Shown here: positions 1-64,000 of the stretch, one piece after another
Position numbering within the stretch: position 1 is the first letter of the stretch
Layout: each line of letters begins with the position of its first letter
Origin: Phycisphaeraceae bacterium
GTDB lineage: Bacteria > Planctomycetota > Phycisphaerae > Phycisphaerales > SM1A02
Direction of reading: 5' to 3'
Length of the DNA: 64,000 nt
Assembly (NCBI GenBank): GCA_019636755.1
Contig: JAHBWZ010000007.1
Span: forward strand, 62,001 to 126,000
Position numbers and translations under genes: made by a program
Notes under the pieces: model-generated
The model's input: the letters and a program-made list of their open reading frames with translations, nothing else
The model's database searches: none
Told to the model about the DNA's origin: nothing

Positions 1-65
1 AGCGCAAGCGCCCCCGCCAGTGTCGTCTTGCCGGATCCGGAGTTGCCCATGATCAGAATCCGCAC
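1..65 (-). CDS. P-loop NTPase/kinase-like protein, N-terminal fragment
   Basis: This is the first 21 codons of a minus-strand gene that runs off the left edge of the window. From a GTG at 65 it reads MRILIMGNSGSGKTTLAGAL. GNSGSGKTT is a Walker A phosphate-binding loop (GxxxxGKT) directly after a short hydrophobic strand, so the protein binds a nucleotide. The very early P-loop is typical of small nucleotide kinases and of 'DNA topology modulation' kinase-like proteins, but the fragment is too short to choose between them. It lies 47 bases downstream of malate dehydrogenase on the same strand and could be co-transcribed with it. Confidence 0.7.
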   Translation of the reverse strand, partial: MRILIMGNSGSGKTTLAGALA

Positions 66-112
66 GGTGAGACGCCGGCGAGGCGGCGGGACGGGGCGGG
101 TATGCGTGCCGA

Positions 113-1063
113 TCAGGCGAGATCCGGGAACATCTCGCGGACCACCTTGACCAGATCCTTCACATGGCTGACGGACTCCGCCATGAGGCGCTGCTCGTCC
201 GCATCCATCTGGATCTCGATCACTTTCTCCACGCCGCCGGTACCGAGCACGCAGGGCACGCCGACGAAGTACCCACCGATGGCGTACTGGCGATCACAGT
301 ATGCGGCACACGGAATGATGCGCTTCTTGTCACGGACTATGGCCTCGACCATCTGGATCGTGCCGCTTGCCGGCGCGTAATACGCGCTCGTGCCCATGAG
401 CTTCACGATCTCACCGCCGCCCACCTTCGCACGCTCGACGCAGGCGTCGATCGTCTCCCTGGTGAGCAGCTGCGACACCGGTATGCCGTGAACCGACGTA
501 TACCGCGGCAGCGGCACCATGTCATCACCGTGACCGCCCAGGAGCAGGGCCGAGACATCCTCGATCGAGCAGCCGATCTCCCACGCGATGAAGGTCCGGA
601 ACCGCGCGACATCCAGCGCCCCGGCCTGACCGAGGATCCGACTGGTGGGGAAGCCGGAGGCCTTCCACGCGGTGTAGACCATGGCATCGAGCGGGTTCGA
701 GACGACGATCATGACCGCCTCGGGTGAGTGCTTCGCCACCTGCGCCGCCACGCTGCGGACGATCTTCACGTTTGTCTGGATGAGGTCATCGCGGCTCATG
801 CCCGGCTTGCGCGGGAGGCCCGCGGTGACCACCACGACATCGCTCCCCGCGGTGTCCGCGTAGTCCTTCGTTCCGGTCATGCGGGCGTCGAACCGCTCGA
901 TCGGGCCGCACTGAGCGAGGTCGAGCATCTTGCCCTTGACCATGCCCTCGGCCTCAGGGATGTCGAGAACAACGATGTCTCCGAGTTCCTTCGTCGCCGC
1001 CCAGAGGGCGCACGAAGCGCCGACGTTGCCGCCACCGATGATCGAGATCTTCGCACGTCGCAT
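113..1063 (-). CDS. mdh: Malate dehydrogenase (LDH-like type)
   Basis: NAD-dependent oxidation of malate to oxaloacetate in the cytoplasmic TCA cycle. The 316-aa product has the Rossmann GGGNVG motif at residues 10-15 and the mobile active-site loop LPRKPGMSRDDL at 83-94. Arg85 and Arg91 are the substrate carboxylate arginines, and Arg85 at the specificity position marks malate rather than lactate use. Asp151 and Arg154 (LDVARF) and the catalytic His178 in GGHGDDMV are all present. Length is normal for the LDH-like MDH family found in many bacteria. The ATG at 1063 is chosen because it starts exactly at the Rossmann strand. The open frame continues upstream to 3238 only because the DNA is GC-rich, and it crosses two plus-strand genes. 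It is divergent from the glycosylase gene at 1136. Confidence 0.96.
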   Translation of the reverse strand: MRRAKISIIGGGNVGASCALWAATKELGDIVVLDIPEAEGMVKGKMLDLAQCGPIERFDARMTGTKDYADTAGSDVVVVTAGLPRKPGMSRDDLIQTNVKIVRSVAAQVAKHSPEAVMIVVSNPLDAMVYTAWKASGFPTSRILGQAGALDVARFRTFIAWEIGCSIEDVSALLLGGHGDDMVPLPRYTSVHGIPVSQLLTRETIDACVERAKVGGGEIVKLMGTSAYYAPASGTIQMVEAIVRDKKRIIPCAAYCDRQYAIGGYFVGVPCVLGTGGVEKVIEIQMDADEQRLMAESVSHVKDLVKVVREMFPDLA

Positions 1064-1135
1064 GGAGAGTCCGGGTCCTTCAGGTGCCGCCGTCCGCGGG
1101 AGCAACCCGCACGGGGCCGGCGAGGGAAGTGATGT

Positions 1136-2524
1136 ATGGTCGCTGCCGGGGAATCGGGCATGATACAGGTGACGATGGCAGCGCACCGACAGAGAAAGAA
1201 GTCGCCAGATCCGGCACGACGCACCCGGCCATCGAGGGGCGCCCGGCGCCCGGCCGGCCGTGCGGGCGCATCCGCAGAGGCGGGCGCGGCAGCCATTTCC
1301 GGGACTCGCGGAGGGACGACGCAGCCCGCCGCGGAGCGGATCCCGACCGACGTGGCCCGCCGGCTGCTGCTCGCGGGTGCCGGGCTGCTCGAGCCGACCG
1401 CGGGCCGTGCCACATCGCAGCGCGTGCTTCGGGTGATCGAGGCGCTCGGATTCGTCCAGATCGATACGATCTCGGTCGTCGAGCGGGCCCACCATCACAT
1501 CCTGCTGTCCCGACTGGACACGTATCGCCCAGCGCTGCTGACCTCGATCCTGGAATCCCGGCGCGATGCATTCGAGCACTGGACGCACGACGCATCGATC
1601 GTTCCGCGCCGATGGCTCTGCTGGTGGGTGGCGCGCTTCGCGAAGGAGCGGGCGCGCGGACTCGCTCGGGGGACCTGGTGGCGGGAGCGCATGGGGCCGG
1701 ATGCCCCGGCGGTCGTCGAGTCCGTCCGGTCGGCGCTGCGGGAGCGCGGGCCGCTGCGCGCTGGAGACCTCGCCGACGGGCCGCGCACCGCCGGCAGCAG
1801 CGCGTGGTGGGGCTGGACACCACAGAAGGCGGCGCTCGAGTATCTCTGGCGCTCCGGCGAGGCGCTCGTCACGCGCCGGACGCGGTTCGAGAAGGTCTAT
1901 GACCTTGCTGAACGGGTCCTGCCCGAACTGCCGGCGATCGAACAGCCTCCGGAGTCGACGCATCTGGACTGGGCCTGTCGCACGGCGCTGGACAGGCTTG
2001 GGGTGGCGACGCCGGGGGAACTCAGCGCGTTCATGCGCGCCATTGCCCCGGCCGAGGCGAGGCGATGGTGCGATACGGCGGTCCGGGCCGGCACGGTCGT
2101 TCCGGCGCTCGTCCGGCCGGTAGCAGACGGGCCCGACCGGCGCGCCTTTGCGTATGCGGACTGGCGGCAGCGCGCCGATGCACCAGCCGAGGCGCCGAAG
2201 TCCGCGCGGATGCTGAGCCCGTTCGACCCGCTGATCCGGGACCGCGCACGCCTGGAGCGACTGTTCGGATTCGAGTACCGGTTCGAAGCGTTCGTCCCGG
2301 CGCCGCGCCGCGTCCATGGGTACTACGTGCTGCCGGTCCTCGCGGGCGACCGGTTCATCGCCCGCGTCGACGCGAAGCTCGATCGCCGTGAGAAATGCCT
2401 GAACATCCTGGGCATCTGGTGGGAAGGCCGTGCGTCGGCCGAACGGCGCCGGCTCGTGCGCGACGCCGTCGGCCGGTACGCGACGCAGGTCGGGGCTGTG
2501 ACGACGCGCGAGGCGCCCGGATGA
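1136..2524 (+). CDS. YcaQ/AlkX-like winged-helix DNA glycosylase (AlkZ superfamily)
   Basis: Probable DNA glycosylase of the HTH_42 / COG3214 family, whose members AlkZ and E. coli YcaQ (AlkX) unhook interstrand crosslinks or excise bulky N-alkyl purines. In the 462-aa reading the conserved core starts near residue 69. The catalytic Q-hydrophobic-D motif is QID at 108-110, followed by the usual ERAHHHIL segment. Q-x-D is the YcaQ-type version; AlkZ has Q-x-Q. The C-terminal half carries the family's FDPLIRDR and GYYVLPVL segments. Residues 1-68 are Arg/Ala/Pro-rich and unlike the family, so the start could be ATG 1160 or 1175. It is divergent from mdh and runs toward gmk with almost no gap. 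Substrate assignment is by family only. Confidence 0.82.
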   Translation: MVAAGESGMIQVTMAAHRQRKKSPDPARRTRPSRGARRPAGRAGASAEAGAAAISGTRGGTTQPAAERIPTDVARRLLLAGAGLLEPTAGRATSQRVLRVIEALGFVQIDTISVVERAHHHILLSRLDTYRPALLTSILESRRDAFEHWTHDASIVPRRWLCWWVARFAKERARGLARGTWWRERMGPDAPAVVESVRSALRERGPLRAGDLADGPRTAGSSAWWGWTPQKAALEYLWRSGEALVTRRTRFEKVYDLAERVLPELPAIEQPPESTHLDWACRTALDRLGVATPGELSAFMRAIAPAEARRWCDTAVRAGTVVPALVRPVADGPDRRAFAYADWRQRADAPAEAPKSARMLSPFDPLIRDRARLERLFGFEYRFEAFVPAPRRVHGYYVLPVLAGDRFIARVDAKLDRREKCLNILGIWWEGRASAERRRLVRDAVGRYATQVGAVTTREAPG

Positions 2525-2569
2525 CCTGTGGATGCCGCCGCGTCCGCGCTTCCCCGCTACCCTGTCGGC

Positions 2570-3211
2570 ATGGCGCGGCACGCTTCGCAGACAACCGGCG
2601 CGTCCGTCGGACCGGGGGGAGCGCCGAGTCCTCCGCGACCTGGCCTTCTCCTGGTCATTTCCGGCCCATCGGGCGTCGGGAAGACGTCGATCGTCCGAGC
2701 CGTTCGATCGATGCTCGACGCGCATTTCAGCGTCTCGGCAACCACACGGCCTCGGACCGGGCAGGACACGCCCGGCATCGATTACGACTTCGTCGACGAA
2801 GCCACGTTCGATCGGATGATCCGCGACGGTCGATTCATCGAGTACGCAAAGGTATTCGGTCGCGCGTGGTACGGCACGCCGCGGGACCCGGTTGAACAGG
2901 CCTTGCGGGCCGGACGGACGGTGATCCTGGACATCGATGTCCAGGGGGCGCTCCAGGTGCGATCGGCCATGCCCCATGCGTTCCTCGTGTTCGTCAGCCC
3001 ACCGTCGGACGAGGAACTGTACAGACGCCTCCGAGCCCGGGGGCGCGATGACGACGAGGCGATCGCCCGCCGCTTCGCCGAGGCGAGACGGGAGATCGAG
3101 ACCGCGCACGCGAGCGCCGCCTACGACGCATTCATCGTGAATGACGACCTCGATCGCGCCATTCGCGAGGTCTGTGCACTGGCGCAGGCGCGCATCGACG
3201 CACGCCGGTAG
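2570..3211 (+). CDS. gmk: Guanylate kinase
   Basis: Phosphorylates GMP to GDP with ATP, an essential step in purine nucleotide supply. The 213-aa product has the P-loop GPSGVGKTS near residues 32-40. It also has the GMP-binding region with TTRPRTGQ and the YDFVDEATF stretch, DIDVQGA in the core, and the lid-region arginines RLRARGRDDDEAIARR. I chose ATG 2570 (MARHASQ). Starting at 2528 would add 14 residues unlike the family, and even from 2570 there is a roughly 25-residue non-conserved leader before the first strand. It follows the glycosylase gene after 45 bases. In many bacteria gmk sits next to rpoZ or remA; neither is seen here. Confidence 0.95.
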   Translation: MARHASQTTGASVGPGGAPSPPRPGLLLVISGPSGVGKTSIVRAVRSMLDAHFSVSATTRPRTGQDTPGIDYDFVDEATFDRMIRDGRFIEYAKVFGRAWYGTPRDPVEQALRAGRTVILDIDVQGALQVRSAMPHAFLVFVSPPSDEELYRRLRARGRDDDEAIARRFAEARREIETAHASAAYDAFIVNDDLDRAIREVCALAQARIDARR

Positions 3212-3419
3212 CGTCTCGCCGGCGGGCGAACCGGTCACGCCTGATCAGGCCTTCCATGATGACAGGCTCGGCGACCCTCCACAGCGCAGCCCGCGGTCCG
3301 TGCATGAAGGCGTCTCGGCCATGGCATCCGGGAGGGCCGCGTGTCAAGATATGACGATCGCGTCCCCGCCGGGATCAGCATCCTGCCGAGCCATGGTTCC
3401 GCTGAAAGGAGCACCCCCG

Positions 3420-4250
3420 ATGCCGCTTCTCGCCGCCACTCTGAGCCTCGTCCTGCACGCCGCCGCCGTGGCTGCACCACCGCTTGACCCCGATGGACTC
3501 CGCCAGATCCTGGAGACGCGGGATCAACTCATCGTCGAGCAGATCTTCCGGCGCCGCGCCGGCGAGGTGCTTCCATTCATCGACGGGTTCCTCGAGCGTG
3601 GACTCAGGATGATCGAGGAAGGCCGACCAGAGGCGGACGGGATCGCTGAGATGGACCTCGGTCTGCGCTTCGCGCGGATCGCGTCCCGGGCGTTCGGCGA
3701 TGATCTCCTGGAGCGATACGCCGCATCGTTCGCGGGCTGGAGCCCGGCCGAGCGCACGCAGTTCCGGGCGGGCCAGGCTGCGTATCGGACGGGTCGCAAC
3801 GCCGAGCGTGCCGGAGAGCAGGACCAGGCATGGCTCTCGCATCGAGAGTCCCTGCGCATCGCCGAGTCGCTCGAGGACGCCTGGGGAACGGCCATGTCGC
3901 TCGGCGGCCTCGCGCGCGCCGAACTCGCCCTCGGGAAGCTGGAGGACGCGGTCCGTTCCGCGCGGCGGGCGGCTGATCTCAATCGAAGGCTGCGGCTCGT
4001 CGATCCCGAGGTCGATGCGCTCCTCATCGCCGGACAGGCGCTCGATCGCGCCTCACAGGATCGAGCTGCGCTGACGAACTACGCACGGGCGTGGGCGATC
4101 ATGGTGGATCGCCCGGTGTCGGAGCTGCGAAGGAAGGCGCGCGACATGTATATCGCCTGTCTCGAGCGCGTAGGCCAGTCCGCGGAAGTCGAGCGCGTCC
4201 GGACCGCAGACGAGGAGTCACGGCGGGCGCAAGGGGCATCGGACGAGTGA
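3420..4250 (+). CDS. Secreted TPR-like helical repeat protein, function unknown
   Basis: I do not recognise a specific family. The 276-aa product begins with a signal peptide (residues 1-20, MPLLAATLSLVLHAAAVAAP), so it is exported. The rest is all-helical. Residues about 110-250 look like degenerate tetratricopeptide repeats: pairs of helices with an alternating small/large pattern such as GLARAELALGKLEDAVRSARRA, and a tyrosine-bearing third unit. The start at ATG 3420 is preceded by AAAGGAG with about 9 bases spacing. The frame is open further upstream, but that part is Arg/Pro-rich and has no signal sequence. It is the last gene before a strong palindrome and faces the gene at 4362 tail to tail. 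A periplasmic scaffold role is only inference. Confidence 0.75.
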   Translation: MPLLAATLSLVLHAAAVAAPPLDPDGLRQILETRDQLIVEQIFRRRAGEVLPFIDGFLERGLRMIEEGRPEADGIAEMDLGLRFARIASRAFGDDLLERYAASFAGWSPAERTQFRAGQAAYRTGRNAERAGEQDQAWLSHRESLRIAESLEDAWGTAMSLGGLARAELALGKLEDAVRSARRAADLNRRLRLVDPEVDALLIAGQALDRASQDRAALTNYARAWAIMVDRPVSELRRKARDMYIACLERVGQSAEVERVRTADEESRRAQGASDE

Positions 4251-4297
4251 GGCCGCCCGTCCGGCGGACACCGGGACCGCCTTCTCCAGGAAGACGA

Positions 4298-4330
4298 CAC
4301 CGCCCGCGCCGGTGACCGGCACGGGCGGTG
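4298..4330. terminator. Bidirectional stem-loop between convergent genes
   Basis: A 15-bp inverted repeat (4298-4312 and 4316-4330) with one mismatch and a 3-base TGA loop. It lies 47 bases after the stop of the TPR-like gene and 31 bases after the stop of the minus-strand gene ending at 4362. The stem is very GC-rich and has no clear T tract. Its position between two converging genes supports a terminator for both strands. Confidence 0.7.
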
Positions 4331-4361
4331 ATGTCATGAGGAATGTCGCGGTCGGCGGTGA

Positions 4362-6170
4362 TCACTCCACGCGCTGGCCCCGGCGGCGCGGCTGGCGCGG
4401 GGCATCATCGCCACCGGAACCGCCACCGCCGCCGCGCTCAGCACCGCCGCGCCCGGGGCCACCCTCGCCGCCCCCGCGGCGCATCCGCTCGCCCATGCGA
4501 TCCAGAATCTCGTTGATCTGATCCTCGGAGAGCCCACGCTCCCGCATCGCGCGGACCGCGCGCTCCCGCATCGCGGCCGGATCCATCGGCTGGCCTTCGA
4601 CACCCTGCCCACGGCGCCCGCCCTCGACGGCATCGCCGGGCCCGCCGCGCCGCCGGCCTTCACCCGGCAACCGGATCTCGGGCAGACGAAGAGCCTCCAC
4701 CAGCTCCGGGCCGAGGACCGAGGCGAGATCCGCGCGGACCTTGTGATCATGTTCCAGGAGCTGGCGCTGCGCGGCAGGAAGGGGACGCTGTTCCCGCTCT
4801 GCCATGGCGTCGCGCAGAGCCCGTTCGTTCTCCCGGAGCTGCTGCATCTGCTGCATGCGATCCGCCCGCGCGACGATGTCGCGCGGCTGCTCACGGCGTG
4901 CAACCTCGACCAGGTTCTCCTCCAGGCGATCTCGTTCAAGACGCCATGGTCCCTCGATCTCCCGGATCATCTCCAGTGTCTCGACGTCAGCCTCTGCCAT
5001 GTCGCCGACCCGACGGAACCATCGATCAAGGGCGCTCTGGCGGATCAGCGGCCGGTAGGCCGCTTCATGAAAGCGGTTGACGAAGGCCTCTGCGGCGCGG
5101 GCTCCGCGGACAGCGGCGATCTCGTCCGCCAGCATCCCGCCGTACCGCTCATTCACCTCTCGAACACGGACACGGGCATCGGCTTCGCGCTGAAGGCCGC
5201 GCCGCATGCCGTCCACGTCGATCTGCCCGTCGCCACCGCCGAGGAAGCCGAGGAACGCACCCCGCTGTTCGTCGAGCACGCTCTGTCGGGCCACGAGCGC
5301 CGCATCGAGTTCCTGCGCGTACGCCATGACGACATCCTCGAACTGCGCCATCTCCTCCGCACCGATTCCTTCGGACCGCATGAGGGCGATCAGGTCGATC
5401 GACTCGCCGGCGATGGACCCGAGCGGCACCAGCTTCTCCCGCCGCAGCGCGTGATTGAACCCGGGCCAGTACACCGCCTGATCCGGACTGAGAATCGTCC
5501 GTACGCCGGTCAGCAGCGCGCCGCGGAGCCGGCTCCGCTCGCTCTCCCACTCCTGGAGCAGCCCCTGGCCGGCTGCGCGGATCGCCGAGAGTTCGTCGGC
5601 CGAAGGACGGGGTGGCGCCAGGTCCCGCATCCGATCGCGGAGTTCGCTCATCCGCGTGCGCAGGTCCGCCATCGCCTCTTCATCTCCGCCGCGGGCCGCT
5701 TCGCGGATGGCATCGAGTTCAGTCCTGAGCGCCGCACGGGCCTCGTTCCTCGCCAGGGACTCCGGATCATTGCGATTGCCTCGCAGGCTCTGCAGGCGTT
5801 CTCGCATCGCCCGCGACGCATCGGCCCACCCCTGCTCGTAGTCCATGAACAGGATCTCGACGATCTGGCTCTGGGTCCGATCCAGGTGCAGTTCCCGTTC
5901 GAAGAGCAGGAGATCGCGCCGGATGAACTCCGGCTCCACGAGCTGCTGGAACCCGCCGAATCCGCCGCGCTGGAAGCCGGGCATCCCGCCCGCACCGGGG
6001 CCACCCCCGCGGCCCTCCTGCATCATCTGCATGCGACCGCCGCCGTCGGGGCGAGCACCCGGACGCCGTCCGTCCGGCTGTGCGGCGGCCAGCGACGCGA
6101 ATGCCAGGACCGGCACACACAGCGCGAGAACCCCGGTGACACGGCGATGCGGGACAGGGAAGGTCATCAT
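4362..6170 (-). CDS. Large secreted helical protein with LTxxQ/Spy-like features
   Basis: The 602-aa product has a signal peptide (residues 1-30, ending SLAAAQP). A Gly/Met-rich stretch follows (MQMMQEGRGGG), then about 450 residues of charged amphipathic helices. Near residue 70 a segment reads HLDRTQSQIVEILFMDYE. It resembles the LTxxQ signature of periplasmic Spy/CpxP/ZraP-like proteins, and similar blocks recur (ILSPDQAVYWPGF; LEHDHKVRADLASVLGPEL). The C-terminal 60 residues are Arg/Gly-rich, with REROLSEDQIN-like helix before the tail. Start ATG 6170 has AGGAGT at 6180-6185, 9 bases upstream; ATG 6167 is the alternative. It diverges from the sigma-factor operon at 6383, across a 212-base shared region. 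A periplasmic stress or metal-related role is inference. No enzyme motif is seen. Confidence 0.78.
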   Translation of the reverse strand: MMTFPVPHRRVTGVLALCVPVLAFASLAAAQPDGRRPGARPDGGGRMQMMQEGRGGGPGAGGMPGFQRGGFGGFQQLVEPEFIRRDLLLFERELHLDRTQSQIVEILFMDYEQGWADASRAMRERLQSLRGNRNDPESLARNEARAALRTELDAIREAARGGDEEAMADLRTRMSELRDRMRDLAPPRPSADELSAIRAAGQGLLQEWESERSRLRGALLTGVRTILSPDQAVYWPGFNHALRREKLVPLGSIAGESIDLIALMRSEGIGAEEMAQFEDVVMAYAQELDAALVARQSVLDEQRGAFLGFLGGGDGQIDVDGMRRGLQREADARVRVREVNERYGGMLADEIAAVRGARAAEAFVNRFHEAAYRPLIRQSALDRWFRRVGDMAEADVETLEMIREIEGPWRLERDRLEENLVEVARREQPRDIVARADRMQQMQQLRENERALRDAMAEREQRPLPAAQRQLLEHDHKVRADLASVLGPELVEALRLPEIRLPGEGRRRGGPGDAVEGGRRGQGVEGQPMDPAAMRERAVRAMRERGLSEDQINEILDRMGERMRRGGGEGGPGRGGAERGGGGGSGGDDAPRQPRRRGQRVE

Positions 6171-6382
6171 GGCATGGATACTCCTGGTCGATCCGGGGCC
6201 GGGCTCCGAAGAAGTCCGGCCGCGCGGTGTGCAATGCGGGGCTGTCTGAAGGTCCGATGACGCGGCAACCGGGCGCCGGGTCGGGGACAATACGGTCCAG
6301 GTGACGGTGGTATCCCCGCGTTGGGGAGACCTGCGCCGGTGGTACCGTACGCCCCACCTCCGGCCGCACCGCCGGGATCCGC

Positions 6383-7012
6383 ATGGATGTCGATCTGCAT
6401 GCCTGCCTGACCGGAGACCAGGATGCCTGGACCAGGTTCGTGCGCGCCGCGACACCGATCATCCGCGCCGCGACCTGCCGCGCCGGCAACCGGGGCCCGG
6501 GGGCGGCGCTGGACACCGACGACGTAGTGCAGGCCGTTCTGGCGCGGCTGATTCGAGACGATTATCGGCTCCTGCGCACCTTCGACGCGTCGCGTGCAAG
6601 CCTGCCGACCTGGCTGTCGATCGTGGCCCGAAGCGCGGCCATCGATCTCTTCCGCGCCCGGCGTCCGACGGCATCGATCGCGGACGACGGGGCGATCCCG
6701 GGTCGGGATGCCGGAGTGTCCGACGCGAACGGCGGCGAGGAACGTGGATCGGGCGGGGCGCGTTCGGCGCTGTCGGTCGTGCCACCCCACCTCCTGACGG
6801 CGCGGCAGGAACTGGTCCTGACCCTGCTCTTCGACCGTGATCTGAGCGTCGCCGAGGTCGCCCGGTTCCTGGACGTTGACGAACAGACCATCCGCAGCAC
6901 CAAGCACAAGGCGCTGCTTCGACTCCGCGCCTGCTTCGGGGCCCCGGAGAGCACCCGGGGATGCGAGGCCGCGGGCACGCGTAGCCCCTCCAGAGAGGAC
7001 ATCGAGCCGTGA
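6383..7012 (+). CDS. ECF-family RNA polymerase sigma factor
   Basis: A 209-aa group 4 sigma factor that redirects RNA polymerase to stress promoters. Region 2 is at about residues 20-95: DTDDVVQAVLARL is the core-binding helix and FDASRASLPTWLSIVARSAAIDLFRARR is the -10-recognition/melting part. Region 4 is at about 135-185: LTARQELVLTLLFDRDLSVAEVARFLDVDEQTIRSTKHKALLRLR, with the helix-turn-helix at its end. The linker is Gly/Asp-rich. Its stop codon overlaps the start of a zinc-finger anti-sigma-like gene (GTGA at 7009-7012), the standard arrangement for a sigma/anti-sigma pair. It diverges from the large LTxxQ-like secreted protein. It probably autoregulates this intergenic region (inference). 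Confidence 0.88.
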   Translation: MDVDLHACLTGDQDAWTRFVRAATPIIRAATCRAGNRGPGAALDTDDVVQAVLARLIRDDYRLLRTFDASRASLPTWLSIVARSAAIDLFRARRPTASIADDGAIPGRDAGVSDANGGEERGSGGARSALSVVPPHLLTARQELVLTLLFDRDLSVAEVARFLDVDEQTIRSTKHKALLRLRACFGAPESTRGCEAAGTRSPSREDIEP

Positions 7013-7722
7013 CTCGCCCCGACGACCATTTTCAGCCGGGCCCCGGGACGCCACCCCCGGATGACAGACGCACCCGGTCCGGAGAGCGGGCAGCGCGCGA
7101 CGCTGACCACGGAGACCATCCCCTCGACGAGCGGATGCTCTGGTCCACCTATCGGACCCTGGTCGGCGCCGAGCGTCATCGCGCGATGGACATCATCGCG
7201 CCCTGCCCGGACAGCCACGATCTCGCCGCATGGGTTGATGGAACCCTGGGGTCCGCCGCGCGTCTCAGGATGGAGGAGCACCTGGTTGCGTGCGCCGACT
7301 GCCTGGACCTTGCCCTCGCGGCCCGAGGCGCCCGGCGCGATCCCGAGGCGGCTGCGCCCCCACGGCCATCCCGGATCGCCCTGGCGCCCCGGGCCGCCGG
7401 CTCGTCGGATCCGGTGTCGGGTTCCCTCCACGGTATCCGAGGTCACGCACGGACCCTGAAACGGACAGGTCGCGCGCGAGGCTGGGCGCGCCGCGCACTT
7501 GCGGCGGCGATCCTCGTCACCGTCGGATGGGCCGGCTACGAACTCGGTCTCCGCGCCGCTGACACAGGGGCCGACGCTGCAGAGACACGCTCCAGCGAAT
7601 TCGATCTCCTGGCCACCGCCGCATTCGGCGCCTTCGGCGCAACATCGCTCGCCGATGATCCTCTGCTCGCGGCCCTCGGGGGCGAATGGACGGCGCTGAT
7701 CCAGGCCGAGGTGCGCCGATGA
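7009..7722 (+). CDS. Membrane-anchored zinc-finger anti-sigma factor (putative)
   Basis: The 237-aa product has a cytoplasmic zinc-binding module: Cys66, His70, His91, Cys95 and Cys98 in CPDSH...HLVACADC. This is the layout of ZAS-type anti-sigma domains. It is followed by one transmembrane helix at about 162-181 (RALAAAILVTVGWAGYELG) and a short periplasmic tail. GTG 7009 overlaps the sigma gene's stop by 4 bases, and the stop overlaps the ATG of the EF-hand gene, so all three are translationally coupled. The first 60 residues before the zinc module are disordered and charged. Expected role: hold the sigma factor at the membrane until a periplasmic signal arrives. The pairing is inferred from context and motif. 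Confidence 0.8.
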   Translation: MTRPDDHFQPGPGTPPPDDRRTRSGERAARDADHGDHPLDERMLWSTYRTLVGAERHRAMDIIAPCPDSHDLAAWVDGTLGSAARLRMEEHLVACADCLDLALAARGARRDPEAAAPPRPSRIALAPRAAGSSDPVSGSLHGIRGHARTLKRTGRARGWARRALAAAILVTVGWAGYELGLRAADTGADAAETRSSEFDLLATAAFGAFGATSLADDPLLAALGGEWTALIQAEVRR

Positions 7723-8594
7723 GCCGTTTCGTCATCACCCTGGCGCTCGCCGTGTCGCTGGCCTTCAACGTCTTCTTCACGCTCGGCGTGATCAAGGCGC
7801 AGAGCGGCCGCGCGGCGGCGTCCACGGATCCCGCCGCGGAGAACGCGACGATCGAGCAGGTCTCAGCGCAGCTCTCGCTCGACGAATCGCAGCAGGCCCT
7901 GTTCTCGCACATGCGACGCTCCGTCCTGGAGGACCGCGCCGATACCGTCCGCGCGACTTCTCTTATCCGGGAGGAGATCCTGGAGGAACTCCAGCAGGAG
8001 CGCCCCGACCTCGAACGCATCCGCGCCCTCGTGCTGCGCGGCGTCGACTCGGAACGCCGGCATCGCGCCTTCGCCGCTGCCCAGTTCAGCGAGTTCGTCG
8101 GTGTCCTGCGACCGCCGCAACGGGACCGCCTGCGCGGGGCACCGCCGGAGGGGGGAATGCATGGTCCTCCCCACGGGCCACCGCCACCCGGCGGCGCCCG
8201 GCGTGCACCACGCGGCGACCGCGCGGACCGGTCGGACAGTCCGGAGTCGCTGCTGCGCCAGTTCGACCGCGATGGCGACGGCGTCCTGACCGCGTCTGAA
8301 CGCGAGGAGGCGGAGCGGTTTCTCGACGCACGGCGCCGCGACCGCGAGGCACGCCGGGCCGAGATGATGCGCCGCTTCGACGCAGACGGTGACGGACACC
8401 TCTCCGAGGAGGAACTGGGCGCGATGCGCGCGTGGCTTTCGGAACAGCGCCGACTTCAGAGTGGCGGCGACAGCGTCCGCCCGCCGCGACCGCACCGGCC
8501 CGATCAGGGTGACCGGCTCGACGGACCCGATCATCCTGTCCCCCCCGATCGGCGCGACGCACCGACCGATCGCGATCACAGACGAGGCCGCTGA
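7719..8594 (+). CDS. Periplasmic sensor-like protein with two EF-hands
   Basis: The 291-aa product has an N-terminal signal-anchor helix (residues 4-26) and a helical periplasmic domain at about 45-140. That domain carries SLDESQQALF, similar to the LTxxQ signature of CnrX/Spy-type metal sensors. A His/Pro/Gly stretch follows (MHGPPHGPPPP, potential metal ligands). Two canonical calcium EF-hand loops lie at 183-194 (DRDGDGVLTASE) and 221-232 (DADGDGHLSEEE), and the tail is rich in Asp/His/Arg. ATG 7719 overlaps the anti-sigma stop (ATGA). In the known CnrYXH design a periplasmic CnrX-like protein transmits metal signals to an anti-sigma. This gene occupies the equivalent place but adds EF-hands. 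Ligand (Ca2+ or a transition metal) is unproven. Confidence 0.8.
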   Translation: MSRFVITLALAVSLAFNVFFTLGVIKAQSGRAAASTDPAAENATIEQVSAQLSLDESQQALFSHMRRSVLEDRADTVRATSLIREEILEELQQERPDLERIRALVLRGVDSERRHRAFAAAQFSEFVGVLRPPQRDRLRGAPPEGGMHGPPHGPPPPGGARRAPRGDRADRSDSPESLLRQFDRDGDGVLTASEREEAERFLDARRRDREARRAEMMRRFDADGDGHLSEEELGAMRAWLSEQRRLQSGGDSVRPPRPHRPDQGDRLDGPDHPVPPDRRDAPTDRDHRRGR

Positions 8595-8600
8595 CTCCCG

Positions 8601-8625
8601 CGTCCTGGATCACGTATCCAGGATG
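8601..8625. terminator. Stem-loop between convergent operons
   Basis: Inverted repeat TCCTGGAT (8603-8610) / ATCCAGGA (8616-8623) with a 5-base loop, extended by a G-T and a C-G pair to 10 bp. It starts 7 bases after the stop of the EF-hand gene and 28 bases from the stop of the minus-strand protease gene. There is no clear T tract, so the terminator call rests on position and palindrome. Confidence 0.6.
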
Positions 8626-8652
8626 CTGCAGACGCCGGCGCGCAGGGCGATG

Positions 8653-9735
8653 TCAAGGCGCGCAGCAGCCGCACCAGCCTCCCACCGCGCCGATGGCGAA
8701 GGTCCCCTCGGCCGAGCCCGGCGCGGACAGAGGGAGGAGCGCCGCCGGAACCGGCGCCGGCGGCAGGGCCCGGAGTCGATCCAGGACGTTCCTCCGGTAC
8801 TCGGACTCGCCAAGCCGGAACGCGGGGTCGTTCTGCGTGTACGCGTACTCGCCGGCAAGCATCCGCGTGATGCGCTCCACGCGGTTCTCCGGGAACGGAT
8901 GCGTCGAGAGCCACTCCGGCTCCCGCGCCGCGCCGGAGGAGAGCCCGGCGAAGATCTCCATGACCTGTCGCTGCCCGAGCGGGTTGTATCCGACGCGCGA
9001 CATGTAGCGCATGCCCAGCGCATCGGCTTCCAGTTCCTCGTCACGACCGAACTTGAGCAGGACGAGCTGGCCCCCGATCATGACTGCCGGGATCGCCGCC
9101 TGGACAGCCGCCGCGGTTGCACTGCGCTCCGCGCTGGCGCCTGCCACGGTGGCCACGATCACCATTCCGATCTGGAAGCCCGTGGCCTGAGATATCCGCT
9201 GATTCCCGTGACGGGCCGTCACGTGACCGATCTCGTGCCCGATCACACCCGCCAGTTGTGCCTCATTCTGGAGCCGCTCCGCGAGTCCCCGGGTGATGAA
9301 CACCTTCCCGCCCGGCAGCGCGAACGCGTTGATCACAGGAGAATTCAGGAGTGTGAACTCCCACGGAACAGAGGGAAACTCACCTTCGGTCTCCGCGGCC
9401 ATGCGCCGTCCGATGTCGCTGATGTAGCGATGAAGCTCCGGATCCGGAACGGGTCCCCCGAACTCCTCCGTGAACTGGGGCGCCGCCTCGGCGCCGAGCG
9501 CGATCTCCTGGCTCATCGACATCATGGCGAATTGCCGCTTGCCGGTCGCCGGATTCACGGAACAGCCGCCGCTGCCGCAGATCCCGAGCACAAGGAGCGA
9601 GAGCAGCAGCGCCGCCGATCCTCTTTCTCCGAGGCGGGTCCTCCAGCGTCGGCACGAAGGGGCGGCGTGACCTCGCGCTTCGCAGGACGACGTCTCGCGG
9701 GTCGGATGGTGCCTGTCATGCGTGAACCGGTTCAT
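8653..9735 (-). CDS. M48-family metalloprotease, putative lipoprotein
   Basis: Zinc endopeptidase of the M48 (BepA/LoiP/Oma1-like) family, likely involved in envelope protein quality control. The 360-aa product has a long n-region, a hydrophobic stretch and Cys58 in GSGGC, a loose lipobox. The protease domain follows. HEIGH at 167-171 gives two zinc histidines and the catalytic Glu; Glu236 in EADALG is the third ligand; STHPFPENR is the conserved H-P segment. There is a hydrophobic loop after the HEIGH helix. The last residues are WCGCCAP, an unusual cysteine cluster. I chose ATG 9735 because the frame further upstream is Arg-rich and has no signal sequence. It stands alone between two convergent/tandem units. 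Confidence 0.9.
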   Translation of the reverse strand: MNRFTHDRHHPTRETSSCEARGHAAPSCRRWRTRLGERGSAALLLSLLVLGICGSGGCSVNPATGKRQFAMMSMSQEIALGAEAAPQFTEEFGGPVPDPELHRYISDIGRRMAAETEGEFPSVPWEFTLLNSPVINAFALPGGKVFITRGLAERLQNEAQLAGVIGHEIGHVTARHGNQRISQATGFQIGMVIVATVAGASAERSATAAAVQAAIPAVMIGGQLVLLKFGRDEELEADALGMRYMSRVGYNPLGQRQVMEIFAGLSSGAAREPEWLSTHPFPENRVERITRMLAGEYAYTQNDPAFRLGESEYRRNVLDRLRALPPAPVPAALLPLSAPGSAEGTFAIGAVGGWCGCCAP

Positions 9736-10160
9736 GGTGATGGCTCCGCGCGGCCGAGAGACTGCGGCCGGGCCAGGGTCAGGAGATCGGGCGGCGATCG
9801 TGCGACGCGCCCCGGTCGGAAGGCTGAAGAATACACGCGCACGACGCGGGATTGCCGGGATCACGATCCCTGACCGGAGGCCGGCGCGCGCATCGGAGCC
9901 GGAACGTGAGCGCCGGGGCAACCTGCCGCGAACCGCATCGTCGCATGGTCCCTTCATGCTCTGCCGCCGCACGCCGGGGCGAGGCGGGCACAGCGCCGGA
10001 TCCTCTCCCGTCGTCCCTTCTTTCCGGGGATCCGTCGCAGGCTGGCGTGCCGGAAGTCGCGATGCGCCCGGACCACGATCTGCCGAGGCTCCCTCGCCCC
10101 GCGGCAGGTGCGGAGGAACCGCCCGGCGCGACCAGCACCGGTCCACGGAATCTCCCACGG
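9736..10160. other. 425-base gap, no gene found
   Basis: Between the start of the M48 gene and the stop of the small membrane protein gene, both on the minus strand. It should hold the promoter of the protease gene and the end of the upstream transcript. I see open frames only as GC-driven shadows, and no convincing RNA gene or long palindrome. Confidence 0.5.
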
Positions 10161-10550
10161 TCACTCTCGCCCGGCTCGGACTGTCCGCCCGGGTGGTCGC
10201 AGTTCTGCCCGGACGCAGCGTCCGCCGCTGAACTCGACCTCGACGACGAGATCGGTCCACGAGTTGATCGGCGCGGTCCGGATCAGGGTCACGCCGTCAT
10301 CGACGTCGCGGAGCGATCGCGTCCGGAAGACCGTTTCGATCTCCTCGCCACGCATGCCGATCAGGCCGCCATCGTGCACGAGTGTCATCCAGCGCGACTC
10401 CTCGGTGGAGTACCTCCAGAGCGTCCAGGCGCCCCAGCCGCCGAGCGTGCACGCGGGTACCAGAAGGCACACGAGGACCGCGCGGCCGCTGACCCGGCGG
10501 GCAGGGGTTCGGGAATCACCATCGGCACGGCGCGGTCTCGGTTCCGACAT
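10161..10550 (-). CDS. Small single-pass membrane protein, unknown
   Basis: The 129-aa product has a charged N-terminus (PRPRRADGDSRTPARR), one transmembrane helix at about 22-45 (GRAVLVCLLVPACTLGGWGAWTLW) and a periplasmic domain of about 80 residues. I recognise no family. The periplasmic part looks like alternating strands (ETVFRTRSLRDVDDGVTLIRT; DLVVEVEFSGGRCVRAELRP). It overlaps the last gene of the lipid operon (DUF1475, stop at 10516) by 35 bases on the same strand. It may therefore be the ninth member of that operon, but the overlap is not the 4-base type used inside it. Confidence 0.6.
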   Translation of the reverse strand: MSEPRPRRADGDSRTPARRVSGRAVLVCLLVPACTLGGWGAWTLWRYSTEESRWMTLVHDGGLIGMRGEEIETVFRTRSLRDVDDGVTLIRTAPINSWTDLVVEVEFSGGRCVRAELRPPGRTVRAGRE

Positions 10551-10920
10551 GCCCGCAGCGTATGCGGGCGCGCGACCGGCGAGAGGCGCGGAGCAGGTAC
10601 ACGAAGGTGGCGAAGTTGCCCGTAAGGACCAGGGCCAGCGCCCAGCAGGCGGCGGCGGCCGGACGTTCGCGGGACGCGATCCACGCGCCGATGACGAGAA
10701 GCCCGGCGTACACGTCCACGATACTGACCCTGAACCAGGGCGAACTCCAGAGCGCCGTCACCTCCGCCCAGCCGCCCCCGCGGGCGAAGCCCCACAGGAT
10801 CGCCACCGCCATCAGGGCGGCACCGGCGGACGCGAGCCACGGGACGAGCGGCCGCGCCAGCAGCCGATCGAGCGGCGACGGGGCGGGTTCACCCGCACCG
10901 CGCGTTCCGTCCCGGATCAT
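10516..10920 (-). CDS. DUF1475-like membrane protein
   Basis: The 134-aa integral membrane protein has about four hydrophobic segments (residues about 20-45, 58-78, 84-105). PWFRVSIVDVYAGLLVIGAWIASRE is the family's hallmark stretch, and LTGNFATFVYLL closes the last helix. The function of DUF1475 is unknown. Its gene is often found beside CFA-synthase-like and DUF1295 genes, as here (family recollection). ATG 10920 overlaps the stop of the methyltransferase gene by 4 bases (ATGA), so it is the distal coupled member of the lipid operon. It may assist or anchor the membrane lipid-modifying enzymes (inference). Confidence 0.75.
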   Translation of the reverse strand: MIRDGTRGAGEPAPSPLDRLLARPLVPWLASAGAALMAVAILWGFARGGGWAEVTALWSSPWFRVSIVDVYAGLLVIGAWIASRERPAAAACWALALVLTGNFATFVYLLRASRRSRARIRCGHVGTETAPCRW

Positions 10921-11978
10921 CGATGCACCTCGACCGACCCGCGTGGCCGCATCCTGACATGCGTCACACCCCATTCCGTACCCCCCGCATATCCGAAGAG
11001 TCCCGCGCAGGCCATGAAGAAGACGCGCCATCGCCGGAACCACCGCGACGCGTGGGCCGTTCCGTAGACCCTGCCGAGGATCGAGAGCACTTCGGCACGC
11101 GCGGCGTCGAGGTTGCGCAGCCACGCCTCCGCGGTCCGTGCATAGTGGGTGCCGTCCCACCACCATCGCTCGTCCACGACCAGTGCATCGATGACCCTGT
11201 CGAAGGCCTCCGGTGTCGGCATCAGGCCGCCCGTGAAGAAGTGCCGGCCGAGCCAGTTGTCGCTTCCCTCCACATCGAACGGATAGGCGAACCGCCGGTG
11301 GGCGAAGACGTGCACGAGCAGGAGCCCGTCCGGTGCCAGCCACGCCCCGATGCGCTCGGTGAGCAACCGCCAGTTGCGCATGTGCTCGAACATCTCGACC
11401 GAGATGACGCGGTCGAACCGGGCTCCCGGCGCAAACACGTTCATGTCCGCGGTCCGGACCTCCAGGTTGGATACACCCAGGCGCCCGGCCTCCGACTCGA
11501 TGAAGCGCCGCTGCGGCGCCGAGTTGGACACCGCGACGATCGCGGACCGTGGGAATCGGCGTGCCATGAAGAGCGAGAGTGATCCCCAGCCGCACCCGAG
11601 TTCCAGGACGCGCTGCCCGTCGGCCAGCGCGGCACGCTCAGCGGTCAGCGTGAGGGCATCCGCCTCGGCGTCCGCGAGTCCGCGGCACGACGGTCCCCAG
11701 AAGCCGCACGAGTACTTCCGTGCCGGGCCGAGCACGTGCTCCATGAACTCCGGCGGAAGTTCGTAGTGCTGCTCGTTCGCCTTCTCCGGCACGGGCGCGA
11801 TCGGCCCCTGGCGCATTTCCGCGAAGAACGAAGACCGCCTGTCCAGCGCGGCTTCCCCGGCCAGGCGCTCCGCGCAGAGCCGCCGGATGCCTTGGCGAAT
11901 GAGCGCGTCCGGCACCCAGCCGCGCTCCATGAGATCGATCGCGGCGCGTCCCGCGAATTCGGAAACTCCTGTCGTCAT
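10917..11978 (-). CDS. SAM-dependent methyltransferase, CFA-synthase-related
   Basis: The 353-aa class I methyltransferase has the SAM-binding motif LELGCGWGS at 125-133 and the COG2230-type front end NEQHYELPPEFMEHVLGPARKYS at 68-90. Further segments are ISVEMFEHMRNW and HIFAHRRFAYPFD-like (VHVFAHRRFAYPF). This branch is annotated variously as cyclopropane-fatty-acyl synthase-like or coclaurine N-methyltransferase-like. It lacks the long N-terminal domain of true CFA synthase, which the paralogue at 13335 has. Both starts and stops overlap neighbours by 4 bases. In context it probably methylates an unsaturated fatty acyl chain or lipid headgroup (inference). Confidence 0.85.
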   Translation of the reverse strand: MTTGVSEFAGRAAIDLMERGWVPDALIRQGIRRLCAERLAGEAALDRRSSFFAEMRQGPIAPVPEKANEQHYELPPEFMEHVLGPARKYSCGFWGPSCRGLADAEADALTLTAERAALADGQRVLELGCGWGSLSLFMARRFPRSAIVAVSNSAPQRRFIESEAGRLGVSNLEVRTADMNVFAPGARFDRVISVEMFEHMRNWRLLTERIGAWLAPDGLLLVHVFAHRRFAYPFDVEGSDNWLGRHFFTGGLMPTPEAFDRVIDALVVDERWWWDGTHYARTAEAWLRNLDAARAEVLSILGRVYGTAHASRWFRRWRVFFMACAGLFGYAGGTEWGVTHVRMRPRGSVEVHR

Positions 11979-12787
11979 CGATGGTCCTTCTGCCCGCGCG
12001 CGGGGCACCGTGTCCGCGGAGGCCACGGAACGAATGCACTGACCGTCTCCTGGTACCGGCGATATGCATCGCCGCGGCTCCGCAGCGCCCTCGCCTCGGT
12101 GGGTGGAATCCCGGTGATCCTCGTGAGGAACAGGTACATGAGGATCGGACCGACCGGTGCAAGCCACCACGCCGGGCCCCGAGAGGCAAGCAGCACATAG
12201 GAGAACCAGTGCGTCCACTCGAAGAAGTAGTTCGGGTGACGCGACCATCCCCAGAGGCCCGCGCTGCAGACGCGACCGCGGTTCGCCGGGTCGCTCCGGA
12301 ACGCCGCAAGCTGCCGGTCCGCGACCGCTTCACCGACGACCGCACCCGCGCAGACCAGGAGCGCGGCCAGGTCCGTCATGCCCAGCGGCGCTGGATTCAT
12401 CGCCGCTGCGAGCATGGGCAGCGCAAACAGGATGGCCCACGTCGCCTGGAGCTGAAAGAACAGGAAGAGGTTCCGCTGCGTCCGGGATCCCCATGTCTCG
12501 CGGAGCGCCGCGTAGCGGCCGTCCTCACGCTCTGTCCGGACGCGCCGCGCAAGGTGGAGGCCCAGGCGGACGGACCATGTCCCCGCCATGAGGCCGACGA
12601 CCCAGCGGCGTTCCGTCAGCCCGGTCCCCGCCAGCGCGAACCAGGCGCCGGCCAGCCCCGTGCCGAGCGCCCACGCGACGTCGACCGTTCCGGCATTGCC
12701 GGTCCGACGCTGCCGCATCCACAGCAGCAGCATGGTGACGGACAGCACGAGCCATGCGATCACGATGGCGGAACCGATGCCGATCAT
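11975..12787 (-). CDS. DUF1295 family membrane protein (steroid-reductase-like fold)
   Basis: The 270-aa multi-pass membrane protein has about seven hydrophobic helices. Conserved DUF1295 segments are TVDVAWALGTG near residue 36, LHLARRVRTEREDGRYAALRE, and the C-terminal GLWGWSRHPNYFFEWTHWFSYVL. The last is shared with isoprenylcysteine methyltransferases and steroid 5-alpha reductases and binds SAM or NADPH. RRYQETVSAFVPWPP closes the domain. ATG 12787 overlaps the DUF2878 stop (ATGA), and its own stop overlaps the next methyltransferase start. In a lipid operon, a reductase acting on a methylated or methylene acyl intermediate is a reasonable guess, but it is inference. Confidence 0.87.
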   Translation of the reverse strand: MIGIGSAIVIAWLVLSVTMLLLWMRQRRTGNAGTVDVAWALGTGLAGAWFALAGTGLTERRWVVGLMAGTWSVRLGLHLARRVRTEREDGRYAALRETWGSRTQRNLFLFFQLQATWAILFALPMLAAAMNPAPLGMTDLAALLVCAGAVVGEAVADRQLAAFRSDPANRGRVCSAGLWGWSRHPNYFFEWTHWFSYVLLASRGPAWWLAPVGPILMYLFLTRITGIPPTEARALRSRGDAYRRYQETVSAFVPWPPRTRCPARGQKDHR

Positions 12788-13338
12788 CCGCGCGGACCTC
12801 CCGCAGGCCGGCACCTGCCTGTCACGCGTTCCACGGCTCCGAGCAGAGGAGTCGCGCCGAGCCAGAGCACACCGACACCCAGCGCGGCAGACGGGAGACC
12901 GCGCGGGAAGTCGATGGCTCCCAGGCGCGCTCCGGCCCAGTACGCCAGCGGACCGCCCACAGCACCGAAGCCCGCCGCCAGGACCGGGCGCCCGCGCAGC
13001 CATCGCATGGAGGAGCGCAGCGTGGTCGCGAAGTTCGCCCAGAGCATGACCATCCACACGGTCGTGAGACCGACGGCGCCACCCGGTCCCGACCGCGCCG
13101 GCCCGGTGAACGCGATGCACGACAGTGCCGCGAGCACCGAGTCACCGATGAACCCGAGCGCCATGGCCGGGATCACCAGGGCGAACTCCGGCCGGCGCCG
13201 CGGCACCATGCAGAAATGCACCGCGAGGTGCCCGAGTGCAACGAGAACGCCGACGATGGGCCGGCCGCCACCTGCGGAGAGAACGCATGCGAACCACGTG
13301 ATCTGAAACGCGACGAAGTTGAGCATCCGTCCCGTCAC
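12784..13338 (-). CDS. DUF2878 family membrane protein
   Basis: The 184-aa membrane protein has five or six hydrophobic helices, beginning MLNFVAFQITWFACVL. GFIGDSVLAALSCIAF and VWMVMLWANFATTLRSSMRWL are typical DUF2878 segments. Function unknown. The GTG at 13338 is preferred over ATG 13326 because it overlaps the stop of the CFA synthase gene as GTGA, matching the other junctions of this operon. DUF2878 genes occur almost always in CFA/amine-oxidase/DUF1365 clusters (family recollection), which fits a membrane accessory role in fatty-acyl modification. Confidence 0.82.
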   Translation of the reverse strand: MTGRMLNFVAFQITWFACVLSAGGGRPIVGVLVALGHLAVHFCMVPRRRPEFALVIPAMALGFIGDSVLAALSCIAFTGPARSGPGGAVGLTTVWMVMLWANFATTLRSSMRWLRGRPVLAAGFGAVGGPLAYWAGARLGAIDFPRGLPSAALGVGVLWLGATPLLGAVERVTGRCRPAGGPRG

Positions 13339-14633
13339 GGAGCGCCTCGCGGCGCCGCCGGCAGAGGCGGGAGGCGTGCGGGCTCGATGGTCGCGCCCGG
13401 GCGTGCCAGGACGATCTGCTGCACGCCCACGGTTCCCGCGGTGAACCCGGCCTCGCAATAGCGGAAGTACCACTCCCAGCACCGGATGAACGCGTCGGTG
13501 AAGCCGCGGACGCGCAGTTCCTCCGCCGCACCGAGAAAGCGTTCGCACCATCGGGCGAGCGTCGCCGCATAGTGGGCGCCGAACTCCTCCAGGTGGAGGA
13601 CCCGCAGGTCGCTGGTCCGGCGCATCGCGTCGGTCATCGCCGACAGGGATGGAACACACGATCCCGGGAAGATCCAGGCCTGGATGAAGTCGGTCGAGCG
13701 CCGATACCGCTCGTATCGATGGTCCGGAGTCGTGATCACCTGGAGTCCCACTGCTCCGCCGGGGAGGAGCAGTCGACCGCAGGCGCCGAAGAACCGCGGC
13801 AGGTTCCGATGCCCGACCGCCTCGATCATCTCGACGGAGACGATGCGATCGAACCGGCCCCGGAGGTCCCGGTAGTCATCGAGGAGGATCCGGACCCGGT
13901 CCGCGAGGCCCGCCCTCCGCACGCGCTCGGAGGCAAGGGCATGCTGCTCCCTGGATATGGTCGTCGTCGTGACGAGGCAGCCGTAGTACCGTGCCGCGTG
14001 GATGGCCATCGCACCCCAGCCTGTCCCGATCTCCAGGAGATGCTGTCCGGGCCGGAGATCCAGCTTCCGGCAGAGGCGATCGATCTTCGCGATCTGCGCA
14101 TCCTCCAGCGACATCTGCGGAGACTCGAAGAGTGCGCTGGAGTAGCTGAGCGTCGGGTCAAGGAAGAGTGCGAAGAAGTCATTGCCCAGGTCATAGTGGG
14201 CGATGATGTTCCGCCTCGCACCGCGCCGTGAGTTCGGCCGCGAAAGATGCCCGATCCGCGCGACCAGCGCGCCCAGCCGCCCGGTCCCCGTCTCAAGCGC
14301 GTCCGCCTGCGGAATCTCGGCGGCAAACGCCCGCAGCAGTCCGCCGAGGTCGTCCGTCGTCCACCATCCGCGCATGTACGCCTCGGCCGCGCCGATCGAT
14401 CCGCCGAGCGCCACGCACCGCCAGAACCGCGGATCCTGGACGGCAACATGGAAACACGGTGCCGGATCCGCACCGCCGCACATCCAGCGCGCCGAGCGCT
14501 CCGTGACGGACAGTCGTGCGGATGTCAGGGCGGAGAGCCGCCGGAGCACGAGCGTGCGGAACATGTTCGCCGCGGGCGACTGCAGCGTACGCGAGCCGGG
14601 CGGATCAGAGATGACGGAGGGTCCGGCGGTCAT
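13335..14633 (-). CDS. cfa: Cyclopropane-fatty-acyl-phospholipid synthase family methyltransferase
   Basis: Transfers a methylene or methyl group from SAM to the double bond of membrane phospholipid acyl chains. The 432-aa product has an N-terminal lipid-binding-type domain (about 20-130). HYDLGNDFF at 146-154 and YSSALFES follow, then the SAM motif LEIGTGWGA at 200-208. Further on come [12 protein letters not shown] and IFPGSCVPS, which keeps the cysteine equivalent to E. coli Cys354. Length is slightly above E. coli Cfa. ATG 14633 overlaps the DUF1365 stop (ATGA); the longer open frame upstream is Arg-rich and unlikely. Whether the product is a cyclopropane, a methyl branch or a precursor of something else depends on partners (see finding). 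Confidence 0.92.
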
Positions 14634-15466
14634 GGCGACGTCGTGCGCGGCGGCGTCCCCTGCCCGGCTCCCCCGGGGCCGGGATGCGGATGGAAGGGAC
14701 ATCGCTTCAGCCTGAGACGCAGGGCCTGCCAGTAGATGGCGGCGATGACGGAGACGGTCATCGCCGGATATCGCACGAGAACGCGCCGGAGATTCGCCGC
14801 CGTGACCGGTCGGCGCTCGAGGGTCATCGTCGCGTCGAATCGTGCTGCACCCGACTCCAGGGACACCATGTGCGTGAAGAGTCTCGACCCCGGGACGGCG
14901 AAGCGCCAGTCGTAGATCTGGTCCATCGACATGAACGGAGAGACATGGAACGCCTTCGCGAATCGGAACCGCAGCATCTGATCGGTGCGGCCCGGCGATG
15001 GGCGCCGTTCGCTGCCGGCGCCATCGCGGGCGGCCGCGGCCGCGTCCAGCACGTAGCAGTGCTGCTCACCCCAGGGCGTGTTGTGGACCTCGGCGACGAT
15101 CGCGTCCAGGTCCCGGCCTTCGGGCGCGAAGCAGTAGTAGAACGAGACCGGATTCATGCAGCAGCCGAAGTAGCGCAGGTGCGTCAGCAGGCGGATCGGA
15201 CCGGTCGGACGCCTTCCGAGCCGCGCCTCGACGAGATCGCGAATGGAGGACTCCAGGGGCACCGCGGGGTCGCCGAAATGATCCGCACGGCGGAGCCACG
15301 CCAGCGCCGGACGCCGCGTGGACCAGAGCCATCGTCCCCGGAACACCTCGCCCAGTTCGTCGAGATCGAGGTAGAGCTGGAAGATGCGATAGCGGAACTC
15401 ATGCGCCACCGGCGTGAATCGGCGGTGGCGGACCACGCCCTCGTAGATGGCGCTCGCGTGTGTCAC
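14630..15466 (-). CDS. DUF1365 family protein
   Basis: A 278-aa protein of the DUF1365 family, whose biochemical activity is unknown but which is nearly always encoded between a flavin amine oxidase and a CFA synthase. Conserved parts seen: [22 protein letters not shown] at the N-terminus, [20 protein letters not shown] at about 93-112, [15 protein letters not shown], and [22 protein letters not shown] 15466 overlaps the stop of the amine oxidase gene (GTGA), and its stop overlaps the cfa ATG. The C-terminal 20 residues are Gly/Pro-rich and run through the overlap. Confidence 0.9.
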
Positions 15467-16896
15467 CGGATGACCATCGCCGTTCCGACGGCATCCATAC
15501 GACCGGAGGGCGTGGCTTCATCGCCGGCAGTGCGTTCACCGGAGAGTCGGCGGCGCAGTCGATCCGCGACGATCGCACCACTCCGGGCGCCGTCCTCGTG
15601 AAACCCGTACCCCCACCATGCGCCGCAGCAGGACAGGCCGTCACGGTCGATGAGTTCCTCGTGCGCAGCCTGCGCTGCGGATCGCCGGTGCGTGAAGACC
15701 GGGTGCCGGTACCGGAACTGCGCGAGGACCGCGTCCTTCCTGATGCGGCCGGTGTCGTTCAGCGTCACGAGGTACGTGCGCCTCGCCGCAAGACGCTGGA
15801 GGATGTTCATGTTGTAGGTGATGCTCGCCCGTGTCGAGTCACCGGCCGGGAGATACGCGTTCCACGAGGCCCATGCCCGCCGGATCCGCGGCATGACGGA
15901 GTCATCCGTGTGCAGGATCGCGTCGTTCGTCTCCCACTCGAAGGATCCGAGGATCTCACGTTCGCGTTCGGTCGGCCGATCGATCAGCCGCAGCGCCTCG
16001 TCGGCATGGACGGCGAGGATCACATGATCGAAGTCCGCCCGGTCACCGGACGCCGTGATGATGCGGGGACCTTCTCCGGTCGAGGATCGCCGCACCACGC
16101 GGGCTACCGGGGTCGCGCAATGCACGGTCCCGCGGAACCGCGCAAGCAGCCGATCGACATACGTCCGACTTCCGCCGGTGACCACGCGCCAGACCGGTCG
16201 GCCGTGCACCTGGAGCATCCGGTGGTGATGGAGGAAGTCGACCACGAACCGGATCGGAAACGCACCGAAGCGGCCGCGCGGACACGACCACAGCGCACTG
16301 CCCATGGGAACAAGGAACCAGTCCCGGAACGCCGTGCCGAGACGATGCCGCCGGAGGAACGCGTCCACGCTCTCCGCGTCGTCCAGTCCCTCCCGCTCGC
16401 GCGTCGCAACTCGATGGAACCGCAGCATGTCCCGGACCATCGCGAGGAATCGCGGCCGCGCGAGATTGCGCCGCTGCGCGAACAGCCCGTTCAGCGTGGT
16501 CCCGTTCCAGGTCACACCGTCCGACTCGCAGTCCACCGAGAAACTCATGCACGAGGCGTGCGAGGCGACTTCGAGTTCGTCGAGGAGGCCGCAGAAGACG
16601 GGATAGTGGGCGCGCGAGAAGACGATGAAGCCCGTGTCCACGGCAATCCGGCGCCCGTCCTCCTCGACATCCACCGTGTTGACATGCCCGCCCACCCGGG
16701 GAGCGGCCTCGATCAGGTGAACATCGGCGACGTCCTGGAGTCGCCATGCAGCAAGCAGACCGGACACCCCGGCGCCGATGACGGCGACGCGCGCCCGTCC
16801 GTACCGATGTGCACGGCTCCACGAAGGCGTGGCGACGCCCATCCTGTCCGGCTCCGACCGCGGCGCCGCGCTGTGCACGATCTCACGACCCGGCAC
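15463..16896 (-). CDS. FAD-dependent oxidoreductase (flavin amine oxidase/desaturase family)
   Basis: The 477-aa flavoprotein has the dinucleotide-binding GAGVSG at 41-46 and an Ala/Glu end of strand 2 ([14 protein letters not shown]). Near the C-terminus is the second FAD contact, [17 protein letters not shown], characteristic of the branch found beside DUF1365 and CFA synthase. In Rhodobacter-type ChrR regulons such genes belong to the singlet-oxygen-responsive fatty-acid modification set (recollection). A role as acyl desaturase or oxidase on the methylated chain is plausible. GTG 16896 overlaps the desaturase gene by 14 bases. An alternative start is ATG 16842, which still keeps the whole FAD fold. 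Confidence 0.88.
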
Positions 16897-17923
16897 GGGA
16901 GCGCTCCAGCACCTGTGCCGGCACCGGCCGGAGATCCCAGATGAGCCCCAGCCACCTGAGAAGGACGAGTCCGTAGTAGGTCAGGTCGATCTCCCACCAG
17001 TAGAAGCCCTGCCGCGTCGATGCCGGGAAGTGGTGATGATTGTTGTGCCAGCCCTCGCCCAGCGTCACCAGTGCGAGGAGCATGTTGTTCCGGCTGTCAT
17101 CGCCGGTTGCGAAGCGCTGTCGGCCCCATCGATGCGCCAGCGAGTTGATCGTGTACGTCGCGTGGTACACGCACACCGTCGAGACGATGAAGCCCCAGAC
17201 GAAGACCTGGAATCCGCTCGTGCCCAGTCCGGGCGCTGCGAGGTCGAGCCCGACGCCCAGTGCGAAGCACGCTGCCGCCAGGAGGACGGGGACCACCCAG
17301 TCAAAGCGATCGAGCATGCGCAGTTCCGGATACCGGACCCAGTCGCGAACGAGCCGCTCGGGAACGCTGAACGCCCTGGGCGTCATGAACCAGCCCATGT
17401 GCGCCATCCAGAACCCGCGTCGCGCCGGCGAGTGCGTATCCCGATCATCGTCCGAGTGATTGTGGTGGTGCCGATGGTGCCCCGCCCACCAGAGCGGGCC
17501 TCGCTGCGCCGCGGCCGCACCGGCGATGGCCATCACCAGCTGGAACGCACGGGAGGTTCGGAACGTCCGGTGCGAGAAATAGCGGTGGTAGAAGCCCGTG
17601 ATGGCGAACATGCGCCCGAGGTAGAGCAGGACCGCGACCGTGAGCGCCGCCCAGGAGAAGCCTGCGATGAACACGAGTCCGCAGGCCAGGTGCAGACCGA
17701 TGAACGGAAGGCACCGCAGGATGTCGATCCGGTCCGCCACCGGATCCGGCATCGGCGTGGCGTCCGCATCCACACCGCCGCCCCGTGTGACGTCGACGGC
17801 GCTTCGCTCGGCGTCCAACCATGCGAGGATGCGGGCGGGCAGCGACGGCCTCGCCCCGATGACTGTGCGGGCGGTTCTCTGCATTCGTACCCAGGTCCAC
17901 TGTGCGCGGGTAGGGAAGGACAT
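16883..17923 (-). CDS. Acyl-CoA/acyl-lipid fatty acid desaturase (delta-9 type)
   Basis: A membrane di-iron desaturase that introduces a cis double bond into saturated acyl chains. The 346-aa product has all three histidine boxes: HRYFSH at 113-118, HHRHHH at 149-154 and HNNHHH at 293-298. Four hydrophobic stretches (about 75-105, 125-145, 208-230, 236-258) are arranged as in stearoyl-CoA desaturases. GYHRYFSH-type and GEGWHNNHH context points to the delta-9 family. It is the first gene of the lipid operon, so its promoter should lie just upstream of 17923. It would make the unsaturated substrate for the two CFA-type methyltransferases downstream. Confidence 0.93.
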   Translation of the reverse strand: MSFPTRAQWTWVRMQRTARTVIGARPSLPARILAWLDAERSAVDVTRGGGVDADATPMPDPVADRIDILRCLPFIGLHLACGLVFIAGFSWAALTVAVLLYLGRMFAITGFYHRYFSHRTFRTSRAFQLVMAIAGAAAAQRGPLWWAGHHRHHHNHSDDDRDTHSPARRGFWMAHMGWFMTPRAFSVPERLVRDWVRYPELRMLDRFDWVVPVLLAAACFALGVGLDLAAPGLGTSGFQVFVWGFIVSTVCVYHATYTINSLAHRWGRQRFATGDDSRNNMLLALVTLGEGWHNNHHHFPASTRQGFYWWEIDLTYYGLVLLRWLGLIWDLRPVPAQVLERSRAGS

Positions 17924-18072
17924 GCAGGCATCGCACCGGCCGAGGGCACGGTTTCACGGCACGGAGACGACCCGGGGCGCGTGATGGCGGACTCATGGGC
18001 CGGCGCGGTTCTGAGGAGACTCGCGCCGTCGCTCTGCGCTCACGGGCGGGAACCCGGCAGCCGGCGCGGAAG

Positions 18073-18146
18073 CGCCCCGGGCAGGACTCGAACCTGCGAC
18101 CTGCGGTTTAGAAGACCGCTGCTCTATCCAGCTGAGCTACCGGGGC
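18073..18146 (-). tRNA. tRNA-Arg (anticodon TCT)
   Basis: A complete cloverleaf on the minus strand. Acceptor GCCCCGG pairs with CCGGGGC, followed by discriminator G. The D arm is GCTCAGCTGGATAGAGC, the anticodon stem GCGGT/ACCGC carries loop CTTCTAA (anticodon TCT, reading AGA), and the T arm is GCAGG-TTCGAGT-CCTGC. CCA is not encoded (GCT follows), so it must be added by nucleotidyltransferase. No integrase lies next to it, so there is no sign of use as an attachment site here. Confidence 0.97.
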
Positions 18147-18423
18147 ATGCGTGCCGGTCGTCCCTCGGGAAGGGCGTATGGTACGCGCGGCGCCGGGTTG
18201 ATTGCGCGGGGTCGCCGGCCGCCGGCGCCGGCCCGGCTCGGCCGGGAGACGTGCCGCGGGATCCGCAGATCCGGGCGATCGACGCCACCGTCGTTGACCC
18301 CTTCTCAGGACACTGCGACGGGCAGCGCATCACACGGGACGCGCCGGGCATGGACCTCGGTATGCTCGCGTCTCATGCGATCCTTCGTGAACGGGGACGC
18401 ATGATCCATCGGGCCATCGCAGG

Positions 18424-19113
18424 TCACCGACCATCACCGGCGCTCTCCCGGTCTGCGCGTGACAGTTCGAGATGGATCCGCTGCTCAACGCCGCGGAGGA
18501 GATCGTGGAAGACCAGGGTCGCGAGCCCCGCCTGATCGAGACCCTCCCCGGCGCTGCATCGTCGCGCCGCGCCGCGACCATCCACGCGGATCGCCGCCAG
18601 CCACGCAGGTCGCGCCCGGACCGGGGCCCATGCCGGCACCCGCGGCACGCCGTCGTCCACCGCAGCCATCGAAGACGCGCGGTGATGACACTCCGGCCGG
18701 AGACGCGCTCCGTACCAGTGCAACGTCAGACCCTGCCCCGTTCCAGCGGCACGATCGAAGTACCCGTGACCGTCACCGTCCGGATTGACCCGCCACGACG
18801 CCTGCCGGACGAACAGTGTGTCGTCGTCCGTGAACGGCTGGACACGGCGATAGAAGCACTCCAGGGCCGCGATCACCCGACGGGCGTCCTGCGCCGGAAC
18901 GGCCGGCGGATCCGTCAGGGCGCGCCGCGCCACCCGGCGCGCCTGCGGCAGGGGCATCATCGTGCCGCCCATCCGGCGGGCATACACGGCAAGGACCGCC
19001 GCGCGAAGAGCCGCACGGAGCCGATCGCCGCCGCCGGCAGCGTCGACCTCGGGCTCGATCCGCTGCATCCGGCGCTGCGCAGCGCACCTGGTGGTCTGGC
19101 CCTCCCCGGACAT
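18424..19113 (-). CDS. Hypothetical protein
   Basis: I do not recognise it. The minus frame is preferred over the opposing plus frame because it has a more protein-like composition and plausible secondary structure. The 229-aa reading starts at ATG 19113 with GGAG six bases before it; the frame is open to 19239. An Arg/Ala-rich N-terminal helix is followed by VIAALECFYRRVQPF and TLFVRQASWRVNPDGDGHGYFDRAAG. A C-terminal part has several Trp/Arg segments and ends in a helix (ATLVFHDLLRGVEQRIHLEL). There is no signal peptide, membrane segment or known motif. It is flanked by tRNA-Arg and the divergent WYL gene. Confidence 0.5.
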   Translation of the reverse strand: MSGEGQTTRCAAQRRMQRIEPEVDAAGGGDRLRAALRAAVLAVYARRMGGTMMPLPQARRVARRALTDPPAVPAQDARRVIAALECFYRRVQPFTDDDTLFVRQASWRVNPDGDGHGYFDRAAGTGQGLTLHWYGARLRPECHHRASSMAAVDDGVPRVPAWAPVRARPAWLAAIRVDGRGAARRCSAGEGLDQAGLATLVFHDLLRGVEQRIHLELSRADRESAGDGR

Positions 19114-19355
19114 GCCGATCTCCGTCTCGCGACTCACTGCCCGGCGTTTCACAGCCTCGCATCCATGCATGGCACGATCCCTGCCCGACTGTCCTGCCGC
19201 ACGATACCGATCGGAACCCGAACAGGCGAGTCGCGCCATGACAGCGCCGTGTCACCGCCCCGCATGAACGGGCCCGTTTCCTCGTTCCAAGGCCGTCATC
19301 CCGCGGTAGTCTGCGGCCGGTGACATGATGATGTCCACACCCCGAGGGTATCCGG

Positions 19356-20354
19356 ATGGCAATCAACTACTCGAACAAGCTGGCCCGCATGCTCCGCATC
19401 ATGACGGTCGTCCAGGCGGGCAGGCCATGTACACCGGACTCGCTGGCGGCGGAGTTCGGCGTGGCCAGGCGCACCGTGTACCGGGATCTGCGGACACTCC
19501 GCGAGATCGGCGTGCCGATCGAGTACTGCCCTGAGACGACCATGTACCTGCTGCGCCAGGAGTACCTGCTTCCGCCGGTCAACCTGGAACTCGCCGAGGC
19601 GCTCTCCATCGCGGTGCTCGCCCGCCAGCTCGACGCAGACGACGGCGCCCGGATCCCGTTTCTGGACAGCGCCCGTGCCGCGCTCGACAAGCTCCTCGCG
19701 AAGCTGCCGCTTCGGATGCGCGAGGAACTCGGCGTGGCGCAGGACGGCGGTGCATTCACGATCAGGCTCGGACCGGTCGCGCCGGGCGGCGGGTTCGAGA
19801 GCATCTTCGATGCGCTGCGTCATGCCCGTGCCCGCGGCGTCGTCGTGAGCTGCCGGTACGAGAAGGCGGGCGGCGCCGCAGACGGTGGTGATGAGGAATT
19901 CGACTTCGAACCGTACGCGATGGTCTTCAACGTCCGGACGTGGTATGCCATCGGCCGGCATCTCGGGCGCGATGCGCTTCGCACGCTTCGGGTGGACCGC
20001 TTCATTCGCGCGGTGCCGACGCATCGGCCGTACACGATTCCCGCGGATTTCCGGCTCTCCGACTATTTCGGCAACGCCTGGCGGATGATCCCCGGCGACC
20101 GTGACTACGACGTCGCCATCCACTTCACCACGCAGTTCGCCGAAACCGTCGCGGCGACGCAGTGGCACCATACCCAGGAACAGGAGTGGCATCCCGACGG
20201 ATCCGTCAGCCTGCGGTTCACCGTGTCCGGCCTGGATGAGATCGTGTGGTGGATTCTCGGCTACGGACCGGCCGCGTGTGTCCACCAGCCTCCGGAACTG
20301 GTCGATCGCATCCGGTCGCTGGCCTCGGAAACAGCCGCGCGCTACGCCTGCTGA
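19356..20354 (+). CDS. WYL-domain transcriptional regulator (YafY/DeoR-like)
   Basis: The 332-aa regulator has an N-terminal winged helix-turn-helix (about 5-62; SLAAEFGVARRTVYRDLRTLREIGVPIEY is the recognition part) and a C-terminal WYL sensor domain (about 150-225). The signature reads RTWYAIGRH, a WYA variant, followed by RTLRVDRF. WYL domains bind nucleic acid or nucleotide ligands and often regulate stress or defence loci. A C-terminal WCX-like extension (DYDVAIHFTTQFAETV) completes the usual architecture and length. It is followed after 104 bases on the same strand by a HEPN-type gene, a possible target or partner. Confidence 0.9.
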   Translation: MAINYSNKLARMLRIMTVVQAGRPCTPDSLAAEFGVARRTVYRDLRTLREIGVPIEYCPETTMYLLRQEYLLPPVNLELAEALSIAVLARQLDADDGARIPFLDSARAALDKLLAKLPLRMREELGVAQDGGAFTIRLGPVAPGGGFESIFDALRHARARGVVVSCRYEKAGGAADGGDEEFDFEPYAMVFNVRTWYAIGRHLGRDALRTLRVDRFIRAVPTHRPYTIPADFRLSDYFGNAWRMIPGDRDYDVAIHFTTQFAETVAATQWHHTQEQEWHPDGSVSLRFTVSGLDEIVWWILGYGPAACVHQPPELVDRIRSLASETAARYAC

Positions 20355-20458
20355 AGTCGCTCAGCGGACGAGCCCGCTGCCGCCGCCGCCGTCCGCGGCG
20401 TCCGGTCCCGGGCGCATCCCGTTTGACGGCGCCTCGCTCCGCGCGGCATGATCGGGCG

Positions 20459-21175
20459 ATGTCGCGCGACGCGCCGCTGCCGGACAACGTCGAACACCTG
20501 TCGGTGCGCGACCTGCGCCGTCGCTGGAAGCCGATCAAGGAGAAACTCCGCGCGGAGGCGGCGGAGGAGTCGCTGCGAATCCGCCTCCACCGCTGCTTCT
20601 CCTGGATGGCGCGCCTCGAGTCCCTCGGCGACGAGGCGCCTGCCGACGACCGGCTTCTCTTCCGCTGGATCGCGCTGAACAGCCTGTACGCGACGTGGGA
20701 TGAGGACCTCCGACGCCCTCGCGGAGACCGCGAGGACCTGCGGGCCTTCCTCTCCCGCATCGAGATCCACGACCACGACGGCCGGATCCCGACGGTGCTG
20801 GGACGTCACTGGGGCCTCGTCGTCAGGACGATCGAGGATCCCGCCCTGACGCGTCTCTTCTGGGAGGCCAGTCCGGACGAGGGCATCCGTGAAGCACTCG
20901 GTCAGGGCCAGCGGGCCGCACTCTGGGGCGAACAGGGCCGCGTGGGCAGGATCCTGGGCGAGGTCGTGGACCGGATCTACTTTCTGCGATGCCAGCTCGC
21001 GCACGGCGCCGCGACCGCGGGCGGCGCGCGCAACCGGCGCTCGGTGGATCGGGCCGCCGCACTGCTGGGCCACCTGCTGCGCGAGTTCGTCGTCGTCCTG
21101 ATCGACCACGGCCCCGGCCGGAACTGGGGCACCCTCCCCTATCCACCCACGCCACCGGGTCTCGACGACACCTGA
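20459..21175 (+). CDS. HEPN-like domain protein with RX4H motif
   Basis: The 238-aa all-helical protein has the motif R177-CQLA-H182 in FLRCQLAHGAAT. It fits the RX4-6H active site of HEPN ribonucleases, including the trailing HG. Other family-like parts are LLFRWIALNSLYATW at about 66-80 and the C-terminal helix RAAALLGHLLREFVVVL. HEPN proteins are RNases or RNA binders, common in toxin-antitoxin and antiviral modules, though this branch also occurs alone. ATG 20459 was chosen because the conserved part begins soon after and the upstream frame overlaps the WYL gene. It sits 104 bases after the WYL regulator. Activity is not proven by motif alone. Confidence 0.72.
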   Translation: MSRDAPLPDNVEHLSVRDLRRRWKPIKEKLRAEAAEESLRIRLHRCFSWMARLESLGDEAPADDRLLFRWIALNSLYATWDEDLRRPRGDREDLRAFLSRIEIHDHDGRIPTVLGRHWGLVVRTIEDPALTRLFWEASPDEGIREALGQGQRAALWGEQGRVGRILGEVVDRIYFLRCQLAHGAATAGGARNRRSVDRAAALLGHLLREFVVVLIDHGPGRNWGTLPYPPTPPGLDDT

Positions 21176-21420
21176 TCACACCCTGTCAGACCGATCAGGC
21201 CACGTGGACGGTGGCTGCGGACCGGGCAGGGCGACCGTCGCCAGGCGGGTCCACGGGGGTTCGCCGATCGCTTGTGTCCGATTCCGGCGGCTGGTACACT
21301 CAGCGATTCCCGCCGGGGTGATTCCTGTACGGAACGGGCGTTCCGGCACCCGGTGCCGGTCAGGTCCGGCCGGCCCCGGACTGACGTCCACCCGAGTCCT
21401 CGCTTCCCCGCAGGTGTTTC

Positions 21421-21738
21421 ATGGCTGATCTGCTTCTTCCCGGCAAGACCGTCACCTTCACCGTGTCGTGCCCCCCGCGCACGCCCGCGGCGCAGAAGAC
21501 TCTCCAGCGCCTGATGCGGATGCAGCCGAAGATCCAGCGCGGACTCTCCCGGCTGCGGAAGCTCCGCGACACGCGGAATGATCCCCGCCAGCGAGCAGGC
21601 CGGGTGTGGATCGTCCGCGTCCAGACGACAAAGCTGACGCGCGTCGAGCCCGGCGAGTCCTTCACGCTCAGACTCACGCCCCAGATCCTCCCGGACATCC
21701 GGTCCGTGGCCGACCACCTCGAGATGAAGGCCGGCTGA
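21421..21738 (+). CDS. Small basic protein, unknown
   Basis: The 105-aa product has no signal peptide or membrane helix and is basic in the middle (MQPKIQRGLSRLRKLRDTRNDPRQRAGRVW). Strands may flank a central helical segment: KTVTFTVSCPP at the start, WIVRVQTTKLTRVEPGESFTLRL near the end. I do not recognise a family. The third-position GC pattern and a hairpin just after its stop support a real gene. It stands alone, 245 bases after the HEPN gene. Confidence 0.65.
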   Translation: MADLLLPGKTVTFTVSCPPRTPAAQKTLQRLMRMQPKIQRGLSRLRKLRDTRNDPRQRAGRVWIVRVQTTKLTRVEPGESFTLRLTPQILPDIRSVADHLEMKAG

Positions 21739-21802
21739 TCCGGCCGCGTCGCCGACCCCGGCGGACGCGTCGTCTCGTCACCCCCTCCGACCCCGCACGA
21801 GA

Positions 21803-21826
21803 CCGGGCTGCCCCAGGGCAGCCCGG
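21803..21826 (+). terminator. Stem-loop after the 105-aa gene
   Basis: Perfect 10-bp inverted repeat CCGGGCTGCC / GGCAGCCCGG with a 4-base loop, 65 bases after the stop at 21738. A short GC-poor tract (TGCATTGTG) follows. A likely rho-independent-like terminator separating this gene from the one at 21964. Confidence 0.6.
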
Positions 21827-21963
21827 CCTGCATTGTGCGCGCCCCCGTCGCGGGGGGGCGGCCGGAAATTCTCTGCGGCATTTTGATCGCACTTCCGGGC
21901 GGCCGGCCGGCCGCGCCGTACAACCGGCCCGCGGCGGACGACCCGCCCACAGGGAGAAACACG

Positions 21964-22518
21964 ATGACGACCCATGAATCTCGACCGGCACCGACCACCT
22001 CCGGGTACTACCACGATCCCGACGGCTCGAAGTGGCGCCGACGGGAGGCGCGCATCGCCGAGATGATGGCCGCGCGCATCGCCGCCGGCCAGGACGGCAT
22101 GCGCGGCCTCTGCGAACTGATGTACGACAACGAGGAAGCCCCGGAGGTCACCGCCCGCGAACTGCTCGACGCGCGCGGAATCGTGCTGCCCCCCGCGGCG
22201 TCGATGGATGACGAGTCGCTCTCAAAGGCGCTTCGGGAACTCATCGACGAACTGGCGCGGATGCGCACGTTCCTGGAGTTCACCGATCATCTGACCGACC
22301 GGGAACTCTACGGACTGCTGCTGGATGAGGTCCTGTCCGTCCCGGAACGGGAAGTGCCCCTCTGCACCGGATCCAATACGCACATCGACATCTCGGACGC
22401 ACTGGAAGGCGAGCGCCGCGAGGAGATCATGGACGCCTACTACGACGATGACGGCGTGCGCGGACCGGGCCACCTGCTGGTCTGCGACCGTGACTCGACG
22501 CTTCCGTCACCCTGGTGA
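21964..22518 (+). CDS. Conserved hypothetical protein, planctomycete-type
   Basis: A 184-aa acidic soluble protein with no catalytic motif. Its central part has a helix pair (MMAARIAAGQDGMRGLCELMYDNEE). Its end has DHLTDRELYGLLLDEVLSVPEREVP, then THIDISDALEGERREEIMDAYYDDD and a YDRDxxLP-like tail (CDRDSTLPSPW). From memory, planctomycete genomes carry many proteins with this LTDRELY...HIDL...DRDxxLP layout, so I read it as one of that family of unknown function. The start is supported by AGGGAG ten bases upstream of ATG 21964; the frame is open to 21835 without an obvious alternative RBS. It faces hsp20 across two palindromes. Confidence 0.72.
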   Translation: MTTHESRPAPTTSGYYHDPDGSKWRRREARIAEMMAARIAAGQDGMRGLCELMYDNEEAPEVTARELLDARGIVLPPAASMDDESLSKALRELIDELARMRTFLEFTDHLTDRELYGLLLDEVLSVPEREVPLCTGSNTHIDISDALEGERREEIMDAYYDDDGVRGPGHLLVCDRDSTLPSPW

Positions 22519-22577
22519 TCGCCCGCACGCGGGCCGCCGGACCGCGCACGCGTCACGACCTCGCGCTCGCACGGTCC

Positions 22578-22639
22578 GGCCCGTCCCATGACGGGCCTTC
22601 GCGCGAGGGCGGTGGCCAGGCCAGGCCCCGCCCTCGCGC
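22578..22639. terminator. Two adjacent palindromes between convergent genes
   Basis: First hairpin: GGCCCGTC (22578-22585) / GACGGGCC (22590-22597), loop CCAT. Second: GCGCGAGGGCGG (22601-22612) / CCGCCCTCGCGC (22628-22639), 12 perfect pairs around a 15-base interior that itself contains GGCC/GGCC. Both lie in the 365-base gap between the 184-aa gene and hsp20, which converge. Together they likely terminate both transcripts. I see no gene in the rest of the gap. Confidence 0.6.
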
Positions 22640-22883
22640 CGATGGCCCCGGGTCGCGGCACGCAGCACGACCCCGGCGGGGAGCGGGCGGGCACCTCGCC
22701 GCTCTGCCCGGCGGACCGCGGCCGCGGACCGCCAACGGCCCCGCCGTGCTCGACCGGGTGACGGCCGAACACGGCGGGACGATTCTGCCGCATGATCGAG
22801 CGGCGCGGCACGGCCGCCGTCAACTCCGGAGACCGCCTGACGGACGTCTCAGCGCGACGGCCCTGGACGCCGGTCCCCGCGCA

Positions 22884-23315
22884 TCACCTGATCGCGACCT
22901 TCTTCGGTCGGGCGACTTCCGGCTGCGTGATCGTGAGCGTGAGGACGCCGTTCTCAAAGGAGGCATCCACGTGCTCGTCGGTGATGTTGCCCGGCAGGGC
23001 GATGCTGCGCGTCACCGCGCCGAAGCGCCGCTCGCGCCGGTAGTACTTCTCGTCCTTGGACTCGGACTCCGTGGCGCGTTCTCCGCGGATGGTCAGGACG
23101 CCCTTGTGGATCTGGACGTCGATCTGGTCGCGGTCGAAGCCGGGCAGGTCCGCCCGGACGATCAGCCTGCCGTCGCGCTCCGAGATGTCGAGCGCCATGC
23201 CGCCGTCGTCCTCGGACCCGTTCGAGAGCGTCCGGCGGAAGAACGGGTCGGTGGTGATGAAACTCATCAGTTCGGACATGGGATCGCCGGGTCGTCGTCG
23301 CGTGATCTCGAACAT
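22884..23315 (-). CDS. Small heat-shock protein, Hsp20/alpha-crystallin family
   Basis: An ATP-independent holdase chaperone that binds unfolding proteins in the cytoplasm. The 143-aa product has a short N-terminal arm (SELMSFITTDPFFRRTL) and an alpha-crystallin domain at about 38-132, with ADLPGFDRDQIDVQI, VLTIRGERATE, the RRERRFGAVTRSIALP segment, and FENGVLTLTI (the conserved GVLxxxxP-like motif). It ends PKKVAIR, close to the usual IxI region. ATG 23315 has AGGAGT at 23325-23330, spacing 9. The upstream 309 bases carry no CIRCE element and no gene I can support, so regulation is unknown. Confidence 0.95.
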   Translation of the reverse strand: MFEITRRRPGDPMSELMSFITTDPFFRRTLSNGSEDDGGMALDISERDGRLIVRADLPGFDRDQIDVQIHKGVLTIRGERATESESKDEKYYRRERRFGAVTRSIALPGNITDEHVDASFENGVLTLTITQPEVARPKKVAIR

Positions 23316-23624
23316 GGTGTCTCTACTCCTGTTGATCGTGTTCTCGGACACGGTGCGGGAAGACCGCGTGTGGATCCCGCGCCAGCCACCCGCCGGAGGC
23401 AAGGTGCGTGCCATGGCACGATCGGCCGTCACGCGACCGCGGCGCCGCCGTGATGACTCCGGTCGGCTGTCGCCTGCGGCCGGGATCACCCGGAGATCCT
23501 GCCAGACTGGCGGAGCGTTCCAGTGACGAGCGCGGCATCCGCCTCCGGCCAGCCCCGGGTCGTGCCGCGTCACCGGGGGTTCGAGCGGCGCCACCGGCCA
23601 CCCCCCCCGGCTGCGAAGGCGGGC
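23316..23624. other. 309-base gap upstream of hsp20
   Basis: Holds the hsp20 promoter region and ribosome-binding site (AGGAGT at 23325-23330 on the minus strand) and the 3' flank of the STN-like gene. I looked for a CIRCE inverted repeat (TTAGCACTC-N9-GAGTGCTAA) and found none. No credible ORF. Confidence 0.5.
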
Positions 23625-24917
23625 TCACGTCGTGCGCCTGAGGACCACGAAGCGGCGATGGTCCGATCCCGGCGCTCCCGGCGCGGGTGCCAGTTCCGCC
23701 AGGACCGCGAGTCCGTCGGGGGCGGTCGCCACGTCCAACTCCGCGGCGCGGACATCGCGGCCTTCGCGCACCTCGATCGTCAGCGCCACCCGCAGAACGC
23801 CGGAGTCGGGCGTCCGGCGGACACGGACTCCGGCGCGCACGCCGCCACCGTCACCGTCGGCGGTGAGCGTCGACGATCCACCCACCGCGACTCCGCCGCG
23901 GGCGCGCCAGACCATCCGTGCGGCGCCGGCGACCAGCGCCTGCGCCAGGCCCGACTGGTCCGCGCCGTGACGCAGGCGGGCGCTGTCGTATACCTCCTGC
24001 GTCACGTCCACGATCGCACACTCGAACTCGAGCGACACGGGGACGAGCTGCCGCAGCCCGGCCAGCGCCTCCATCACCTCCCAGTGAAGAATCGCCGGCG
24101 CCGTGATCACCAGACCGTGCTGGGCGCCCGCGGATGCCATGATGCCCCAGGTCCCGCCCCGCACCTGCCATGCGTCCGGCCGGACAGAACCTGTCAGGAG
24201 CCAGGCGAGTTCCTCGGCACGGTCCGACGCCGCTGCCTCGCCGGCACCCGCGCCGTCGCCGTCGTCGTCCGCGCCGGCCCCGCCACCCTCCGGTGACGAC
24301 GGCTCTCCGGCGGCGCTCTCGCGCAGCGTCTCTGCCACCTCGGGCCGGAGCAGGTCGCCGATGAAGTGCACGCCGGTCACACAGAATCGAGCGAGGCCGT
24401 CGACCGTCGACAGGACGAGCGCGTCGTCATGCGCACTCAGTTCAAGTGTCTCGAACGGGCCGAGATCGATCATGCGCGTCAGCGCCCGGACAGCCTGCAG
24501 CAGCGTCGGGCGCTGCATCAGCAGCGTGATGGTCTGATCCCGGTTGATCCCGGCGATTTCCAGCAGCGGCCAGTCGACCAGCAGGGGCACGGGCGCCTGG
24601 GCGATGAGATCGTCGATCGCCGCGCCCACCGGGACGTCCCGCCACTCGACATGGACGCGCGATTGCGCGGCGCGGGCCAGGGTCCGGATCGACTGTTCGA
24701 ACCGGCGGACGTCGCCCTCGGCGACGATCGGGGGCGCGGGCGACCCGGCCTGCGATCCGACCGGCGCCTCAGTCGCGGCGACATGCATGCCGTGTGATGC
24801 GGCCACCGACAGCATCGAGAGCATGCCGACGACGGCGCGACCGCATCGGACGGCCCTGCGCAGCCGCGCGGGCGAGCGGGCATCCGCGTCACGGCGCCAT
24901 CGGTGCCGCGTGCTCAT
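23625..24917 (-). CDS. Secreted protein with STN/secretin-N0-like domain, planctomycete type
   Basis: The 430-aa product has a basic leader and signal-like hydrophobic stretch at about 30-50. At about 85-160 it has a domain resembling the secretin/TonB short N-terminal (STN/N0) fold: VHVEWRDVPVGAAIDDL, LLVDWPLLEIAGI, and TLLMQRPTLLQAVRALTRMI, with a closing DDALVLSTVDGLARFCVTGVHFI. A second block reads RPDAWQVRGGTWGIMASAGAQHGLVITAPAILHWEVMEALAGL, like the repeat found after STN domains in many planctomycete proteins. A Gly/Asp/Ala linker separates the two. No outer-membrane secretin barrel is present. ATG 24917 overlaps the aldehyde dehydrogenase stop (ATGA). The role is unknown, possibly an envelope-associated adaptor. 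Confidence 0.75.
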   Translation of the reverse strand: MSTRHRWRRDADARSPARLRRAVRCGRAVVGMLSMLSVAASHGMHVAATEAPVGSQAGSPAPPIVAEGDVRRFEQSIRTLARAAQSRVHVEWRDVPVGAAIDDLIAQAPVPLLVDWPLLEIAGINRDQTITLLMQRPTLLQAVRALTRMIDLGPFETLELSAHDDALVLSTVDGLARFCVTGVHFIGDLLRPEVAETLRESAAGEPSSPEGGGAGADDDGDGAGAGEAAASDRAEELAWLLTGSVRPDAWQVRGGTWGIMASAGAQHGLVITAPAILHWEVMEALAGLRQLVPVSLEFECAIVDVTQEVYDSARLRHGADQSGLAQALVAGAARMVWRARGGVAVGGSSTLTADGDGGGVRAGVRVRRTPDSGVLRVALTIEVREGRDVRAAELDVATAPDGLAVLAELAPAPGAPGSDHRRFVVLRRTT

Positions 24918-26458
24918 CCGAACGAGATCCCCTGCGCGAGTGGAAGGTCCCGGCCCCAGTTGATCGTGCACGTCTGACGGCGCATGTACGCCTTCCATGA
25001 GTCGGATCCGGATTCGCGCCCGCCGCCGGTGTCCTTTTCGCCACCGAAGGCGCCGCCGATCTCCGCACCGCTGGTTCCGATGTTGACGTTCGCGATGCCG
25101 CAGTCCGACCCGGCGGCGGAGAGGAATCGCTCCGCGCTGCGCACAGAGTCGGTGAAGATGGCGCTGGAGAGTCCCTGGTCGACCCCGTTCTGCAGTTCGA
25201 TTGCCTCATCAAGCGTGTCGAACTCCATGACATACAGGATGGGCGCGAAGGTCTCTTCCTGCACGATCTTCGGCCGCTTTCCGCGCGGCACGCGCACGAT
25301 CGTCGGTTCGACGAAGCAGCCCGGCCGGGCCGCCTGTCGTTCCAGTCCCGCGAGGCCGCCGCACAGAACGGCGCAGCCCTCGGCCGCCGCCTGCTCCAGC
25401 GCCGCCCGCATGCCGTCGACGGCGCGGCGGTTGATCAGCGGCCCCATGAGTGTGCCGGACTCCAGTGGATCACCGATCCGGATCTGCCGGTACGCCGCGA
25501 TGAGCCGCTCCGTCACCCCGTCCACGATCGACGCGTGGCAGTACAGTCGCCGCGTGGTCGTGCAGCGCTGCCCGGCGGTCCCGACGGCGCCGAAGAGCAC
25601 GCCGCGGAGGACGAGTTCCTGGTCGGCGTCGGGCATCACGATGATGGCGTTGTTGCCGCCCAGTTCAAGCAGCGTCCGGCCCAGCCGCGCCGCGACGACC
25701 TGGCCGACGCGCCGACCCATCCGGCACGAACCGGTCGCGCTGATGAGGGGCAGTCGACGATCGGCGATCATCGGCTCTCCGATCACGTCATCATGGCCGA
25801 TCACGAGTCCGAAGAGATCGCACGGATCCAGTCCGTCCGGGCGGAAGATCTCCTGCGATCGCATGACGTCGTGGACGATCCCGGTCATCGCAACCGCGCA
25901 GAGCGGTGTCAGCAGGCTCGGCTTCCAGATCATCGCGTTGCCGCAGACGGCCGCGACCATCGCGTTCCAGGCCCAGACCGCGATCGGGAAGTTGAACGCG
26001 GTGATGATGCCGATCGTGCCGAGCGGATGCCACTGTTCGTACATGCGATGGCTGCCGCGCTCCGAGTGCATCGAAAGCCCGTAGAGCTGCCGCGAGAGTC
26101 CCGTGGAGAAATCGGCGATGTCGACGCATTCGATCACCTCGCCGATGCCCTCCGGGAGGATCTTGCCCATCTCCAGCGAGACGAGTTCTCCCAGGGCGCG
26201 CTCGTGCTCGCGGAACGCCATGCCCAGGCGGCGGACGATCTCGCCGCGCTTCGGTGCCGGCAGCGTCCGCCATGCCCGCTGGACGCGCATCGCGCGCTCA
26301 ACCGCACGGTCGTACGCCCTGCGGTCATCCAGGCGGACCGCGGCGATGGGCTGCCCGGTCGCCGGGTTCTCCGAGACCACGCAGCCGTCATCCGCCAGCG
26401 CGGGCTCGAGGACGCGGGGATCGGAGAGGAGTTCAGGGCATGCTGTTCCTGCTCGCAT
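24914..26458 (-). CDS. Aldehyde dehydrogenase, ALDH7/AASADH type
   Basis: NAD(P)+-dependent oxidation of a semialdehyde. The closest family is alpha-aminoadipic semialdehyde dehydrogenase (ALDH7A1/AmaB) of lysine catabolism. The 514-aa product has FNFP at 155-158, Lys179 for the cofactor, general-base Glu265 in LELGGNN and nucleophile Cys299 in GQRCTTTRRL. The ALDH7-specific C-terminal segment TSGAEIGGAFGGEKDTGGGRESGSDSWKAYMRR is complete. ATG 26458 was chosen because the upstream frame is Arg/Gly-rich shadow. It is coupled to the STN-like gene by ATGA. No other lysine-degradation gene lies nearby, so substrate is assigned by family only. Confidence 0.92.
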   Translation of the reverse strand: MRAGTACPELLSDPRVLEPALADDGCVVSENPATGQPIAAVRLDDRRAYDRAVERAMRVQRAWRTLPAPKRGEIVRRLGMAFREHERALGELVSLEMGKILPEGIGEVIECVDIADFSTGLSRQLYGLSMHSERGSHRMYEQWHPLGTIGIITAFNFPIAVWAWNAMVAAVCGNAMIWKPSLLTPLCAVAMTGIVHDVMRSQEIFRPDGLDPCDLFGLVIGHDDVIGEPMIADRRLPLISATGSCRMGRRVGQVVAARLGRTLLELGGNNAIIVMPDADQELVLRGVLFGAVGTAGQRCTTTRRLYCHASIVDGVTERLIAAYRQIRIGDPLESGTLMGPLINRRAVDGMRAALEQAAAEGCAVLCGGLAGLERQAARPGCFVEPTIVRVPRGKRPKIVQEETFAPILYVMEFDTLDEAIELQNGVDQGLSSAIFTDSVRSAERFLSAAGSDCGIANVNIGTSGAEIGGAFGGEKDTGGGRESGSDSWKAYMRRQTCTINWGRDLPLAQGISFG

Positions 26459-26598
26459 GGCGGCAGTGTACCCCGCGGCTCCGGCGACACGGACCGTCAC
26501 GGGCGGCCTGCCCGCCGGACGGACTCCCCCGGTGCGTGCGGGTCGCGCCCAGGACCGCGCAGGAGCGCAACCCGCACACCGGAGCGCTCGCCGGCCGA

Positions 26599-29058
26599 TC
26601 ATCGGACGGTCGTGGGACCTTCCCGCTCGAGGACGAATCGGTCCGCCGCGGGCTCTTCCAGGAACCAGGGTTCCGGATCCAGGTCCAGGTTCGCCGCGAC
26701 ACCGATCATCCGGTACTCGATGCGACCGAACCGATCGCTCTCGACCGTCGCGCGCTCGGGCACCGGTACACCCTCGATCAGCCGGTAGGCGTGAATCGTC
26801 GTGCGCTCGGTGAAGGTGGCGCCCTCTTCGGACCGTCGAGGCACGATCATCCGGTGGAGCAGCCCGGTCCGCTCATCGATGAAGATCGTGCGCGCCGGAA
26901 GTCCCGCCGGTGATGCCGCGATCTCGAGCAGTACGCGTCCGTCCTCGCGCCGGCGGCTGCGGACCTCCACCGATTCATAGAGGTCCGGCCACCAGTCGAT
27001 GATCGAGAACGGATGGTCGAGCTTCGTCTGCTGCCAGACCGGACCGCCGAGGCGACGGTACTGCTCCCACGTGGACTGGGACCATCCGTACCAGCCGCCG
27101 TAGCAGACCAGCGACCATCCGAACGGCGGGAGTTCCGTCCGCCGCGCCATCCGGTCGTACCCGGCGACGATGACGCGCTCGCGTCCGCTGCATCCGACGT
27201 GCACCATTTCGATCCCATAGTCCATGACGAGGTTGAAGAGGCCTTCGAAGACCTCGCGGGCATGCGCGGCATGGACCATCTGCATGACGGCGTCGGCACT
27301 CGGCAGCGGGTCCGGGTCCGCGCGCCGCGACAGGCGCCTGGTGTCGCCGCCCGGGAGTGTGACCTCCAGGCCGACCACGGCTTCCCGCTCACGCAGAAAG
27401 CGGAGTGACATGCCCTCGATCGCGCGCACGCGCCATCGGTCCGGTGACTCGACCATCGACAGGTCGGACGTCATCTGATCCGGGACCTGCATGGTGAGTC
27501 TCCCCCGCCGCCACGCGACGGAGAGACTTCGCCCCGCACCATCCGCGGCGTCTTCCGCGACATACATGCCGAGATAGGGATCGGCATCCGCGCGCGAGAT
27601 CTCCGGTGCCGGGGACAGATCGGCGCGGGGCAGTTCGAACTGCATGCCGGACTGGAACACGGTTGCCGCGTGCACGGCGCCGGCAGGATCCCGATCGAAG
27701 CGGATCGCGATGTCCTCGAACCCGCGGAATCGACGGCGTCCCTCGGCATCCGGCGGAAGCAGCTGGAATGTCATCTGTCCCGGAACATCGAACGAGAGCC
27801 GGCCGTGGCGAACCAGCGCCGTGCACTCCACGCCCAGTGCATCGAAGCGATACGGGCCGACGAAGTCCGCCCACCGCGCAATGTCGTCCGCGGCGTCCTC
27901 GGGTCGATCGATGCCTGCGAGAGGCTCCAGGATCGTCGCCTGCATCGACAGCATCGGCGAGTTCATCGTGTTGGCCAGCAGGACGAATCCGATGCCGTCG
28001 TCCGGAAGCAGGGTCACGACGGCGCCGAAACCGTCGATCCCGCCGGTGTGCGTGACCATCCGGCGGCCTTCCCACCTCGTGACGAGCCAGCCGAGCCCGG
28101 TGTGCGCCCCCGGGGTGACCAGCGCGTGGGGCGTCCACATCTCCTCGAAGCGCGACTCCCGGATCAGCCGCGTTCCATCGATCTCGCCCTTCGCGAGCAC
28201 GAATCGGATCCACCGCGCCATCGCTCGGGCCGAGGCGTTCACGGCGCCTGCCGGCGCAATCGGATCCAGCCGCCTCATCGGCAGCGCGGTCGGCGCCTCC
28301 GCATCCGCCGGCCAGCGGTAGCCGGTTGCATGATCGGCGTCGGCGCGCATCACATCGATCGAACACGTCGCGCGTTCCATGCCGATCGGCCGGAAGAGCC
28401 GCCGTTCAATCAGCGTCGCCCAGTCCGGCAGTTCCGCCGCCGCGGCCGCGGCATGGCCCGCCACGGAGAACGCGATGTTGTGGTACTCGAAGCGCTGTCG
28501 GAACGGGTGCCGCGGCTCCGCCCGCGCGACGCAGGCGAGAATCTCGTCCCACGACGCGCCGCCGCCGTACCAGAGCAGATCCATGCCGCCCAGCCCCGTC
28601 TGGTGCGCGAGCAGGTCACGGATGGTGGTCTCGGCGTCCGCCAGGGGGTCACGGAGATGGAACGCGGGCAGAACGCGCCGCGGACGGTGATCCCAGTGCA
28701 GCCGGCCGTCGTCCGCAAGCATGCCGATCACGGTCGCGGTCATGCTCTTCGTGCACGACCCGATCGCGAAGAGCGTGTCGGGCGTCACCGGCAGGGCCGA
28801 ATCGACATCGCGCGACCCGAACCCGCGCAGCAGCCGGACTTCATCGCCCGCCACGATCGCCACCGCGAAGCCGGGGGTGCGCGCTTCGGCATGCTGCCGC
28901 TCGAGTTCAGCCACGATGCGCTGGACGGCGGGGTCCGCGGCATCCGGGTGCGTCGCCGCGTCCCTGGCCGCCGCGTCGGTCTTTCCGATCGCCGCGGCAC
29001 ACAGGAGAAGCACCAGGCCGGGACCGGAGACGCCGCAGGACACTGTATGAGGTCGCAT
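26599..29058 (-). CDS. Secreted serine hydrolase (beta-lactamase/class C-like) with long C-terminal domain
   Basis: The 819-aa product has a signal peptide (about 1-30). Its serine beta-lactamase/penicillin-binding-like domain has S101-C-T-K104 (SxxK nucleophile), Y192-H-N194 (YxN) and H337-T-G-G340 (HxG, replacing KTG), the usual triad of esterase/peptidase members. It then has about 430 extra residues. A DUF3471-like beta-rich segment seems likely at about 400-520 (DFVGPYRF...), and an unrecognised beta-rich region ends in HRMIVPRRSEEGATFTE and EYRMIGVAANLDLDPEPWF. Total length is about twice that of a plain serine hydrolase. It is followed by the ALDH7 gene after 140 bases on the same strand. 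Substrate unknown: peptide, ester or cell-wall compound. Confidence 0.85.
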   Translation of the reverse strand: MRPHTVSCGVSGPGLVLLLCAAAIGKTDAAARDAATHPDAADPAVQRIVAELERQHAEARTPGFAVAIVAGDEVRLLRGFGSRDVDSALPVTPDTLFAIGSCTKSMTATVIGMLADDGRLHWDHRPRRVLPAFHLRDPLADAETTIRDLLAHQTGLGGMDLLWYGGGASWDEILACVARAEPRHPFRQRFEYHNIAFSVAGHAAAAAAELPDWATLIERRLFRPIGMERATCSIDVMRADADHATGYRWPADAEAPTALPMRRLDPIAPAGAVNASARAMARWIRFVLAKGEIDGTRLIRESRFEEMWTPHALVTPGAHTGLGWLVTRWEGRRMVTHTGGIDGFGAVVTLLPDDGIGFVLLANTMNSPMLSMQATILEPLAGIDRPEDAADDIARWADFVGPYRFDALGVECTALVRHGRLSFDVPGQMTFQLLPPDAEGRRRFRGFEDIAIRFDRDPAGAVHAATVFQSGMQFELPRADLSPAPEISRADADPYLGMYVAEDAADGAGRSLSVAWRRGRLTMQVPDQMTSDLSMVESPDRWRVRAIEGMSLRFLREREAVVGLEVTLPGGDTRRLSRRADPDPLPSADAVMQMVHAAHAREVFEGLFNLVMDYGIEMVHVGCSGRERVIVAGYDRMARRTELPPFGWSLVCYGGWYGWSQSTWEQYRRLGGPVWQQTKLDHPFSIIDWWPDLYESVEVRSRRREDGRVLLEIAASPAGLPARTIFIDERTGLLHRMIVPRRSEEGATFTERTTIHAYRLIEGVPVPERATVESDRFGRIEYRMIGVAANLDLDPEPWFLEEPAADRFVLEREGPTTVR

Positions 29059-29154
29059 GACGCGGAGGATACGCCGCCTGCCGCGACCGGCACCCGTCGC
29101 TCGCAGGATGCACACGCAGGCGCCCCCGCAGCCCTCACGGTCCCCGGGGCGCGA

Positions 29155-29178
29155 AGCCCGGCGCCGGTCAGCCGGGCT
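29155..29178 (-). terminator. Stem-loop after the flagellar sigma gene
   Basis: Perfect 8-bp inverted repeat AGCCCGGC (29155-29162) / GCCGGGCT (29171-29178) with an 8-base loop, 88 bases downstream of the sigma-28 stop on the minus strand. It lies in the 207-base gap before the serine hydrolase gene. No T tract, so the call is tentative. Confidence 0.4.
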
Positions 29179-29265
29179 CCCGGCCGCCGGGCACCTGTCC
29201 CCTCGACGGGCCCTGCGACGGGGCCGGCCACGCGCATCGTCCGTGCGCCCGGGGCCGACGCGTCC

Positions 29266-30327
29266 TCAGATGTCCTTCTCGCGGTGCTGCATCTGTGCCT
29301 TCAGCCGCGCGAGGATGGAACTGTGCATCTGGCTCACGCGGGACTCGGAGAGATCCAGCGTCATGCCGATCTCCTTCATCGTCATCTCCTCGTAGTAGTA
29401 GAGGATGACGATGAGACGCTCGGCCCGTGAGAGGCCCTTGGTGATCAGGTACCGCAGGTCCTTCCGCTGGACCTCGTCGAGCGGATTGTCCTGCCGATGA
29501 TCCCGGATGACGTCGATCTCCCGGACATCCCGGCTGGAGTCCGTGTCGAACCACTTGCGGTTCAGCGAGACCACGCCCACCGGGCGGCTGTCCTTCGAGA
29601 GCTTCTGGAACTCGCCCAGGTCCACGTCCAGCCGCTCGCAGAGTTCGGCGTCCGTCGGCTTGCGGCCGAATTCCATCTCAAGGCTCTTCCGCGCCCGTTC
29701 CACTTTCGCGGTCCGGGCGCGGACCAGGCGCGGCACCCAGTCCATCGATCGCAGTTCGTCGAAGATGGCGCCGCGGATCCGCGTGGCGGAGAAGGTCTCG
29801 AACTTGACGCCGCGCCCGAGGTCGAAGTTCTCGATGGCGTCCATCAGGCCGAAGAGGCCGGCCTGCATGAGATCGTCAACCTCCACCTCTCCGGGAAGCC
29901 GCTGGTGAAGCCGCTCGGCCGTGCTCCGCACGAGCGGCAGGTAGTTCTCGACCAGGTGATTGCGGAGAGGCTCTGTCGGAGCGCTCTTGTACTCCGTCCA
30001 CACGCGCTCCATCGGCCACTCCCAGATCGGGACTTCCGCGGCCTTCGCCGGCGCCGACTTCGCGGCGACCTTGCGCGGCGTGGAGACGGTCCGGGCCGAC
30101 GCAACCGCCGCCCGATCCGACCCGGCGCGCGTGCTCTTCGCGGCCGGCGCCTTGACGGCATCCGCCGGACCGGTCGATGCGCCGCGGCGCCCGGCCGCGG
30201 CGCGCTTCGATGCAGCGTCTGCGTGCGTCCGTGAGGCGGCGCTCGTCGCGGCCACCTTCGACTCCCGTTTCGCCCTGCTCCGCACGCCGTTCGACGTGGC
30301 CCCTGCCTTCGCGATCGCTTCCGCCAT
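29266..30327 (-). CDS. fliA: Flagellar-type sigma factor (sigma-28, FliA/WhiG family)
   Basis: An alternative sigma factor that should direct late flagellar and chemotaxis genes. The 353-aa product has regions 2, 3 and 4. LRNHLVENYLPLVRSTAERL and DLMQAGLFGLMDAIENFD with FETFSATRIRGAIFDELR form region 2; RELDWVP-like MDWVPRLVR leads into region 3; LSRAERLIVILYYYEEMTMKEIGMTLDLSESRVSQMHSSI is the region 4 helix-turn-helix. It has an unusual N-terminal extension of about 95 residues, almost only Ala, Lys, Arg, Ser and Thr; ordinary FliA is about 240 aa. ATG 30327 has AAGGAG eight bases upstream. It is the last gene of the flagellar cluster, behind flhG and a small membrane protein. Confidence 0.94.
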   Translation of the reverse strand: MAEAIAKAGATSNGVRSRAKRESKVAATSAASRTHADAASKRAAAGRRGASTGPADAVKAPAAKSTRAGSDRAAVASARTVSTPRKVAAKSAPAKAAEVPIWEWPMERVWTEYKSAPTEPLRNHLVENYLPLVRSTAERLHQRLPGEVEVDDLMQAGLFGLMDAIENFDLGRGVKFETFSATRIRGAIFDELRSMDWVPRLVRARTAKVERARKSLEMEFGRKPTDAELCERLDVDLGEFQKLSKDSRPVGVVSLNRKWFDTDSSRDVREIDVIRDHRQDNPLDEVQRKDLRYLITKGLSRAERLIVILYYYEEMTMKEIGMTLDLSESRVSQMHSSILARLKAQMQHREKDI

Positions 30328-30463
30328 TGGCCAGCTCCTTGACCTTCGATCCGAGGCCGCTCATGAAGAGCGCCCTTCGATCCGGCAACTTCGCGCCGTT
30401 CCGTGACGCGGTCGCGGGAATATAGCAAGCCCGCGGCTCCGCGCACAAGCGCCCGCGTTCCGG

Positions 30464-30775
30464 CTACACCGTCAACACCTCGTCCTCCGGATCACCGGTG
30501 GATGACTCCGATCGGGCGACACCACGCGCCGCGTCCGGACGTGCGCCGTCGCGCATCCGGCCACCGAACGAGGGAACACCGATCTCCGCATCGATCAGCA
30601 CGCTGAGCATGCGACCGACCACGAGTCCAGCGACATAGCCGACAGGCATCGCCAGCAGCGCACGGATCAGGGCCGCTTCGGTCGCCACGTCGGCAATCAG
30701 ACCGGATGTCACCGCCACGGAGAACGCGGCGAGTGCCATGACGGCAGCGGGGGCATGGACGGGGAATCGGGTCAT
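30464..30775 (-). CDS. Small membrane protein in the flagellar cluster
   Basis: The 103-aa product has two hydrophobic helices (about 8-30, AAVMALAAFSVAVTSGLIADV, and about 40-62, LLAMPVGYVAGLVVGRMLSVLI) and an Asp/Arg/Ser-rich C-terminal tail. I recognise no family. It lies between flhG (97 bases upstream) and the sigma-28 gene (136 bases downstream) on the same strand. A flagellar or polar-localisation accessory role is possible but rests only on position. Confidence 0.6.
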   Translation of the reverse strand: MTRFPVHAPAAVMALAAFSVAVTSGLIADVATEAALIRALLAMPVGYVAGLVVGRMLSVLIDAEIGVPSFGGRMRDGARPDAARGVARSESSTGDPEDEVLTV

Positions 30776-30872
30776 CCGTCACAGGCCGAACGGTCGTCGA
30801 CGCCTGCGCTGCACAGGCAGCCGGCTCGACTGAAGATCGGCCTCCGACTGATCGACAGAATCCTGACCGGAT

Positions 30873-31868
30873 TCAAGGAGAAGCGGCGATTTCCGCGCGC
30901 CCGCCGCCACCACGTCCGAGAACCGACACGAGGCGCGAGAAGAACCCGCCGGGCGCGCGGCGCTGCCTGGTTTCCGGAACTCCGGCCAGTCGTGCCGCGA
31001 GCCGTTCGACCGCCCGCGTCGCCGGTGCATCCGGCGCAAACAGCGTGAATGGAAGACGATGGCGCACGGCCGCCCCCACCGCCGGGTCGAACGGAACGGC
31101 CGCGCCGAAGGAAATCGCGCGCCCGAGGAACGACAGCGACACGCGATTCATGCGCTCGAAGACCGCGAGTGCCTCCGCCTCGCTCTCGGCCATGTTGACG
31201 ACGAGCATCACCTCCGCGTCCTCCCGCCGCCGGAGCAGGCTCTTGACCATGCCGTAGGCATCGGTCACCGCGGTCGGCTCCGGGGTGGTCGTGACGATGG
31301 TGCTCGTCGAAGCCGCGGCGAAGGCGAGCACGTTCGACGCGATTCCGGCCGCGCAATCGATGATCAGGTCGTCGGTCACGGACTCAAGCGCCTCGAGCTG
31401 CCGCAGGACGAAGGCGCGCTCGCGCGTGCCCAGGTCCGCCATGCCGGCGACGCCGGAGACCCCGGGGATGAGCCGGAACCCCCCCGGCGCCAGCGTCATC
31501 GCGTCGGTCAGCCGGCAGCGACCGGTCAGCACATGAAGCAGATTCTGCGCGGGAGAGAGGTTGCACAGCACGTCCGCATTCGCCATGCCCAGGTCCGCGT
31601 CCAGCAGGCACACCCGGCGCCCCAGTCGCGTCAGCGCGACGGCCAGGTTGACGGCGAGATTACTCTTGCCCACGCCGCCCTTGCCCGACGTGATCGCGAT
31701 CGCCCGCGCCAGGCGCACCGGCCCGGCTGGAGGCGCGGCGTCCTGCCCGCGCGCCGCGGGACGCGGCCGGAAGCTGATCGCGCCGGCAGGGGTGCTCGGC
31801 GGCAGCGTCTCGCCGACCGGCCGCTCACCCGCCGCAAGGCGGCGAAGCGACGCGGCCTGGTCGTTCAC
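30873..31868 (-). CDS. flhG: Flagellar number/placement ATPase FlhG (MinD-like)
   Basis: A membrane-associated MinD/ParA-type ATPase that partners FlhF in controlling flagellar number and site. From GTG 31868 the 331-aa product begins VNDQAASLRRL. DQAASLR at residues 3-9 is the conserved DQAxxLR motif that stimulates the FlhF GTPase. The deviant Walker A GKGGVGKS follows at about 62-69, then DADLGMANADVL (Walker A'), and DLIIDCAAGI. A Pro/Arg-rich linker sits between motif and ATPase. GTG 31868 overlaps the flhF stop as GTGA, which fits the coupling style of this genome. ATG 31907 would bury the motif 15 residues in and overlap flhF by 43 bases. Confidence 0.93.
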   Translation of the reverse strand: MNDQAASLRRLAAGERPVGETLPPSTPAGAISFRPRPAARGQDAAPPAGPVRLARAIAITSGKGGVGKSNLAVNLAVALTRLGRRVCLLDADLGMANADVLCNLSPAQNLLHVLTGRCRLTDAMTLAPGGFRLIPGVSGVAGMADLGTRERAFVLRQLEALESVTDDLIIDCAAGIASNVLAFAAASTSTIVTTTPEPTAVTDAYGMVKSLLRRREDAEVMLVVNMAESEAEALAVFERMNRVSLSFLGRAISFGAAVPFDPAVGAAVRHRLPFTLFAPDAPATRAVERLAARLAGVPETRQRRAPGGFFSRLVSVLGRGGGGRAEIAASP

Positions 31869-33640
31869 GCGTGCTCCGGTGAAAGTGGCCGCAGGTGGGA
31901 CTGGCATGGTGGTGGAACCTGCACGTCAGCAACAAGCAGATCGGCGAGCCGGCCGGGATCGGCGGGCTCAAGGTGACTGGGGACTTCCTGTCCCGTGGAG
32001 AAGAACGAGAGCCTGGTGCCCAGGCGGTGGATGACCTCGACGAGCATGCCGAATCCAACCGACTCATCGAGCTTCGTGAGCAGCACGCGGTCGATGCCGA
32101 CGCGACCGAACGCCTCGGCTTCGCGGAGGAGCACCGATTCACGTGCGGTCGCCGAGAGCACCAGGTGTGTCTCATCGGGCGCCGCGGCCGCGACGAGGGC
32201 CGCGAGTTCGCCGATGCGCAGTTCGTCGTTCTGGCTCCGGCCGGCCGTGTCCACCAGGATCGCGTCGCAGTCGTCCATCGCAAGAACCGCCTCGTGCACG
32301 TCATCCGGTGACATCGCCACGCGCAGGTCCGCGCCGATGATGCCGGCATAGGTTCGAAGCTGATCGATGGCTCCGATGCGATAGGTGTCACAGGTGATCA
32401 GCCCGACGCGCAATCCATGCCGCAGTTTCCATGCGGCTGCCAGTTTCGCCACCGTGGTGGTCTTTCCGACGCCAGTCGGACCGACGAGCGCGACCACCCA
32501 GGGTCGGTCGCGATCGCCGCGCGGCGACGGTGCCATCCGTCCAAGCGCCTCCGCGTGCGGGGCCGAGCCCTCGCCGGTCGCGGGCAGGTAGGCCATGATG
32601 CGGCGCCGCAGCGCCGCGCGAACGCGGTCGGGCTGGTCCAGGTCCGCCGCGCCGAGGTCCCCCGCCACGTCGCGGATGATCCGGTCGGCAAGTTCCTTCG
32701 ACATCTCCCGCGCGATGAGGCGCGTATACCACTCGAAGAGCCGGGGCGGATACGCCGGCGCAGGACCGTCCGCCCCATGGCCGCGGTCGCGCGCGAGAAC
32801 CTGCGTCACGAGCGATCGGAGCGAGGCGATCTCGCCCTGAAGATGCTCGGCAACACGATCGATCGAGGCCGGACCCGTCGCCGCGCTCCCGTTCATGCGG
32901 GCGGTGGCTCCCGGGCGGATGCCCGCGCCTGTGCCGGGATCATCATCGCCGCCCATCGTCTTCAGCACGAAGCGCCGCGGGGTCGACCTGTCCTCCGCAC
33001 CGGGGCGCTTCCCCTCGGCGGCGGACGCCACGGCCGTGGCCGTGCCGACCGGGGCGCTGGCGCCGCGCGGGACGCGCCCCTCGCGCTCGTAGCGTTCGAG
33101 CATCGACTGCGCCAGCCGCCGCGTCCGCTCCCGGTCCACGGCCGGATCGGCGCCCGGATCACCTGGCGTGTGAGCTGGGGACCCGCTCGAGGCGCCTTTC
33201 GCGGACGCCGCCGGCGCGGCTCGGACACCGTCGGCGAGTCGTTCCCGCGCCAGCGCACCTGCATCCGGACCGGCGCCGCCGGCGACCGCGCCGTATGCCG
33301 CGCGAGCCGACGCGCGGCGCGGGACGAGCGCCGGGTCCGGGGGCTGGAGCGGGGGCTGGAGCGGGGGCTGGTCCGGGGGCTGGAGCGGGGGCTGGAGCGG
33401 GGGCGGGGGCGGGACCGCGGCGCCGGCGGGACGTGCCGGCCGGGCGGGAAGCGAGCGGACTTCCGTGGCCGCGGCGGCCGTGACCTCGACGATCGTTCGA
33501 CCGCCGAACCCGAGCATCCACATGGCGCTGCGACGGCGGAACGTCCGCGTCCCGAGGATGACGGCATCCGCGCCGAGTTCGCGCTTCACGGCGCCGAGCG
33601 CCTCCGCCATCGTGTACGCCTGGTATGTCCTGAGATTCAC
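31865..33640 (-). CDS. flhF: Flagellar placement SRP-type GTPase FlhF
   Basis: An SRP-family GTPase that positions the flagellar basal body. The 591-aa product has the short N-terminal B domain (YQAYTMAEALGAVKRELGADAVILGTR at about 6-32), a long low-complexity linker, an N domain and the G domain. GTPase motifs are GPTGVGKTT at 387-395, DTYRIGA at 418-424, DTAGRSQ at 464-470 and TKLDE near the end. The linker contains a PLQPP/PDQPP repeat at about 81-102. Total length is well above the usual 370-460 aa, all due to the linker. It lies 51 bases after flhA, and its stop overlaps flhG. Confidence 0.95.
   Translation of the reverse strand: MNLRTYQAYTMAEALGAVKRELGADAVILGTRTFRRRSAMWMLGFGGRTIVEVTAAAATEVRSLPARPARPAGAAVPPPPPLQPPLQPPDQPPLQPPLQPPDPALVPRRASARAAYGAVAGGAGPDAGALARERLADGVRAAPAASAKGASSGSPAHTPGDPGADPAVDRERTRRLAQSMLERYEREGRVPRGASAPVGTATAVASAAEGKRPGAEDRSTPRRFVLKTMGGDDDPGTGAGIRPGATARMNGSAATGPASIDRVAEHLQGEIASLRSLVTQVLARDRGHGADGPAPAYPPRLFEWYTRLIAREMSKELADRIIRDVAGDLGAADLDQPDRVRAALRRRIMAYLPATGEGSAPHAEALGRMAPSPRGDRDRPWVVALVGPTGVGKTTTVAKLAAAWKLRHGLRVGLITCDTYRIGAIDQLRTYAGIIGADLRVAMSPDDVHEAVLAMDDCDAILVDTAGRSQNDELRIGELAALVAAAAPDETHLVLSATARESVLLREAEAFGRVGIDRVLLTKLDESVGFGMLVEVIHRLGTRLSFFSTGQEVPSHLEPADPGRLADLLVADVQVPPPCQSHLRPLSPEHA
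33338..33412 (-). repeat. 12-bp tandem repeat inside flhF
   Basis: Plus-strand unit GGGGGCTGGAGC (variant GGGGGCTGGTCC) repeated about six times, decaying into GGGGGCGG. On the coding strand it gives the Pro/Leu/Gln repeat PLQPP in the FlhF linker. The unit length is a multiple of three, so copy-number change would keep the frame. Likely a variable low-complexity spacer. Confidence 0.85.
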
Positions 33641-33691
33641 CGTCGTGCCCTCCGTGGCATTCCGGTCATTCGGCGTTGCGTCCCTGCGCAG

Positions 33692-35839
33692 CTACGCCGC
33701 CGGGACCACCCGCGGCGTGGTGACCGTCGAGTCGACGGCGTCGCAGTGTACCAGTCCCATCGATTCGACGTCGAGGCCCTTGACCACCTCGTTGTATCCC
33801 AGGACCGATGCGCGGACGCCTGCCCGCTCCAGCAGTTCATGGAGTTGGGCACGGACGCTCGGACTCGTGAGCACGACGAGCGGGTGCCCCGCATCGAGCA
33901 GTGGCTGCGCCGTATCCGAGACCGCCTTGACGATCCGTCGGGCCACGGGGTCAGGCATCGCGAAGTTCGTCCCGGCGGGGCCGCGATCGATGTATCCGTC
34001 GATCAGGTCGGCCAGCGCGGGATCCACGGCGACGCAGTACAGCCGGGGGCGCCCCCGCTCATCGGTCCCCGCATGCTGCGCGGAGATCGTCCGGCGCAGC
34101 GCGTTGCGGACGTACTCCGTCAGGACCGCGGTGTCCTTGGTGTGTGGTGCCCAGTCACCCAGCGTCTCGACGATGAGTTCCAGGTCGCGGATCGGGACGC
34201 GCTCGGACAGCAGGTTCTGAAGCACCCGCTGGAGGTCACCGGGGCGCACCACCGACGGCACGGTGTCCTCGACCAGTTTCGGCGCGCTCTTCCGGAGTTG
34301 CGACAGCAGGTTACCGACCTCCTCACGCGTGAGCAGTTCTGCGGCATGCTGCCGGATGAGTTCGGTCAGGTGCGTGGCAAGCACGCTGGTCGCATCGACG
34401 ACGGTGTAGTTCATCGTCTCTGCCTGCCGCTTGAGCGCCGGCTCGATCCAGACCGCATCCAGTCCGAAGGCCGGTTCCCGGCCGCGCAGGCCCTCCAGCG
34501 GCGCCGTGGCGAGACCCGAGTCCATGGCCATGACGAGGTTCGGATGGATCACGCCGTCACCGATCACGGCGCCGCGCAGCTTCACGAGGTACCGGTTGGG
34601 TTCCAGCTGGACATTGTCACGGATCCGGATCGGCGGAACGACGATGCCGATCTCCATCGCGAGCTGCTGCCGGATCAGCGTGATGCGGGCAAGCAGGTCC
34701 CCGCCCTGGGTCGGATCGACCACGCCGACCAGCGCGTAGCCGATCTCGATCTCCAGCGTGTCCACCGCCAGCAGTTCCTCCACCGGCTTGTCCGCCGGCG
34801 GGATCGCCGCTTCCGCACGGGCGGCGTCCTCCTGGTCCCGAAGCTGCGTCCGGGCGAATCGTCGCATCGCCCAGGCGATCCCGCCCACCAGCAGCGAGGT
34901 CGCGAACAGGGGAACCGTGGGCAGCGGGGTCACGGCGAGCAGGCCAAGGAAGCCCGCGATGAGCGCGAGCGCCATCGGCTGCGAGGCCAGCTGCGCCGGG
35001 ATCTGCTCGCCGATCGTCTCCCGCTGGTTGGAGCGGGCGACGATCAGGCCGGCCGCGATGGCGATGACGAACGACGGGATCTGGCTCACGAGACCGTCGC
35101 CGATCGTCAGCTTCGTGAAGACCGCCAGCGAGTCCGACATCGCCCAGCCCTTCTCGAAGGCGCCGATGGCGAACCCGCCGACGATGTTCACCAGCGTGAT
35201 GACGATGCCGGCGATCGCATCGCCGCGGACGAACTTGCTCGCGCCGTCCATCGCTCCGTAGAAGTCCGCCTCGCGCGTGATCGAGTCCCGTCGCGACCGC
35301 GCCTCCTTCTCGTCGATGAGTCCGGCCGACAGGTCGGCGTCGATCGCCATCTGCTTGCCGGGCATGGCGTCGAGCGTGAAGCGTGCGGCCACTTCACTCA
35401 TGCGGGTGGCGCCCTTGGTGATCACCACGAACTGCACGACGACGAGGATCGTGAAGATGATCGCACCGACGATCGGCGAGTTCCCGGCGACGAACGTCCC
35501 GAACGCGCTGATGACATTGCCGGCGACGCCCTCCGCCGCCGCCGGCGTCGCCGCGTCGGCAGAAAGGATCAGGCGGGTCGACGCCACGTTCAGGACCAGC
35601 CGGAAGAGCGTCGTCGCCAGGAGCAGCGCCGGGAATGCACTGAACTCCAGCGGTCGTCCCATGTAGATCGTGGTCATCAGGATGACGACCGCGAGGGAGA
35701 GGTTGAAGACGAGCAGGATGTCCATCACCGCCGTCGGCAGCGGGACGACGAGGACGATGACGAGCAGGAGGAACGAGACCGGCACCATGAAGTGCCGATG
35801 GCGTGCGAACTGGCTGAAGATGCGGTCGAGCGTTGCCAT
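33692..35839 (-). CDS. flhA: Flagellar type III export gate protein FlhA
   Basis: The ring-forming export-gate membrane protein of the flagellar type III secretion system. The 715-aa product has about eight N-terminal membrane helices (about 17-310) with the family signature NVASTRLIL. Between helices lies the FHIPEP-type cytoplasmic loop (MPGKQMAIDADLSAGLID...RR...E.DFYGAMDGASKFVRGDAIAGI), with the invariant charged residues present. The C-terminal cytoplasmic domain (about 350-700) carries LAVDTLEIEIGYALV and NYTVVDATSVLATHL. Length is close to the usual 690-700. ATG 35839 is 48 bases after the flhB stop. Confidence 0.98.
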   Translation of the reverse strand: MATLDRIFSQFARHRHFMVPVSFLLLVIVLVVPLPTAVMDILLVFNLSLAVVILMTTIYMGRPLEFSAFPALLLATTLFRLVLNVASTRLILSADAATPAAAEGVAGNVISAFGTFVAGNSPIVGAIIFTILVVVQFVVITKGATRMSEVAARFTLDAMPGKQMAIDADLSAGLIDEKEARSRRDSITREADFYGAMDGASKFVRGDAIAGIVITLVNIVGGFAIGAFEKGWAMSDSLAVFTKLTIGDGLVSQIPSFVIAIAAGLIVARSNQRETIGEQIPAQLASQPMALALIAGFLGLLAVTPLPTVPLFATSLLVGGIAWAMRRFARTQLRDQEDAARAEAAIPPADKPVEELLAVDTLEIEIGYALVGVVDPTQGGDLLARITLIRQQLAMEIGIVVPPIRIRDNVQLEPNRYLVKLRGAVIGDGVIHPNLVMAMDSGLATAPLEGLRGREPAFGLDAVWIEPALKRQAETMNYTVVDATSVLATHLTELIRQHAAELLTREEVGNLLSQLRKSAPKLVEDTVPSVVRPGDLQRVLQNLLSERVPIRDLELIVETLGDWAPHTKDTAVLTEYVRNALRRTISAQHAGTDERGRPRLYCVAVDPALADLIDGYIDRGPAGTNFAMPDPVARRIVKAVSDTAQPLLDAGHPLVVLTSPSVRAQLHELLERAGVRASVLGYNEVVKGLDVESMGLVHCDAVDSTVTTPRVVPAA

Positions 35840-35887
35840 GGTGCGTGAGGATCACCGGGACGTGCCCGGAGCCGGCGGTTCAGGTCG

Positions 35888-36967
35888 TTATCCCGCCCTC
35901 CGCGCGATGCGATGAACGAATGCGAGGACCTCAGCGACGGCCTGGTAGAGCGCGGGAGGGATCTCGCGACCGACCTCCACGTCCCGGTAGAGCGCGCGGG
36001 CGAGCGGCTTGCGCTCCACGATCGGGACGCCGTGCCGCATGGCGATCTGGCGGATGCGCAGCGCCAGGTGGTCCGCGCCCTTCGCGATGACCTGCGGCGC
36101 CCGCATCGTCGACTCGTCCCATCGGATCGCGATGGAGAGGTGTTCGGGGTTCGTCACGATGACATCCGCCTTCGGAACCGCCGCACCGATCCGCTGCATG
36201 CTGAGCTGCTGCTGCATGCGCATGCGACGCCTGCGCACCTCCGGATCACCGTCCAGCTGCTTGAACTCGTCCTTCACCTGCTGCTTCGTCATGCGCAGGT
36301 CCTTCTGGTATTTCCATTTCTGGAAGATGAGGTCCAGGATCGCCAGCAGGAGAAGGATCGCCAGGACCTGGAGCGCGACGGTCAGCAGCATGCCGCCGAT
36401 CGCCAGCGCCGCGGGTCCGGGATCCAGTGCGGCGAGCCCCACGATGTCCGCGCGCCGGACCGCGATGGCGGCGAATGCCACCGATCCGACCACGAGGACC
36501 TTGAGTGAGTCAAGGGATGCCTTGACGGCGGCGTTGACCCCGAAGATCCGCTGGAAGCCCTTGAGCGGGTTGATCCGACCGAGTTGCGGTGCCAGCGCCT
36601 TCGGGGCAACGAGCCATCCGACCTGCACCAGGGACGCACTCGCGGCGGCGATCCACAGGAGTCCCGCGAGCGGTGCTGCCAGGATCGCGCCCTGGCCGAA
36701 GGCGCCGGCCAGCGCCGCCGGCGCATTGCCCGCGTCCATCGCATCGTCGGGGAAATCCCCCGCGAGGAACATCGCGACCATCCGCCCGCCCGCGGTCAGC
36801 ATCCATCCGACCGTCACCGCGAGGATCAGCGTGCCGGCGCCGAGCACCATGGCCGCGGAGAGATCCGAACTCTTCGCGACCTTCCCCTCTTCGCGCGCCT
36901 CCTGCCGCTTCTTCGGCGTCGCCTCCTCGCTGCGTTCTCCGAGGTCGTCTGCCATCGCGTCCTTCAC
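35888..36967 (-). CDS. flhB: Flagellar export switch protein FlhB
   Basis: The membrane protein that switches the export apparatus from rod/hook to filament substrates by self-cleavage. The 359-aa product has the ERSEEATPKKRQEAREEGKVAKS N-terminus, four membrane helices (about 35-215) and the cytoplasmic domain with the cleavage site NPEH at 273-276 (NPTH in E. coli, NPxH in the family). VVERKPLARALY-like PIVERKPLARALYRDVEVG follows. GTG 36967 overlaps the fliR stop as GTGA; the internal ATG 36955 (MADDLGERSEE) aligns better with family N-termini and may be the true start. Confidence 0.97.
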   Translation of the reverse strand: MKDAMADDLGERSEEATPKKRQEAREEGKVAKSSDLSAAMVLGAGTLILAVTVGWMLTAGGRMVAMFLAGDFPDDAMDAGNAPAALAGAFGQGAILAAPLAGLLWIAAASASLVQVGWLVAPKALAPQLGRINPLKGFQRIFGVNAAVKASLDSLKVLVVGSVAFAAIAVRRADIVGLAALDPGPAALAIGGMLLTVALQVLAILLLLAILDLIFQKWKYQKDLRMTKQQVKDEFKQLDGDPEVRRRRMRMQQQLSMQRIGAAVPKADVIVTNPEHLSIAIRWDESTMRAPQVIAKGADHLALRIRQIAMRHGVPIVERKPLARALYRDVEVGREIPPALYQAVAEVLAFVHRIARRAG

Positions 36968-37764
36968 CCGGTGTACGCCGGGACCCCTGCCCAGCGGGCG
37001 ATCGCCGCGAGGCCGCCGTCGATCCCGTCGATGAACACTTCACGGATCACGAGCAGTCCGATGACGAGGATCGCCCAGCCCGCGATGATCCGGATCGGAA
37101 AGCCGAGACTGAGGATGTTGAGCTGGGGCACCGTCTTGGCGATGAAGCCGAGCGCGACGCTCTCGAGCAGCACGATCGCCAGCACCGGCGCCGAGACGCG
37201 CAGCGCGATCTCGAACGCGGCGAGCAGCACTGCGCACGCGGTCTCCACCAGCCGCCCGCCATCGAGGGCGCTTCCCGGCGGAATGTTCGCGAAGGACTCG
37301 AGCACGATCGCCAGGAGAATCTCGTGGCCGCCGAGCACGAGGAAGAGGGCCAGTGTGAAGAGATAGAGGAGCTGGCCGAGCACATCCGAGTCATCCTCGA
37401 TCGTCGGATCGAAGAACTGGGCGAACCCGAGTCCCATCTGCTGGCCTGCGAAATGGCCACCGGCCTGCGCGGCCATCAGGGGAACCGCCCCGACGAATCC
37501 GATGAATGCCCCGATGAGCACTTCGCCCGCCGCGGCGACGGCCAGGCCGGCCGGGTCCAGGATGACGGAACCTTCAGGCAGGGGCGATCGCCCGAGCAGC
37601 GCCGGGTAGACCGCCAGCGCGACGGCGAACACGAGGAGGATGCGGATCCGGACGGGAATGGCCGATGAGGCGAACAGCGGCGCGAAGAGCGCCAGTCCGC
37701 CGACGCGCAGGACGATCAGCATCGTCGGCGCCAGGTGCGGCATGATGGCGTTCACGGCATCCAT
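36964..37764 (-). CDS. fliR: Flagellar export apparatus protein FliR
   Basis: The core export-gate membrane subunit that assembles with FliP and FliQ. The 266-aa product has about six hydrophobic helices. Recognisable parts are RVGGLALFAPLFASSAIPVRIRILLVFAVAL, GEVLIGAFIGFVG, AGQQMGLGFAQFFDP and LVLGGHEILL, with the C-terminal half ALGFIAKTVPQLNILSLGFPIRI, the strongest FliR signature. It begins 4 bases after fliQ, and its stop overlaps flhB. Confidence 0.97.
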   Translation of the reverse strand: MDAVNAIMPHLAPTMLIVLRVGGLALFAPLFASSAIPVRIRILLVFAVALAVYPALLGRSPLPEGSVILDPAGLAVAAAGEVLIGAFIGFVGAVPLMAAQAGGHFAGQQMGLGFAQFFDPTIEDDSDVLGQLLYLFTLALFLVLGGHEILLAIVLESFANIPPGSALDGGRLVETACAVLLAAFEIALRVSAPVLAIVLLESVALGFIAKTVPQLNILSLGFPIRIIAGWAILVIGLLVIREVFIDGIDGGLAAIARWAGVPAYTG

Positions 37765-37768
37765 CGCA

Positions 37769-38017
37769 TCAGCCGACGAACATGTCCACGGCGAACTCGG
37801 AGAGGCGGGTCGCGATCCAGCCGAGCAGGAGGATCGCGACCACGATCATCACGACGATCTTCGGGACGAACGACAGCGTCTGCTCCTGGATCTGGGTCAC
37901 CGCCTGGAAGAGGCTGATCGCCAGGCCGACCAGGAGTCCCGCCGCCAGGATCGGCACCGCGATCAGCAGGCTGATGATGAGCGCGAGTCTGACGAGTTCA
38001 ACGGCTTCGGCTTCCAT
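37769..38017 (-). CDS. fliQ: Flagellar export apparatus protein FliQ
   Basis: A small export-gate subunit of two membrane hairpin helices. The 82-aa product has VELVRLALIISLLIAVPILAAGLLVGLAISLFQAVTQIQEQTLSFVPKIV, the highly conserved FliQ core including QxQExTLxFxPKI, and a second helix (VMIVVAILLLGWI). It is slightly shorter than the usual 89 aa at the C-terminus. It lies between fliP (82 bases upstream) and fliR (4 bases downstream). Confidence 0.97.
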   Translation of the reverse strand: MEAEAVELVRLALIISLLIAVPILAAGLLVGLAISLFQAVTQIQEQTLSFVPKIVVMIVVAILLLGWIATRLSEFAVDMFVG

Positions 38018-38099
38018 GCCGGGCTCTCCGCGGGAGTGGCGCGATGCGGCTCCGCCGCACCTGGTTCAGCGCGCAGGACGAATCGGGTCCGGTCGGCGA

Positions 38100-38891
38100 T
38101 CAGGGCCCTCCGCCTGCGGCGACCGTCGCCAGTGGCTGCGCCACGCCGGCCATGAGCGACCCGGCGACCAGTTGCCATCCGTCGACAAGGACGAAGAGCA
38201 GCAGTTTGAACGGCAGTGAGATCAGTACCGGCGGCAGCATCAGCATGCCCATGGAGATGAGCAGGCTGGCCACCACCATGTCGATGACCAGAAACGGAAG
38301 GTAGAGCCGGAAGCCGATGAGGAACGCCGTCTTCAGTTCGCCGAGGATGAATGCCGGCACCAGCGAGAGCATGTCGACATCCTCCCGCCGCAGTTCCGCC
38401 GGATCGGACGTGTCGATGCCCCGGTAGTTGAGCATCATGTAGAGCCCGGACCAATTCCCGGTGGCTTCGAGCTGTGCGAACATGAAGTCGCGCAGCGGCT
38501 GCTTCGTCCGGTCCCACGCCTCCTGGTGATCCCGGATTTCCCCGTCCGCGTATGGCCGGACGCCCTCGGCGTACATCCGCTCCAGCGTCGGCGCCATGAT
38601 GGCCACAGTCAGGAAGAGGCTCAGCCCCGTGATGACCTGCGACGGCGGCACGTTCTGGGTGCCGATCGCCTGCCTGAGCAGGGAGAGCGAGATGAGCACG
38701 CGGGTGAAGCACGTGCACATGATGAGGATGCTCGGCGCCAGGCTGAGCACCGTCAGCAGCAGCACGATGTTGAGGGCGGCGCTCAGCCCCCCCTCGCCGG
38801 GGAGCGACGCGGCGGCGGCATCGAGCATGGCGATCGGGTTGAAGTCGCCCTCCGCGGACAGCCCGGGAAGCAGCGTCGTCTCCGCGTTCAC
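38100..38891 (-). CDS. fliP: Flagellar export apparatus protein FliP
   Basis: The export-gate membrane subunit. The 263-aa product has SLAPSILIMCTCFTRVLISLSLLRQAIGTQNVPPSQV at about 52-86, the classic FliP signature. PxxFILGELKTAFLIGFRLYLPFLVIDMVVASLLISMGM and MLPPVLISLPFKLLLFVLVDGW make the C-terminal helices. Unlike many FliP proteins it has no obvious cleavable signal peptide, only a 30-residue polar N-terminus. GTG 38891 overlaps the fliO stop by 4 bases. Confidence 0.97.
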   Translation of the reverse strand: MNAETTLLPGLSAEGDFNPIAMLDAAAASLPGEGGLSAALNIVLLLTVLSLAPSILIMCTCFTRVLISLSLLRQAIGTQNVPPSQVITGLSLFLTVAIMAPTLERMYAEGVRPYADGEIRDHQEAWDRTKQPLRDFMFAQLEATGNWSGLYMMLNYRGIDTSDPAELRREDVDMLSLVPAFILGELKTAFLIGFRLYLPFLVIDMVVASLLISMGMLMLPPVLISLPFKLLLFVLVDGWQLVAGSLMAGVAQPLATVAAGGGP

Positions 38892-39949
38892 AGGCTCGCG
38901 CTCCGCGCGGTCTCGCGCCGGCGGCGACCGCTTTTCGTCAGATCGACAACCTCCACCGTGTGCGGCCCCGCCTGGAGCTGATCCGCGACGGGATGGCGTC
39001 CGCGGCGCTCGACTGCATCGTGCTCATCCTCGAAGTGCCGCAGCACCGATCGGAATCGCGCCGCATCGCGCTCGTTCGAGCCTGCCTCCAGGCGGGCGAG
39101 CAGTCGCGCGACTTCGTCGGGATCGGTCACTTCGCTCAGCGCCTGCATGCCGCCGCCGCCCTGGTGCGCCAGGATGATCCGGCGGGCGAAGCGCAGCACG
39201 ACGAGCGTCTGCCCGCCCTGCACCGGATACCGGGCGAGGACTTCCACCACGCCGGACGGCCGGCCGGTCGCCCGCGCGGCGAGCCCCGCGCGCCGGGCGA
39301 CCTGCCGGAGCGCGAGCAGGATGACGAGCACGCCGGCCAGGGCGCCGCCGACGCGGATGATCTCGCCGAACGGAGCGCCGAGCCGGTCCAGCAGCGGCCG
39401 TGCCGCTGGATCACCGGTGTCGGACCCCGGACCGTGCGCGATCGTGGCAGGCGCACCGATCGGCCGCCGTTCCTGCGGCGCACGGAGGCCCTCGGGGCGC
39501 GCGTCGGCATCCCGGCCCGTGTCATCCGGCGCCGCGCCGACCCCGGGATCCGCCGCCGGTCCCGGCGCCCCGTCGAGTCGCGTGAGCACCGCCGCCAGGT
39601 CCTCCGCCGGCGGCACCTGGTCCTGGCCCGGGTCCGCCTGGTCCGACGCCCGAGCCGTGGCGCCGGTGGCGGTGTCCGCCGCGTCGGTCCGGCCGATGAT
39701 CCACGCGCGATTCGCCCCGAGGTCAGCGCCGGAATCCGGGTCGGTCGCGTGCGCCCCGGTCGCAGACAGACCGCCGGAGGCGCTCAGCAGCAGGACCGTG
39801 AGCGCCCCGGCGCGGCGCTGCGGGCGCCGCGCGCGGTCGACCGCCGCGCCGTCGCCGCCGCGCAGTTTCCGCGCGTCGCATGGGCACTCGGATGGACAGA
39901 CACGATGACGCCACCAGCCGGACCGGCTCCGCCGGGACATGCTGTTCAC
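38888..39949 (-). CDS. fliO: FliO-like flagellar biosynthesis protein
   Basis: An assembly factor for the FliP ring. The 353-aa product has a basic leader and hydrophobic stretch (about 48-62, possibly a signal peptide) and a long Asp/Ala/Pro-rich segment. One membrane helix lies at about 198-220 (IIRVGGALAGVLVILLALRQVA), followed by the FliO-type cytoplasmic domain: VEVLARYPVQGGQTLVVLRFARRIILAHQGGGGMQALSEVTDPDEVARLL. It is much longer than usual FliO (about 120-200 aa) because of the N-terminal extension and a charged tail. Identification rests on the core domain and the fliN-fliO-fliP order. GTG 39949 overlaps the fliN stop (GTGA); ATG 39940 is an alternative. Confidence 0.85.
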   Translation of the reverse strand: MNSMSRRSRSGWWRHRVCPSECPCDARKLRGGDGAAVDRARRPQRRAGALTVLLLSASGGLSATGAHATDPDSGADLGANRAWIIGRTDAADTATGATARASDQADPGQDQVPPAEDLAAVLTRLDGAPGPAADPGVGAAPDDTGRDADARPEGLRAPQERRPIGAPATIAHGPGSDTGDPAARPLLDRLGAPFGEIIRVGGALAGVLVILLALRQVARRAGLAARATGRPSGVVEVLARYPVQGGQTLVVLRFARRIILAHQGGGGMQALSEVTDPDEVARLLARLEAGSNERDAARFRSVLRHFEDEHDAVERRGRHPVADQLQAGPHTVEVVDLTKSGRRRRETARSASL

Positions 39950-40353
39950 TCCTCGCCGGGATTCCGGATGATCTCGCTGATGCGCACGCAGAAGTTCTCG
40001 TTGACGACCAGGACTTCACCGCGCGCCACATGCCGGTCGTTCACGAAGATGTCCACCGGATCTCCGGCGGCCTTGTCGAGCTCGATGACGGACTCCGCCT
40101 TCAGATGAAGGAGGTCCTCGACGAACATCCGGCTCCGGCCAAGTTCGATCTTGACGTCCAGGAGGACATCGTCGAGAAGGCGGATGGTCGCACCTTCTCC
40201 CTCCCCGAGGCCGGCATGGCCGAGTTCGGGCAGCGGAAGGGGCTCCGCGACTGCATCGGCCACCGACCGCGCCGCACCGGCGACGGACTCGACTGCACGT
40301 TCAACGGGATGGGCGGCGTCGCCCGCCTCCATGCGGGCCGCTTCGTCCGGCAT
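39946..40353 (-). CDS. fliN: Flagellar motor switch protein FliN
   Basis: A C-ring component needed for switching and export. The 135-aa product has an Ala/Glu-rich N-terminal half and the SpoA-type C-terminal domain at about 52-130: LLDDVLLDVKIELGRSRMFVEDLLHLKAESVIELDKAAGDPVDIFVNDRHVARGEVLVVNENFCVRI, with the invariant DV..ELG and GE segments. ATG 40353 was chosen for the AGGAGG located 8 bases upstream; the open frame extends to 40428 without such a site. fliM, which normally precedes fliN, is not present between it and fliL. Confidence 0.95.
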   Translation of the reverse strand: MPDEAARMEAGDAAHPVERAVESVAGAARSVADAVAEPLPLPELGHAGLGEGEGATIRLLDDVLLDVKIELGRSRMFVEDLLHLKAESVIELDKAAGDPVDIFVNDRHVARGEVLVVNENFCVRISEIIRNPGEE

Positions 40354-40483
40354 CGTCGCGCCTCCTGCGCGGACCTGGTGCGGTCGACCGCGCTCCCGGG
40401 GAGCGCACGCCACCGCGCTCGAACCCATCGGTCGCTTTCCCCGGCAGACTCCAAAGATTGCCGCCCCCGCGCGCGTCGCCGCC

Positions 40484-41011
40484 TCAGCCCTCGACGCGGA
40501 ACCCGGGCATCATGGAGATGACGGTCCGCTCGACACACGGCTGCTGCGTCGCCGGATCCCGACCCAGGCGCTCGCGGAGGATCAGGTCGACCTGCCGGGT
40601 CAGCGTCTCCAGCGTCGGCTCGTCGAAGTGCCGGGGATCGGCGGTGCGCCAGATGCCCCTGATCTCGGCCCGGACCTCGGCCGAGAGGCGATCCAGTTCC
40701 GCCTTGACGCGATCGCGGTGTCGCGCACGCACGTAGACATGGATGTCCGTGTCGTAGACGTAGAGCACGCCCTGCTTGCGGTTGCCGAGTTTCTCCGCCA
40801 GCACCTCCAGCGGGACGGTCCGGTCGGCCTCCGCCTCCAGCAGTTCGGCCTGCTCGATCGCGGCCATGGCGCTGGACGGTTCACGCCCGAAGAGCATGAT
40901 GGCGCCGCCGAGGATGATCGCCTCGCCGATGAGCAGCGCCGCGACGAGCACGATCGTCTTCTTCCGATCGCCGCCCTTCCCGGCGTCCTTTCCGGCTGCC
41001 TGTTCCGCCAT
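40484..41011 (-). CDS. fliL: Flagellar basal-body-associated protein FliL
   Basis: A membrane protein that surrounds and supports the stator. The 175-aa product has a basic cytoplasmic N-terminus (KDAGKGGDRKKT), one membrane helix at about 19-41 and a periplasmic stomatin-like domain. That domain contains VYVRARHRDRVKAELDRLSAEVRAEIRGIWRTADPRHFDEPTLETLTRQVDLILRE, matching the FliL core with an extended helix. It begins 21 bases after motB. Its neighbours (motAB, fliN) support the assignment, since sequence conservation of FliL is low. Confidence 0.85.
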   Translation of the reverse strand: MAEQAAGKDAGKGGDRKKTIVLVAALLIGEAIILGGAIMLFGREPSSAMAAIEQAELLEAEADRTVPLEVLAEKLGNRKQGVLYVYDTDIHVYVRARHRDRVKAELDRLSAEVRAEIRGIWRTADPRHFDEPTLETLTRQVDLILRERLGRDPATQQPCVERTVISMMPGFRVEG

Positions 41012-41032
41012 GATGCGCGCTCCCTTCGTCCG

Positions 41033-41830
41033 TCACGGAACCGCCGCCCGTGCCCCGGGGCCTCCGGGGAAAAGCGTGTCGGCATCGACCTCATCGACAA
41101 GGATCTCCGTCAGGATGACCTCGACCCGGCGATTCTGCGCGGCATCGGCCGGATCGGACGCGCGCGGTCGGACCGGTTCACGCATTCCGGCCGACGAGAT
41201 CCGCAGCACGCGGTCGTCGATGCCGGCGGCCAGAAGGATGTCCCGGACGCTCTCGGCCCGCGCGAACGCCAGCGCGTCGAGGCTGCTCCAGGGCGAGTCC
41301 GGGGGCAGGTACTTTGCCGCGGCGTGCCCGACGATCTCGATCTTGTTGTTCCGTCCCTTCATCAGCGGGATCAGCCGCTCGATCTCCGCGCGGGTCTCTG
41401 CCCGGACCTCCGCCGAGAACGGCTCGAAGACGCTCGGGCCGCCGACCGCGAACACGATGCCGTCGCGCACGCGCGTGACCCTGATGTCGGGTCCGTCGAC
41501 GCCCGGCTCCACGTTCGCACTCACGGTGGTCCGTTCCCGCTTCGTCTGAACGGCCACCGTCTCCAGCGTCTCGATGAGCGACCGCAGCGGCGGATCGTCC
41601 ACCGGGACGGTTCCGACGCCGCCGATGTAGCCGAAGGCCTCCTTGAAGTGCTGCACCACGCGCCGGAACTGCTGCGGCCGCTTCAGTTCCGAGAACATCT
41701 GCAGGAGGATGAAGAAGCACAGGAGCAGCGACATCATGTCGCCGAACGTGACGACCCACTCCGGCACGCCGCCACCGCCACCGCCACGCTTCCTTCGCTT
41801 TCCGGCCACGTCACGCCGCCGCCCGCTCAT
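41033..41830 (-). CDS. motB: Flagellar stator protein MotB
   Basis: A proton-channel stator subunit that anchors MotA to peptidoglycan. The 265-aa product has a basic N-terminus and a single membrane helix at about 27-46, with the ion-binding Asp31 in TFGDMMSLLLCFF. A plug/linker and an OmpA-like peptidoglycan-binding domain (about 140-250) follow. The OmpA part has IEIVGHAAAKYLPPDSPWSSLDALAFARAESVRDIL and NRRVEVIL. ATG 41830 overlaps motA by 20 bases, so the stator subunits are tightly coupled. Confidence 0.96.
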   Translation of the reverse strand: MSGRRRDVAGKRRKRGGGGGGVPEWVVTFGDMMSLLLCFFILLQMFSELKRPQQFRRVVQHFKEAFGYIGGVGTVPVDDPPLRSLIETLETVAVQTKRERTTVSANVEPGVDGPDIRVTRVRDGIVFAVGGPSVFEPFSAEVRAETRAEIERLIPLMKGRNNKIEIVGHAAAKYLPPDSPWSSLDALAFARAESVRDILLAAGIDDRVLRISSAGMREPVRPRASDPADAAQNRRVEVILTEILVDEVDADTLFPGGPGARAAVP

Positions 41831-42587
41831 CCTCCGTGACGCGCATCGCGGGCGGCACGAAGGTCATGAGCTTGGAGAGGATGTTGCGCGGGTTGTCTCC
41901 CGCCTGGATCGACATGACACCCTGGATGATGATCGTCTTCAGAAGGATCTCCTCCGCGGACCGCTGTGCCAGCTTGTCGGCCATGGGCAGGAACACGATG
42001 TTCGCCAGCAGCGCCCCGTACAGCGTGGTCAGGAGCGCCGCCGCCATGCCCGCGCCGATCTTCGCCGGGTCATCCATGTTGCTCAGCATCGCGACGAGGC
42101 CGATGAGCGTGCCGATCATGCCGAACGCCGGCGCGTAGCGGCCCATCGCATCGAGCAGGCCCTTGCCGGCGACGTGTCGATCGATCAGGTTCTCGAGTTC
42201 GGTCTCCATGATTGACTCGATCGCCTCCGGGTCGGTCCCGTCCACCGCCATCTGGATCCCGCGGATCAGGAAGGCGTCGTTCACCCGCTCGACCGACGCT
42301 TCCAGCGCCAGGATGCCGTCGCGCCGCGCCACCTCGGCGAGTTCCACGATCTGACGCACCAGGTCCACCGGGTTCCCGGGCTTCGTGAAGATGGTCTTCA
42401 GACACACCTTCGGGAGCATCAGGAATCTCGGCAGCGGAAACGCGGTCAGCGTCGCGGCGAAGGCGCCACCGATCACGATCAGCATGGACGGCACGTCGAT
42501 GTAGGCCCCGAAACTGCCGCCGAGGAAAACCGCGAGCGTCACCAGCGCGAAGGCGACGATGATCCCGACGATGGTGGCGATGTCCAC
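41811..42587 (-). CDS. motA: Flagellar stator protein MotA
   Basis: The ion-channel stator subunit that contacts FliG. The 258-aa reading starts at GTG 42587 (VDIATIVGIIVAFALVTLAVFLGGSFGAYIDVPSMLIVIGGAFAATL), exactly the family N-terminus, with GAGGGG upstream. The cytoplasmic loop carries the conserved charged residues (about 80-160). The last two helices read GMIGTLIGLVAMLSNMDDPAKIGAGMAAALLTTLYGALLANIVFLP, with the proline/threonine of the channel. The type is the short PomA/LafT-like one. The frame is open to 42653, but that part lacks family similarity. It is the first gene of the flagellar operon. Confidence 0.96.
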   Translation of the reverse strand: MDIATIVGIIVAFALVTLAVFLGGSFGAYIDVPSMLIVIGGAFAATLTAFPLPRFLMLPKVCLKTIFTKPGNPVDLVRQIVELAEVARRDGILALEASVERVNDAFLIRGIQMAVDGTDPEAIESIMETELENLIDRHVAGKGLLDAMGRYAPAFGMIGTLIGLVAMLSNMDDPAKIGAGMAAALLTTLYGALLANIVFLPMADKLAQRSAEEILLKTIIIQGVMSIQAGDNPRNILSKLMTFVPPAMRVTEDERAAA

Positions 42588-42731
42588 GGCGGCTCTGCCC
42601 CTCGCGACGGCCACGGAGCGGTCCGCGGCGGATCCCTGGCGGACCGGGCGCATCCCGATCCGACCTCGGGGAATCGGCCGGCGACGGGCGCGACTTCAGC
42701 CGGGTCGCGCGGGGAGGGCGTGGGCACTCCT

Positions 42732-43586
42732 TTATGGGACGAGGACGGAAAGCGCCGCCGGCTCGATCGACAGGCGCAGCGCCGAGACCGGGACGGTCCC
42801 GGCCGCGTCGCCGTCCACCTGCAGGTGCGCGGCAGGGTCACAGCGGACCTCGATCGTCCGTCCCCGCACGGTGGCGGCGGGAGCATCGGCACGCCTCGGA
42901 ACCCGGAGCCTCGCGCGCAGAAGCCAGGCGAAGGCACCGGGCGCGCCGCGACATGGAAAGCAGACCAGGTCCAGCAGGCCATCCGCCGGGTCGGCGTCTG
43001 GGACGGGGTCCGCGCGGGCGGCGTACTGCCGGCAGTTCGCCACGATCAGGAAGCCGCGCCGCGCCTCCATGACGGTGCGTCCATCGACGGTGACGCTGAA
43101 CCGGGGCGCCCTCCACGACCTCATCGATCGGAACATCGGCGCAAGGTAGGAGAGATGCGAGATCGGACCGCGGCGCCGCGCACTGAGATCATGGACGATC
43201 GCGGCATCGAAGCCGAGCGACGCCATGAGCAGGAACGGCTCCTCGCCCGCGTGACCGACATCGATCCGCCGGGTCCGTCCGCCGCGCAGCGCGCTGACGA
43301 GCTGCGGCACGCCGCCGCGCGTGCCGAACTCGCGGGAGAAGAGGTTCTCCGTGCCGAGCGGCAGGTGGAAGACCGGGACGTCGAGGGCGACCGCCGCCGG
43401 CGCCGCGAGTCGGATCGCGCCGTCACCGCCCACGACCACGAGGGCCCGGGCGTCCTGCAGCGGCGCCGCAAGCCAGGTCTGCCACGGCGCGAGCCGGGTC
43501 TCGACCAGCGACACCTCGAACCCCTCCCGGCGGAGCGCATCGCGGGTCTGTGACGCCACGGAGGCGGACCTGCCGGCGCCCGCCAC
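42732..43586 (-). CDS. Diacylglycerol kinase-family lipid kinase
   Basis: A lipid/sphingosine kinase-type ATP-binding protein (DAGK_cat fold). From GTG 43586 the 284-aa product reads VAGAGRSASVASQTRDAL and then has the nucleotide-binding VVVGGDGAIR and the conserved LPLGTENLFSREFG. It ends in the usual beta domain. The family's first strand and NP motif (VCILYNPVAGAGR) are encoded in frame just upstream, at 43587-43607. No ATG, GTG or TTG precedes them before the frame enters the cyclophilin gene. ATA at 43620-43622 overlaps the cyclophilin stop TAG. The true start is therefore upstream of 43586 and non-canonical (see finding). Confidence 0.85.
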   Translation of the reverse strand: MAGAGRSASVASQTRDALRREGFEVSLVETRLAPWQTWLAAPLQDARALVVVGGDGAIRLAAPAAVALDVPVFHLPLGTENLFSREFGTRGGVPQLVSALRGGRTRRIDVGHAGEEPFLLMASLGFDAAIVHDLSARRRGPISHLSYLAPMFRSMRSWRAPRFSVTVDGRTVMEARRGFLIVANCRQYAARADPVPDADPADGLLDLVCFPCRGAPGAFAWLLRARLRVPRRADAPAATVRGRTIEVRCDPAAHLQVDGDAAGTVPVSALRLSIEPAALSVLVP

Positions 43587-43618
43587 CGGGTTGTACAGGA
43601 TGCAGACCGGCGCCGCGC

Positions 43619-44911
43619 CTATTCGGGTGCTCCCGACCGCAGGGCCACGACCTGCTCGAGGGTCAGCACCTCGGTGCCGTCGATCGCCACCGACTCCAGC
43701 GGAACATCCGCATGAAGCCCGCGCCGTCCGGTCGGCAGCGCCTGGATGGCATCGATCACCTCCATGCCGTGAATCACGCGGCCGAAGACCGCGTACGCCG
43801 CCCCGCCACGCGGCTGGTCCAGTGATTCATTGTCGCGCGTGTTGATGAAGAACTGGGACGTTGCCGAGTCCGGTGCCGGACGGCGCGCCATCGAGATGGT
43901 CCCGCGCAGGTTCCGCAGGCCGTTCGTCCACTCGTTGACGATCGGATCATGGGTCTTCTTCTCCTGCATGTCGTCGCTCATGCCGCCGCCCTGCACGACG
44001 AAGATGCCGCCGCGGACCACCCGGTGGAAGATCGTGCCGGTGTAGAACCGCTCCTCGACGTACCGGAGGAAGTTCGCGGTGCTGACCGGGGCCCGGACTG
44101 CATCGAGTTCCAGCACGAAGTCGCCGAGCCGGGTCGTGACGCGCACATACGCGGCCCCCGGGACCAGTCCCGCCGCCGCCTCCGCGGCGGATGCCGTCGT
44201 GGACGACCCGGGCGCGGCGCCGACGGCGCCGCGCGACGCCAGGACGGCACCGGGAAAGACGAAGAGGGACGCCGCCCGTTCCCAATCACCCGCGGCGAGG
44301 GCGCGCGCGCCCAACAGGCGACCCTCCCGGACGCCGCGCACCATGAGCTCACGGCAGTGAATTCTCCGCCCGTCATGATCCACCGTCAGCGATCCGCGGC
44401 CGACGATCACCTCCGCGGGTGCCTCCGCATCCGCAACGTGCCGGATGATGACCTCCGCGTTGCGGATCGCGAACTCGATCGGATCTGCCACACCCCCGGC
44501 ATCCTCGCCCGTCCCCGCCACCCCTGCCGCCGGTCCGAGCTGGAGAATGAGGGCAGGCGCGGTTCCGCCCCCCGTATGGATGACGCGGATCCCGCCGGCA
44601 TGCAGCGTCAGGCGGGGCGCATCGCCGCCGATCAGCCGGATCCGCGAACCGTCGGCGACCAGGACGGTGATGGCCCGCGTCGGGCCGAACGCGAAGGACG
44701 CCCCACCCCCGGTCACCTCGAGCATCACGTCGTCTGACAGCGCATGCTGCGGCCCGGCACCCTGGAGACGCGCGTCCGGTGCCGTGGCGGTCACGCGCCA
44801 CTGCTCCGCCGCGCCGGCGGCGGCACCCAGGACACAGGACGCGGCAAGCGCCGCGGCGATGATCGCAGAACGTCGCCCCGGAACACGGGCGGTCAGAGAA
44901 CCGATCGACAT
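43619..44911 (-). CDS. Secreted cyclophilin-type peptidyl-prolyl isomerase with N-terminal FecR-like region
   Basis: Catalyses cis/trans isomerisation of X-Pro bonds in exported proteins. The 430-aa product has a signal peptide (1-34). A beta-rich region at about 40-200 contains ITVLVADGSRIRLIGGDAPRLTLHAGGIRVIHTGGG, resembling a FecR domain. The cyclophilin domain follows at about 255-425: VRAPVSTANFLRYVEERFYTGTIFHRVV, FVVQGGGM, GTISMARR, SQFFINT and AVFGRVIHGMEVIDAI. FHR, QGG and QFFI are the catalytic and binding segments. ATG 44911 has GGGAG upstream; the frame stays open to 45352 as shadow. It is divergent from the BamD-like gene and transcribed toward the lipid kinase. Confidence 0.9.
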   Translation of the reverse strand: MSIGSLTARVPGRRSAIIAAALAASCVLGAAAGAAEQWRVTATAPDARLQGAGPQHALSDDVMLEVTGGGASFAFGPTRAITVLVADGSRIRLIGGDAPRLTLHAGGIRVIHTGGGTAPALILQLGPAAGVAGTGEDAGGVADPIEFAIRNAEVIIRHVADAEAPAEVIVGRGSLTVDHDGRRIHCRELMVRGVREGRLLGARALAAGDWERAASLFVFPGAVLASRGAVGAAPGSSTTASAAEAAAGLVPGAAYVRVTTRLGDFVLELDAVRAPVSTANFLRYVEERFYTGTIFHRVVRGGIFVVQGGGMSDDMQEKKTHDPIVNEWTNGLRNLRGTISMARRPAPDSATSQFFINTRDNESLDQPRGGAAYAVFGRVIHGMEVIDAIQALPTGRRGLHADVPLESVAIDGTEVLTLEQVVALRSGAPE

Positions 44912-45101
44912 GGGTGCGTACTCCCGCAGAGAGGCCCGCACGCGGGCGATGTGATGAAGGGTCCATGGTAGCCCGGATCGTCTCGGCGCCCGGCTGACGC
45001 GTGGACAGATCCGGGGGCGCGCGCCTGCCCGCGAGTCTCCGGTCGCACGACTTCCGCCAGGGCGTTTGAGCGCGCCGGGCCGGACGCGTACCATCGCGGC
45101 C

Positions 45102-46184
45102 ATGCGCGCTCTCTGCAGCGGCCCGGCCGCGGTGCCACGCCTGTTCCCGCTGGTCCTGCTGCTGTTCCTGGTGGCGGCGCCGGCCGAAGCCCAGCAGCGG
45201 CTTCGCCTGGGTCCCGATGACGACCGCTGGGAGGCGGCGCCGCGGGACACCGGCGATCCGTCCGCGACTCGACTCTCGATGGCCCTGGAAGCGCTGGCGC
45301 GGCGGCAGTGGGAGCGGGCCGAGGTTCTGGCGACAGACTGGATCGATCGCAATCCGGGCCATCCGCTCCTGGCCGAGGCCTACCTGGTCCGGGCCGAGGC
45401 ACTGTTCGGCCGCGGCGAGGAGTACAGGTCGCTCTACGACTACGAGCTGATCTGCCGCCGCTACCCGGGGGCGGAGGCGTTCGTGACCGCCTGCGAGCGA
45501 CAGCTCGAGATCGCCGTCGCCTACCTCGCGGGTCGCAAGCGGCGGCTCCTCGGCCTGCGCATCCTGGGCGCCGAGGAGGAAGGAGAGGAACTGCTGATCC
45601 GCGTCCAGGAGCGACTGCCCGGAAGCCAGATCGCGGAACGGGCGGCCCTGGAACTCGCGGACTGGTACTACCGCGAATCGAAGATGGGCCGGGCTGCGGA
45701 GATGTACGGCATCTTCCTGGCGAACTTCCCGCGCTCCGCCTCGGTGGAACTGGCGCGCCGAAGGCTCATCTATGCCCATCTGGCCGCGTACCAGGGTCCG
45801 GAGCACGATCCCAGCGGACTGGATGAGGCGCGTACGCGCCTGGAGGACCTGGACGCGAACAACCCCGCCGCTGCCCGGCGCCTCGGCTCGCGCGCTCTGC
45901 TCATCCGGATCGAGGAGTCCGCGGCGGACAAGCTCCTGACGACCGCGCGCTGGTATGAACGCTCCGGCGACCCGATCTCGGCGGAGCGGACGCTGCGCCG
46001 ACTCGTGCGGGCGTACCCGGCGTCCGTCGCGACACGCGATGCGATTCCGGTGCTCGCGCGACTGATCGCGCGGCTTCCTGCCCAGGTGATGGAGCGGGTC
46101 CCGGAGTACCGCGCGCTGGGTCTCGTGGGGACCGCCGGCCGCACGCCTGCGCCGGCGGTGTCTGGCGAGGGCGTGCCCGAATGA
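45102..46184 (+). CDS. BamD/YbgF-like exported TPR protein
   Basis: The 360-aa product has a signal peptide (about 1-30, ending PAEAQQ) and helical TPR-like repeats. RWEAAPRDTGDPSATRLSMALEALARRQWERAEVLATDWIDRNPGHPLLAEAYLVRAEALF and AALELADWYYRESKMGRAAEMYGIFLANFPRSASVELARRRLIYAHLA are the clearest. The latter matches the BamD (YfiO) pattern of outer-membrane assembly lipoproteins, but there is no lipobox cysteine. Its stop overlaps the LptE-like start (ATGA), and FtsH follows, forming an envelope-maturation operon. ATG 45102 was chosen because the signal peptide begins there; the upstream TTG adds nothing credible. Role in BAM is inference. Confidence 0.78.
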   Translation: MRALCSGPAAVPRLFPLVLLLFLVAAPAEAQQRLRLGPDDDRWEAAPRDTGDPSATRLSMALEALARRQWERAEVLATDWIDRNPGHPLLAEAYLVRAEALFGRGEEYRSLYDYELICRRYPGAEAFVTACERQLEIAVAYLAGRKRRLLGLRILGAEEEGEELLIRVQERLPGSQIAERAALELADWYYRESKMGRAAEMYGIFLANFPRSASVELARRRLIYAHLAAYQGPEHDPSGLDEARTRLEDLDANNPAAARRLGSRALLIRIEESAADKLLTTARWYERSGDPISAERTLRRLVRAYPASVATRDAIPVLARLIARLPAQVMERVPEYRALGLVGTAGRTPAPAVSGEGVPE

Positions 46185-46789
46185 CCGGACCTGCCCGTCC
46201 CATTGACCCGGCGCCGAACGGCCGGACCCGGCGGCACGCCGCGCTCCCCGCGCCGTCTGCCGTCCGGCGGGCCGCCGCCGGGGCCATCCGCATGATGGCG
46301 CTCAGCACACTCCTCGTCGCCGGCTGTGCGAGCGATCCGCGCGACGGCTTCAGCACGCAGAGCGCCTTCCCGGCGGAGATCACCACCATCGCCGTCCCGA
46401 TCCTCGCGAACGAGACCTTCGATCGGGAGATCGGGTTCCAGCTGACCCAGGCCCTCATCCGCGAGATCGAAGCGAAGACGCCGTTCCGGGTGGCCGATCA
46501 GGCTCGCGCGGATAGCATCCTCACCGGCCGGGTCCGGTCGGTCCAGCTGCGACAGCTCTCGAAGTCGCCGCAGACCGGGCTCGGCCAGGAAGTCGTCGTG
46601 GAGGTCACGATCGACTTCGAGTGGCGTGATCTGGCGCGGGACGTTCCGCTGGTCTCGCGAACGCAGTTCACCGGGCACGGGCTGTTCAGCCCTTCGCAGC
46701 CGGTGGGAGAGCGGATCGACCTGGGACGGCAGGCCGCGGTGGAGCGCCTCGCCCGCAGCATCGTCGACGAAATGCAGACCTCGTGGTGA
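46181..46789 (+). CDS. lptE: LPS-assembly lipoprotein LptE-like
   Basis: The outer-membrane partner of LptD in lipopolysaccharide insertion. The 202-aa product has lipobox LLVAGC with Cys49 after a hydrophobic stretch. The LptE-type core reads TTIAVPILANETFDREIGFQLTQALIREIEAKTPFRVADQARADSILTGRV, characteristic of the family outside Proteobacteria. ATG 46181 overlaps the upstream stop (ATGA), but leaves an unusually long 37-residue n-region before the signal core. ATG 46292 (MMALSTLL) is a realistic alternative. It is followed by ftsH after 15 bases. Confidence 0.83.
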   Translation: MTGPARPIDPAPNGRTRRHAALPAPSAVRRAAAGAIRMMALSTLLVAGCASDPRDGFSTQSAFPAEITTIAVPILANETFDREIGFQLTQALIREIEAKTPFRVADQARADSILTGRVRSVQLRQLSKSPQTGLGQEVVVEVTIDFEWRDLARDVPLVSRTQFTGHGLFSPSQPVGERIDLGRQAAVERLARSIVDEMQTSW

Positions 46790-46804
46790 CCCTCGGACGA
46801 ACGC

Positions 46805-48892
46805 ATGCGGGACCAGTCCGGTAACAGCTCTCGAGACCAGCGCGGTGAGCCCGATCGCCCCGACAACGGAAGCGGACCGGGCCGGCGCGGCGGACCACCG
46901 ACGCCCCCGCCGGCGCGGGTCGGACGCAGCATGGTCACATGGGTGATCTTCATCGGCGCCCTGCTGCTCCTCTTCATGCTGCTGAACCAGGGGCCGTCCG
47001 GCCGGCGCATCGACAAGTGGTCCGCGTTCGAAACGTGGATCGACCCGGCCGCGCAGAAGATCGTCGACAACAAGGTCACCATCGAGAACAACCGGATCTC
47101 GGCCGTGGTCAAGCCCGGCGAACCGGGATTCCCTGCATCGAAGGACGGCACGCGGATCTACTTCGCGATCGATCCGGACCCGCGCACGCGCGCGGATTAT
47201 CGCGAGAAAGTGATCAGCCTCGGCGTGGACTTCGAAGAGCGGATCCAGCGCAGTTTCTGGCTGGAGCTTCTCACGCCGCTCATTCCGATCCTCCTCCTCT
47301 TCGCGATCATCTGGTTCTTCATCGCGCGCTCAATGCGCTCCGCGGGGGGCGGCCCCGGCGGCATGCTCGGCAGTTTCGGGAAGTCGAGGCACCGTGTCTC
47401 GTCCAAGGCGACCATCAACATCACGTTCGCCGACGTGGCGGGCGTGGACGAGGCCAAGGACGAGGTGCAGGAAATCGTCGAGTTCCTGAAGAACCCGTCG
47501 AAGTTCCAGCGGCTCGGCGGACGGATCCCGCGCGGCGTCCTGCTGGTCGGCCCTCCCGGCTGCGGAAAGACGCTGCTGGCAAAGGCGATCGCCGGCGAAG
47601 CGGATGTCCCGTTCTTCTCCATCAGCGGTTCCGACTTCGTGGAGATGTTCGTGGGCGTCGGCGCGTCGCGGGTCCGGGATCTCTTCAAGCAGGCGAAGGA
47701 GAACTCGCCCTGCATCATCTTCCTCGATGAGATCGATGCCGTCGGACGGCGCCGGGGTGGCGGCTTCACGACCGGCGGTCATGACGAGCGGGAGCAGACG
47801 CTCAACGCGATCCTCGTCGAGATGGACGGCTTCGAGGCGAGCGACCAGATCATCGTGATCGCGGCGACGAACCGGGCGGACGTGCTGGATCCGGCGCTGA
47901 CGCGCCCCGGACGCTTTGATCGGCAGGTCGATGTGACCCTGCCCGATGTCGTCGGCCGGCGGCAGATTCTCGATGTGCACGCGCGCAAGGTGAAACTCGC
48001 CCCGGAGGTCGATCTCGACATCGTCGCGCGGGGCACACCCATGTTCTCCGGCGCCGAGCTTGCCGCGCTCATGAATGAGGCGGCGATCATTGCGACGATG
48101 GCCGGCAAGGACGCGATCCAGACCGCAGACCTGGAGGAAGCACGCGACAAGATCCGCTACGGTCGCGCCCGCAAGAGCCGGCGGATCGAGGAGGAGGAAC
48201 GCGTCGCCACGGCGTATCACGAGGCCGGACACGCGGTCCTCCAGATGATCGTGCCGCACGCCGATCCGCTGCACAAGGTCACGATCATCCCGCGCGGCCA
48301 GGCGATGGGCGCCACGTTCTCCCTTCCGGAGAAGGACCGGTACGGCTACGGGCGGCGCTACCTCGCGGCCTCCATGCGCGTGCTCTGCGGAGGCCGGATC
48401 GCCGAGGAGCGGAAGACCGGCGACGTCTCTTCCGGCGCCGCCATGGACATCCGGATGGCAACCGCGTACGCGCGGCACATGATTCTCGAGTGGGGCATGT
48501 CCGACCGGCTGGGCTTCGTCAACTACGCGGGCACGGAGACGCGCGAGTCGCTGATGTCGGAGCGTGAATACTCGGACACAACCGCGCAGGTCATCGACGA
48601 GGAAGTCCGTCGGATGATCGACGAGGCCTACGCCGAGGCGGCCTCGCTCATCGACGCCAACTGGTCCAGGGTGGTCGAGATCGCGGAAGCCCTGCTCCGC
48701 TTCGAGACCCTGCAGCGGGCGGACGTGGAACGGATCATGCGTGGCGAGAAGCTCGTGCAGCCCACCGTCGCCGATCTCCTGCGCGGCGGCAGTCGACCCG
48801 CGGTCCCGCCGTCGCCTCCGCGCCCGGCGCCCGCCCCGGGAGGAACTCCCGGCGAAGAAGGCCAGGGCGGCCTGCTTCCGAATCCGGCCTGA
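46805..48892 (+). CDS. ftsH: ATP-dependent zinc metalloprotease FtsH
   Basis: A membrane-anchored AAA+ protease that degrades misassembled membrane proteins and regulatory factors (in E. coli also LpxC). The 695-aa product has a Pro/Arg/Gly-rich cytoplasmic N-terminus and two membrane helices (about 43-61 and 153-174) around a periplasmic domain. Walker A GPPGCGKT lies at 249-256, Walker B IIFLDEID near 304-311, and the second region of homology ends in RPGRFDR. The protease site is HEAGH at 472-476, and a Gly/Pro-rich tail follows. It is slightly longer than E. coli FtsH. It is the third gene of the BamD/LptE-like operon and ends before a strong hairpin. Confidence 0.98.
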
Positions 48893-48965
48893 CGCACGCC
48901 TCGACGGGACCGACAATCGGCCGGTAATGGGCGCGCCGCCGGTGCGGAACGGTGACCGCATGCCG

Positions 48966-49007
48966 AACGGCGCATCCGGCCTCGTGCACGAGGCCGGACG
49001 CGCCGTT
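48966..49007. terminator. Long bidirectional stem-loop after ftsH
   Basis: A 19-bp stem (48966-48984 / 48989-49007) with one mismatch and loop TGCA; each arm begins or ends in AACG/CGTT. It lies 73 bases after the ftsH stop and 105 bases from the stop of the converging B12-fold gene. The best-formed bidirectional terminator in the window. Confidence 0.8.
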
Positions 49008-49112
49008 GTTCCGGGCAGGGGCGCCCGCTCTGCTCTCTGCTCTCCGCCCGGGCATCCGTCACGCGGGCGGACACGGGAGGGTGCCCCGGAGCCCGCGCGA
49101 ATCTGAATGCAC

Positions 49113-49829
49113 TCAGGCGGCAAGCGCGTCGGCGGTCGCTGCCTTCCGGCGCCGCCCGACCGTCCGCTGCGCCGGCACGGCGCGACGGTCGCGGGAAGCG
49201 TCCAGTTCGGGCAGGAGCGAGCGCGGCGTGCGGACCCAGAGGTCGGCCCCGATTTCCTCGGCAAGGCCCTCGGCCCGGTTGAACACGCCGCCGCCGACGA
49301 CGATCTGCATGTCCGGGCACGCGTTCTGTTCCCGGATCGAGTCGATCAGGCTGCGGATGTTCGGCGCATCGGCGGCGGTCGACCCGAAGAGAAGCAGGAT
49401 GTCCGGCTGATGGAATCCGACCGCGTTCATGATCTCGTCGTTCGCCACGCCGCCGCCGCCGAACCAGACCTCGTAGCCGTCGGCCTCGACGAGGTCCGCC
49501 ACCAGGTGGCCGGCGATCTCGTCCACGTCCGTCGCGCCGCAGAAGAGCAGGATCTTCCGGCCCCTCGACGGTCGCGCCTGGTACTCGCGGCGCGCGTCCA
49601 CCACGAGCTGCCGGAGCAGTCGCGTCGCGAAGTGGTGCGACAGGACGGAGAGCTGGTCGGCGCGATACATGCGCGAGATCGTCTCCAGAAGCGGCCAGAA
49701 GATCTCGCAGACGCGGTCCTCCACCGGGACCCCGGCTTCCTCCATGTCGCGGAGCAGCGCGTGGGTCCCGGAGCGATCTCCGGTCACCAGGCATTCGAAG
49801 GCACGTTCGATGCAGAGTTCGTGGTTCAC
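49113..49829 (-). CDS. B12-binding-fold protein with degenerate cobalamin motif
   Basis: The 238-aa product has a helical cap (about 1-90) like the B12-binding-2/methionine synthase cap, then a Rossmann-like domain (about 95-205). That domain has ILLFCGATDVDEIAGHLVADLVEADGYEVWFGGGG, DILLLFGSTAADAPNIRSLID and MQIVVGGGVFNRAEGLAEEIGADLW. The canonical DxHxxG histidine that binds cobalamin is replaced (DEIAG), so corrin binding is doubtful. The C-terminus ends in a basic stretch containing RTVGRRRKA. From memory, planctomycetes carry close relatives of this whole protein. GTG 49829 was chosen because the upstream frame lacks similarity. It is divergent from the M14 carboxypeptidase. Possibly a signalling or regulatory protein. 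Confidence 0.8.
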   Translation of the reverse strand: MNHELCIERAFECLVTGDRSGTHALLRDMEEAGVPVEDRVCEIFWPLLETISRMYRADQLSVLSHHFATRLLRQLVVDARREYQARPSRGRKILLFCGATDVDEIAGHLVADLVEADGYEVWFGGGGVANDEIMNAVGFHQPDILLLFGSTAADAPNIRSLIDSIREQNACPDMQIVVGGGVFNRAEGLAEEIGADLWVRTPRSLLPELDASRDRRAVPAQRTVGRRRKAATADALAA

Positions 49830-50087
49830 AGTGCGGTCTTCCCTGTCTGGATCGGCGGGACCCGGTCCCGCGCGAACGGATTGGCGTGCCGTCCGCCGCG
49901 GCTTCACCTCGAGAAGCCCGGCTCGCACGTCACCTCCGATCGGCCCGACGGGTTCAGCCGGCGCGCCGCGGCCCGTGCGGATCAGGGCGGCCGTTCTTAT
50001 CGGACAGCGGACGCCGGTGGCACGGCGTCCACCCGCGGCGCCCCGCGCCGCGCCGGCCCCGCCGATCATGTCCGCGGAGATCCACGC

Positions 50088-51788
50088 ATGCTGCATCCAC
50101 CTGCCTTCGCCATCGGCGTCGCCCTCGCGTCGACCCTGCCGGCGTTCGTTCCGATCACGGCGTCCGGCGAGGCGCCGGACCACGGCGCCTTCGATGACCC
50201 GCTACTCACGACTGCCGAGCGGTCCGCGTACCGCGCCACCTCGACCAGCGACGAGGTGGAAGCACTGGCCGACCGCCTTGCCGCGCTCTCCGGTCACATC
50301 CGGCGCGTGGACATCGGTCGCTCGTTCCTGGACAGGCCGATTCCGATGCTGGTCATCGCACGGGAGTCGTTCTTCACGCAGCCGGATCGGCTGGTCGTCC
50401 TCCTGCAGTGCAACATCCACGCCGGCGAGGTCTGCGGCAAGGAGGCGTCGCTGCAGCTTGCCCGGGAACTCGCACACGACCCGGAGCATCCCTGGCTCGA
50501 TGACACCGTGCTGCTTGTCGTGCCCAACATGAACCCGGACGGCAATGACCGGATGTCACCGGACAACCGGCCGGGGCAGCTCGGACCCGAAGCCGGGATG
50601 GGGACGCGCGCGAATGCGCAGTCGCTCGATCTCAATCGCGACTGGATGAAACTTGCATCGCCGGAAGTCCGGGCGATCGTGCGCGTTCTCAACACCTGGG
50701 ACCCGCACATCGTCATCGATGCGCATGCGACCAACGGTTCACGCCACCGGTACCACCTGACCTACGACGTCCCCCTCAATCCCGCCGGGTTCACTCCGTC
50801 CGTCGACTTCCTGCGCGACACGCTGCTTCCTGAGGTCACGCGTCGCCTCCACGGTCGCACCGGCCTGGACACCTTCTACTACGGCAACTTCAACCGGGAG
50901 CACACCGCGTGGGTGACCTACTCTGCGCATCCGAGACACGGTGGGTCCTACTGCGGCCTGCGCGGCGTCATGAACATCCTCTCGGAAGCCTGTGCCTACA
51001 TCCCGTTCGAGGCGCGCGTCACGGCGACGCGGGAGTTCATCCGCGAGGTGATCGACGCCGCACGCGAACGCCGCCGGAGGATTCTCGAACTCCATCAGGC
51101 CGCCCGCCGCGATGCGACCGGACGCGGCGCGGATCCGCAGCCCCATGACGTCGTCTCCATCCGGCACCGGCCCGCCGCGCACGATCGACTGGCACACGTG
51201 AAAGGCTTCGAACTCGCAGAGACCCCGGCAGGTCGCCTGCGCCCCACCGAGGTTCCCGCCGATCATGCCGTCGTGCACATCGGACGATTCGAGCCGGTGC
51301 TGTCGGTCCCGCGCCCCTTCGGCTACGTCCTCGAGCCCGGTCTCGAGTCCGCCCTCGACACCCTCCGCGCGCACGGCGTGGCGCTGGAGCCGTTCGACGG
51401 GCCGGTCCGGGTCGAGTCGTGGATCCCGCTGGAGGTCACGCGCTCGGAGGCGCCCTTCCAGGGCCGGCATCCCGCGATGATCTCGGCCCGCGCGGTCCGC
51501 AGCGTATTCGAGGCGCCACCGGGATCCTGGGTGGTCCGGACCGCGCAGCCGCTCGGGACGCTGGTGGTGGCGCTCCTCGAGCCGCTCGCCGAGGACGGAC
51601 TCGTCTCCTGGAGCGAGACCGGCGACCCGCTGAACCCGGTCGTCGGTCGGCGCCTGCCCGTTCACAGGATCCGCCACCCCGAGGACCTGCCGCCGGGCGG
51701 AGTCCCCGCGGATGGTGCGGCACCTGGCCGGCTTCACGGCCCTTCCCGCCCCGATGCGCATCGTTCACGCGCGGGAGAACCCGACTGA
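50088..51788 (+). CDS. M14-family zinc carboxypeptidase-like secreted protein
   Basis: The 566-aa product has a signal peptide (about 1-25) and an M14 peptidase domain. Zinc ligands His111 and Glu114 are in NIHAGEVCGKE, the third is His213 in IDAHATNG, the substrate arginine is in DLNRDW (181-186), and the catalytic glutamate is near ILSEACAY. The segment VVPNMNPDGNDR is typical of the deaminating/peptidoglycan-like branch. The C-terminal 200 residues are beta-rich and unrecognised. The open frame extends 327 codons upstream of ATG 50088, but that is antisense shadow of the B12-fold gene. Confidence 0.87.
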   Translation: MLHPPAFAIGVALASTLPAFVPITASGEAPDHGAFDDPLLTTAERSAYRATSTSDEVEALADRLAALSGHIRRVDIGRSFLDRPIPMLVIARESFFTQPDRLVVLLQCNIHAGEVCGKEASLQLARELAHDPEHPWLDDTVLLVVPNMNPDGNDRMSPDNRPGQLGPEAGMGTRANAQSLDLNRDWMKLASPEVRAIVRVLNTWDPHIVIDAHATNGSRHRYHLTYDVPLNPAGFTPSVDFLRDTLLPEVTRRLHGRTGLDTFYYGNFNREHTAWVTYSAHPRHGGSYCGLRGVMNILSEACAYIPFEARVTATREFIREVIDAARERRRRILELHQAARRDATGRGADPQPHDVVSIRHRPAAHDRLAHVKGFELAETPAGRLRPTEVPADHAVVHIGRFEPVLSVPRPFGYVLEPGLESALDTLRAHGVALEPFDGPVRVESWIPLEVTRSEAPFQGRHPAMISARAVRSVFEAPPGSWVVRTAQPLGTLVVALLEPLAEDGLVSWSETGDPLNPVVGRRLPVHRIRHPEDLPPGGVPADGAAPGRLHGPSRPDAHRSRAGEPD

Positions 51789-51828
51789 CGCTGCGACGAT
51801 CACCTGGCCCGTCCGCTTGCGAGCGACG

Positions 51829-52134
51829 TCAGGAGCGGCGCGCTTCCGCCTCGGCCAGCCTCGCACGCACCCGGACGACGTCACCGCCGGTCAGTCGAAT
51901 CGACTTCTCGCGAGACCTGGCACCGGACTCGATGCGGACATCCCGCTCCCGCAGGTCGAGGAGCGCCGCGATCAGCCTGCAGACATCCTCGTTCGCGCGT
52001 CCGTCTTCCGCAGGCGACGCCACTCGGATTCTGAGCCGGTCTCCGTGCGCACCGACGATGCCCGGGTGCCGCGCCCCGGGCACGACCTTCACGAAGAGCA
52101 GAAGATCGGCACCGCTCTGCTCCAGTCTGATCAT
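51829..52134 (-). CDS. DUF167 (YggU) family protein
   Basis: A 101-aa small soluble protein of the UPF0235/YggU family, function unknown. Family signatures: VKVVPGARHPGIVGAHGDRLRIRVASPAEDGRANEDVCRLIA with the conserved PGA...G..N segment, then the C-terminal SREKSIRLTGG. ATG 52134 overlaps the stop of uvrC (ATGA), so it is translated with uvrC. Confidence 0.92.
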   Translation of the reverse strand: MIRLEQSGADLLLFVKVVPGARHPGIVGAHGDRLRIRVASPAEDGRANEDVCRLIAALLDLRERDVRIESGARSREKSIRLTGGDVVRVRARLAEAEARRS

Positions 52135-53720
52135 GCGTCCGATGCTCCGCCGGGGAGGCCGGTGTCCGGTCGCTCATCCTCCCCGAGCACGCGCTTCCGC
52201 CGGAGAATGTGGTGGTAGTGCTGGGCAAAGCGGTGCGCCTCATCGCGGATGGCCTGACAGAGTCGGAGTCCCGGGTTCTCCCGCCCGAGCCGCAGCGGCT
52301 CCGATCGCCCCTGCACGGAGAGGATCTCCTCCTTCTTCGCCAGGCTGATGACCATCGGCGGGCGTTCGCCCAGTTCTGCGAAGGCCGAGAGCGCGGCGTG
52401 AAGCTGCCCCGGTCCACCGTCGATGAGGATGACGTCCGGATAGAGTTCGTCGCCGTTTCCCGCCTCGCGGTACCGGCGCAGGACGACCTCCCGGATTGCC
52501 GCGCAGTCATCATTCCCGACCGATCGCACGCGGTACCGGCGGTACCCGCTCCGGAAGGGACGCCCATCGATGAACGCGACCTTGGAGCCGACGGTTTCAC
52601 CGCCCTGGAGATGGGCGATGTCGATCGCCTCCATGCTTCGTATCGGACAGGCGAGGCCGAGCGCCCGCTGAAGCGACCGGAGCGCAGCGGCAGGGTCCGT
52701 CGCGAACACGGTCACTTCCGGCTGCCATTGCGGTCCACCGCCGCGGCGGCTGCGCCGCTCCCGCTCGTCCAGACGTTCGATCGCACGGACCTGGTCCCGC
52801 AGCGCCGCGGCGCGCTCGAACCGGTGCTCCGCCGCGGCGCGCTCCATTTCCCTGGTCAGTTCACGGATCATCGTGGACCGCTTCGACGAGAGAAACCGGA
52901 GGAATCGCTCGATGTCCTCGCGATACGCATCGCGCCCGATCCGACCGGCGCACGGTGCCGTGCACTGCTCGATGTTGAACAGGATGCACGGCCGGAATCG
53001 CAGGTTCCGCGGGTCCCCGTCCCGGATCTCGAGTTCACAGGTCCGGTAGCGGAAGACGCGCTGCAGAAGCTGAACCGCCTCGCGCAGGGCCCGCGCGGAG
53101 GCAAAGGGCCCGAAGATCCGCGCCCCGCGGAATCGCTCGTCCGCAGGCGTGCGCGTGACATACACGCCGGGGAACTCATCGCGGACCGTCACCGCCAGAT
53201 ACGGGTAGGTCTTGTCATCCTGCAGCCGGACATTGAACCGCGGCCGCGTATCCTTGATCAGTCTCGCCTCGAGCAGGAGCGCTTCCCACTCTCCGTCGCA
53301 GCGGATCACCTCGAAGTCGCGGACGAGTTCGAGCAGCCGCTGTTTGCGCGGACCGAGGTCGGCGGACGGCACGAAGTACGAGGAGACGCGGCTCCGCAGC
53401 GAGGCCGCCTTGCCGACATAGAGCACCTCGCCCGAACCGTCCTTGAAGAGGTACACGCCCGGTGACCGCGGCAGGGCGCGCGCGCGCCGGGCCAGGCGCC
53501 GGCCGGAATCGGTGACCGTCTCATCCGGGCCGGTGTCGCCCGCAACCCCCGGCGGCTCCGGAGCATCCGGGGGCACCGGCGGCTCACCTCCGACGGACGG
53601 CTCCGATGGGCGATCGTCCACCGGCCGCGTTCCGGGTGCCGCCTGCTTCCGGCGGGATGAGGGTCCAGCGGGTTCACCGGGGTGGGGCATGCGGGCCGTT
53701 CGGTCCGAGAACCATGCCAT
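52131..53720 (-). CDS. uvrC: UvrC-type excinuclease subunit, without C-terminal HhH domain
   Basis: The dual-incision nuclease of nucleotide excision repair. From ATG 53720 the 529-aa product has a Pro-rich leader, the GIY-YIG nuclease (about 83-165: SPGVYLFKDGSGEVLYVGKA), a Cys-rich linker CILFNIEQCTAPCAGRI and a UVR motif (ERAAALRDQVRAIERLDE). The RNase H-like domain keeps its catalytic residues: D in AIDIAHLQG, D in ILIDGGPGQL, H in RDEAHRFA. It stops 27 residues after that helix, so the tandem helix-hairpin-helix domain of ordinary UvrC is missing. Starts at 53768 or 53690 are possible. The stop overlaps DUF167. Confidence 0.93.
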   Translation of the reverse strand: MAWFSDRTARMPHPGEPAGPSSRRKQAAPGTRPVDDRPSEPSVGGEPPVPPDAPEPPGVAGDTGPDETVTDSGRRLARRARALPRSPGVYLFKDGSGEVLYVGKAASLRSRVSSYFVPSADLGPRKQRLLELVRDFEVIRCDGEWEALLLEARLIKDTRPRFNVRLQDDKTYPYLAVTVRDEFPGVYVTRTPADERFRGARIFGPFASARALREAVQLLQRVFRYRTCELEIRDGDPRNLRFRPCILFNIEQCTAPCAGRIGRDAYREDIERFLRFLSSKRSTMIRELTREMERAAAEHRFERAAALRDQVRAIERLDERERRSRRGGGPQWQPEVTVFATDPAAALRSLQRALGLACPIRSMEAIDIAHLQGGETVGSKVAFIDGRPFRSGYRRYRVRSVGNDDCAAIREVVLRRYREAGNGDELYPDVILIDGGPGQLHAALSAFAELGERPPMVISLAKKEEILSVQGRSEPLRLGRENPGLRLCQAIRDEAHRFAQHYHHILRRKRVLGEDERPDTGLPGGASDA

Positions 53721-54009
53721 CGGCTCTCGATGTGAAGGAGGTCGATGCGTCCGATGCGGGATCTGCACAGATTCCCGGCATTCGTCGCACCGTGGGGCCG
53801 CGCCCGCCGCAATTCACTGGTGAGCAACGGCGTTGAGGTCGTACACTATAAGTCTGCCGAGCCGGTGACCCGGCACCGTGGCCGCCGCTACCGGACCCGG
53901 GAACCGGACGGCGGCTGGTTCCGAACCGACTCGGCACTCCCGCATTTCAACTCGTCTTCCCACTCTGAACCCGCGGAATTCCGCCCATCTCCTGAGGAGT
54001 AACCCACCG

Positions 54010-54390
54010 ATGCGTACCCTGATTTCCTGCCTCTGCACGCTCTGCTTCTGTGTCGCGATCGCCGGCTGCCAGACCGGTGAGAAGGCCGCGACCACCCAGG
54101 CCGCCCCCGGCGCTGTCGGCGCCTGCGATGCCTCCAAGTGCGCCTCCGAGTGCTCCGCCGACAAGTGCTGCAAGGGCCTCGACGCGGACAAGTGCTGCAA
54201 GGGCGAGAAGGCCTCGATGGGTGCCGTCGGCGACGACTGCGCCTCGAAGTGCGACTCGAAGAAGGCCGCCTCCTGCCCGGTGACCGGCGGTGCCAGCATG
54301 GGTGCGGTGAGCGATGACTGCTCCGCCGCCAAGGCCTCCTGCGCCAGCAAGGCCTCCTGCTCCAGCAAGAGCTCCTGCTCGGGCAACTGA
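54010..54390 (+). CDS. Cys-rich secreted lipoprotein
   Basis: The 126-aa product has a lipoprotein signal: CFCVAIAGC gives lipobox AGC with Cys20. The mature part has 15 cysteines in about 107 residues in repeated Lys-Cys and Cys-Cys groups (SKCASECSADKCCKG, DADKCCKG, ASCASKASCSSKSSC), and the block ASMGAV.DDC occurs twice. No hydrophobic core, so it is probably metal-binding or disulfide-rich rather than enzymatic. ATG 54010 has AGGAGT at 53995-54000, spacing 9. A textbook terminator follows, so it is a monocistronic, possibly highly expressed gene. I know no family name. Metallothionein-like behaviour is only a guess. Confidence 0.75.
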   Translation: MRTLISCLCTLCFCVAIAGCQTGEKAATTQAAPGAVGACDASKCASECSADKCCKGLDADKCCKGEKASMGAVGDDCASKCDSKKAASCPVTGGASMGAVSDDCSAAKASCASKASCSSKSSCSGN

Positions 54391-54452
54391 CGACTCGGCC
54401 GGATGCCCTTCCCGGCCACGGCCGGGCGGGGCGGAAACGCCACGGACCGCGG

Positions 54453-54492
54453 AGCCACCGCCGATTCCCAACGGATCGGCGGTGGCTTCTTT
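54453..54492 (+). terminator. Intrinsic terminator of the Cys-rich lipoprotein gene
   Basis: A 13-bp perfect stem AGCCACCGCCGAT (54453-54465) / ATCGGCGGTGGCT (54475-54487), 9-base loop, followed by TCTTTCT. Stem plus pyrimidine/T tract on the plus strand makes the most typical rho-independent terminator in the window, 63 bases after the stop at 54390. The rest of the gap up to 54787 is the rpsB promoter and leader; I see no gene there. Confidence 0.85.
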
Positions 54493-54787
54493 CTGCGCCG
54501 GGGACATCCGGATCGCCCTCGCCGCCCTTGGCGCCTCTTCGTCCCGCCAGTAGACTCACCGGCTTTCCACGCCCCGGGAACGTGTGTTCCGCGGGGGCAT
54601 GCGCGGCGGAGTTCGATCGTGGCGGACCGTGGGAAGTCCGCCTCACCGACCGCCCGCACGCCGGACCGTGGCCCCAGATCAGCGGGGCATCGCCCCGAAC
54701 CCCAAGCGCCCATGCGCGGGGGGAAGGATCGTCGACCGATCCGCTCCCACGCCTCCCGCCGGTGTCGCTGCCCCAGGAATCGCCGAC

Positions 54788-55642
54788 ATGGCCTCGTCAC
54801 TCGTTCAGGAACTTCTCGACGCCGGGATCCACTTCGGTCAGCGCCGCAGCAAGTGGAATCCGAAGATGCAGCGGTACATCTTCGGGGAGCGCAACAAGAC
54901 GCACATCATCGACATCCGGCAGACCGTGCGAGGTCTTCTGCTGGCCGATCGGTTCATTCAGAACCTGGTCGGTTCGGGGAAGGACGTCTGCTTCGTCGGC
55001 ACGAAGCGGCAGGCGCGCAGCGCCATCGAGAAGCATGCTGCAAGCGTCGGCATGCCGTTCGTCACCAACCGCTGGCTGGGCGGCACACTCACCAATTTCC
55101 GGACGATCCGGGAGCGTCTCCGTCGGCTCGATGAACTGGAACGACTGCACGAGAGCGGCGAGATCCAGAGCTACTCCAAGAAGATGGCCGCCCAGCTCGA
55201 GCGGGAGCGGAAGAAGATCTCACGGAACCTCGAAGGCATCCGTGCCATGACGCAGCTTCCCGGTGCGATGATCGTGATCGACACGACGCGCGAGGAGAAT
55301 GCGCTCCACGAGGCACGCAGCCTCGGCATCCCGACGGTGTGCCTGGTCGACACCGACGGCGACCCGGACCTCGCGGACATCGCGATCCCCGGCAACGACG
55401 ACTCGATGCGGTCGATCGACGTGGTCATCCGCTATCTCTGCGAATCCGTCGTGCGCGGCAAGAACGCACGGCCTGCGGATGCAGGGCGCGACGACCGACC
55501 TGCCGATGACGCCTCCGGCGGATCCATGGCGGCGGCCTACCGCCGCTCCCGGCGCGCGGCCTACCGCGCGGGCGAAGCCGCTGGGGAGTCGGCGGAGGCG
55601 GATCCGGCCGTGGCCACCGCGGCCCAGGAACCGCTGCCCTGA
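54788..55642 (+). CDS. rpsB: 30S ribosomal protein S2
   Basis: An essential small-subunit protein on the platform side, needed for S1 recruitment. The 284-aa product has the S2 signature LVQELLDAGIHFGQRRSKWNPKMQRYIFGERN at the start, FVGTKRQAR, NRWLGGTLTNF, and ALHEARSLGIPTVCLVDTDGDP. The last 60 residues are an Arg/Asp/Ala-rich extension beyond the conserved core. ATG 54788 fits the family N-terminus (MASSLVQELL); the upstream open frame is shadow. It is followed by tsf after 132 bases, the classic rpsB-tsf order. Confidence 0.97.
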   Translation: MASSLVQELLDAGIHFGQRRSKWNPKMQRYIFGERNKTHIIDIRQTVRGLLLADRFIQNLVGSGKDVCFVGTKRQARSAIEKHAASVGMPFVTNRWLGGTLTNFRTIRERLRRLDELERLHESGEIQSYSKKMAAQLERERKKISRNLEGIRAMTQLPGAMIVIDTTREENALHEARSLGIPTVCLVDTDGDPDLADIAIPGNDDSMRSIDVVIRYLCESVVRGKNARPADAGRDDRPADDASGGSMAAAYRRSRRAAYRAGEAAGESAEADPAVATAAQEPLP

Positions 55643-55774
55643 GCATCGGACAGCGCCCACCGGACACGAAGCCCGCGTGTCCGGACACGGACGGATCGCC
55701 CGGGGCGCTCGACGCCCTCACCCGCCGGATCTCCGGCATCCAGACCATCCGCGCACGACGAGGAGTACGAACTC

Positions 55775-56566
55775 GTGAGTTTCACTGCCCAAGACGTCAT
55801 GGCCCTTCGGAACAAGACGGGCCTCGGCATGATGGACTGCAAGAAGGCCCTGGCCGAGAATGGCGGGGACCCGGCCAAGGCGGAGGAGTGGCTTCGCGCC
55901 CAGCGCAAGGGCAAGATGGACGCGCGGACCGAGCGCGCCACCGGCGAAGGACGCATCGCGATCAGCGTGGCCGGTGACCGCGCGGCCATGGTCGAGATCC
56001 GTACGGAAACCGACTTCACCGCGAACACCGATGCATTCGTCCAGATGGCAGACGCCGTCGCGCAGATGGCCCTGACACTGCCGGAGGGCGCCTTCGATTC
56101 CGCGACGCCGGAGATGACCAGGCGGATCGATGACGTGCGCCTGACGACCGGTGAGAACGTCAATCTCGCCCGGGGTATCGTCATGACCGGCGGCGGGTTC
56201 GGCCACTACCTGCACTTCAACGGCAAGCGCGCCGCCATTGTCCAGGTCGACGGTGCCGCGCCGGCGGATCTGCTGAAGGGCATCTGCCAGCACATCGTCT
56301 TCCACGATCCGCGCGGCATTGACGAGAAGGACATCGATGCCGCCGATCTGGCGCGCATCCGGTCCGAGGGAATGGAAGAGGCGCGCGCCTCGGGCAAGCC
56401 GGCGCAGATCGCCGAGAAGATCGCCGAGGGAAAGGTCCGCAAGTTCCTGGAGGAGTCGACGCTCCTCAACCAGAAGTATGTCCTGGACGAGTCGAAGGCC
56501 GTTCGGGAAGTCCTGCCGAAGGGCGTGACCATCCGTCGATTCGTCCGGTACACGCTCGGCGCCTGA
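55775..56566 (+). CDS. tsf: Elongation factor Ts
   Basis: The guanine-nucleotide exchange factor for EF-Tu. The 263-aa product begins with the signature FTAQDVMALRNKTGLGMMDCKKALAENGGDPAKAEEWLR. The core domain TETDFTANTDAFVQMAD follows, and the C-terminal segment ends LLNQKYVLDESKAVREVLPKGVTIRRFVRY. It starts at GTG 55775. Slightly shorter than E. coli Ts (283 aa). Its stop (TGA at 56564-56566) overlaps the ATG of the next sulfotransferase gene by one base. Confidence 0.97.
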   Translation: MSFTAQDVMALRNKTGLGMMDCKKALAENGGDPAKAEEWLRAQRKGKMDARTERATGEGRIAISVAGDRAAMVEIRTETDFTANTDAFVQMADAVAQMALTLPEGAFDSATPEMTRRIDDVRLTTGENVNLARGIVMTGGGFGHYLHFNGKRAAIVQVDGAAPADLLKGICQHIVFHDPRGIDEKDIDAADLARIRSEGMEEARASGKPAQIAEKIAEGKVRKFLEESTLLNQKYVLDESKAVREVLPKGVTIRRFVRYTLGA

Positions 56567-58047
56567 TGCGATCGCCGACCACGGCACGGGACGTGCTCGC
56601 GCTTGCCGCGGCCGGACGCCTGGCCGAGGCCGAGGATGCGTGCCGTGTGCTGCTCCGCCGCGATCGGCGCAACGCCGAACTCCAGGTCCTGCTTGGCGAG
56701 ATCGCCGCGCGCCGCGGACGTCTGACCGCGGCCGCAGACGCGTTCGCGGCCGCGATCCGGATCGCCCCGCGCTCGCTGGCGGCACATCTCGGCGCCGCCA
56801 AGGTCCACGCCGCCCGAGGTCGATTCGACCAGGCGCTCGCGGGATTCGAGCGAGCGCTGCACATCGCACCCGGTGATCCGCTGTCGCTCGCGGGGAAAGG
56901 CGATGTCCTGGAGTCGCTCGGCCGCCTGGACGAGGTGGAGGCGCTCCTGGGCCCTGTTGTCGAGGCAGGCGATCCGGGGAGTCCCATGCACCCGGAGATC
57001 GCGCTTGTTCTCGCGGCCGTGCGCCTCCGGCGCCCGGACATTCCCGGGGCGCTGCGGAGCATTCACGCTGGCCTCGCCCACCCTGTCTGCCCGGCGGCAG
57101 CGCGACGGCGTCTCCTGTTCCAACTCGGGCGCGCCCAGGAGGCGTCGGGCGAATATGCGGCCTCGTTCGCGACATTCGCCGCCGCCAATGCGATCGATCG
57201 CCCCTCGTATGACGTCGCACAGGCGAGACACCACTTCGCCCAGATCGCGTCCGCCTATCCTGTGGGGTGCGTGGCGACGATGCCTCGGTCGACCGTCCGG
57301 GACGAGCGCCCGGTCTTCATCGTCGGCATGCCACGCTCCGGCTCCACGCTGGTCGAATCGATCCTCGCGGCCCATCCCGCGGTCATCGGTGTAGGCGAGA
57401 GCGAGGAGATGCCGGCGCGGTTCGCCGACGCCGTCGCACTGCTGCACGAACGGGTGCGCGGTCCGGCCGTCGGCCTGCACCTTGCCGTCAGAGACCTCGA
57501 CCGGCTGGCGCATCGCTACCTCGGTCACGTCAGCACGGGCCATCCCGGGGCCGTCCGGATCGTCGACAAGAACCTCAACAACCTGCGCCTGCTCGGCTGG
57601 ATCGCTCAACTCCTGCCGGCGGCCCGCGTCATCTGGTGCCGGCGCTCGGCACTGGCGACGTGCTTCTCATGCTGGACGACTCCCTTCCCACCGGCAACGC
57701 TCCCGTTCAGCGCGAACCTGGAGTGGGTCGGCCGGTACCACCGGCTGTGCGACGGACTGATGGAGCACTGGAAGCGCGCCCTCGACCTGCCGATCGTCGA
57801 GGTCGAGTACGAGACTCTCGTCGAGGATCCCGAGGGGGGGACGCGCGCCGTGCTCGAGGACCTCGACCTTCCCTGGGATCCTGCGTGCCTGGAGTTCCAC
57901 AGGACGCGCCGCGCGGTGGCCACGGCGAGCTATGCCCAGGTCGACCGCCCGGTGTACCGGTCGAGCATCGACCGGTACTCCGCGTATGGCGAACTCCTCC
58001 AGCCTCTTCGCGAGGTCCTGCGTGACGAGGAGGATCCGCTAGCGTGA
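56566..58047 (+). CDS. TPR-domain sulfotransferase (first of a tandem pair)
   Basis: The 493-aa product has an N-terminal TPR region (about 5-230, pairs such as LAEAEDACRVLLRRDRRNAELQVLLGEIAARRGRLTAAADAFAAAIRIAPRS). A C-terminal sulfotransferase domain has the PAPS-binding loop GMPRSGST at 254-261 and the 3'-phosphate segment near VIWCRRSALATCFSC. The tail includes RRAVATASYAQVDRPVYRSSIDRY. Such proteins transfer sulfate from PAPS to carbohydrates, lipids or tyrosines; acceptor unknown. It starts on the last base of the tsf stop (TGATG), so it is translationally coupled to a translation factor gene, which is unusual. Its stop overlaps the second copy. Confidence 0.87.
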   Translation: MRSPTTARDVLALAAAGRLAEAEDACRVLLRRDRRNAELQVLLGEIAARRGRLTAAADAFAAAIRIAPRSLAAHLGAAKVHAARGRFDQALAGFERALHIAPGDPLSLAGKGDVLESLGRLDEVEALLGPVVEAGDPGSPMHPEIALVLAAVRLRRPDIPGALRSIHAGLAHPVCPAAARRRLLFQLGRAQEASGEYAASFATFAAANAIDRPSYDVAQARHHFAQIASAYPVGCVATMPRSTVRDERPVFIVGMPRSGSTLVESILAAHPAVIGVGESEEMPARFADAVALLHERVRGPAVGLHLAVRDLDRLAHRYLGHVSTGHPGAVRIVDKNLNNLRLLGWIAQLLPAARVIWCRRSALATCFSCWTTPFPPATLPFSANLEWVGRYHRLCDGLMEHWKRALDLPIVEVEYETLVEDPEGGTRAVLEDLDLPWDPACLEFHRTRRAVATASYAQVDRPVYRSSIDRYSAYGELLQPLREVLRDEEDPLA

Positions 58048-59579
58048 GACGACAGGTCCGCCGTCCGGGGGGGGACTCCGGCCGCCGGGCGATCGCCGTG
58101 CAGTCCGCACTGCGGGATGCGGAGCGCCTCCTGGCGATCGGCGATCACGCCGGCGCCGAGGCGATTCTGAACCAGGCACGGCGCTCAGCGCGCGAGGATG
58201 CCCGGGTACTCCTGTTACTGGGGCAGATCGCGACGCGCCGGGGCTGGTTCGACCGCGCCATCGAACACTTCGAGTCCGCCATCGCGCTGGCCGGTGACCA
58301 TCAGGTTCCAACGCTCCTGCTCATCCAGGCGCTCGCCCGCGCCGGCCGGCTCGACGACGCGATGGCGCGTGCAGATCGCGCCCGCGGCCGATGGCCCGAG
58401 TCGCCGGAGATCAGGCTGGCGCTGGCCGACACCCATGAACGCGCCGGTCGGCTGGACGAGGCGGCGGCGGCGGCGGCGGCGGCGCGCGCGCTGGCGCCGG
58501 ACGACCCGTCAATCCTGCTGCTTTCGGCGCGGATCGCGCTCGCACAGCGCGACGCGCCTGCGGCGGTCGGCTGGATCGAGCCTCTCACGGCCCGGTCGGA
58601 CCTGCCGGAGGGCATGCGTCGCGCCGTCCTGTTCACGCTCGGGGGCGCGCTGGATCGAATCGATCGCATCGATGATGCCTTCTCCGCATGGGAGCGTGCA
58701 AACCTCCTCCAGACCCAGCCGTTCGACGAGCAGCGCGTCCGCCGGCGTATCGATGCCATCATCGAGGTGTTCGATCGGGAAGGCTTCGACCAGATCCCCG
58801 CGTCGGAGGCAACATCGGCGCTCCCGGTCTTCATCGTCGGCATGCCGCGCTCCGGGTCGACGCTCGTGGAGCAGATCATCCACGCCCATCCATCGGCCGT
58901 CGGCGCCGGTGAACTGACGGACTTCAACGAGACGATCGCCGCACTGAGCCCCGCGAGAGCGCCGGCCGGTGGACCGCCCCCGGCATCCGGCGCGTATCCC
59001 GCGACCGTGCGCACGCTCGACTGCAGGGCGATGACCCGGCTCGCGATGCGACACCTGGAACGACTGCGCCGGCATCACGCGGCGGCCGAGCGTCTTGTCG
59101 ACAAGAACCTGCTCTCGTTCTATCACCTTGGTCTGATCGCGCGGCTCTTCCCGAACGCGACGCTCATCGAGTCGCGTCGCCATCCGCTTGATGTCGGATT
59201 CTCCTGCTTCTCCAACGACCTGCCGACCGTGGGCTTTCCCTGGTCCAGCCGACTCCATGACATCGGTGTCTTCCATCGCCAGCACGAGCGCCTTATGGCG
59301 CACTGGCGGGAACTGCTGGGCCCGCGCCTGCTGACCGTGCCATACGAATCGCTCGTCGAGGCGCCGGAGCCCTGGTCGAGACGCATCATCGACCACTGCG
59401 GTCTGCCGTGGAGCGACGCGTGTCTCTCACCCCATCGCGCCCAGCGGGCGGTCACCACGCTCAGCTACGACCAGGTACGACAGCCGGTCTACACCTCATC
59501 GGTCGGCCGGGCGGAACGGCGCTATGGCGCACACCTGGGCCCGCTGCGCGCTGCACTGGGCGACCTGCGCACCGGTTGA
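58044..59579 (+). CDS. TPR-domain sulfotransferase (second of a tandem pair)
   Basis: A 511-aa paralogue of the preceding gene with the same layout: TPR region about 20-250 and a PAPS loop GMPRSGST at 266-273. ATLIESRRHPLDVGFSCFSNDL carries the second PAPS contact. The tail reads HRAQRAVTTLSYDQVRQPVYTSSVGRAERR. Between residues about 139-148 an alanine run is encoded by a (GCG)n tract at 58461-58484. GTG 58044 overlaps the first copy's stop (GTGA). It ends 13 bases from the stop of the converging FmdB-like gene. The tandem copies look like a duplication with diverged acceptor domains (inference). Confidence 0.87.
   Translation: MRRQVRRPGGDSGRRAIAVQSALRDAERLLAIGDHAGAEAILNQARRSAREDARVLLLLGQIATRRGWFDRAIEHFESAIALAGDHQVPTLLLIQALARAGRLDDAMARADRARGRWPESPEIRLALADTHERAGRLDEAAAAAAAARALAPDDPSILLLSARIALAQRDAPAAVGWIEPLTARSDLPEGMRRAVLFTLGGALDRIDRIDDAFSAWERANLLQTQPFDEQRVRRRIDAIIEVFDREGFDQIPASEATSALPVFIVGMPRSGSTLVEQIIHAHPSAVGAGELTDFNETIAALSPARAPAGGPPPASGAYPATVRTLDCRAMTRLAMRHLERLRRHHAAAERLVDKNLLSFYHLGLIARLFPNATLIESRRHPLDVGFSCFSNDLPTVGFPWSSRLHDIGVFHRQHERLMAHWRELLGPRLLTVPYESLVEAPEPWSRRIIDHCGLPWSDACLSPHRAQRAVTTLSYDQVRQPVYTSSVGRAERRYGAHLGPLRAALGDLRTG
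58461..58484 (+). repeat. GCG trinucleotide run
   Basis: About eight GCG units inside the second sulfotransferase gene, encoding a polyalanine stretch in its TPR region, followed by alternating GC. In-frame slippage here would change the alanine number without breaking the gene. Confidence 0.85.
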
Positions 59580-59592
59580 TCGACGCCGGAGG

Positions 59593-59886
59593 TCAGTCGG
59601 ACGAGAGAACGTCCGGCCCCCGGCCGGCCTTCTTCTCGTAGTGTCCGCCGCCCGCACGCTCGTACTTCGTGAAGCCGAGCCGATCGAGATTCCGATCGCT
59701 CAGTTTCTGCTTCGTCGCGTGGTCCGACCAGTTCCCCGGAATCGTCGGCGCGGCAGGTATCCGGCGACACGGGGCCCCCGTCTCCGGATGCGCGGTCAAC
59801 GGCGGATCAGACATCCGCTGGACGGCTTCGAAGGTCTCACCCTGCGACCCGTCCCTGGTGATGATCTCGTAGACGTACGTGGGCAT
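59593..59886 (-). CDS. FmdB-like zinc-ribbon family protein lacking the cysteines
   Basis: A 97-aa protein related to the FmdB/Zn-ribbon family by its start MPTYVYE and by the C-terminal stretch GNWSDHATKQKLSDRNLDRLGFTKYERAGGGHYEKKAGRGPDV, seen in planctomycete members. The normal CxxC...CxxC is not there: only one cysteine (Cys40, GAPC) remains, so it probably does not bind zinc. Function unknown. ATG 59886 matches the family N-terminus. It converges with the second sulfotransferase gene, 13 bases apart. Confidence 0.75.
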   Translation of the reverse strand: MPTYVYEIITRDGSQGETFEAVQRMSDPPLTAHPETGAPCRRIPAAPTIPGNWSDHATKQKLSDRNLDRLGFTKYERAGGGHYEKKAGRGPDVLSSD

Positions 59887-60992
59887 GACAGAGCGATGGT
59901 ACACGCGGAAGGACCGCCGGTCGCGCACCGAGAGATGGCCGACGCCCGGCGCGCACGTGGCCCATCCCCGGGCGTGCCGCCGGATCCTGCCATCGCCCGG
60001 CACCGCAACTTGACTGCGGAGACCGAGCCTGGTGGATCCAGCGGTCACCGGCAGCCGGACGCCTGGGGCCGTCCGCCGGAGGCGCTCTGCGCGCAGGCCG
60101 GATCCCACCCGCCACGCATACACCGGCCCGGGCGGCCGCGGCATGACCTGAATCGGACTCCAGCCGAGGGCACGGCATGCTGCCGCCGGGCCGCTGCGCC
60201 CGGGACACGCCGATGGCGGCGCTTCGAGCCGACGGGGTTGACCTGCGCGATGCATTCGTCGCCGTGGTTGCAGTCGTCACTGGGTCACCGGCGGCAGGGC
60301 AGGCACGCCAGTGCATGCGCTGCCGGGGGACGGCACGGCGGTCACTCCCGGACCGCACGTTGTTCTCGAGCGCTGCGCGTGCACGTGACAGCCTCGTAGA
60401 CGGGATCCTCGATCGCCGGGAGGCCCGCATGTCGGCGCCCCCATGCGCGCACCATGCCCCTGGCCCCAGTACCGGTCACGATCCGCCAGCGCGGTCGAGG
60501 GCGGGATGGGGCCGTGGCGCTGGTTCGCGACGCAGCAGCTTGGTGTCTTCCGGTGGCGTGCCATGCACGCGCGGCTGCGGGATCGGCGTGCCTGTCACGG
60601 CGAGGTCCGTGTGGGCGTGCCATGCACCCGTGGCTGCGGGATCGGCGTGCCTGTCACGGCGAGATCCGTGTGGGCGTGCCATGCACCCGCGGCTGCAGGA
60701 TCGGCGTGCCTGTCACGGCGAGGTCCGGCACGGGCGTGCCTGTCTTCCCCGCGTCCCGTCGCTCCGCCCGCGATCGCAGACTTCCCGAAGCATTTTCATC
60801 AGACCTGGTCGACCACGTCCCCCCGCCCCGTACCTTCAATCCTGCAGTGCCGCCGTCACCGGTCGGGGTGCTCCCGTCGTGGGGCGCCGGGCGGCGGACA
60901 CTGTCGCAGAGGCGGCCCGGCGTGTGATTGACCGGCGCCTCCGGCACCGCACGCCGTGCCGCCGCTGCGCACACTCCGGGGAGCCATGCTCG
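59887..60992. other. About 1.1-kb non-coding stretch with a tandem repeat
   Basis: Between the start of the FmdB-like gene (minus) and the start of the transposase-like gene (plus). Open frames here change with the repeat units and have no family character. The only clear structure is the 59-bp tandem repeat at 60555-60731. The segment should also carry the promoters of the two divergent genes. Confidence 0.6.
60555..60731. repeat. 59-bp direct tandem repeat, three copies
   Basis: Three head-to-tail copies starting at 60555, 60614 and 60673, beginning GGCGTGCCATGCAC and containing GATCGGCGTGCCTGTCACGG, with a few mismatches and a partial fourth start near 60733. Period 59 is not a multiple of three, so it cannot encode a regular peptide repeat. 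There are no spacers between units, so it is not CRISPR. It lies about 260 bases upstream of the transposase-like gene. Confidence 0.9.
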
Positions 60993-62042
60993 ATGCGCCT
61001 ACGTCGTGACACAATCGACCCGAACGTCCGCGGCACCTATCTCTGCACTTCCATCTGCGTCCGCGGCGCCGGCCTGCTCGCCGGGGATCACGATGGCGCC
61101 CGGGTGGATCGCCGCGGATGGCTCGAGAAGCGACTCGCTGTCCTCGCCGGCATCTTCGCGGTCGACATCAACACCTTCACGATCGAAGAGACCGCGATGC
61201 ATCTGGTCGTGTCCAACCGACCGGACATCACCGCCACCTGGACGCCCGAGGAGGTCGCCCGACGGTGGCTCCGCTACCTCCCGCCCACCATCGGCAGGAC
61301 CGGCCGCAAGCGCGAGGTGACCGACGCGGACATCCGGGCACTCGTCGAGGATGACACGGCGCTCGAAGCATGCCGCAAGCGACTCTCCTCCATCAGCGAA
61401 CTGCACAAGGCGCTCAAGGAGCCGCTGGCGAAGCTGGTGAACAGGCTGGAACGGACCCGGGGTCACTTCTGGGGCCAGCGGTTCCGGTGTCTTCCGGCGC
61501 TGGACGAGTGTGCCCGGTTGATGGCGATGGTCGCCACCGATCTCCGCCCGGTCCGCTCGGGCGCCGCAGATCGACCGGAACGATGCCGGCACGCCGCGAT
61601 CCGCCACCGGATCGACGCGCGGCGCACCGCGGTCGCGCGCCTGTCACGCGCTGCCGGCGCCCGCCGGTGGATCCGCAGCGGCCCGCTGACCGACGGGTTC
61701 CGATTCCCGCAGGAGCCCACGCCGTCGTTCCTGGCGCCGATCGAGCGCACGCCCGACGGCCGCGGCCTGCTGGCGCACCACACGCTGGATGCGTACCTGG
61801 CCATCGTCGACGCGGCGAGTCGACTTCACCGGGGTCCCGGCGCCGCGAGCGCCTCCATCCCGGCCACCCTGGATCCCATCCTGCAGAGATCCGGCATGGA
61901 CTGCGCCCTGCTGACGATGCTGCTGAGTCCCGCGCAGAAGTGGATCGGCTCCGTGCTCGGCGGCCGCGATGCCTGCACCCGGGAAGCGACGCGGCTGGGG
62001 TGTCGCGAAGTGAAGTCCGCGCTGAAGTTCGAGCCGCCGTGA
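60993..62042 (+). CDS. Degenerate HUH (Y1, IS200-like) transposase-related protein
   Basis: The 349-aa product resembles the long planctomycete transposase_IS200-like family. NVRGTYLCTSICVRGAGLLAGD matches its start (usually H-V..RCVR.A.L.G), and IFAVDINTFTIEETAMHLVVSNRP sits where the HUH motif NH.H normally lies. TPEEVARRWLRYLPP and ISELHKALKEPLAKLVNRLERTRGHFWGQRFRC with LAMVATDLRPVRSG-like MAMVATDLRPVRSG match the rest. The first histidine is lost and only MHL remains; no confident catalytic Tyr is seen. So it is probably inactive or repurposed. A 6-bp palindrome (62126-62140) follows in the gap to the converging aacS. ATG 60993 is the best start in the conserved part. Confidence 0.7.
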   Translation: MRLRRDTIDPNVRGTYLCTSICVRGAGLLAGDHDGARVDRRGWLEKRLAVLAGIFAVDINTFTIEETAMHLVVSNRPDITATWTPEEVARRWLRYLPPTIGRTGRKREVTDADIRALVEDDTALEACRKRLSSISELHKALKEPLAKLVNRLERTRGHFWGQRFRCLPALDECARLMAMVATDLRPVRSGAADRPERCRHAAIRHRIDARRTAVARLSRAAGARRWIRSGPLTDGFRFPQEPTPSFLAPIERTPDGRGLLAHHTLDAYLAIVDAASRLHRGPGAASASIPATLDPILQRSGMDCALLTMLLSPAQKWIGSVLGGRDACTREATRLGCREVKSALKFEPP

Positions 62043-62150
62043 TGGCCGTGGCGCCACGTCACGACCCGGCGCGCCGGCGCGGCCATGTGCGATCACGCCG
62101 CAGCATCGACCGGGACCGCGGTGCAGGAGGCATCGCCTCCCGAAGAAACG

Positions 62151-64000
62151 TCATGCCTCCCGCAACTCCGGCAGATCCCGGAACAGATCGAGCGATTCCG
62201 GGTTGCGCAGCGCATCGCGATTGCGGACCGGCCGACCATGAACGATGTCACGCACGGCCAGTTCGACCTTCTTCTGCGAGATCGTGTACGGGATGTCCGC
62301 CACCTGGATGATCTTCGCCGGCACGTGCCGCGGCGAGCAGTGCGCGCGGATCGCGGCGCGGATCCGCTGCCGGAACTCATCGTCCAGCACGCGGCCATCG
62401 GCCAGCCGGACGAAGAGGATCACGCGGACATCATCGTTCCACTGCTGTCCGATCACCAGGCTGTCCACGACGCCGTCGATCGGCTCCACCTGCCGGTAGA
62501 TCTCGGCGGTTCCGATCCGGACCCCGCCCGGGTTGAGCGTGGCGTCGGAACGCCCGAAGATCCGGATGCCGCCATGTCCGTTGATCTCGATGAAGTCACC
62601 GTGGCACCAGACGCCCTCGAAGCGCTCGAAGTACGCGGCGCGATAGGCGCTGCCCGTCTCATTATCTCCCCAGAAGAAGAGCGGCATCGACGGGAACGCC
62701 TGCGTGCAGACCAGTTCGCCCGTCATGCCGATGACGGGGCGCCCGTCGTCATCGAATGCATGGACATCCATGCCCAGCATCCGGCACTGGATCTCGCCGC
62801 GGCGCACGGGAAGGAGCGGTGACCCGCCGACGAAGCAGCCGTTGAGATCCGTACCGCCCGAGATGGAAGCGAGCTGCGCATCAGGCGTGAATGCCCTGTA
62901 GATCCAGTCGAAGGACTCCTCGACCAGTGGTGAGCCGGTCGAGAGCACTGTCCGGATTCCGCTCAGCCGGCAGGACTGCGCAGGCACCACGCCTTCCCGC
63001 TCCAGCGAAGCGAAGTACCTGGCGCTGGCGCCGAATACGCTCACGCCCGACTGCTCCGCGAGTCGTGGAAGTGCCAGCGGATCGGGATGAAAGGGCAGTC
63101 CGTCGAACAGTGTGATCGATGCCCCCGCTCCGAGCGCCGCGACCTGCCAGTTCCACATCATCCATCCGCATGTCGTGAAGTAGAACAGGTTGTCAGGCGG
63201 GCCGATGTCCACATGAAGCACGTGCTCCTTCAACTGGTTGATCAGCACGCCACCCGCCGACTGGACAATGCACTTGGGCAGTCCGGTCGTCCCTGACGAG
63301 TACATGATGTAGAGCGGATGCTCGAACGGCATCGCGGTGAACCGGACATCCTGCGGCGTATACGGCGCCGTGAAGGCGTCCAGGCGAATGGCCCCGGGCA
63401 CGACACCCGCCTCCCGCGCCTGCCTGCCCAGCGACTCCAGGTACGGCACGATCACGACCGCCGGCCTGACCTCAAGTTCAGCCACGATGTCCGCAGTCTT
63501 CTCCAGCGAATCGAAGACCCTGCCGCCGTATGTGTACCCATCCGCGGCGACGAGGACCTTCGGTTGGATGCGTGCAAAGCGATCCAGCACGCCGCGAACG
63601 CCGAAGTCCGGCGAACACGATGACCAGATCGCGCCCAGGCTGGCAGCGGCCAGCATGGCGACCACCGTCTCCGGAAGGTTCGGGAGGTATCCGACGACGC
63701 GATCGCCGGGAACGACACCCGATGCCCGGAGCGCCTGCTGCATGAGCGAGACCGCGTGGTGCAGTTCACGCCAGGTCATCACCCGCAGCGTTCCTGCGCC
63801 CTCCGGGCTGAAGATGATCGCACGCCCGTCGTCGGTACGCCGCATCAGGTTCTCGGCGAAGTTGAGCGTTGCTCCATCGAACCATCTCGCCCCCGGCAGG
63901 CGTCCCGGATCATCCACGACGCACGCGGCTCGTGCATGAAAGCGGATCTCGACCCATTCCGCGACCAGCGACCAGAAGTCGGCCAGATGCTCAATCGACC
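62151..64000 (-). CDS. Acetoacetyl-CoA synthetase (acetoacetate-CoA ligase), 3' part
   Basis: An AMP-forming ligase that activates acetoacetate to acetoacetyl-CoA. The minus-strand gene runs off the right edge; 616 codons are visible. At the edge the frame reads SIEHLADFWSLVAEWV, then PGARWFDGATLNFAENLM, the AacS N-terminal signature. The P-loop-like YSSGTTGLPK, the motif GGTDLNGCF, the hinge GRSDATLNPGGVRIG and the C-terminal lysine region ISQKKVELAVR (SGK-type) are present. The internal GTG at 63917 is not the true start, since family sequence continues upstream. Neighbouring genes give no pathway hint in this window. Confidence 0.95.
   Translation of the reverse strand, partial: SIEHLADFWSLVAEWVEIRFHARAACVVDDPGRLPGARWFDGATLNFAENLMRRTDDGRAIIFSPEGAGTLRVMTWRELHHAVSLMQQALRASGVVPGDRVVGYLPNLPETVVAMLAAASLGAIWSSCSPDFGVRGVLDRFARIQPKVLVAADGYTYGGRVFDSLEKTADIVAELEVRPAVVIVPYLESLGRQAREAGVVPGAIRLDAFTAPYTPQDVRFTAMPFEHPLYIMYSSGTTGLPKCIVQSAGGVLINQLKEHVLHVDIGPPDNLFYFTTCGWMMWNWQVAALGAGASITLFDGLPFHPDPLALPRLAEQSGVSVFGASARYFASLEREGVVPAQSCRLSGIRTVLSTGSPLVEESFDWIYRAFTPDAQLASISGGTDLNGCFVGGSPLLPVRRGEIQCRMLGMDVHAFDDDGRPVIGMTGELVCTQAFPSMPLFFWGDNETGSAYRAAYFERFEGVWCHGDFIEINGHGGIRIFGRSDATLNPGGVRIGTAEIYRQVEPIDGVVDSLVIGQQWNDDVRVILFVRLADGRVLDDEFRQRIRAAIRAHCSPRHVPAKIIQVADIPYTISQKKVELAVRDIVHGRPVRNRDALRNPESLDLFRDLPELREA

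Follow-up and report, generated by a model that had tools for sequence, protein, structure and literature searches.

A candidate CnrYXH-like sigma factor switch with an EF-hand module on its sensor in planctomycetes

We propose that three overlapping genes in the window (that is, the whole 64,000-nucleotide stretch of DNA, from an uncultured planctomycete, analyzed here) encode a CnrYXH-like transmembrane sigma factor switch whose sensor carries an EF-hand module, a reading of the circuit as a whole to which we assign a probability of roughly 0.6. Little is understood about how external calcium acts on bacterial transcription. The present system is compact and testable, and candidates can be named for the receptor, the brake, the sigma factor, the target, and the promoters alike.

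A conserved sigma factor, anti-sigma factor, and sensor cassette

The forward strand encodes an extracytoplasmic function (ECF) sigma factor of 209 residues (6383..7012), a membrane anti-sigma factor of 237 residues (7009..7722), and a sensor of 291 residues (7719..8594) composed of a membrane helix, a Spy/CnrX-like domain, a variable linker, and an EF-hand pair. A helical, secreted-looking protein of 602 residues, P4, is encoded divergently on the reverse strand (4362..6170), an assignment that draws on the position of its relatives, an upstream motif, and a helical structure model. Gene calls confirm the four genes, their strands, and both overlaps given in the preliminary description: the anti-sigma gene starts with GTG and overlaps the sigma gene in GTGA, and ATGA joins the anti-sigma and sensor genes. 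PADLOC, which identifies anti-phage defense genes, gave no match for the anti-sigma factor, the sensor, or P4.

The sigma factor matches Sigma70_r4 (1.1e-9) and Sigma70_r2 (8.4e-7) in Pfam as well as TIGR02937 (sigma70-ECF, 2.9e-13), all over the cut-off, and has regions 2 and 4 but lacks region 3, as expected of an ECF factor; it is 38–53% identical to 15 relatives. In the anti-sigma factor, a zinc-type cytoplasmic domain (zf-HC2, 4.9e-6, over the Pfam cut-off) is followed by a hydrophobic segment at residues 163–181 and a 56-residue tail, as judged from hydropathy. With a zf-HC2/ASD profile, an HxxxCxxC motif, and a membrane segment, the window protein belongs to class I (zinc type). The earlier designation as a zinc anti-sigma factor thus holds for the window copy but not for a conserved zinc site, and zinc sensing by the anti-sigma factor was rejected because just 14 of 71 relatives retain the HxxxCxxC ligands.

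A sensor match was found in 29 of the 101 related genomes searched. Loci were taken from 20 of these 29 (source genome included; nine genomes with weaker matches were left aside), and of the 20 inspected, 16 carry the cassette. A comparison between genomes drew on the 16 that carry the module and on 15 of the 72 that gave no sensor match. Scanning named genomes yielded a further view of the gene order: sigma factor, anti-sigma factor, and sensor occur together in 67 of 72 loci from several phyla. The CnrYXH-like arrangement described for the window is borne out. These distributions suggest that a sigma/anti-sigma/CnrX-like cassette is common to planctomycetes and other phyla and that its input has been altered by domain fusion.

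The sensor domain and its EF-hand pair

The sensor matches Metal_resist (PF13801) over residues 12–137 (7752–8129, forward strand; 5.8e-8; 33.4 bits, cut-off 29.2), and against the LTXXQ profile the window copy reaches only E = 0.26. In an alignment of 44 sensors (the window copy plus 43 of the 69 in the wider set), 43 match Metal_resist and 41 match LTXXQ; two L-x3-Q motifs (L54/Q58 and L130/Q134) are invariant in all 44, as are Ser13 and Asn17 in the membrane helix. The protein opens, from residue 4, with a strongly hydrophobic segment that is retained in relatives and makes it probably membrane-anchored. The preliminary description of an exported protein thus needs correcting, since simple export is improbable.

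In a structure model of the sensor (pLDDT 80.8), the top fold matches are Spy, CpxP, and ZraP, with CnrX also among the matches, although the fold scores by themselves are no better than those of designed helical bundles. Profile comparison gives a significant match to Spy (1.5e-4); NccX reaches 0.015 and CnrX itself only E 0.54. Taken together, the profile and fold matches support a CnrX/Spy-like fold for residues ∼41–147, in agreement with the fold suspected for residues 45–140.

In CnrX-type Ni/Co sensors, the sensor domain binds metal at a conserved His/Met/Glu site. Across residues 30–150 of the 44 aligned sensors, His reaches at most 23% in any column, Met 30%, and Cys 7%, and the earlier suggestion of metal responsiveness through a CnrX-type transition-metal site, that is, one built on conserved His, Met, or Cys, is accordingly not supported. 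The Pfam name Metal_resist, the presence of CnrX among the fold matches, and the His-rich linkers of the window sensor and some relatives would favor a CnrX-like sensor of Ni, Co, Zn, or Cu; given the columns above, linkers that vary among relatives, and the poor profile matches to CnrX and NccX, we regard such a sensor as very improbable.

The C-terminal part of the sensor contains two canonical 12-residue EF-hand loops in a helix-loop-helix pair, as seen in the sequence, in Pfam (EF-hand_1, 3.9e-10, two stretches), and in the model: DRDGDGVLTASE at 8265..8300 and DADGDGHLSEEE at 8379..8414, both on the forward strand and both where they had been described. Two canonical loops are present in 15 of the 16 family sensors, the remaining one having none. 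In the wider set of 69, 32 sensors have loops, all from planctomycete-titled records, and 37 lack them. These counts use a letter pattern that degenerate loops escape; by the same count, none of ∼26 alphaproteobacterial sensors has loops, unlike the planctomycete window sensor. A single origin of the EF-hand fusion was considered but not adopted: on a tree of the sigma factors, on which the window copy forms a long branch, 4 changes of the EF-hand label are needed, against a mean of 22.9 after shuffling. The fusion of EF-hands to a Spy/CnrX-like domain, noted earlier as a possible new input, is thus a conserved module, and, because one family sensor and 37 of the wider set do without it, it appears dispensable for the basic circuit.

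We also considered a Rosetta-stone argument, in which an EF-hand gene of its own would stand next to the cassette in alphaproteobacteria. In eight such loci, however, the loop-like peptides are encoded opposite longer open reading frames, on the other strand, and seven of the eight are one and the same conserved sequence, so the argument was dropped. Among open-licence full texts, we found no paper joining an EF-hand to an ECF sigma or anti-sigma factor in planctomycetes, to CnrX, or to LTXXQ.

A promoter-like motif and the divergent gene

A bipartite promoter-like motif, GGGATR-N16-CGTA, recurs at three places in the window, once with a mismatch: GGGATA-N16-CGTA points toward the P4 gene (6291..6316, reverse strand) and ends 121 bases before its start, GGGAGA-N16-CGTA points toward the sigma gene (6324..6349, forward strand; one mismatch), and GGGATG-N16-CGTA lies in the last part of the sigma gene (6958..6983, forward strand), 26 bases before the anti-sigma start. 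The motif was first noticed upstream of the sigma gene and had been fixed before the sigma/anti-sigma junction was counted. The comparison set comprised 27 loci, the window plus 26 others. The latter come from 33 planctomycete loci whose sensor has EF-hands or is cut by a contig end, with near copies or cut genes omitted (L072, L073, L077, L115, L139, L140, and L143). The motif is found ahead of the anti-sigma–sensor pair in 27/27 loci (resampled mean 0.12, maximum 2), directed away from the sigma gene at the divergent gene in 24/27 (mean 0.24, maximum 3), and ahead of the sigma gene in 10/27 (mean 0.15, maximum 3), with the proviso that the loci are mutually related and resampling therefore overstates the significance. 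A promoter-like motif shared among homologous loci, as envisaged in the preliminary description, is thus present, and neither of the two negative findings named there as refuting it (no such motif, no structural match of residues 45–140 to CnrX/Spy folds) was obtained.

Upstream of P4 genes the motif is present in 18/18 divergent cases, 14 of them at 44–79 bases before the guessed start; at L087, the divergent gene is redoxin-like and has no motif toward it. Because the motif is shared by P4 and the anti-sigma–sensor pair, P4 is likely a direct target of the sigma factor, as had been surmised, and the anti-sigma–sensor pair likely a feedback arm served by a predicted internal promoter. Taken alone in a single genome, the motif is weak (5 perfect matches, where its reversed control gives 3), and the window contains 8 matches with at most one mismatch where 4.4 are expected, a number reached in 8 of 100 shuffles. 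Some unlinked genes for EF-hand proteins and redoxins have the motif upstream as well; the 10 places inspected were picked by hand from those listed (a P4 or EF-hand neighbor, identical sequence, or by eye) and are thus examples rather than a rate. In a set of 28 loci, mostly alphaproteobacterial, 8 have the motif at the junction (raw count), fewer than have certain other letter pairs there (up to 22/28), a difference that may reflect conserved sigma codons. The motif counts suggest that GGGATR-N16-CGTA is common to part of the cassette loci across planctomycetes and other phyla.

Relatives of P4 are found in 72 of the 101 related genomes and occupy the same place in most cassette loci, and 18 of 22 contain EF loops. 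The model of P4 is all-helical; the best Foldseek match in the PDB has E 0.43, so no structural relative was found there. The LTxxQ-like blocks reported earlier for P4 amount to a weak link. The first segment alone resembles the sensor domain (hhalign probability 32–68%, P ∼5e-5 to 5e-4), but the window copy has no good Pfam match (best E = 0.39), and LTXXQ was not adopted as its family. In an alignment of 20 (the window copy plus 19 of the 22; two near copies and one sequence with a masked stretch were omitted), five match Metal_resist (best 0.0028) and two match LTXXQ (best 0.00063), counting E up to 0.5. No block of P4 matches another except two that overlap by construction.

A proposed switch, its alternatives, and its known counterparts

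In the circuit that we propose, the membrane anti-sigma factor would hold the sigma factor in the resting state, and the sensor would touch the membrane helix or the short periplasmic tail of the anti-sigma factor. The anti-sigma factor would let the sigma factor go when the sensor changes: most likely, the calcium state of the EF-hands is read, perhaps jointly with occupancy of the Spy-like cradle. Judging from the comparative DNA evidence, the freed sigma factor would read GGGATR-N16-CGTA and turn on the divergently encoded P4, and the internal promoter would supply more anti-sigma factor and sensor and so shut the response off. That calcium is the physiological signal is plausible, at somewhat less than even odds. 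Seawater is rich in calcium, so saturation of the EF-hands is a concern in marine species. More tentative still is a one-piece envelope calcium receptor, in which the EF-hand pair on the Spy/CnrX-type sensor would convert the state of calcium outside the cell or in the periplasm directly into release of the sigma factor and would control secreted EF-hand, redoxin, and helical proteins of planctomycetes.

The sensor might instead report folding stress among envelope proteins in the manner of Spy and CpxP, with unfolded or over-abundant secreted proteins filling the cradle and the EF-hands serving as calcium-stapled structural or docking domains. The Spy, CpxP, and ZraP fold matches and the Spy profile match agree with this, sensors without EF-hands retain the same operon, and the likely targets include a redoxin and large helical secreted proteins; yet the loops kept in nearly all family sensors and in many P4 relatives suggest that the EF-hands are more than a spacer, and we consider folding stress a rather unlikely alternative. 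We find it harder to credit that the third protein is a co-regulated effector and the anti-sigma factor itself the sensor, for example, through regulated proteolysis of its tail. An internal promoter would indeed place the sensor-like protein in the regulon, and the tails differ between relatives, but they are mostly short, the sensor-like gene adjoins the anti-sigma gene across phyla in the named-genome scan, and the Ser and Asn of the membrane helix never vary.

Among known systems, CnrYXH (with NccX) of Cupriavidus metallidurans likewise clusters an ECF sigma factor, a membrane anti-sigma factor, and a membrane-anchored periplasmic sensor with a Spy fold; CnrX is described there as probably acting via CnrY (PMC4598750). 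The systems differ in that EF-hands are found only here and CnrX-type ligands are not conserved here, in that the target of CnrYXH is an efflux pump and the likely target here a helical secreted protein, and in that the anti-sigma factor here is of the zf-HC2 type (class I) whereas CnrY is listed as class II (PMC7406223). At E 0.001, the sigma profile has 20 matches in the PDB, and CnrH is not one of them. By its anti-sigma and sigma factors, the cassette therefore falls outside the CnrYXH system proper. Spy, CpxP, and ZraP share the fold and the paired L-x3-Q motifs with the sensor but not its membrane helix, EF-hands, or place in a sigma operon.

In Caulobacter vibrioides, the periplasmic EF-hand protein CaBP is coupled to the ECF sigma factor SigV with feedback, a precedent in favor of the proposed circuit; there it is a separate protein, each gene has its own transcript, and no membrane link is described (PMC13171946). 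Here, by contrast, the EF-hands sit on the sensor beside the anti-sigma factor, and a one-piece calcium receptor, if true, would be the kind of link missing there. P4 belongs to a family of large, helical, secreted proteins that is widespread in planctomycetes and for which the proposed circuit would be a first regulatory context. An operon of Azospirillum brasilense, annotated as RpoE8, a hypothetical protein, and a periplasmic heavy metal sensor (PMC12826043), has, by annotation, the same gene order, and related alphaproteobacterial cassettes are among those found here.

An operon for a sigma factor, an anti-sigma factor and a sensor

All four genes of the preliminary description lie where it placed them in the window: an ECF sigma factor (6383-7012, +), an anti-sigma factor (7009-7722, +) and a sensor (7719-8594, +), with a divergent gene (4362-6170, -) for a 602-residue, secreted-looking helical protein that we refer to, together with its relatives, as P4. 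The coupling of the operon genes could be verified (GTGA joins sigma to anti-sigma and ATGA joins anti-sigma to sensor), and Pfam recognizes sigma regions 2 and 4 in the first product, a zf-HC2 domain in the second and, in the third, a Metal_resist domain (PF13801, residues 12-137, over cut-off) followed by an EF-hand pair, both loops of which are canonical. The anti-sigma factor, described as a membrane protein, indeed contains a single clear hydrophobic stretch (residues 163-181), with a tail of 56 residues; tails are mostly short among its relatives, and HxxxCxxC is found in 14 of 71 of these, in agreement with the view, expressed in excerpts of PMC7406223, that such ligands are often structural. 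An open frame adjoining the sensor gene (8653-10260, -; with HEIGHVTARHGNQ) resembles an M48-type metallopeptidase by eye. The window genome gives one further Metal_resist/LTXXQ match (G000:C15:189534-189905), weaker and at a location unrelated to the operon.

An AlphaFold2 model of the sensor, built from 44 sequences (mean pLDDT 80.8, pTM 0.46), has an N-terminal helix (residues 2-34), further helices at 38-52, 56-91, 98-129 and 132-140, and an EF-hand region at 175-248. The top Foldseek matches in the PDB are CpxP, ZraP, a VirG-like protein and Spy, with CnrX further down, at target TM-scores of about 0.5-0.7 and E never below 0.1. In VIA-align, Spy (3o39; Z 9.3, rmsd 4.2, 96 aligned) ranks first, with CnrX (4wwf; Z 9.1, rmsd 3.2, 101 aligned) also at the top; because a designed helical oligomer (5izs) scores alike (Z 9.1, equal to CnrX), the comparison is consistent with a Spy/CnrX fold rather than decisive. 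Sequence evidence for the domain family is stronger, and in keeping with the CnrX/Spy fold originally proposed: Metal_resist is found in 43 of the 44 sensors and LTXXQ in 41 (E up to 0.01), and a sensor-domain profile run against PDB sequences retrieves a VirG-like Spy-fold protein (4.2e-7), Spy (1.5e-4), NccX (0.015) and CnrX (0.54), with some designed and unrelated helical proteins interspersed among the matches. Two L-x3-Q motifs, as well as Ser13 and Asn17 of the membrane helix, are invariant in all 44 aligned sensors, in which the domain has no conserved His, Met or Cys.

Distribution of the EF-hand sensor

A sensor match is present in 29 of 101 related genomes, the window's own included. 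Twenty loci were taken from 19 of the other matching genomes, giving 21 with the window; sigma factor, small membrane anti-sigma factor and sensor follow in that order in 16, and the remaining 5 have EF-hand proteins only. EF loops, counted by letter pattern, occur in 15 of the 16 cassette sensors. Scanning named genome contigs with a sigma alignment yielded 72 loci, by title from Planctomycetota (mostly Phycisphaerales), Alphaproteobacteria, a few Aminicenantes, Omnitrophota and others, with all three genes in 67. Among 69 scanned sensors, 30 have at least two EF loops, 2 have one and 37 have none, the last figure including L130 and L132, which are cut by contig ends, and L142, which has lost its frame. 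All 32 loop-bearing sensors carry planctomycete titles, as do the EF-less sensors of L085, L091, L093 and L113, and on a sigma tree of 68 sequences the EF label requires 4 changes versus 22.9 on shuffling. The single-loop sensor L110:8184-8828 falls outside the main EF-bearing group of the sigma tree, beside the EF-less L085 and L113, possibly reflecting a separate EF gain or loss. Upstream of sigma, a conserved long open frame, fumarase-like by eye, was seen in 7 of 8 loci checked among the alphaproteobacterial L096-L141 (e.g., L109:4833-6485, +).

Parts of this arrangement are known already. The Azospirillum RpoE8 operon has, by annotation, a like order of sigma factor, small protein and "periplasmic heavy metal sensor" (excerpts of PMC12826043), and in Caulobacter a periplasmic EF-hand protein is coupled to an ECF factor through a membrane link given as unknown (2026; excerpts of PMC13171946). 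In open-licence full texts we found no account of a sigma operon whose Spy/CnrX sensor carries fused EF-hands.

A conserved promoter-like motif

A shared motif was found in 27 loci, i.e., the window and 26 planctomycete loci whose sensor has EF-hands or is cut by a contig end; because the loci are related, the motif figures are descriptive and no measure of probability. An unbiased letter-pair count over the 300 bases upstream of sigma gave TACG-N17-ATCC in 20 of 27 loci (i.e., GGAT-N17-CGTA directed away from sigma); in eight resampled sets, the most frequent pair came to 4-6. GGGA-N17-19-CGTA is found outward in 24 of 27 (absent from L087, L110 and L120) and toward sigma in 10; 300 sets resampled with a first-order Markov model average 0.24 and 0.15, respectively, and reach at most 3 in either direction. 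The motif (GGGATR-N16-CGTA) also precedes the anti-sigma gene in 27/27 loci, at +524 to +630 relative to the start of sigma, with no reverse-orientation match at this junction in any of the 27; resampled sets average 0.12 and never exceed 2. The motif is scarce in the rest of these loci: the 391 kb beyond the upstream regions hold 46 matches, of which 27 are the junction sites. It lies upstream of the P4 start in 18/18 loci with a search-recognized divergent P4, 44-79 bases away in 14.

In the window alone, allowing one mismatch gives 8 matches where 4.4 are expected, which is not significant, and the window genome has 5 perfect matches versus 3 for a reversed control, two of the five being the perfect sites of this locus. 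The stricter GGGGATR form gives 83 matches, 22 of these at the module, versus 26 in the control across 16 module-bearing genomes, and 31 versus 23 across 15 genomes without it. In 37 further loci, most without an EF-hand sensor, the motif is at the junction in 14, toward sigma in 4 and outward in none.

Gene order, domains, fold class and conserved motif positions are shown by the analysis, and a regulatory circuit can be proposed on this basis. The motif would be a promoter read by the operon's sigma factor, which the anti-sigma factor is predicted to bind; the sensor, with EF-hands that probably bind calcium, may act via the anti-sigma factor, much as CnrX is thought to work through CnrY (excerpts of PMC4598750). 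Sigma release would then activate the helical protein as well as a feedback arm; with a promoter ahead of the anti-sigma and sensor genes, the response is expected to limit itself.

P4 and other candidate targets

Of the 101 related genomes, 72 encode P4 relatives, and often several of them. Named loci hold 22 P4 genes, 18 of them divergent from sigma and each with one or two EF loops; the other 4 follow the sensor gene and lack EF loops, as does the copy in the window. In two such downstream loci (L074 and L079), the divergent, motif-preceded gene encodes an AhpC/TSA redoxin with EF-hands. Ten other motif sites in related genomes were hand-picked for inspection of the gene downstream, which encodes a P4 relative (G015), EF-hand proteins (G020 and G014), redoxins (G012 and G007, and by eye G036), a planctomycete-cytochrome domain protein and an arylsulfotransferase-like protein (both G034), a DUF1800 protein (G012) or a low-complexity frame (G020).

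P4 is modelled as a purely helical protein (pLDDT 76.6), with no good match in the PDB. The LTxxQ-like blocks ascribed to the 602-residue protein are weak, a slight resemblance to the sensor domain being seen in its first segment. P4 paralogues in the window genome lie at G000:C1:450366-451439, C1:203968-204924 and C14:275797-276603, and none is at the five perfect motif sites of that genome. In 8 of 25 loci with P4 or a P4-like gene (L090, L092, L098, L099, L120, L130, L131 and L135; e.g., L090:3401-4783, -), one or two frames with an HExxHxxGxxH-type site and dockerin-like calcium loops follow downstream. Such frames are absent beside the window P4; the single frame of this group that was scanned is an M12B reprolysin-like peptidase.
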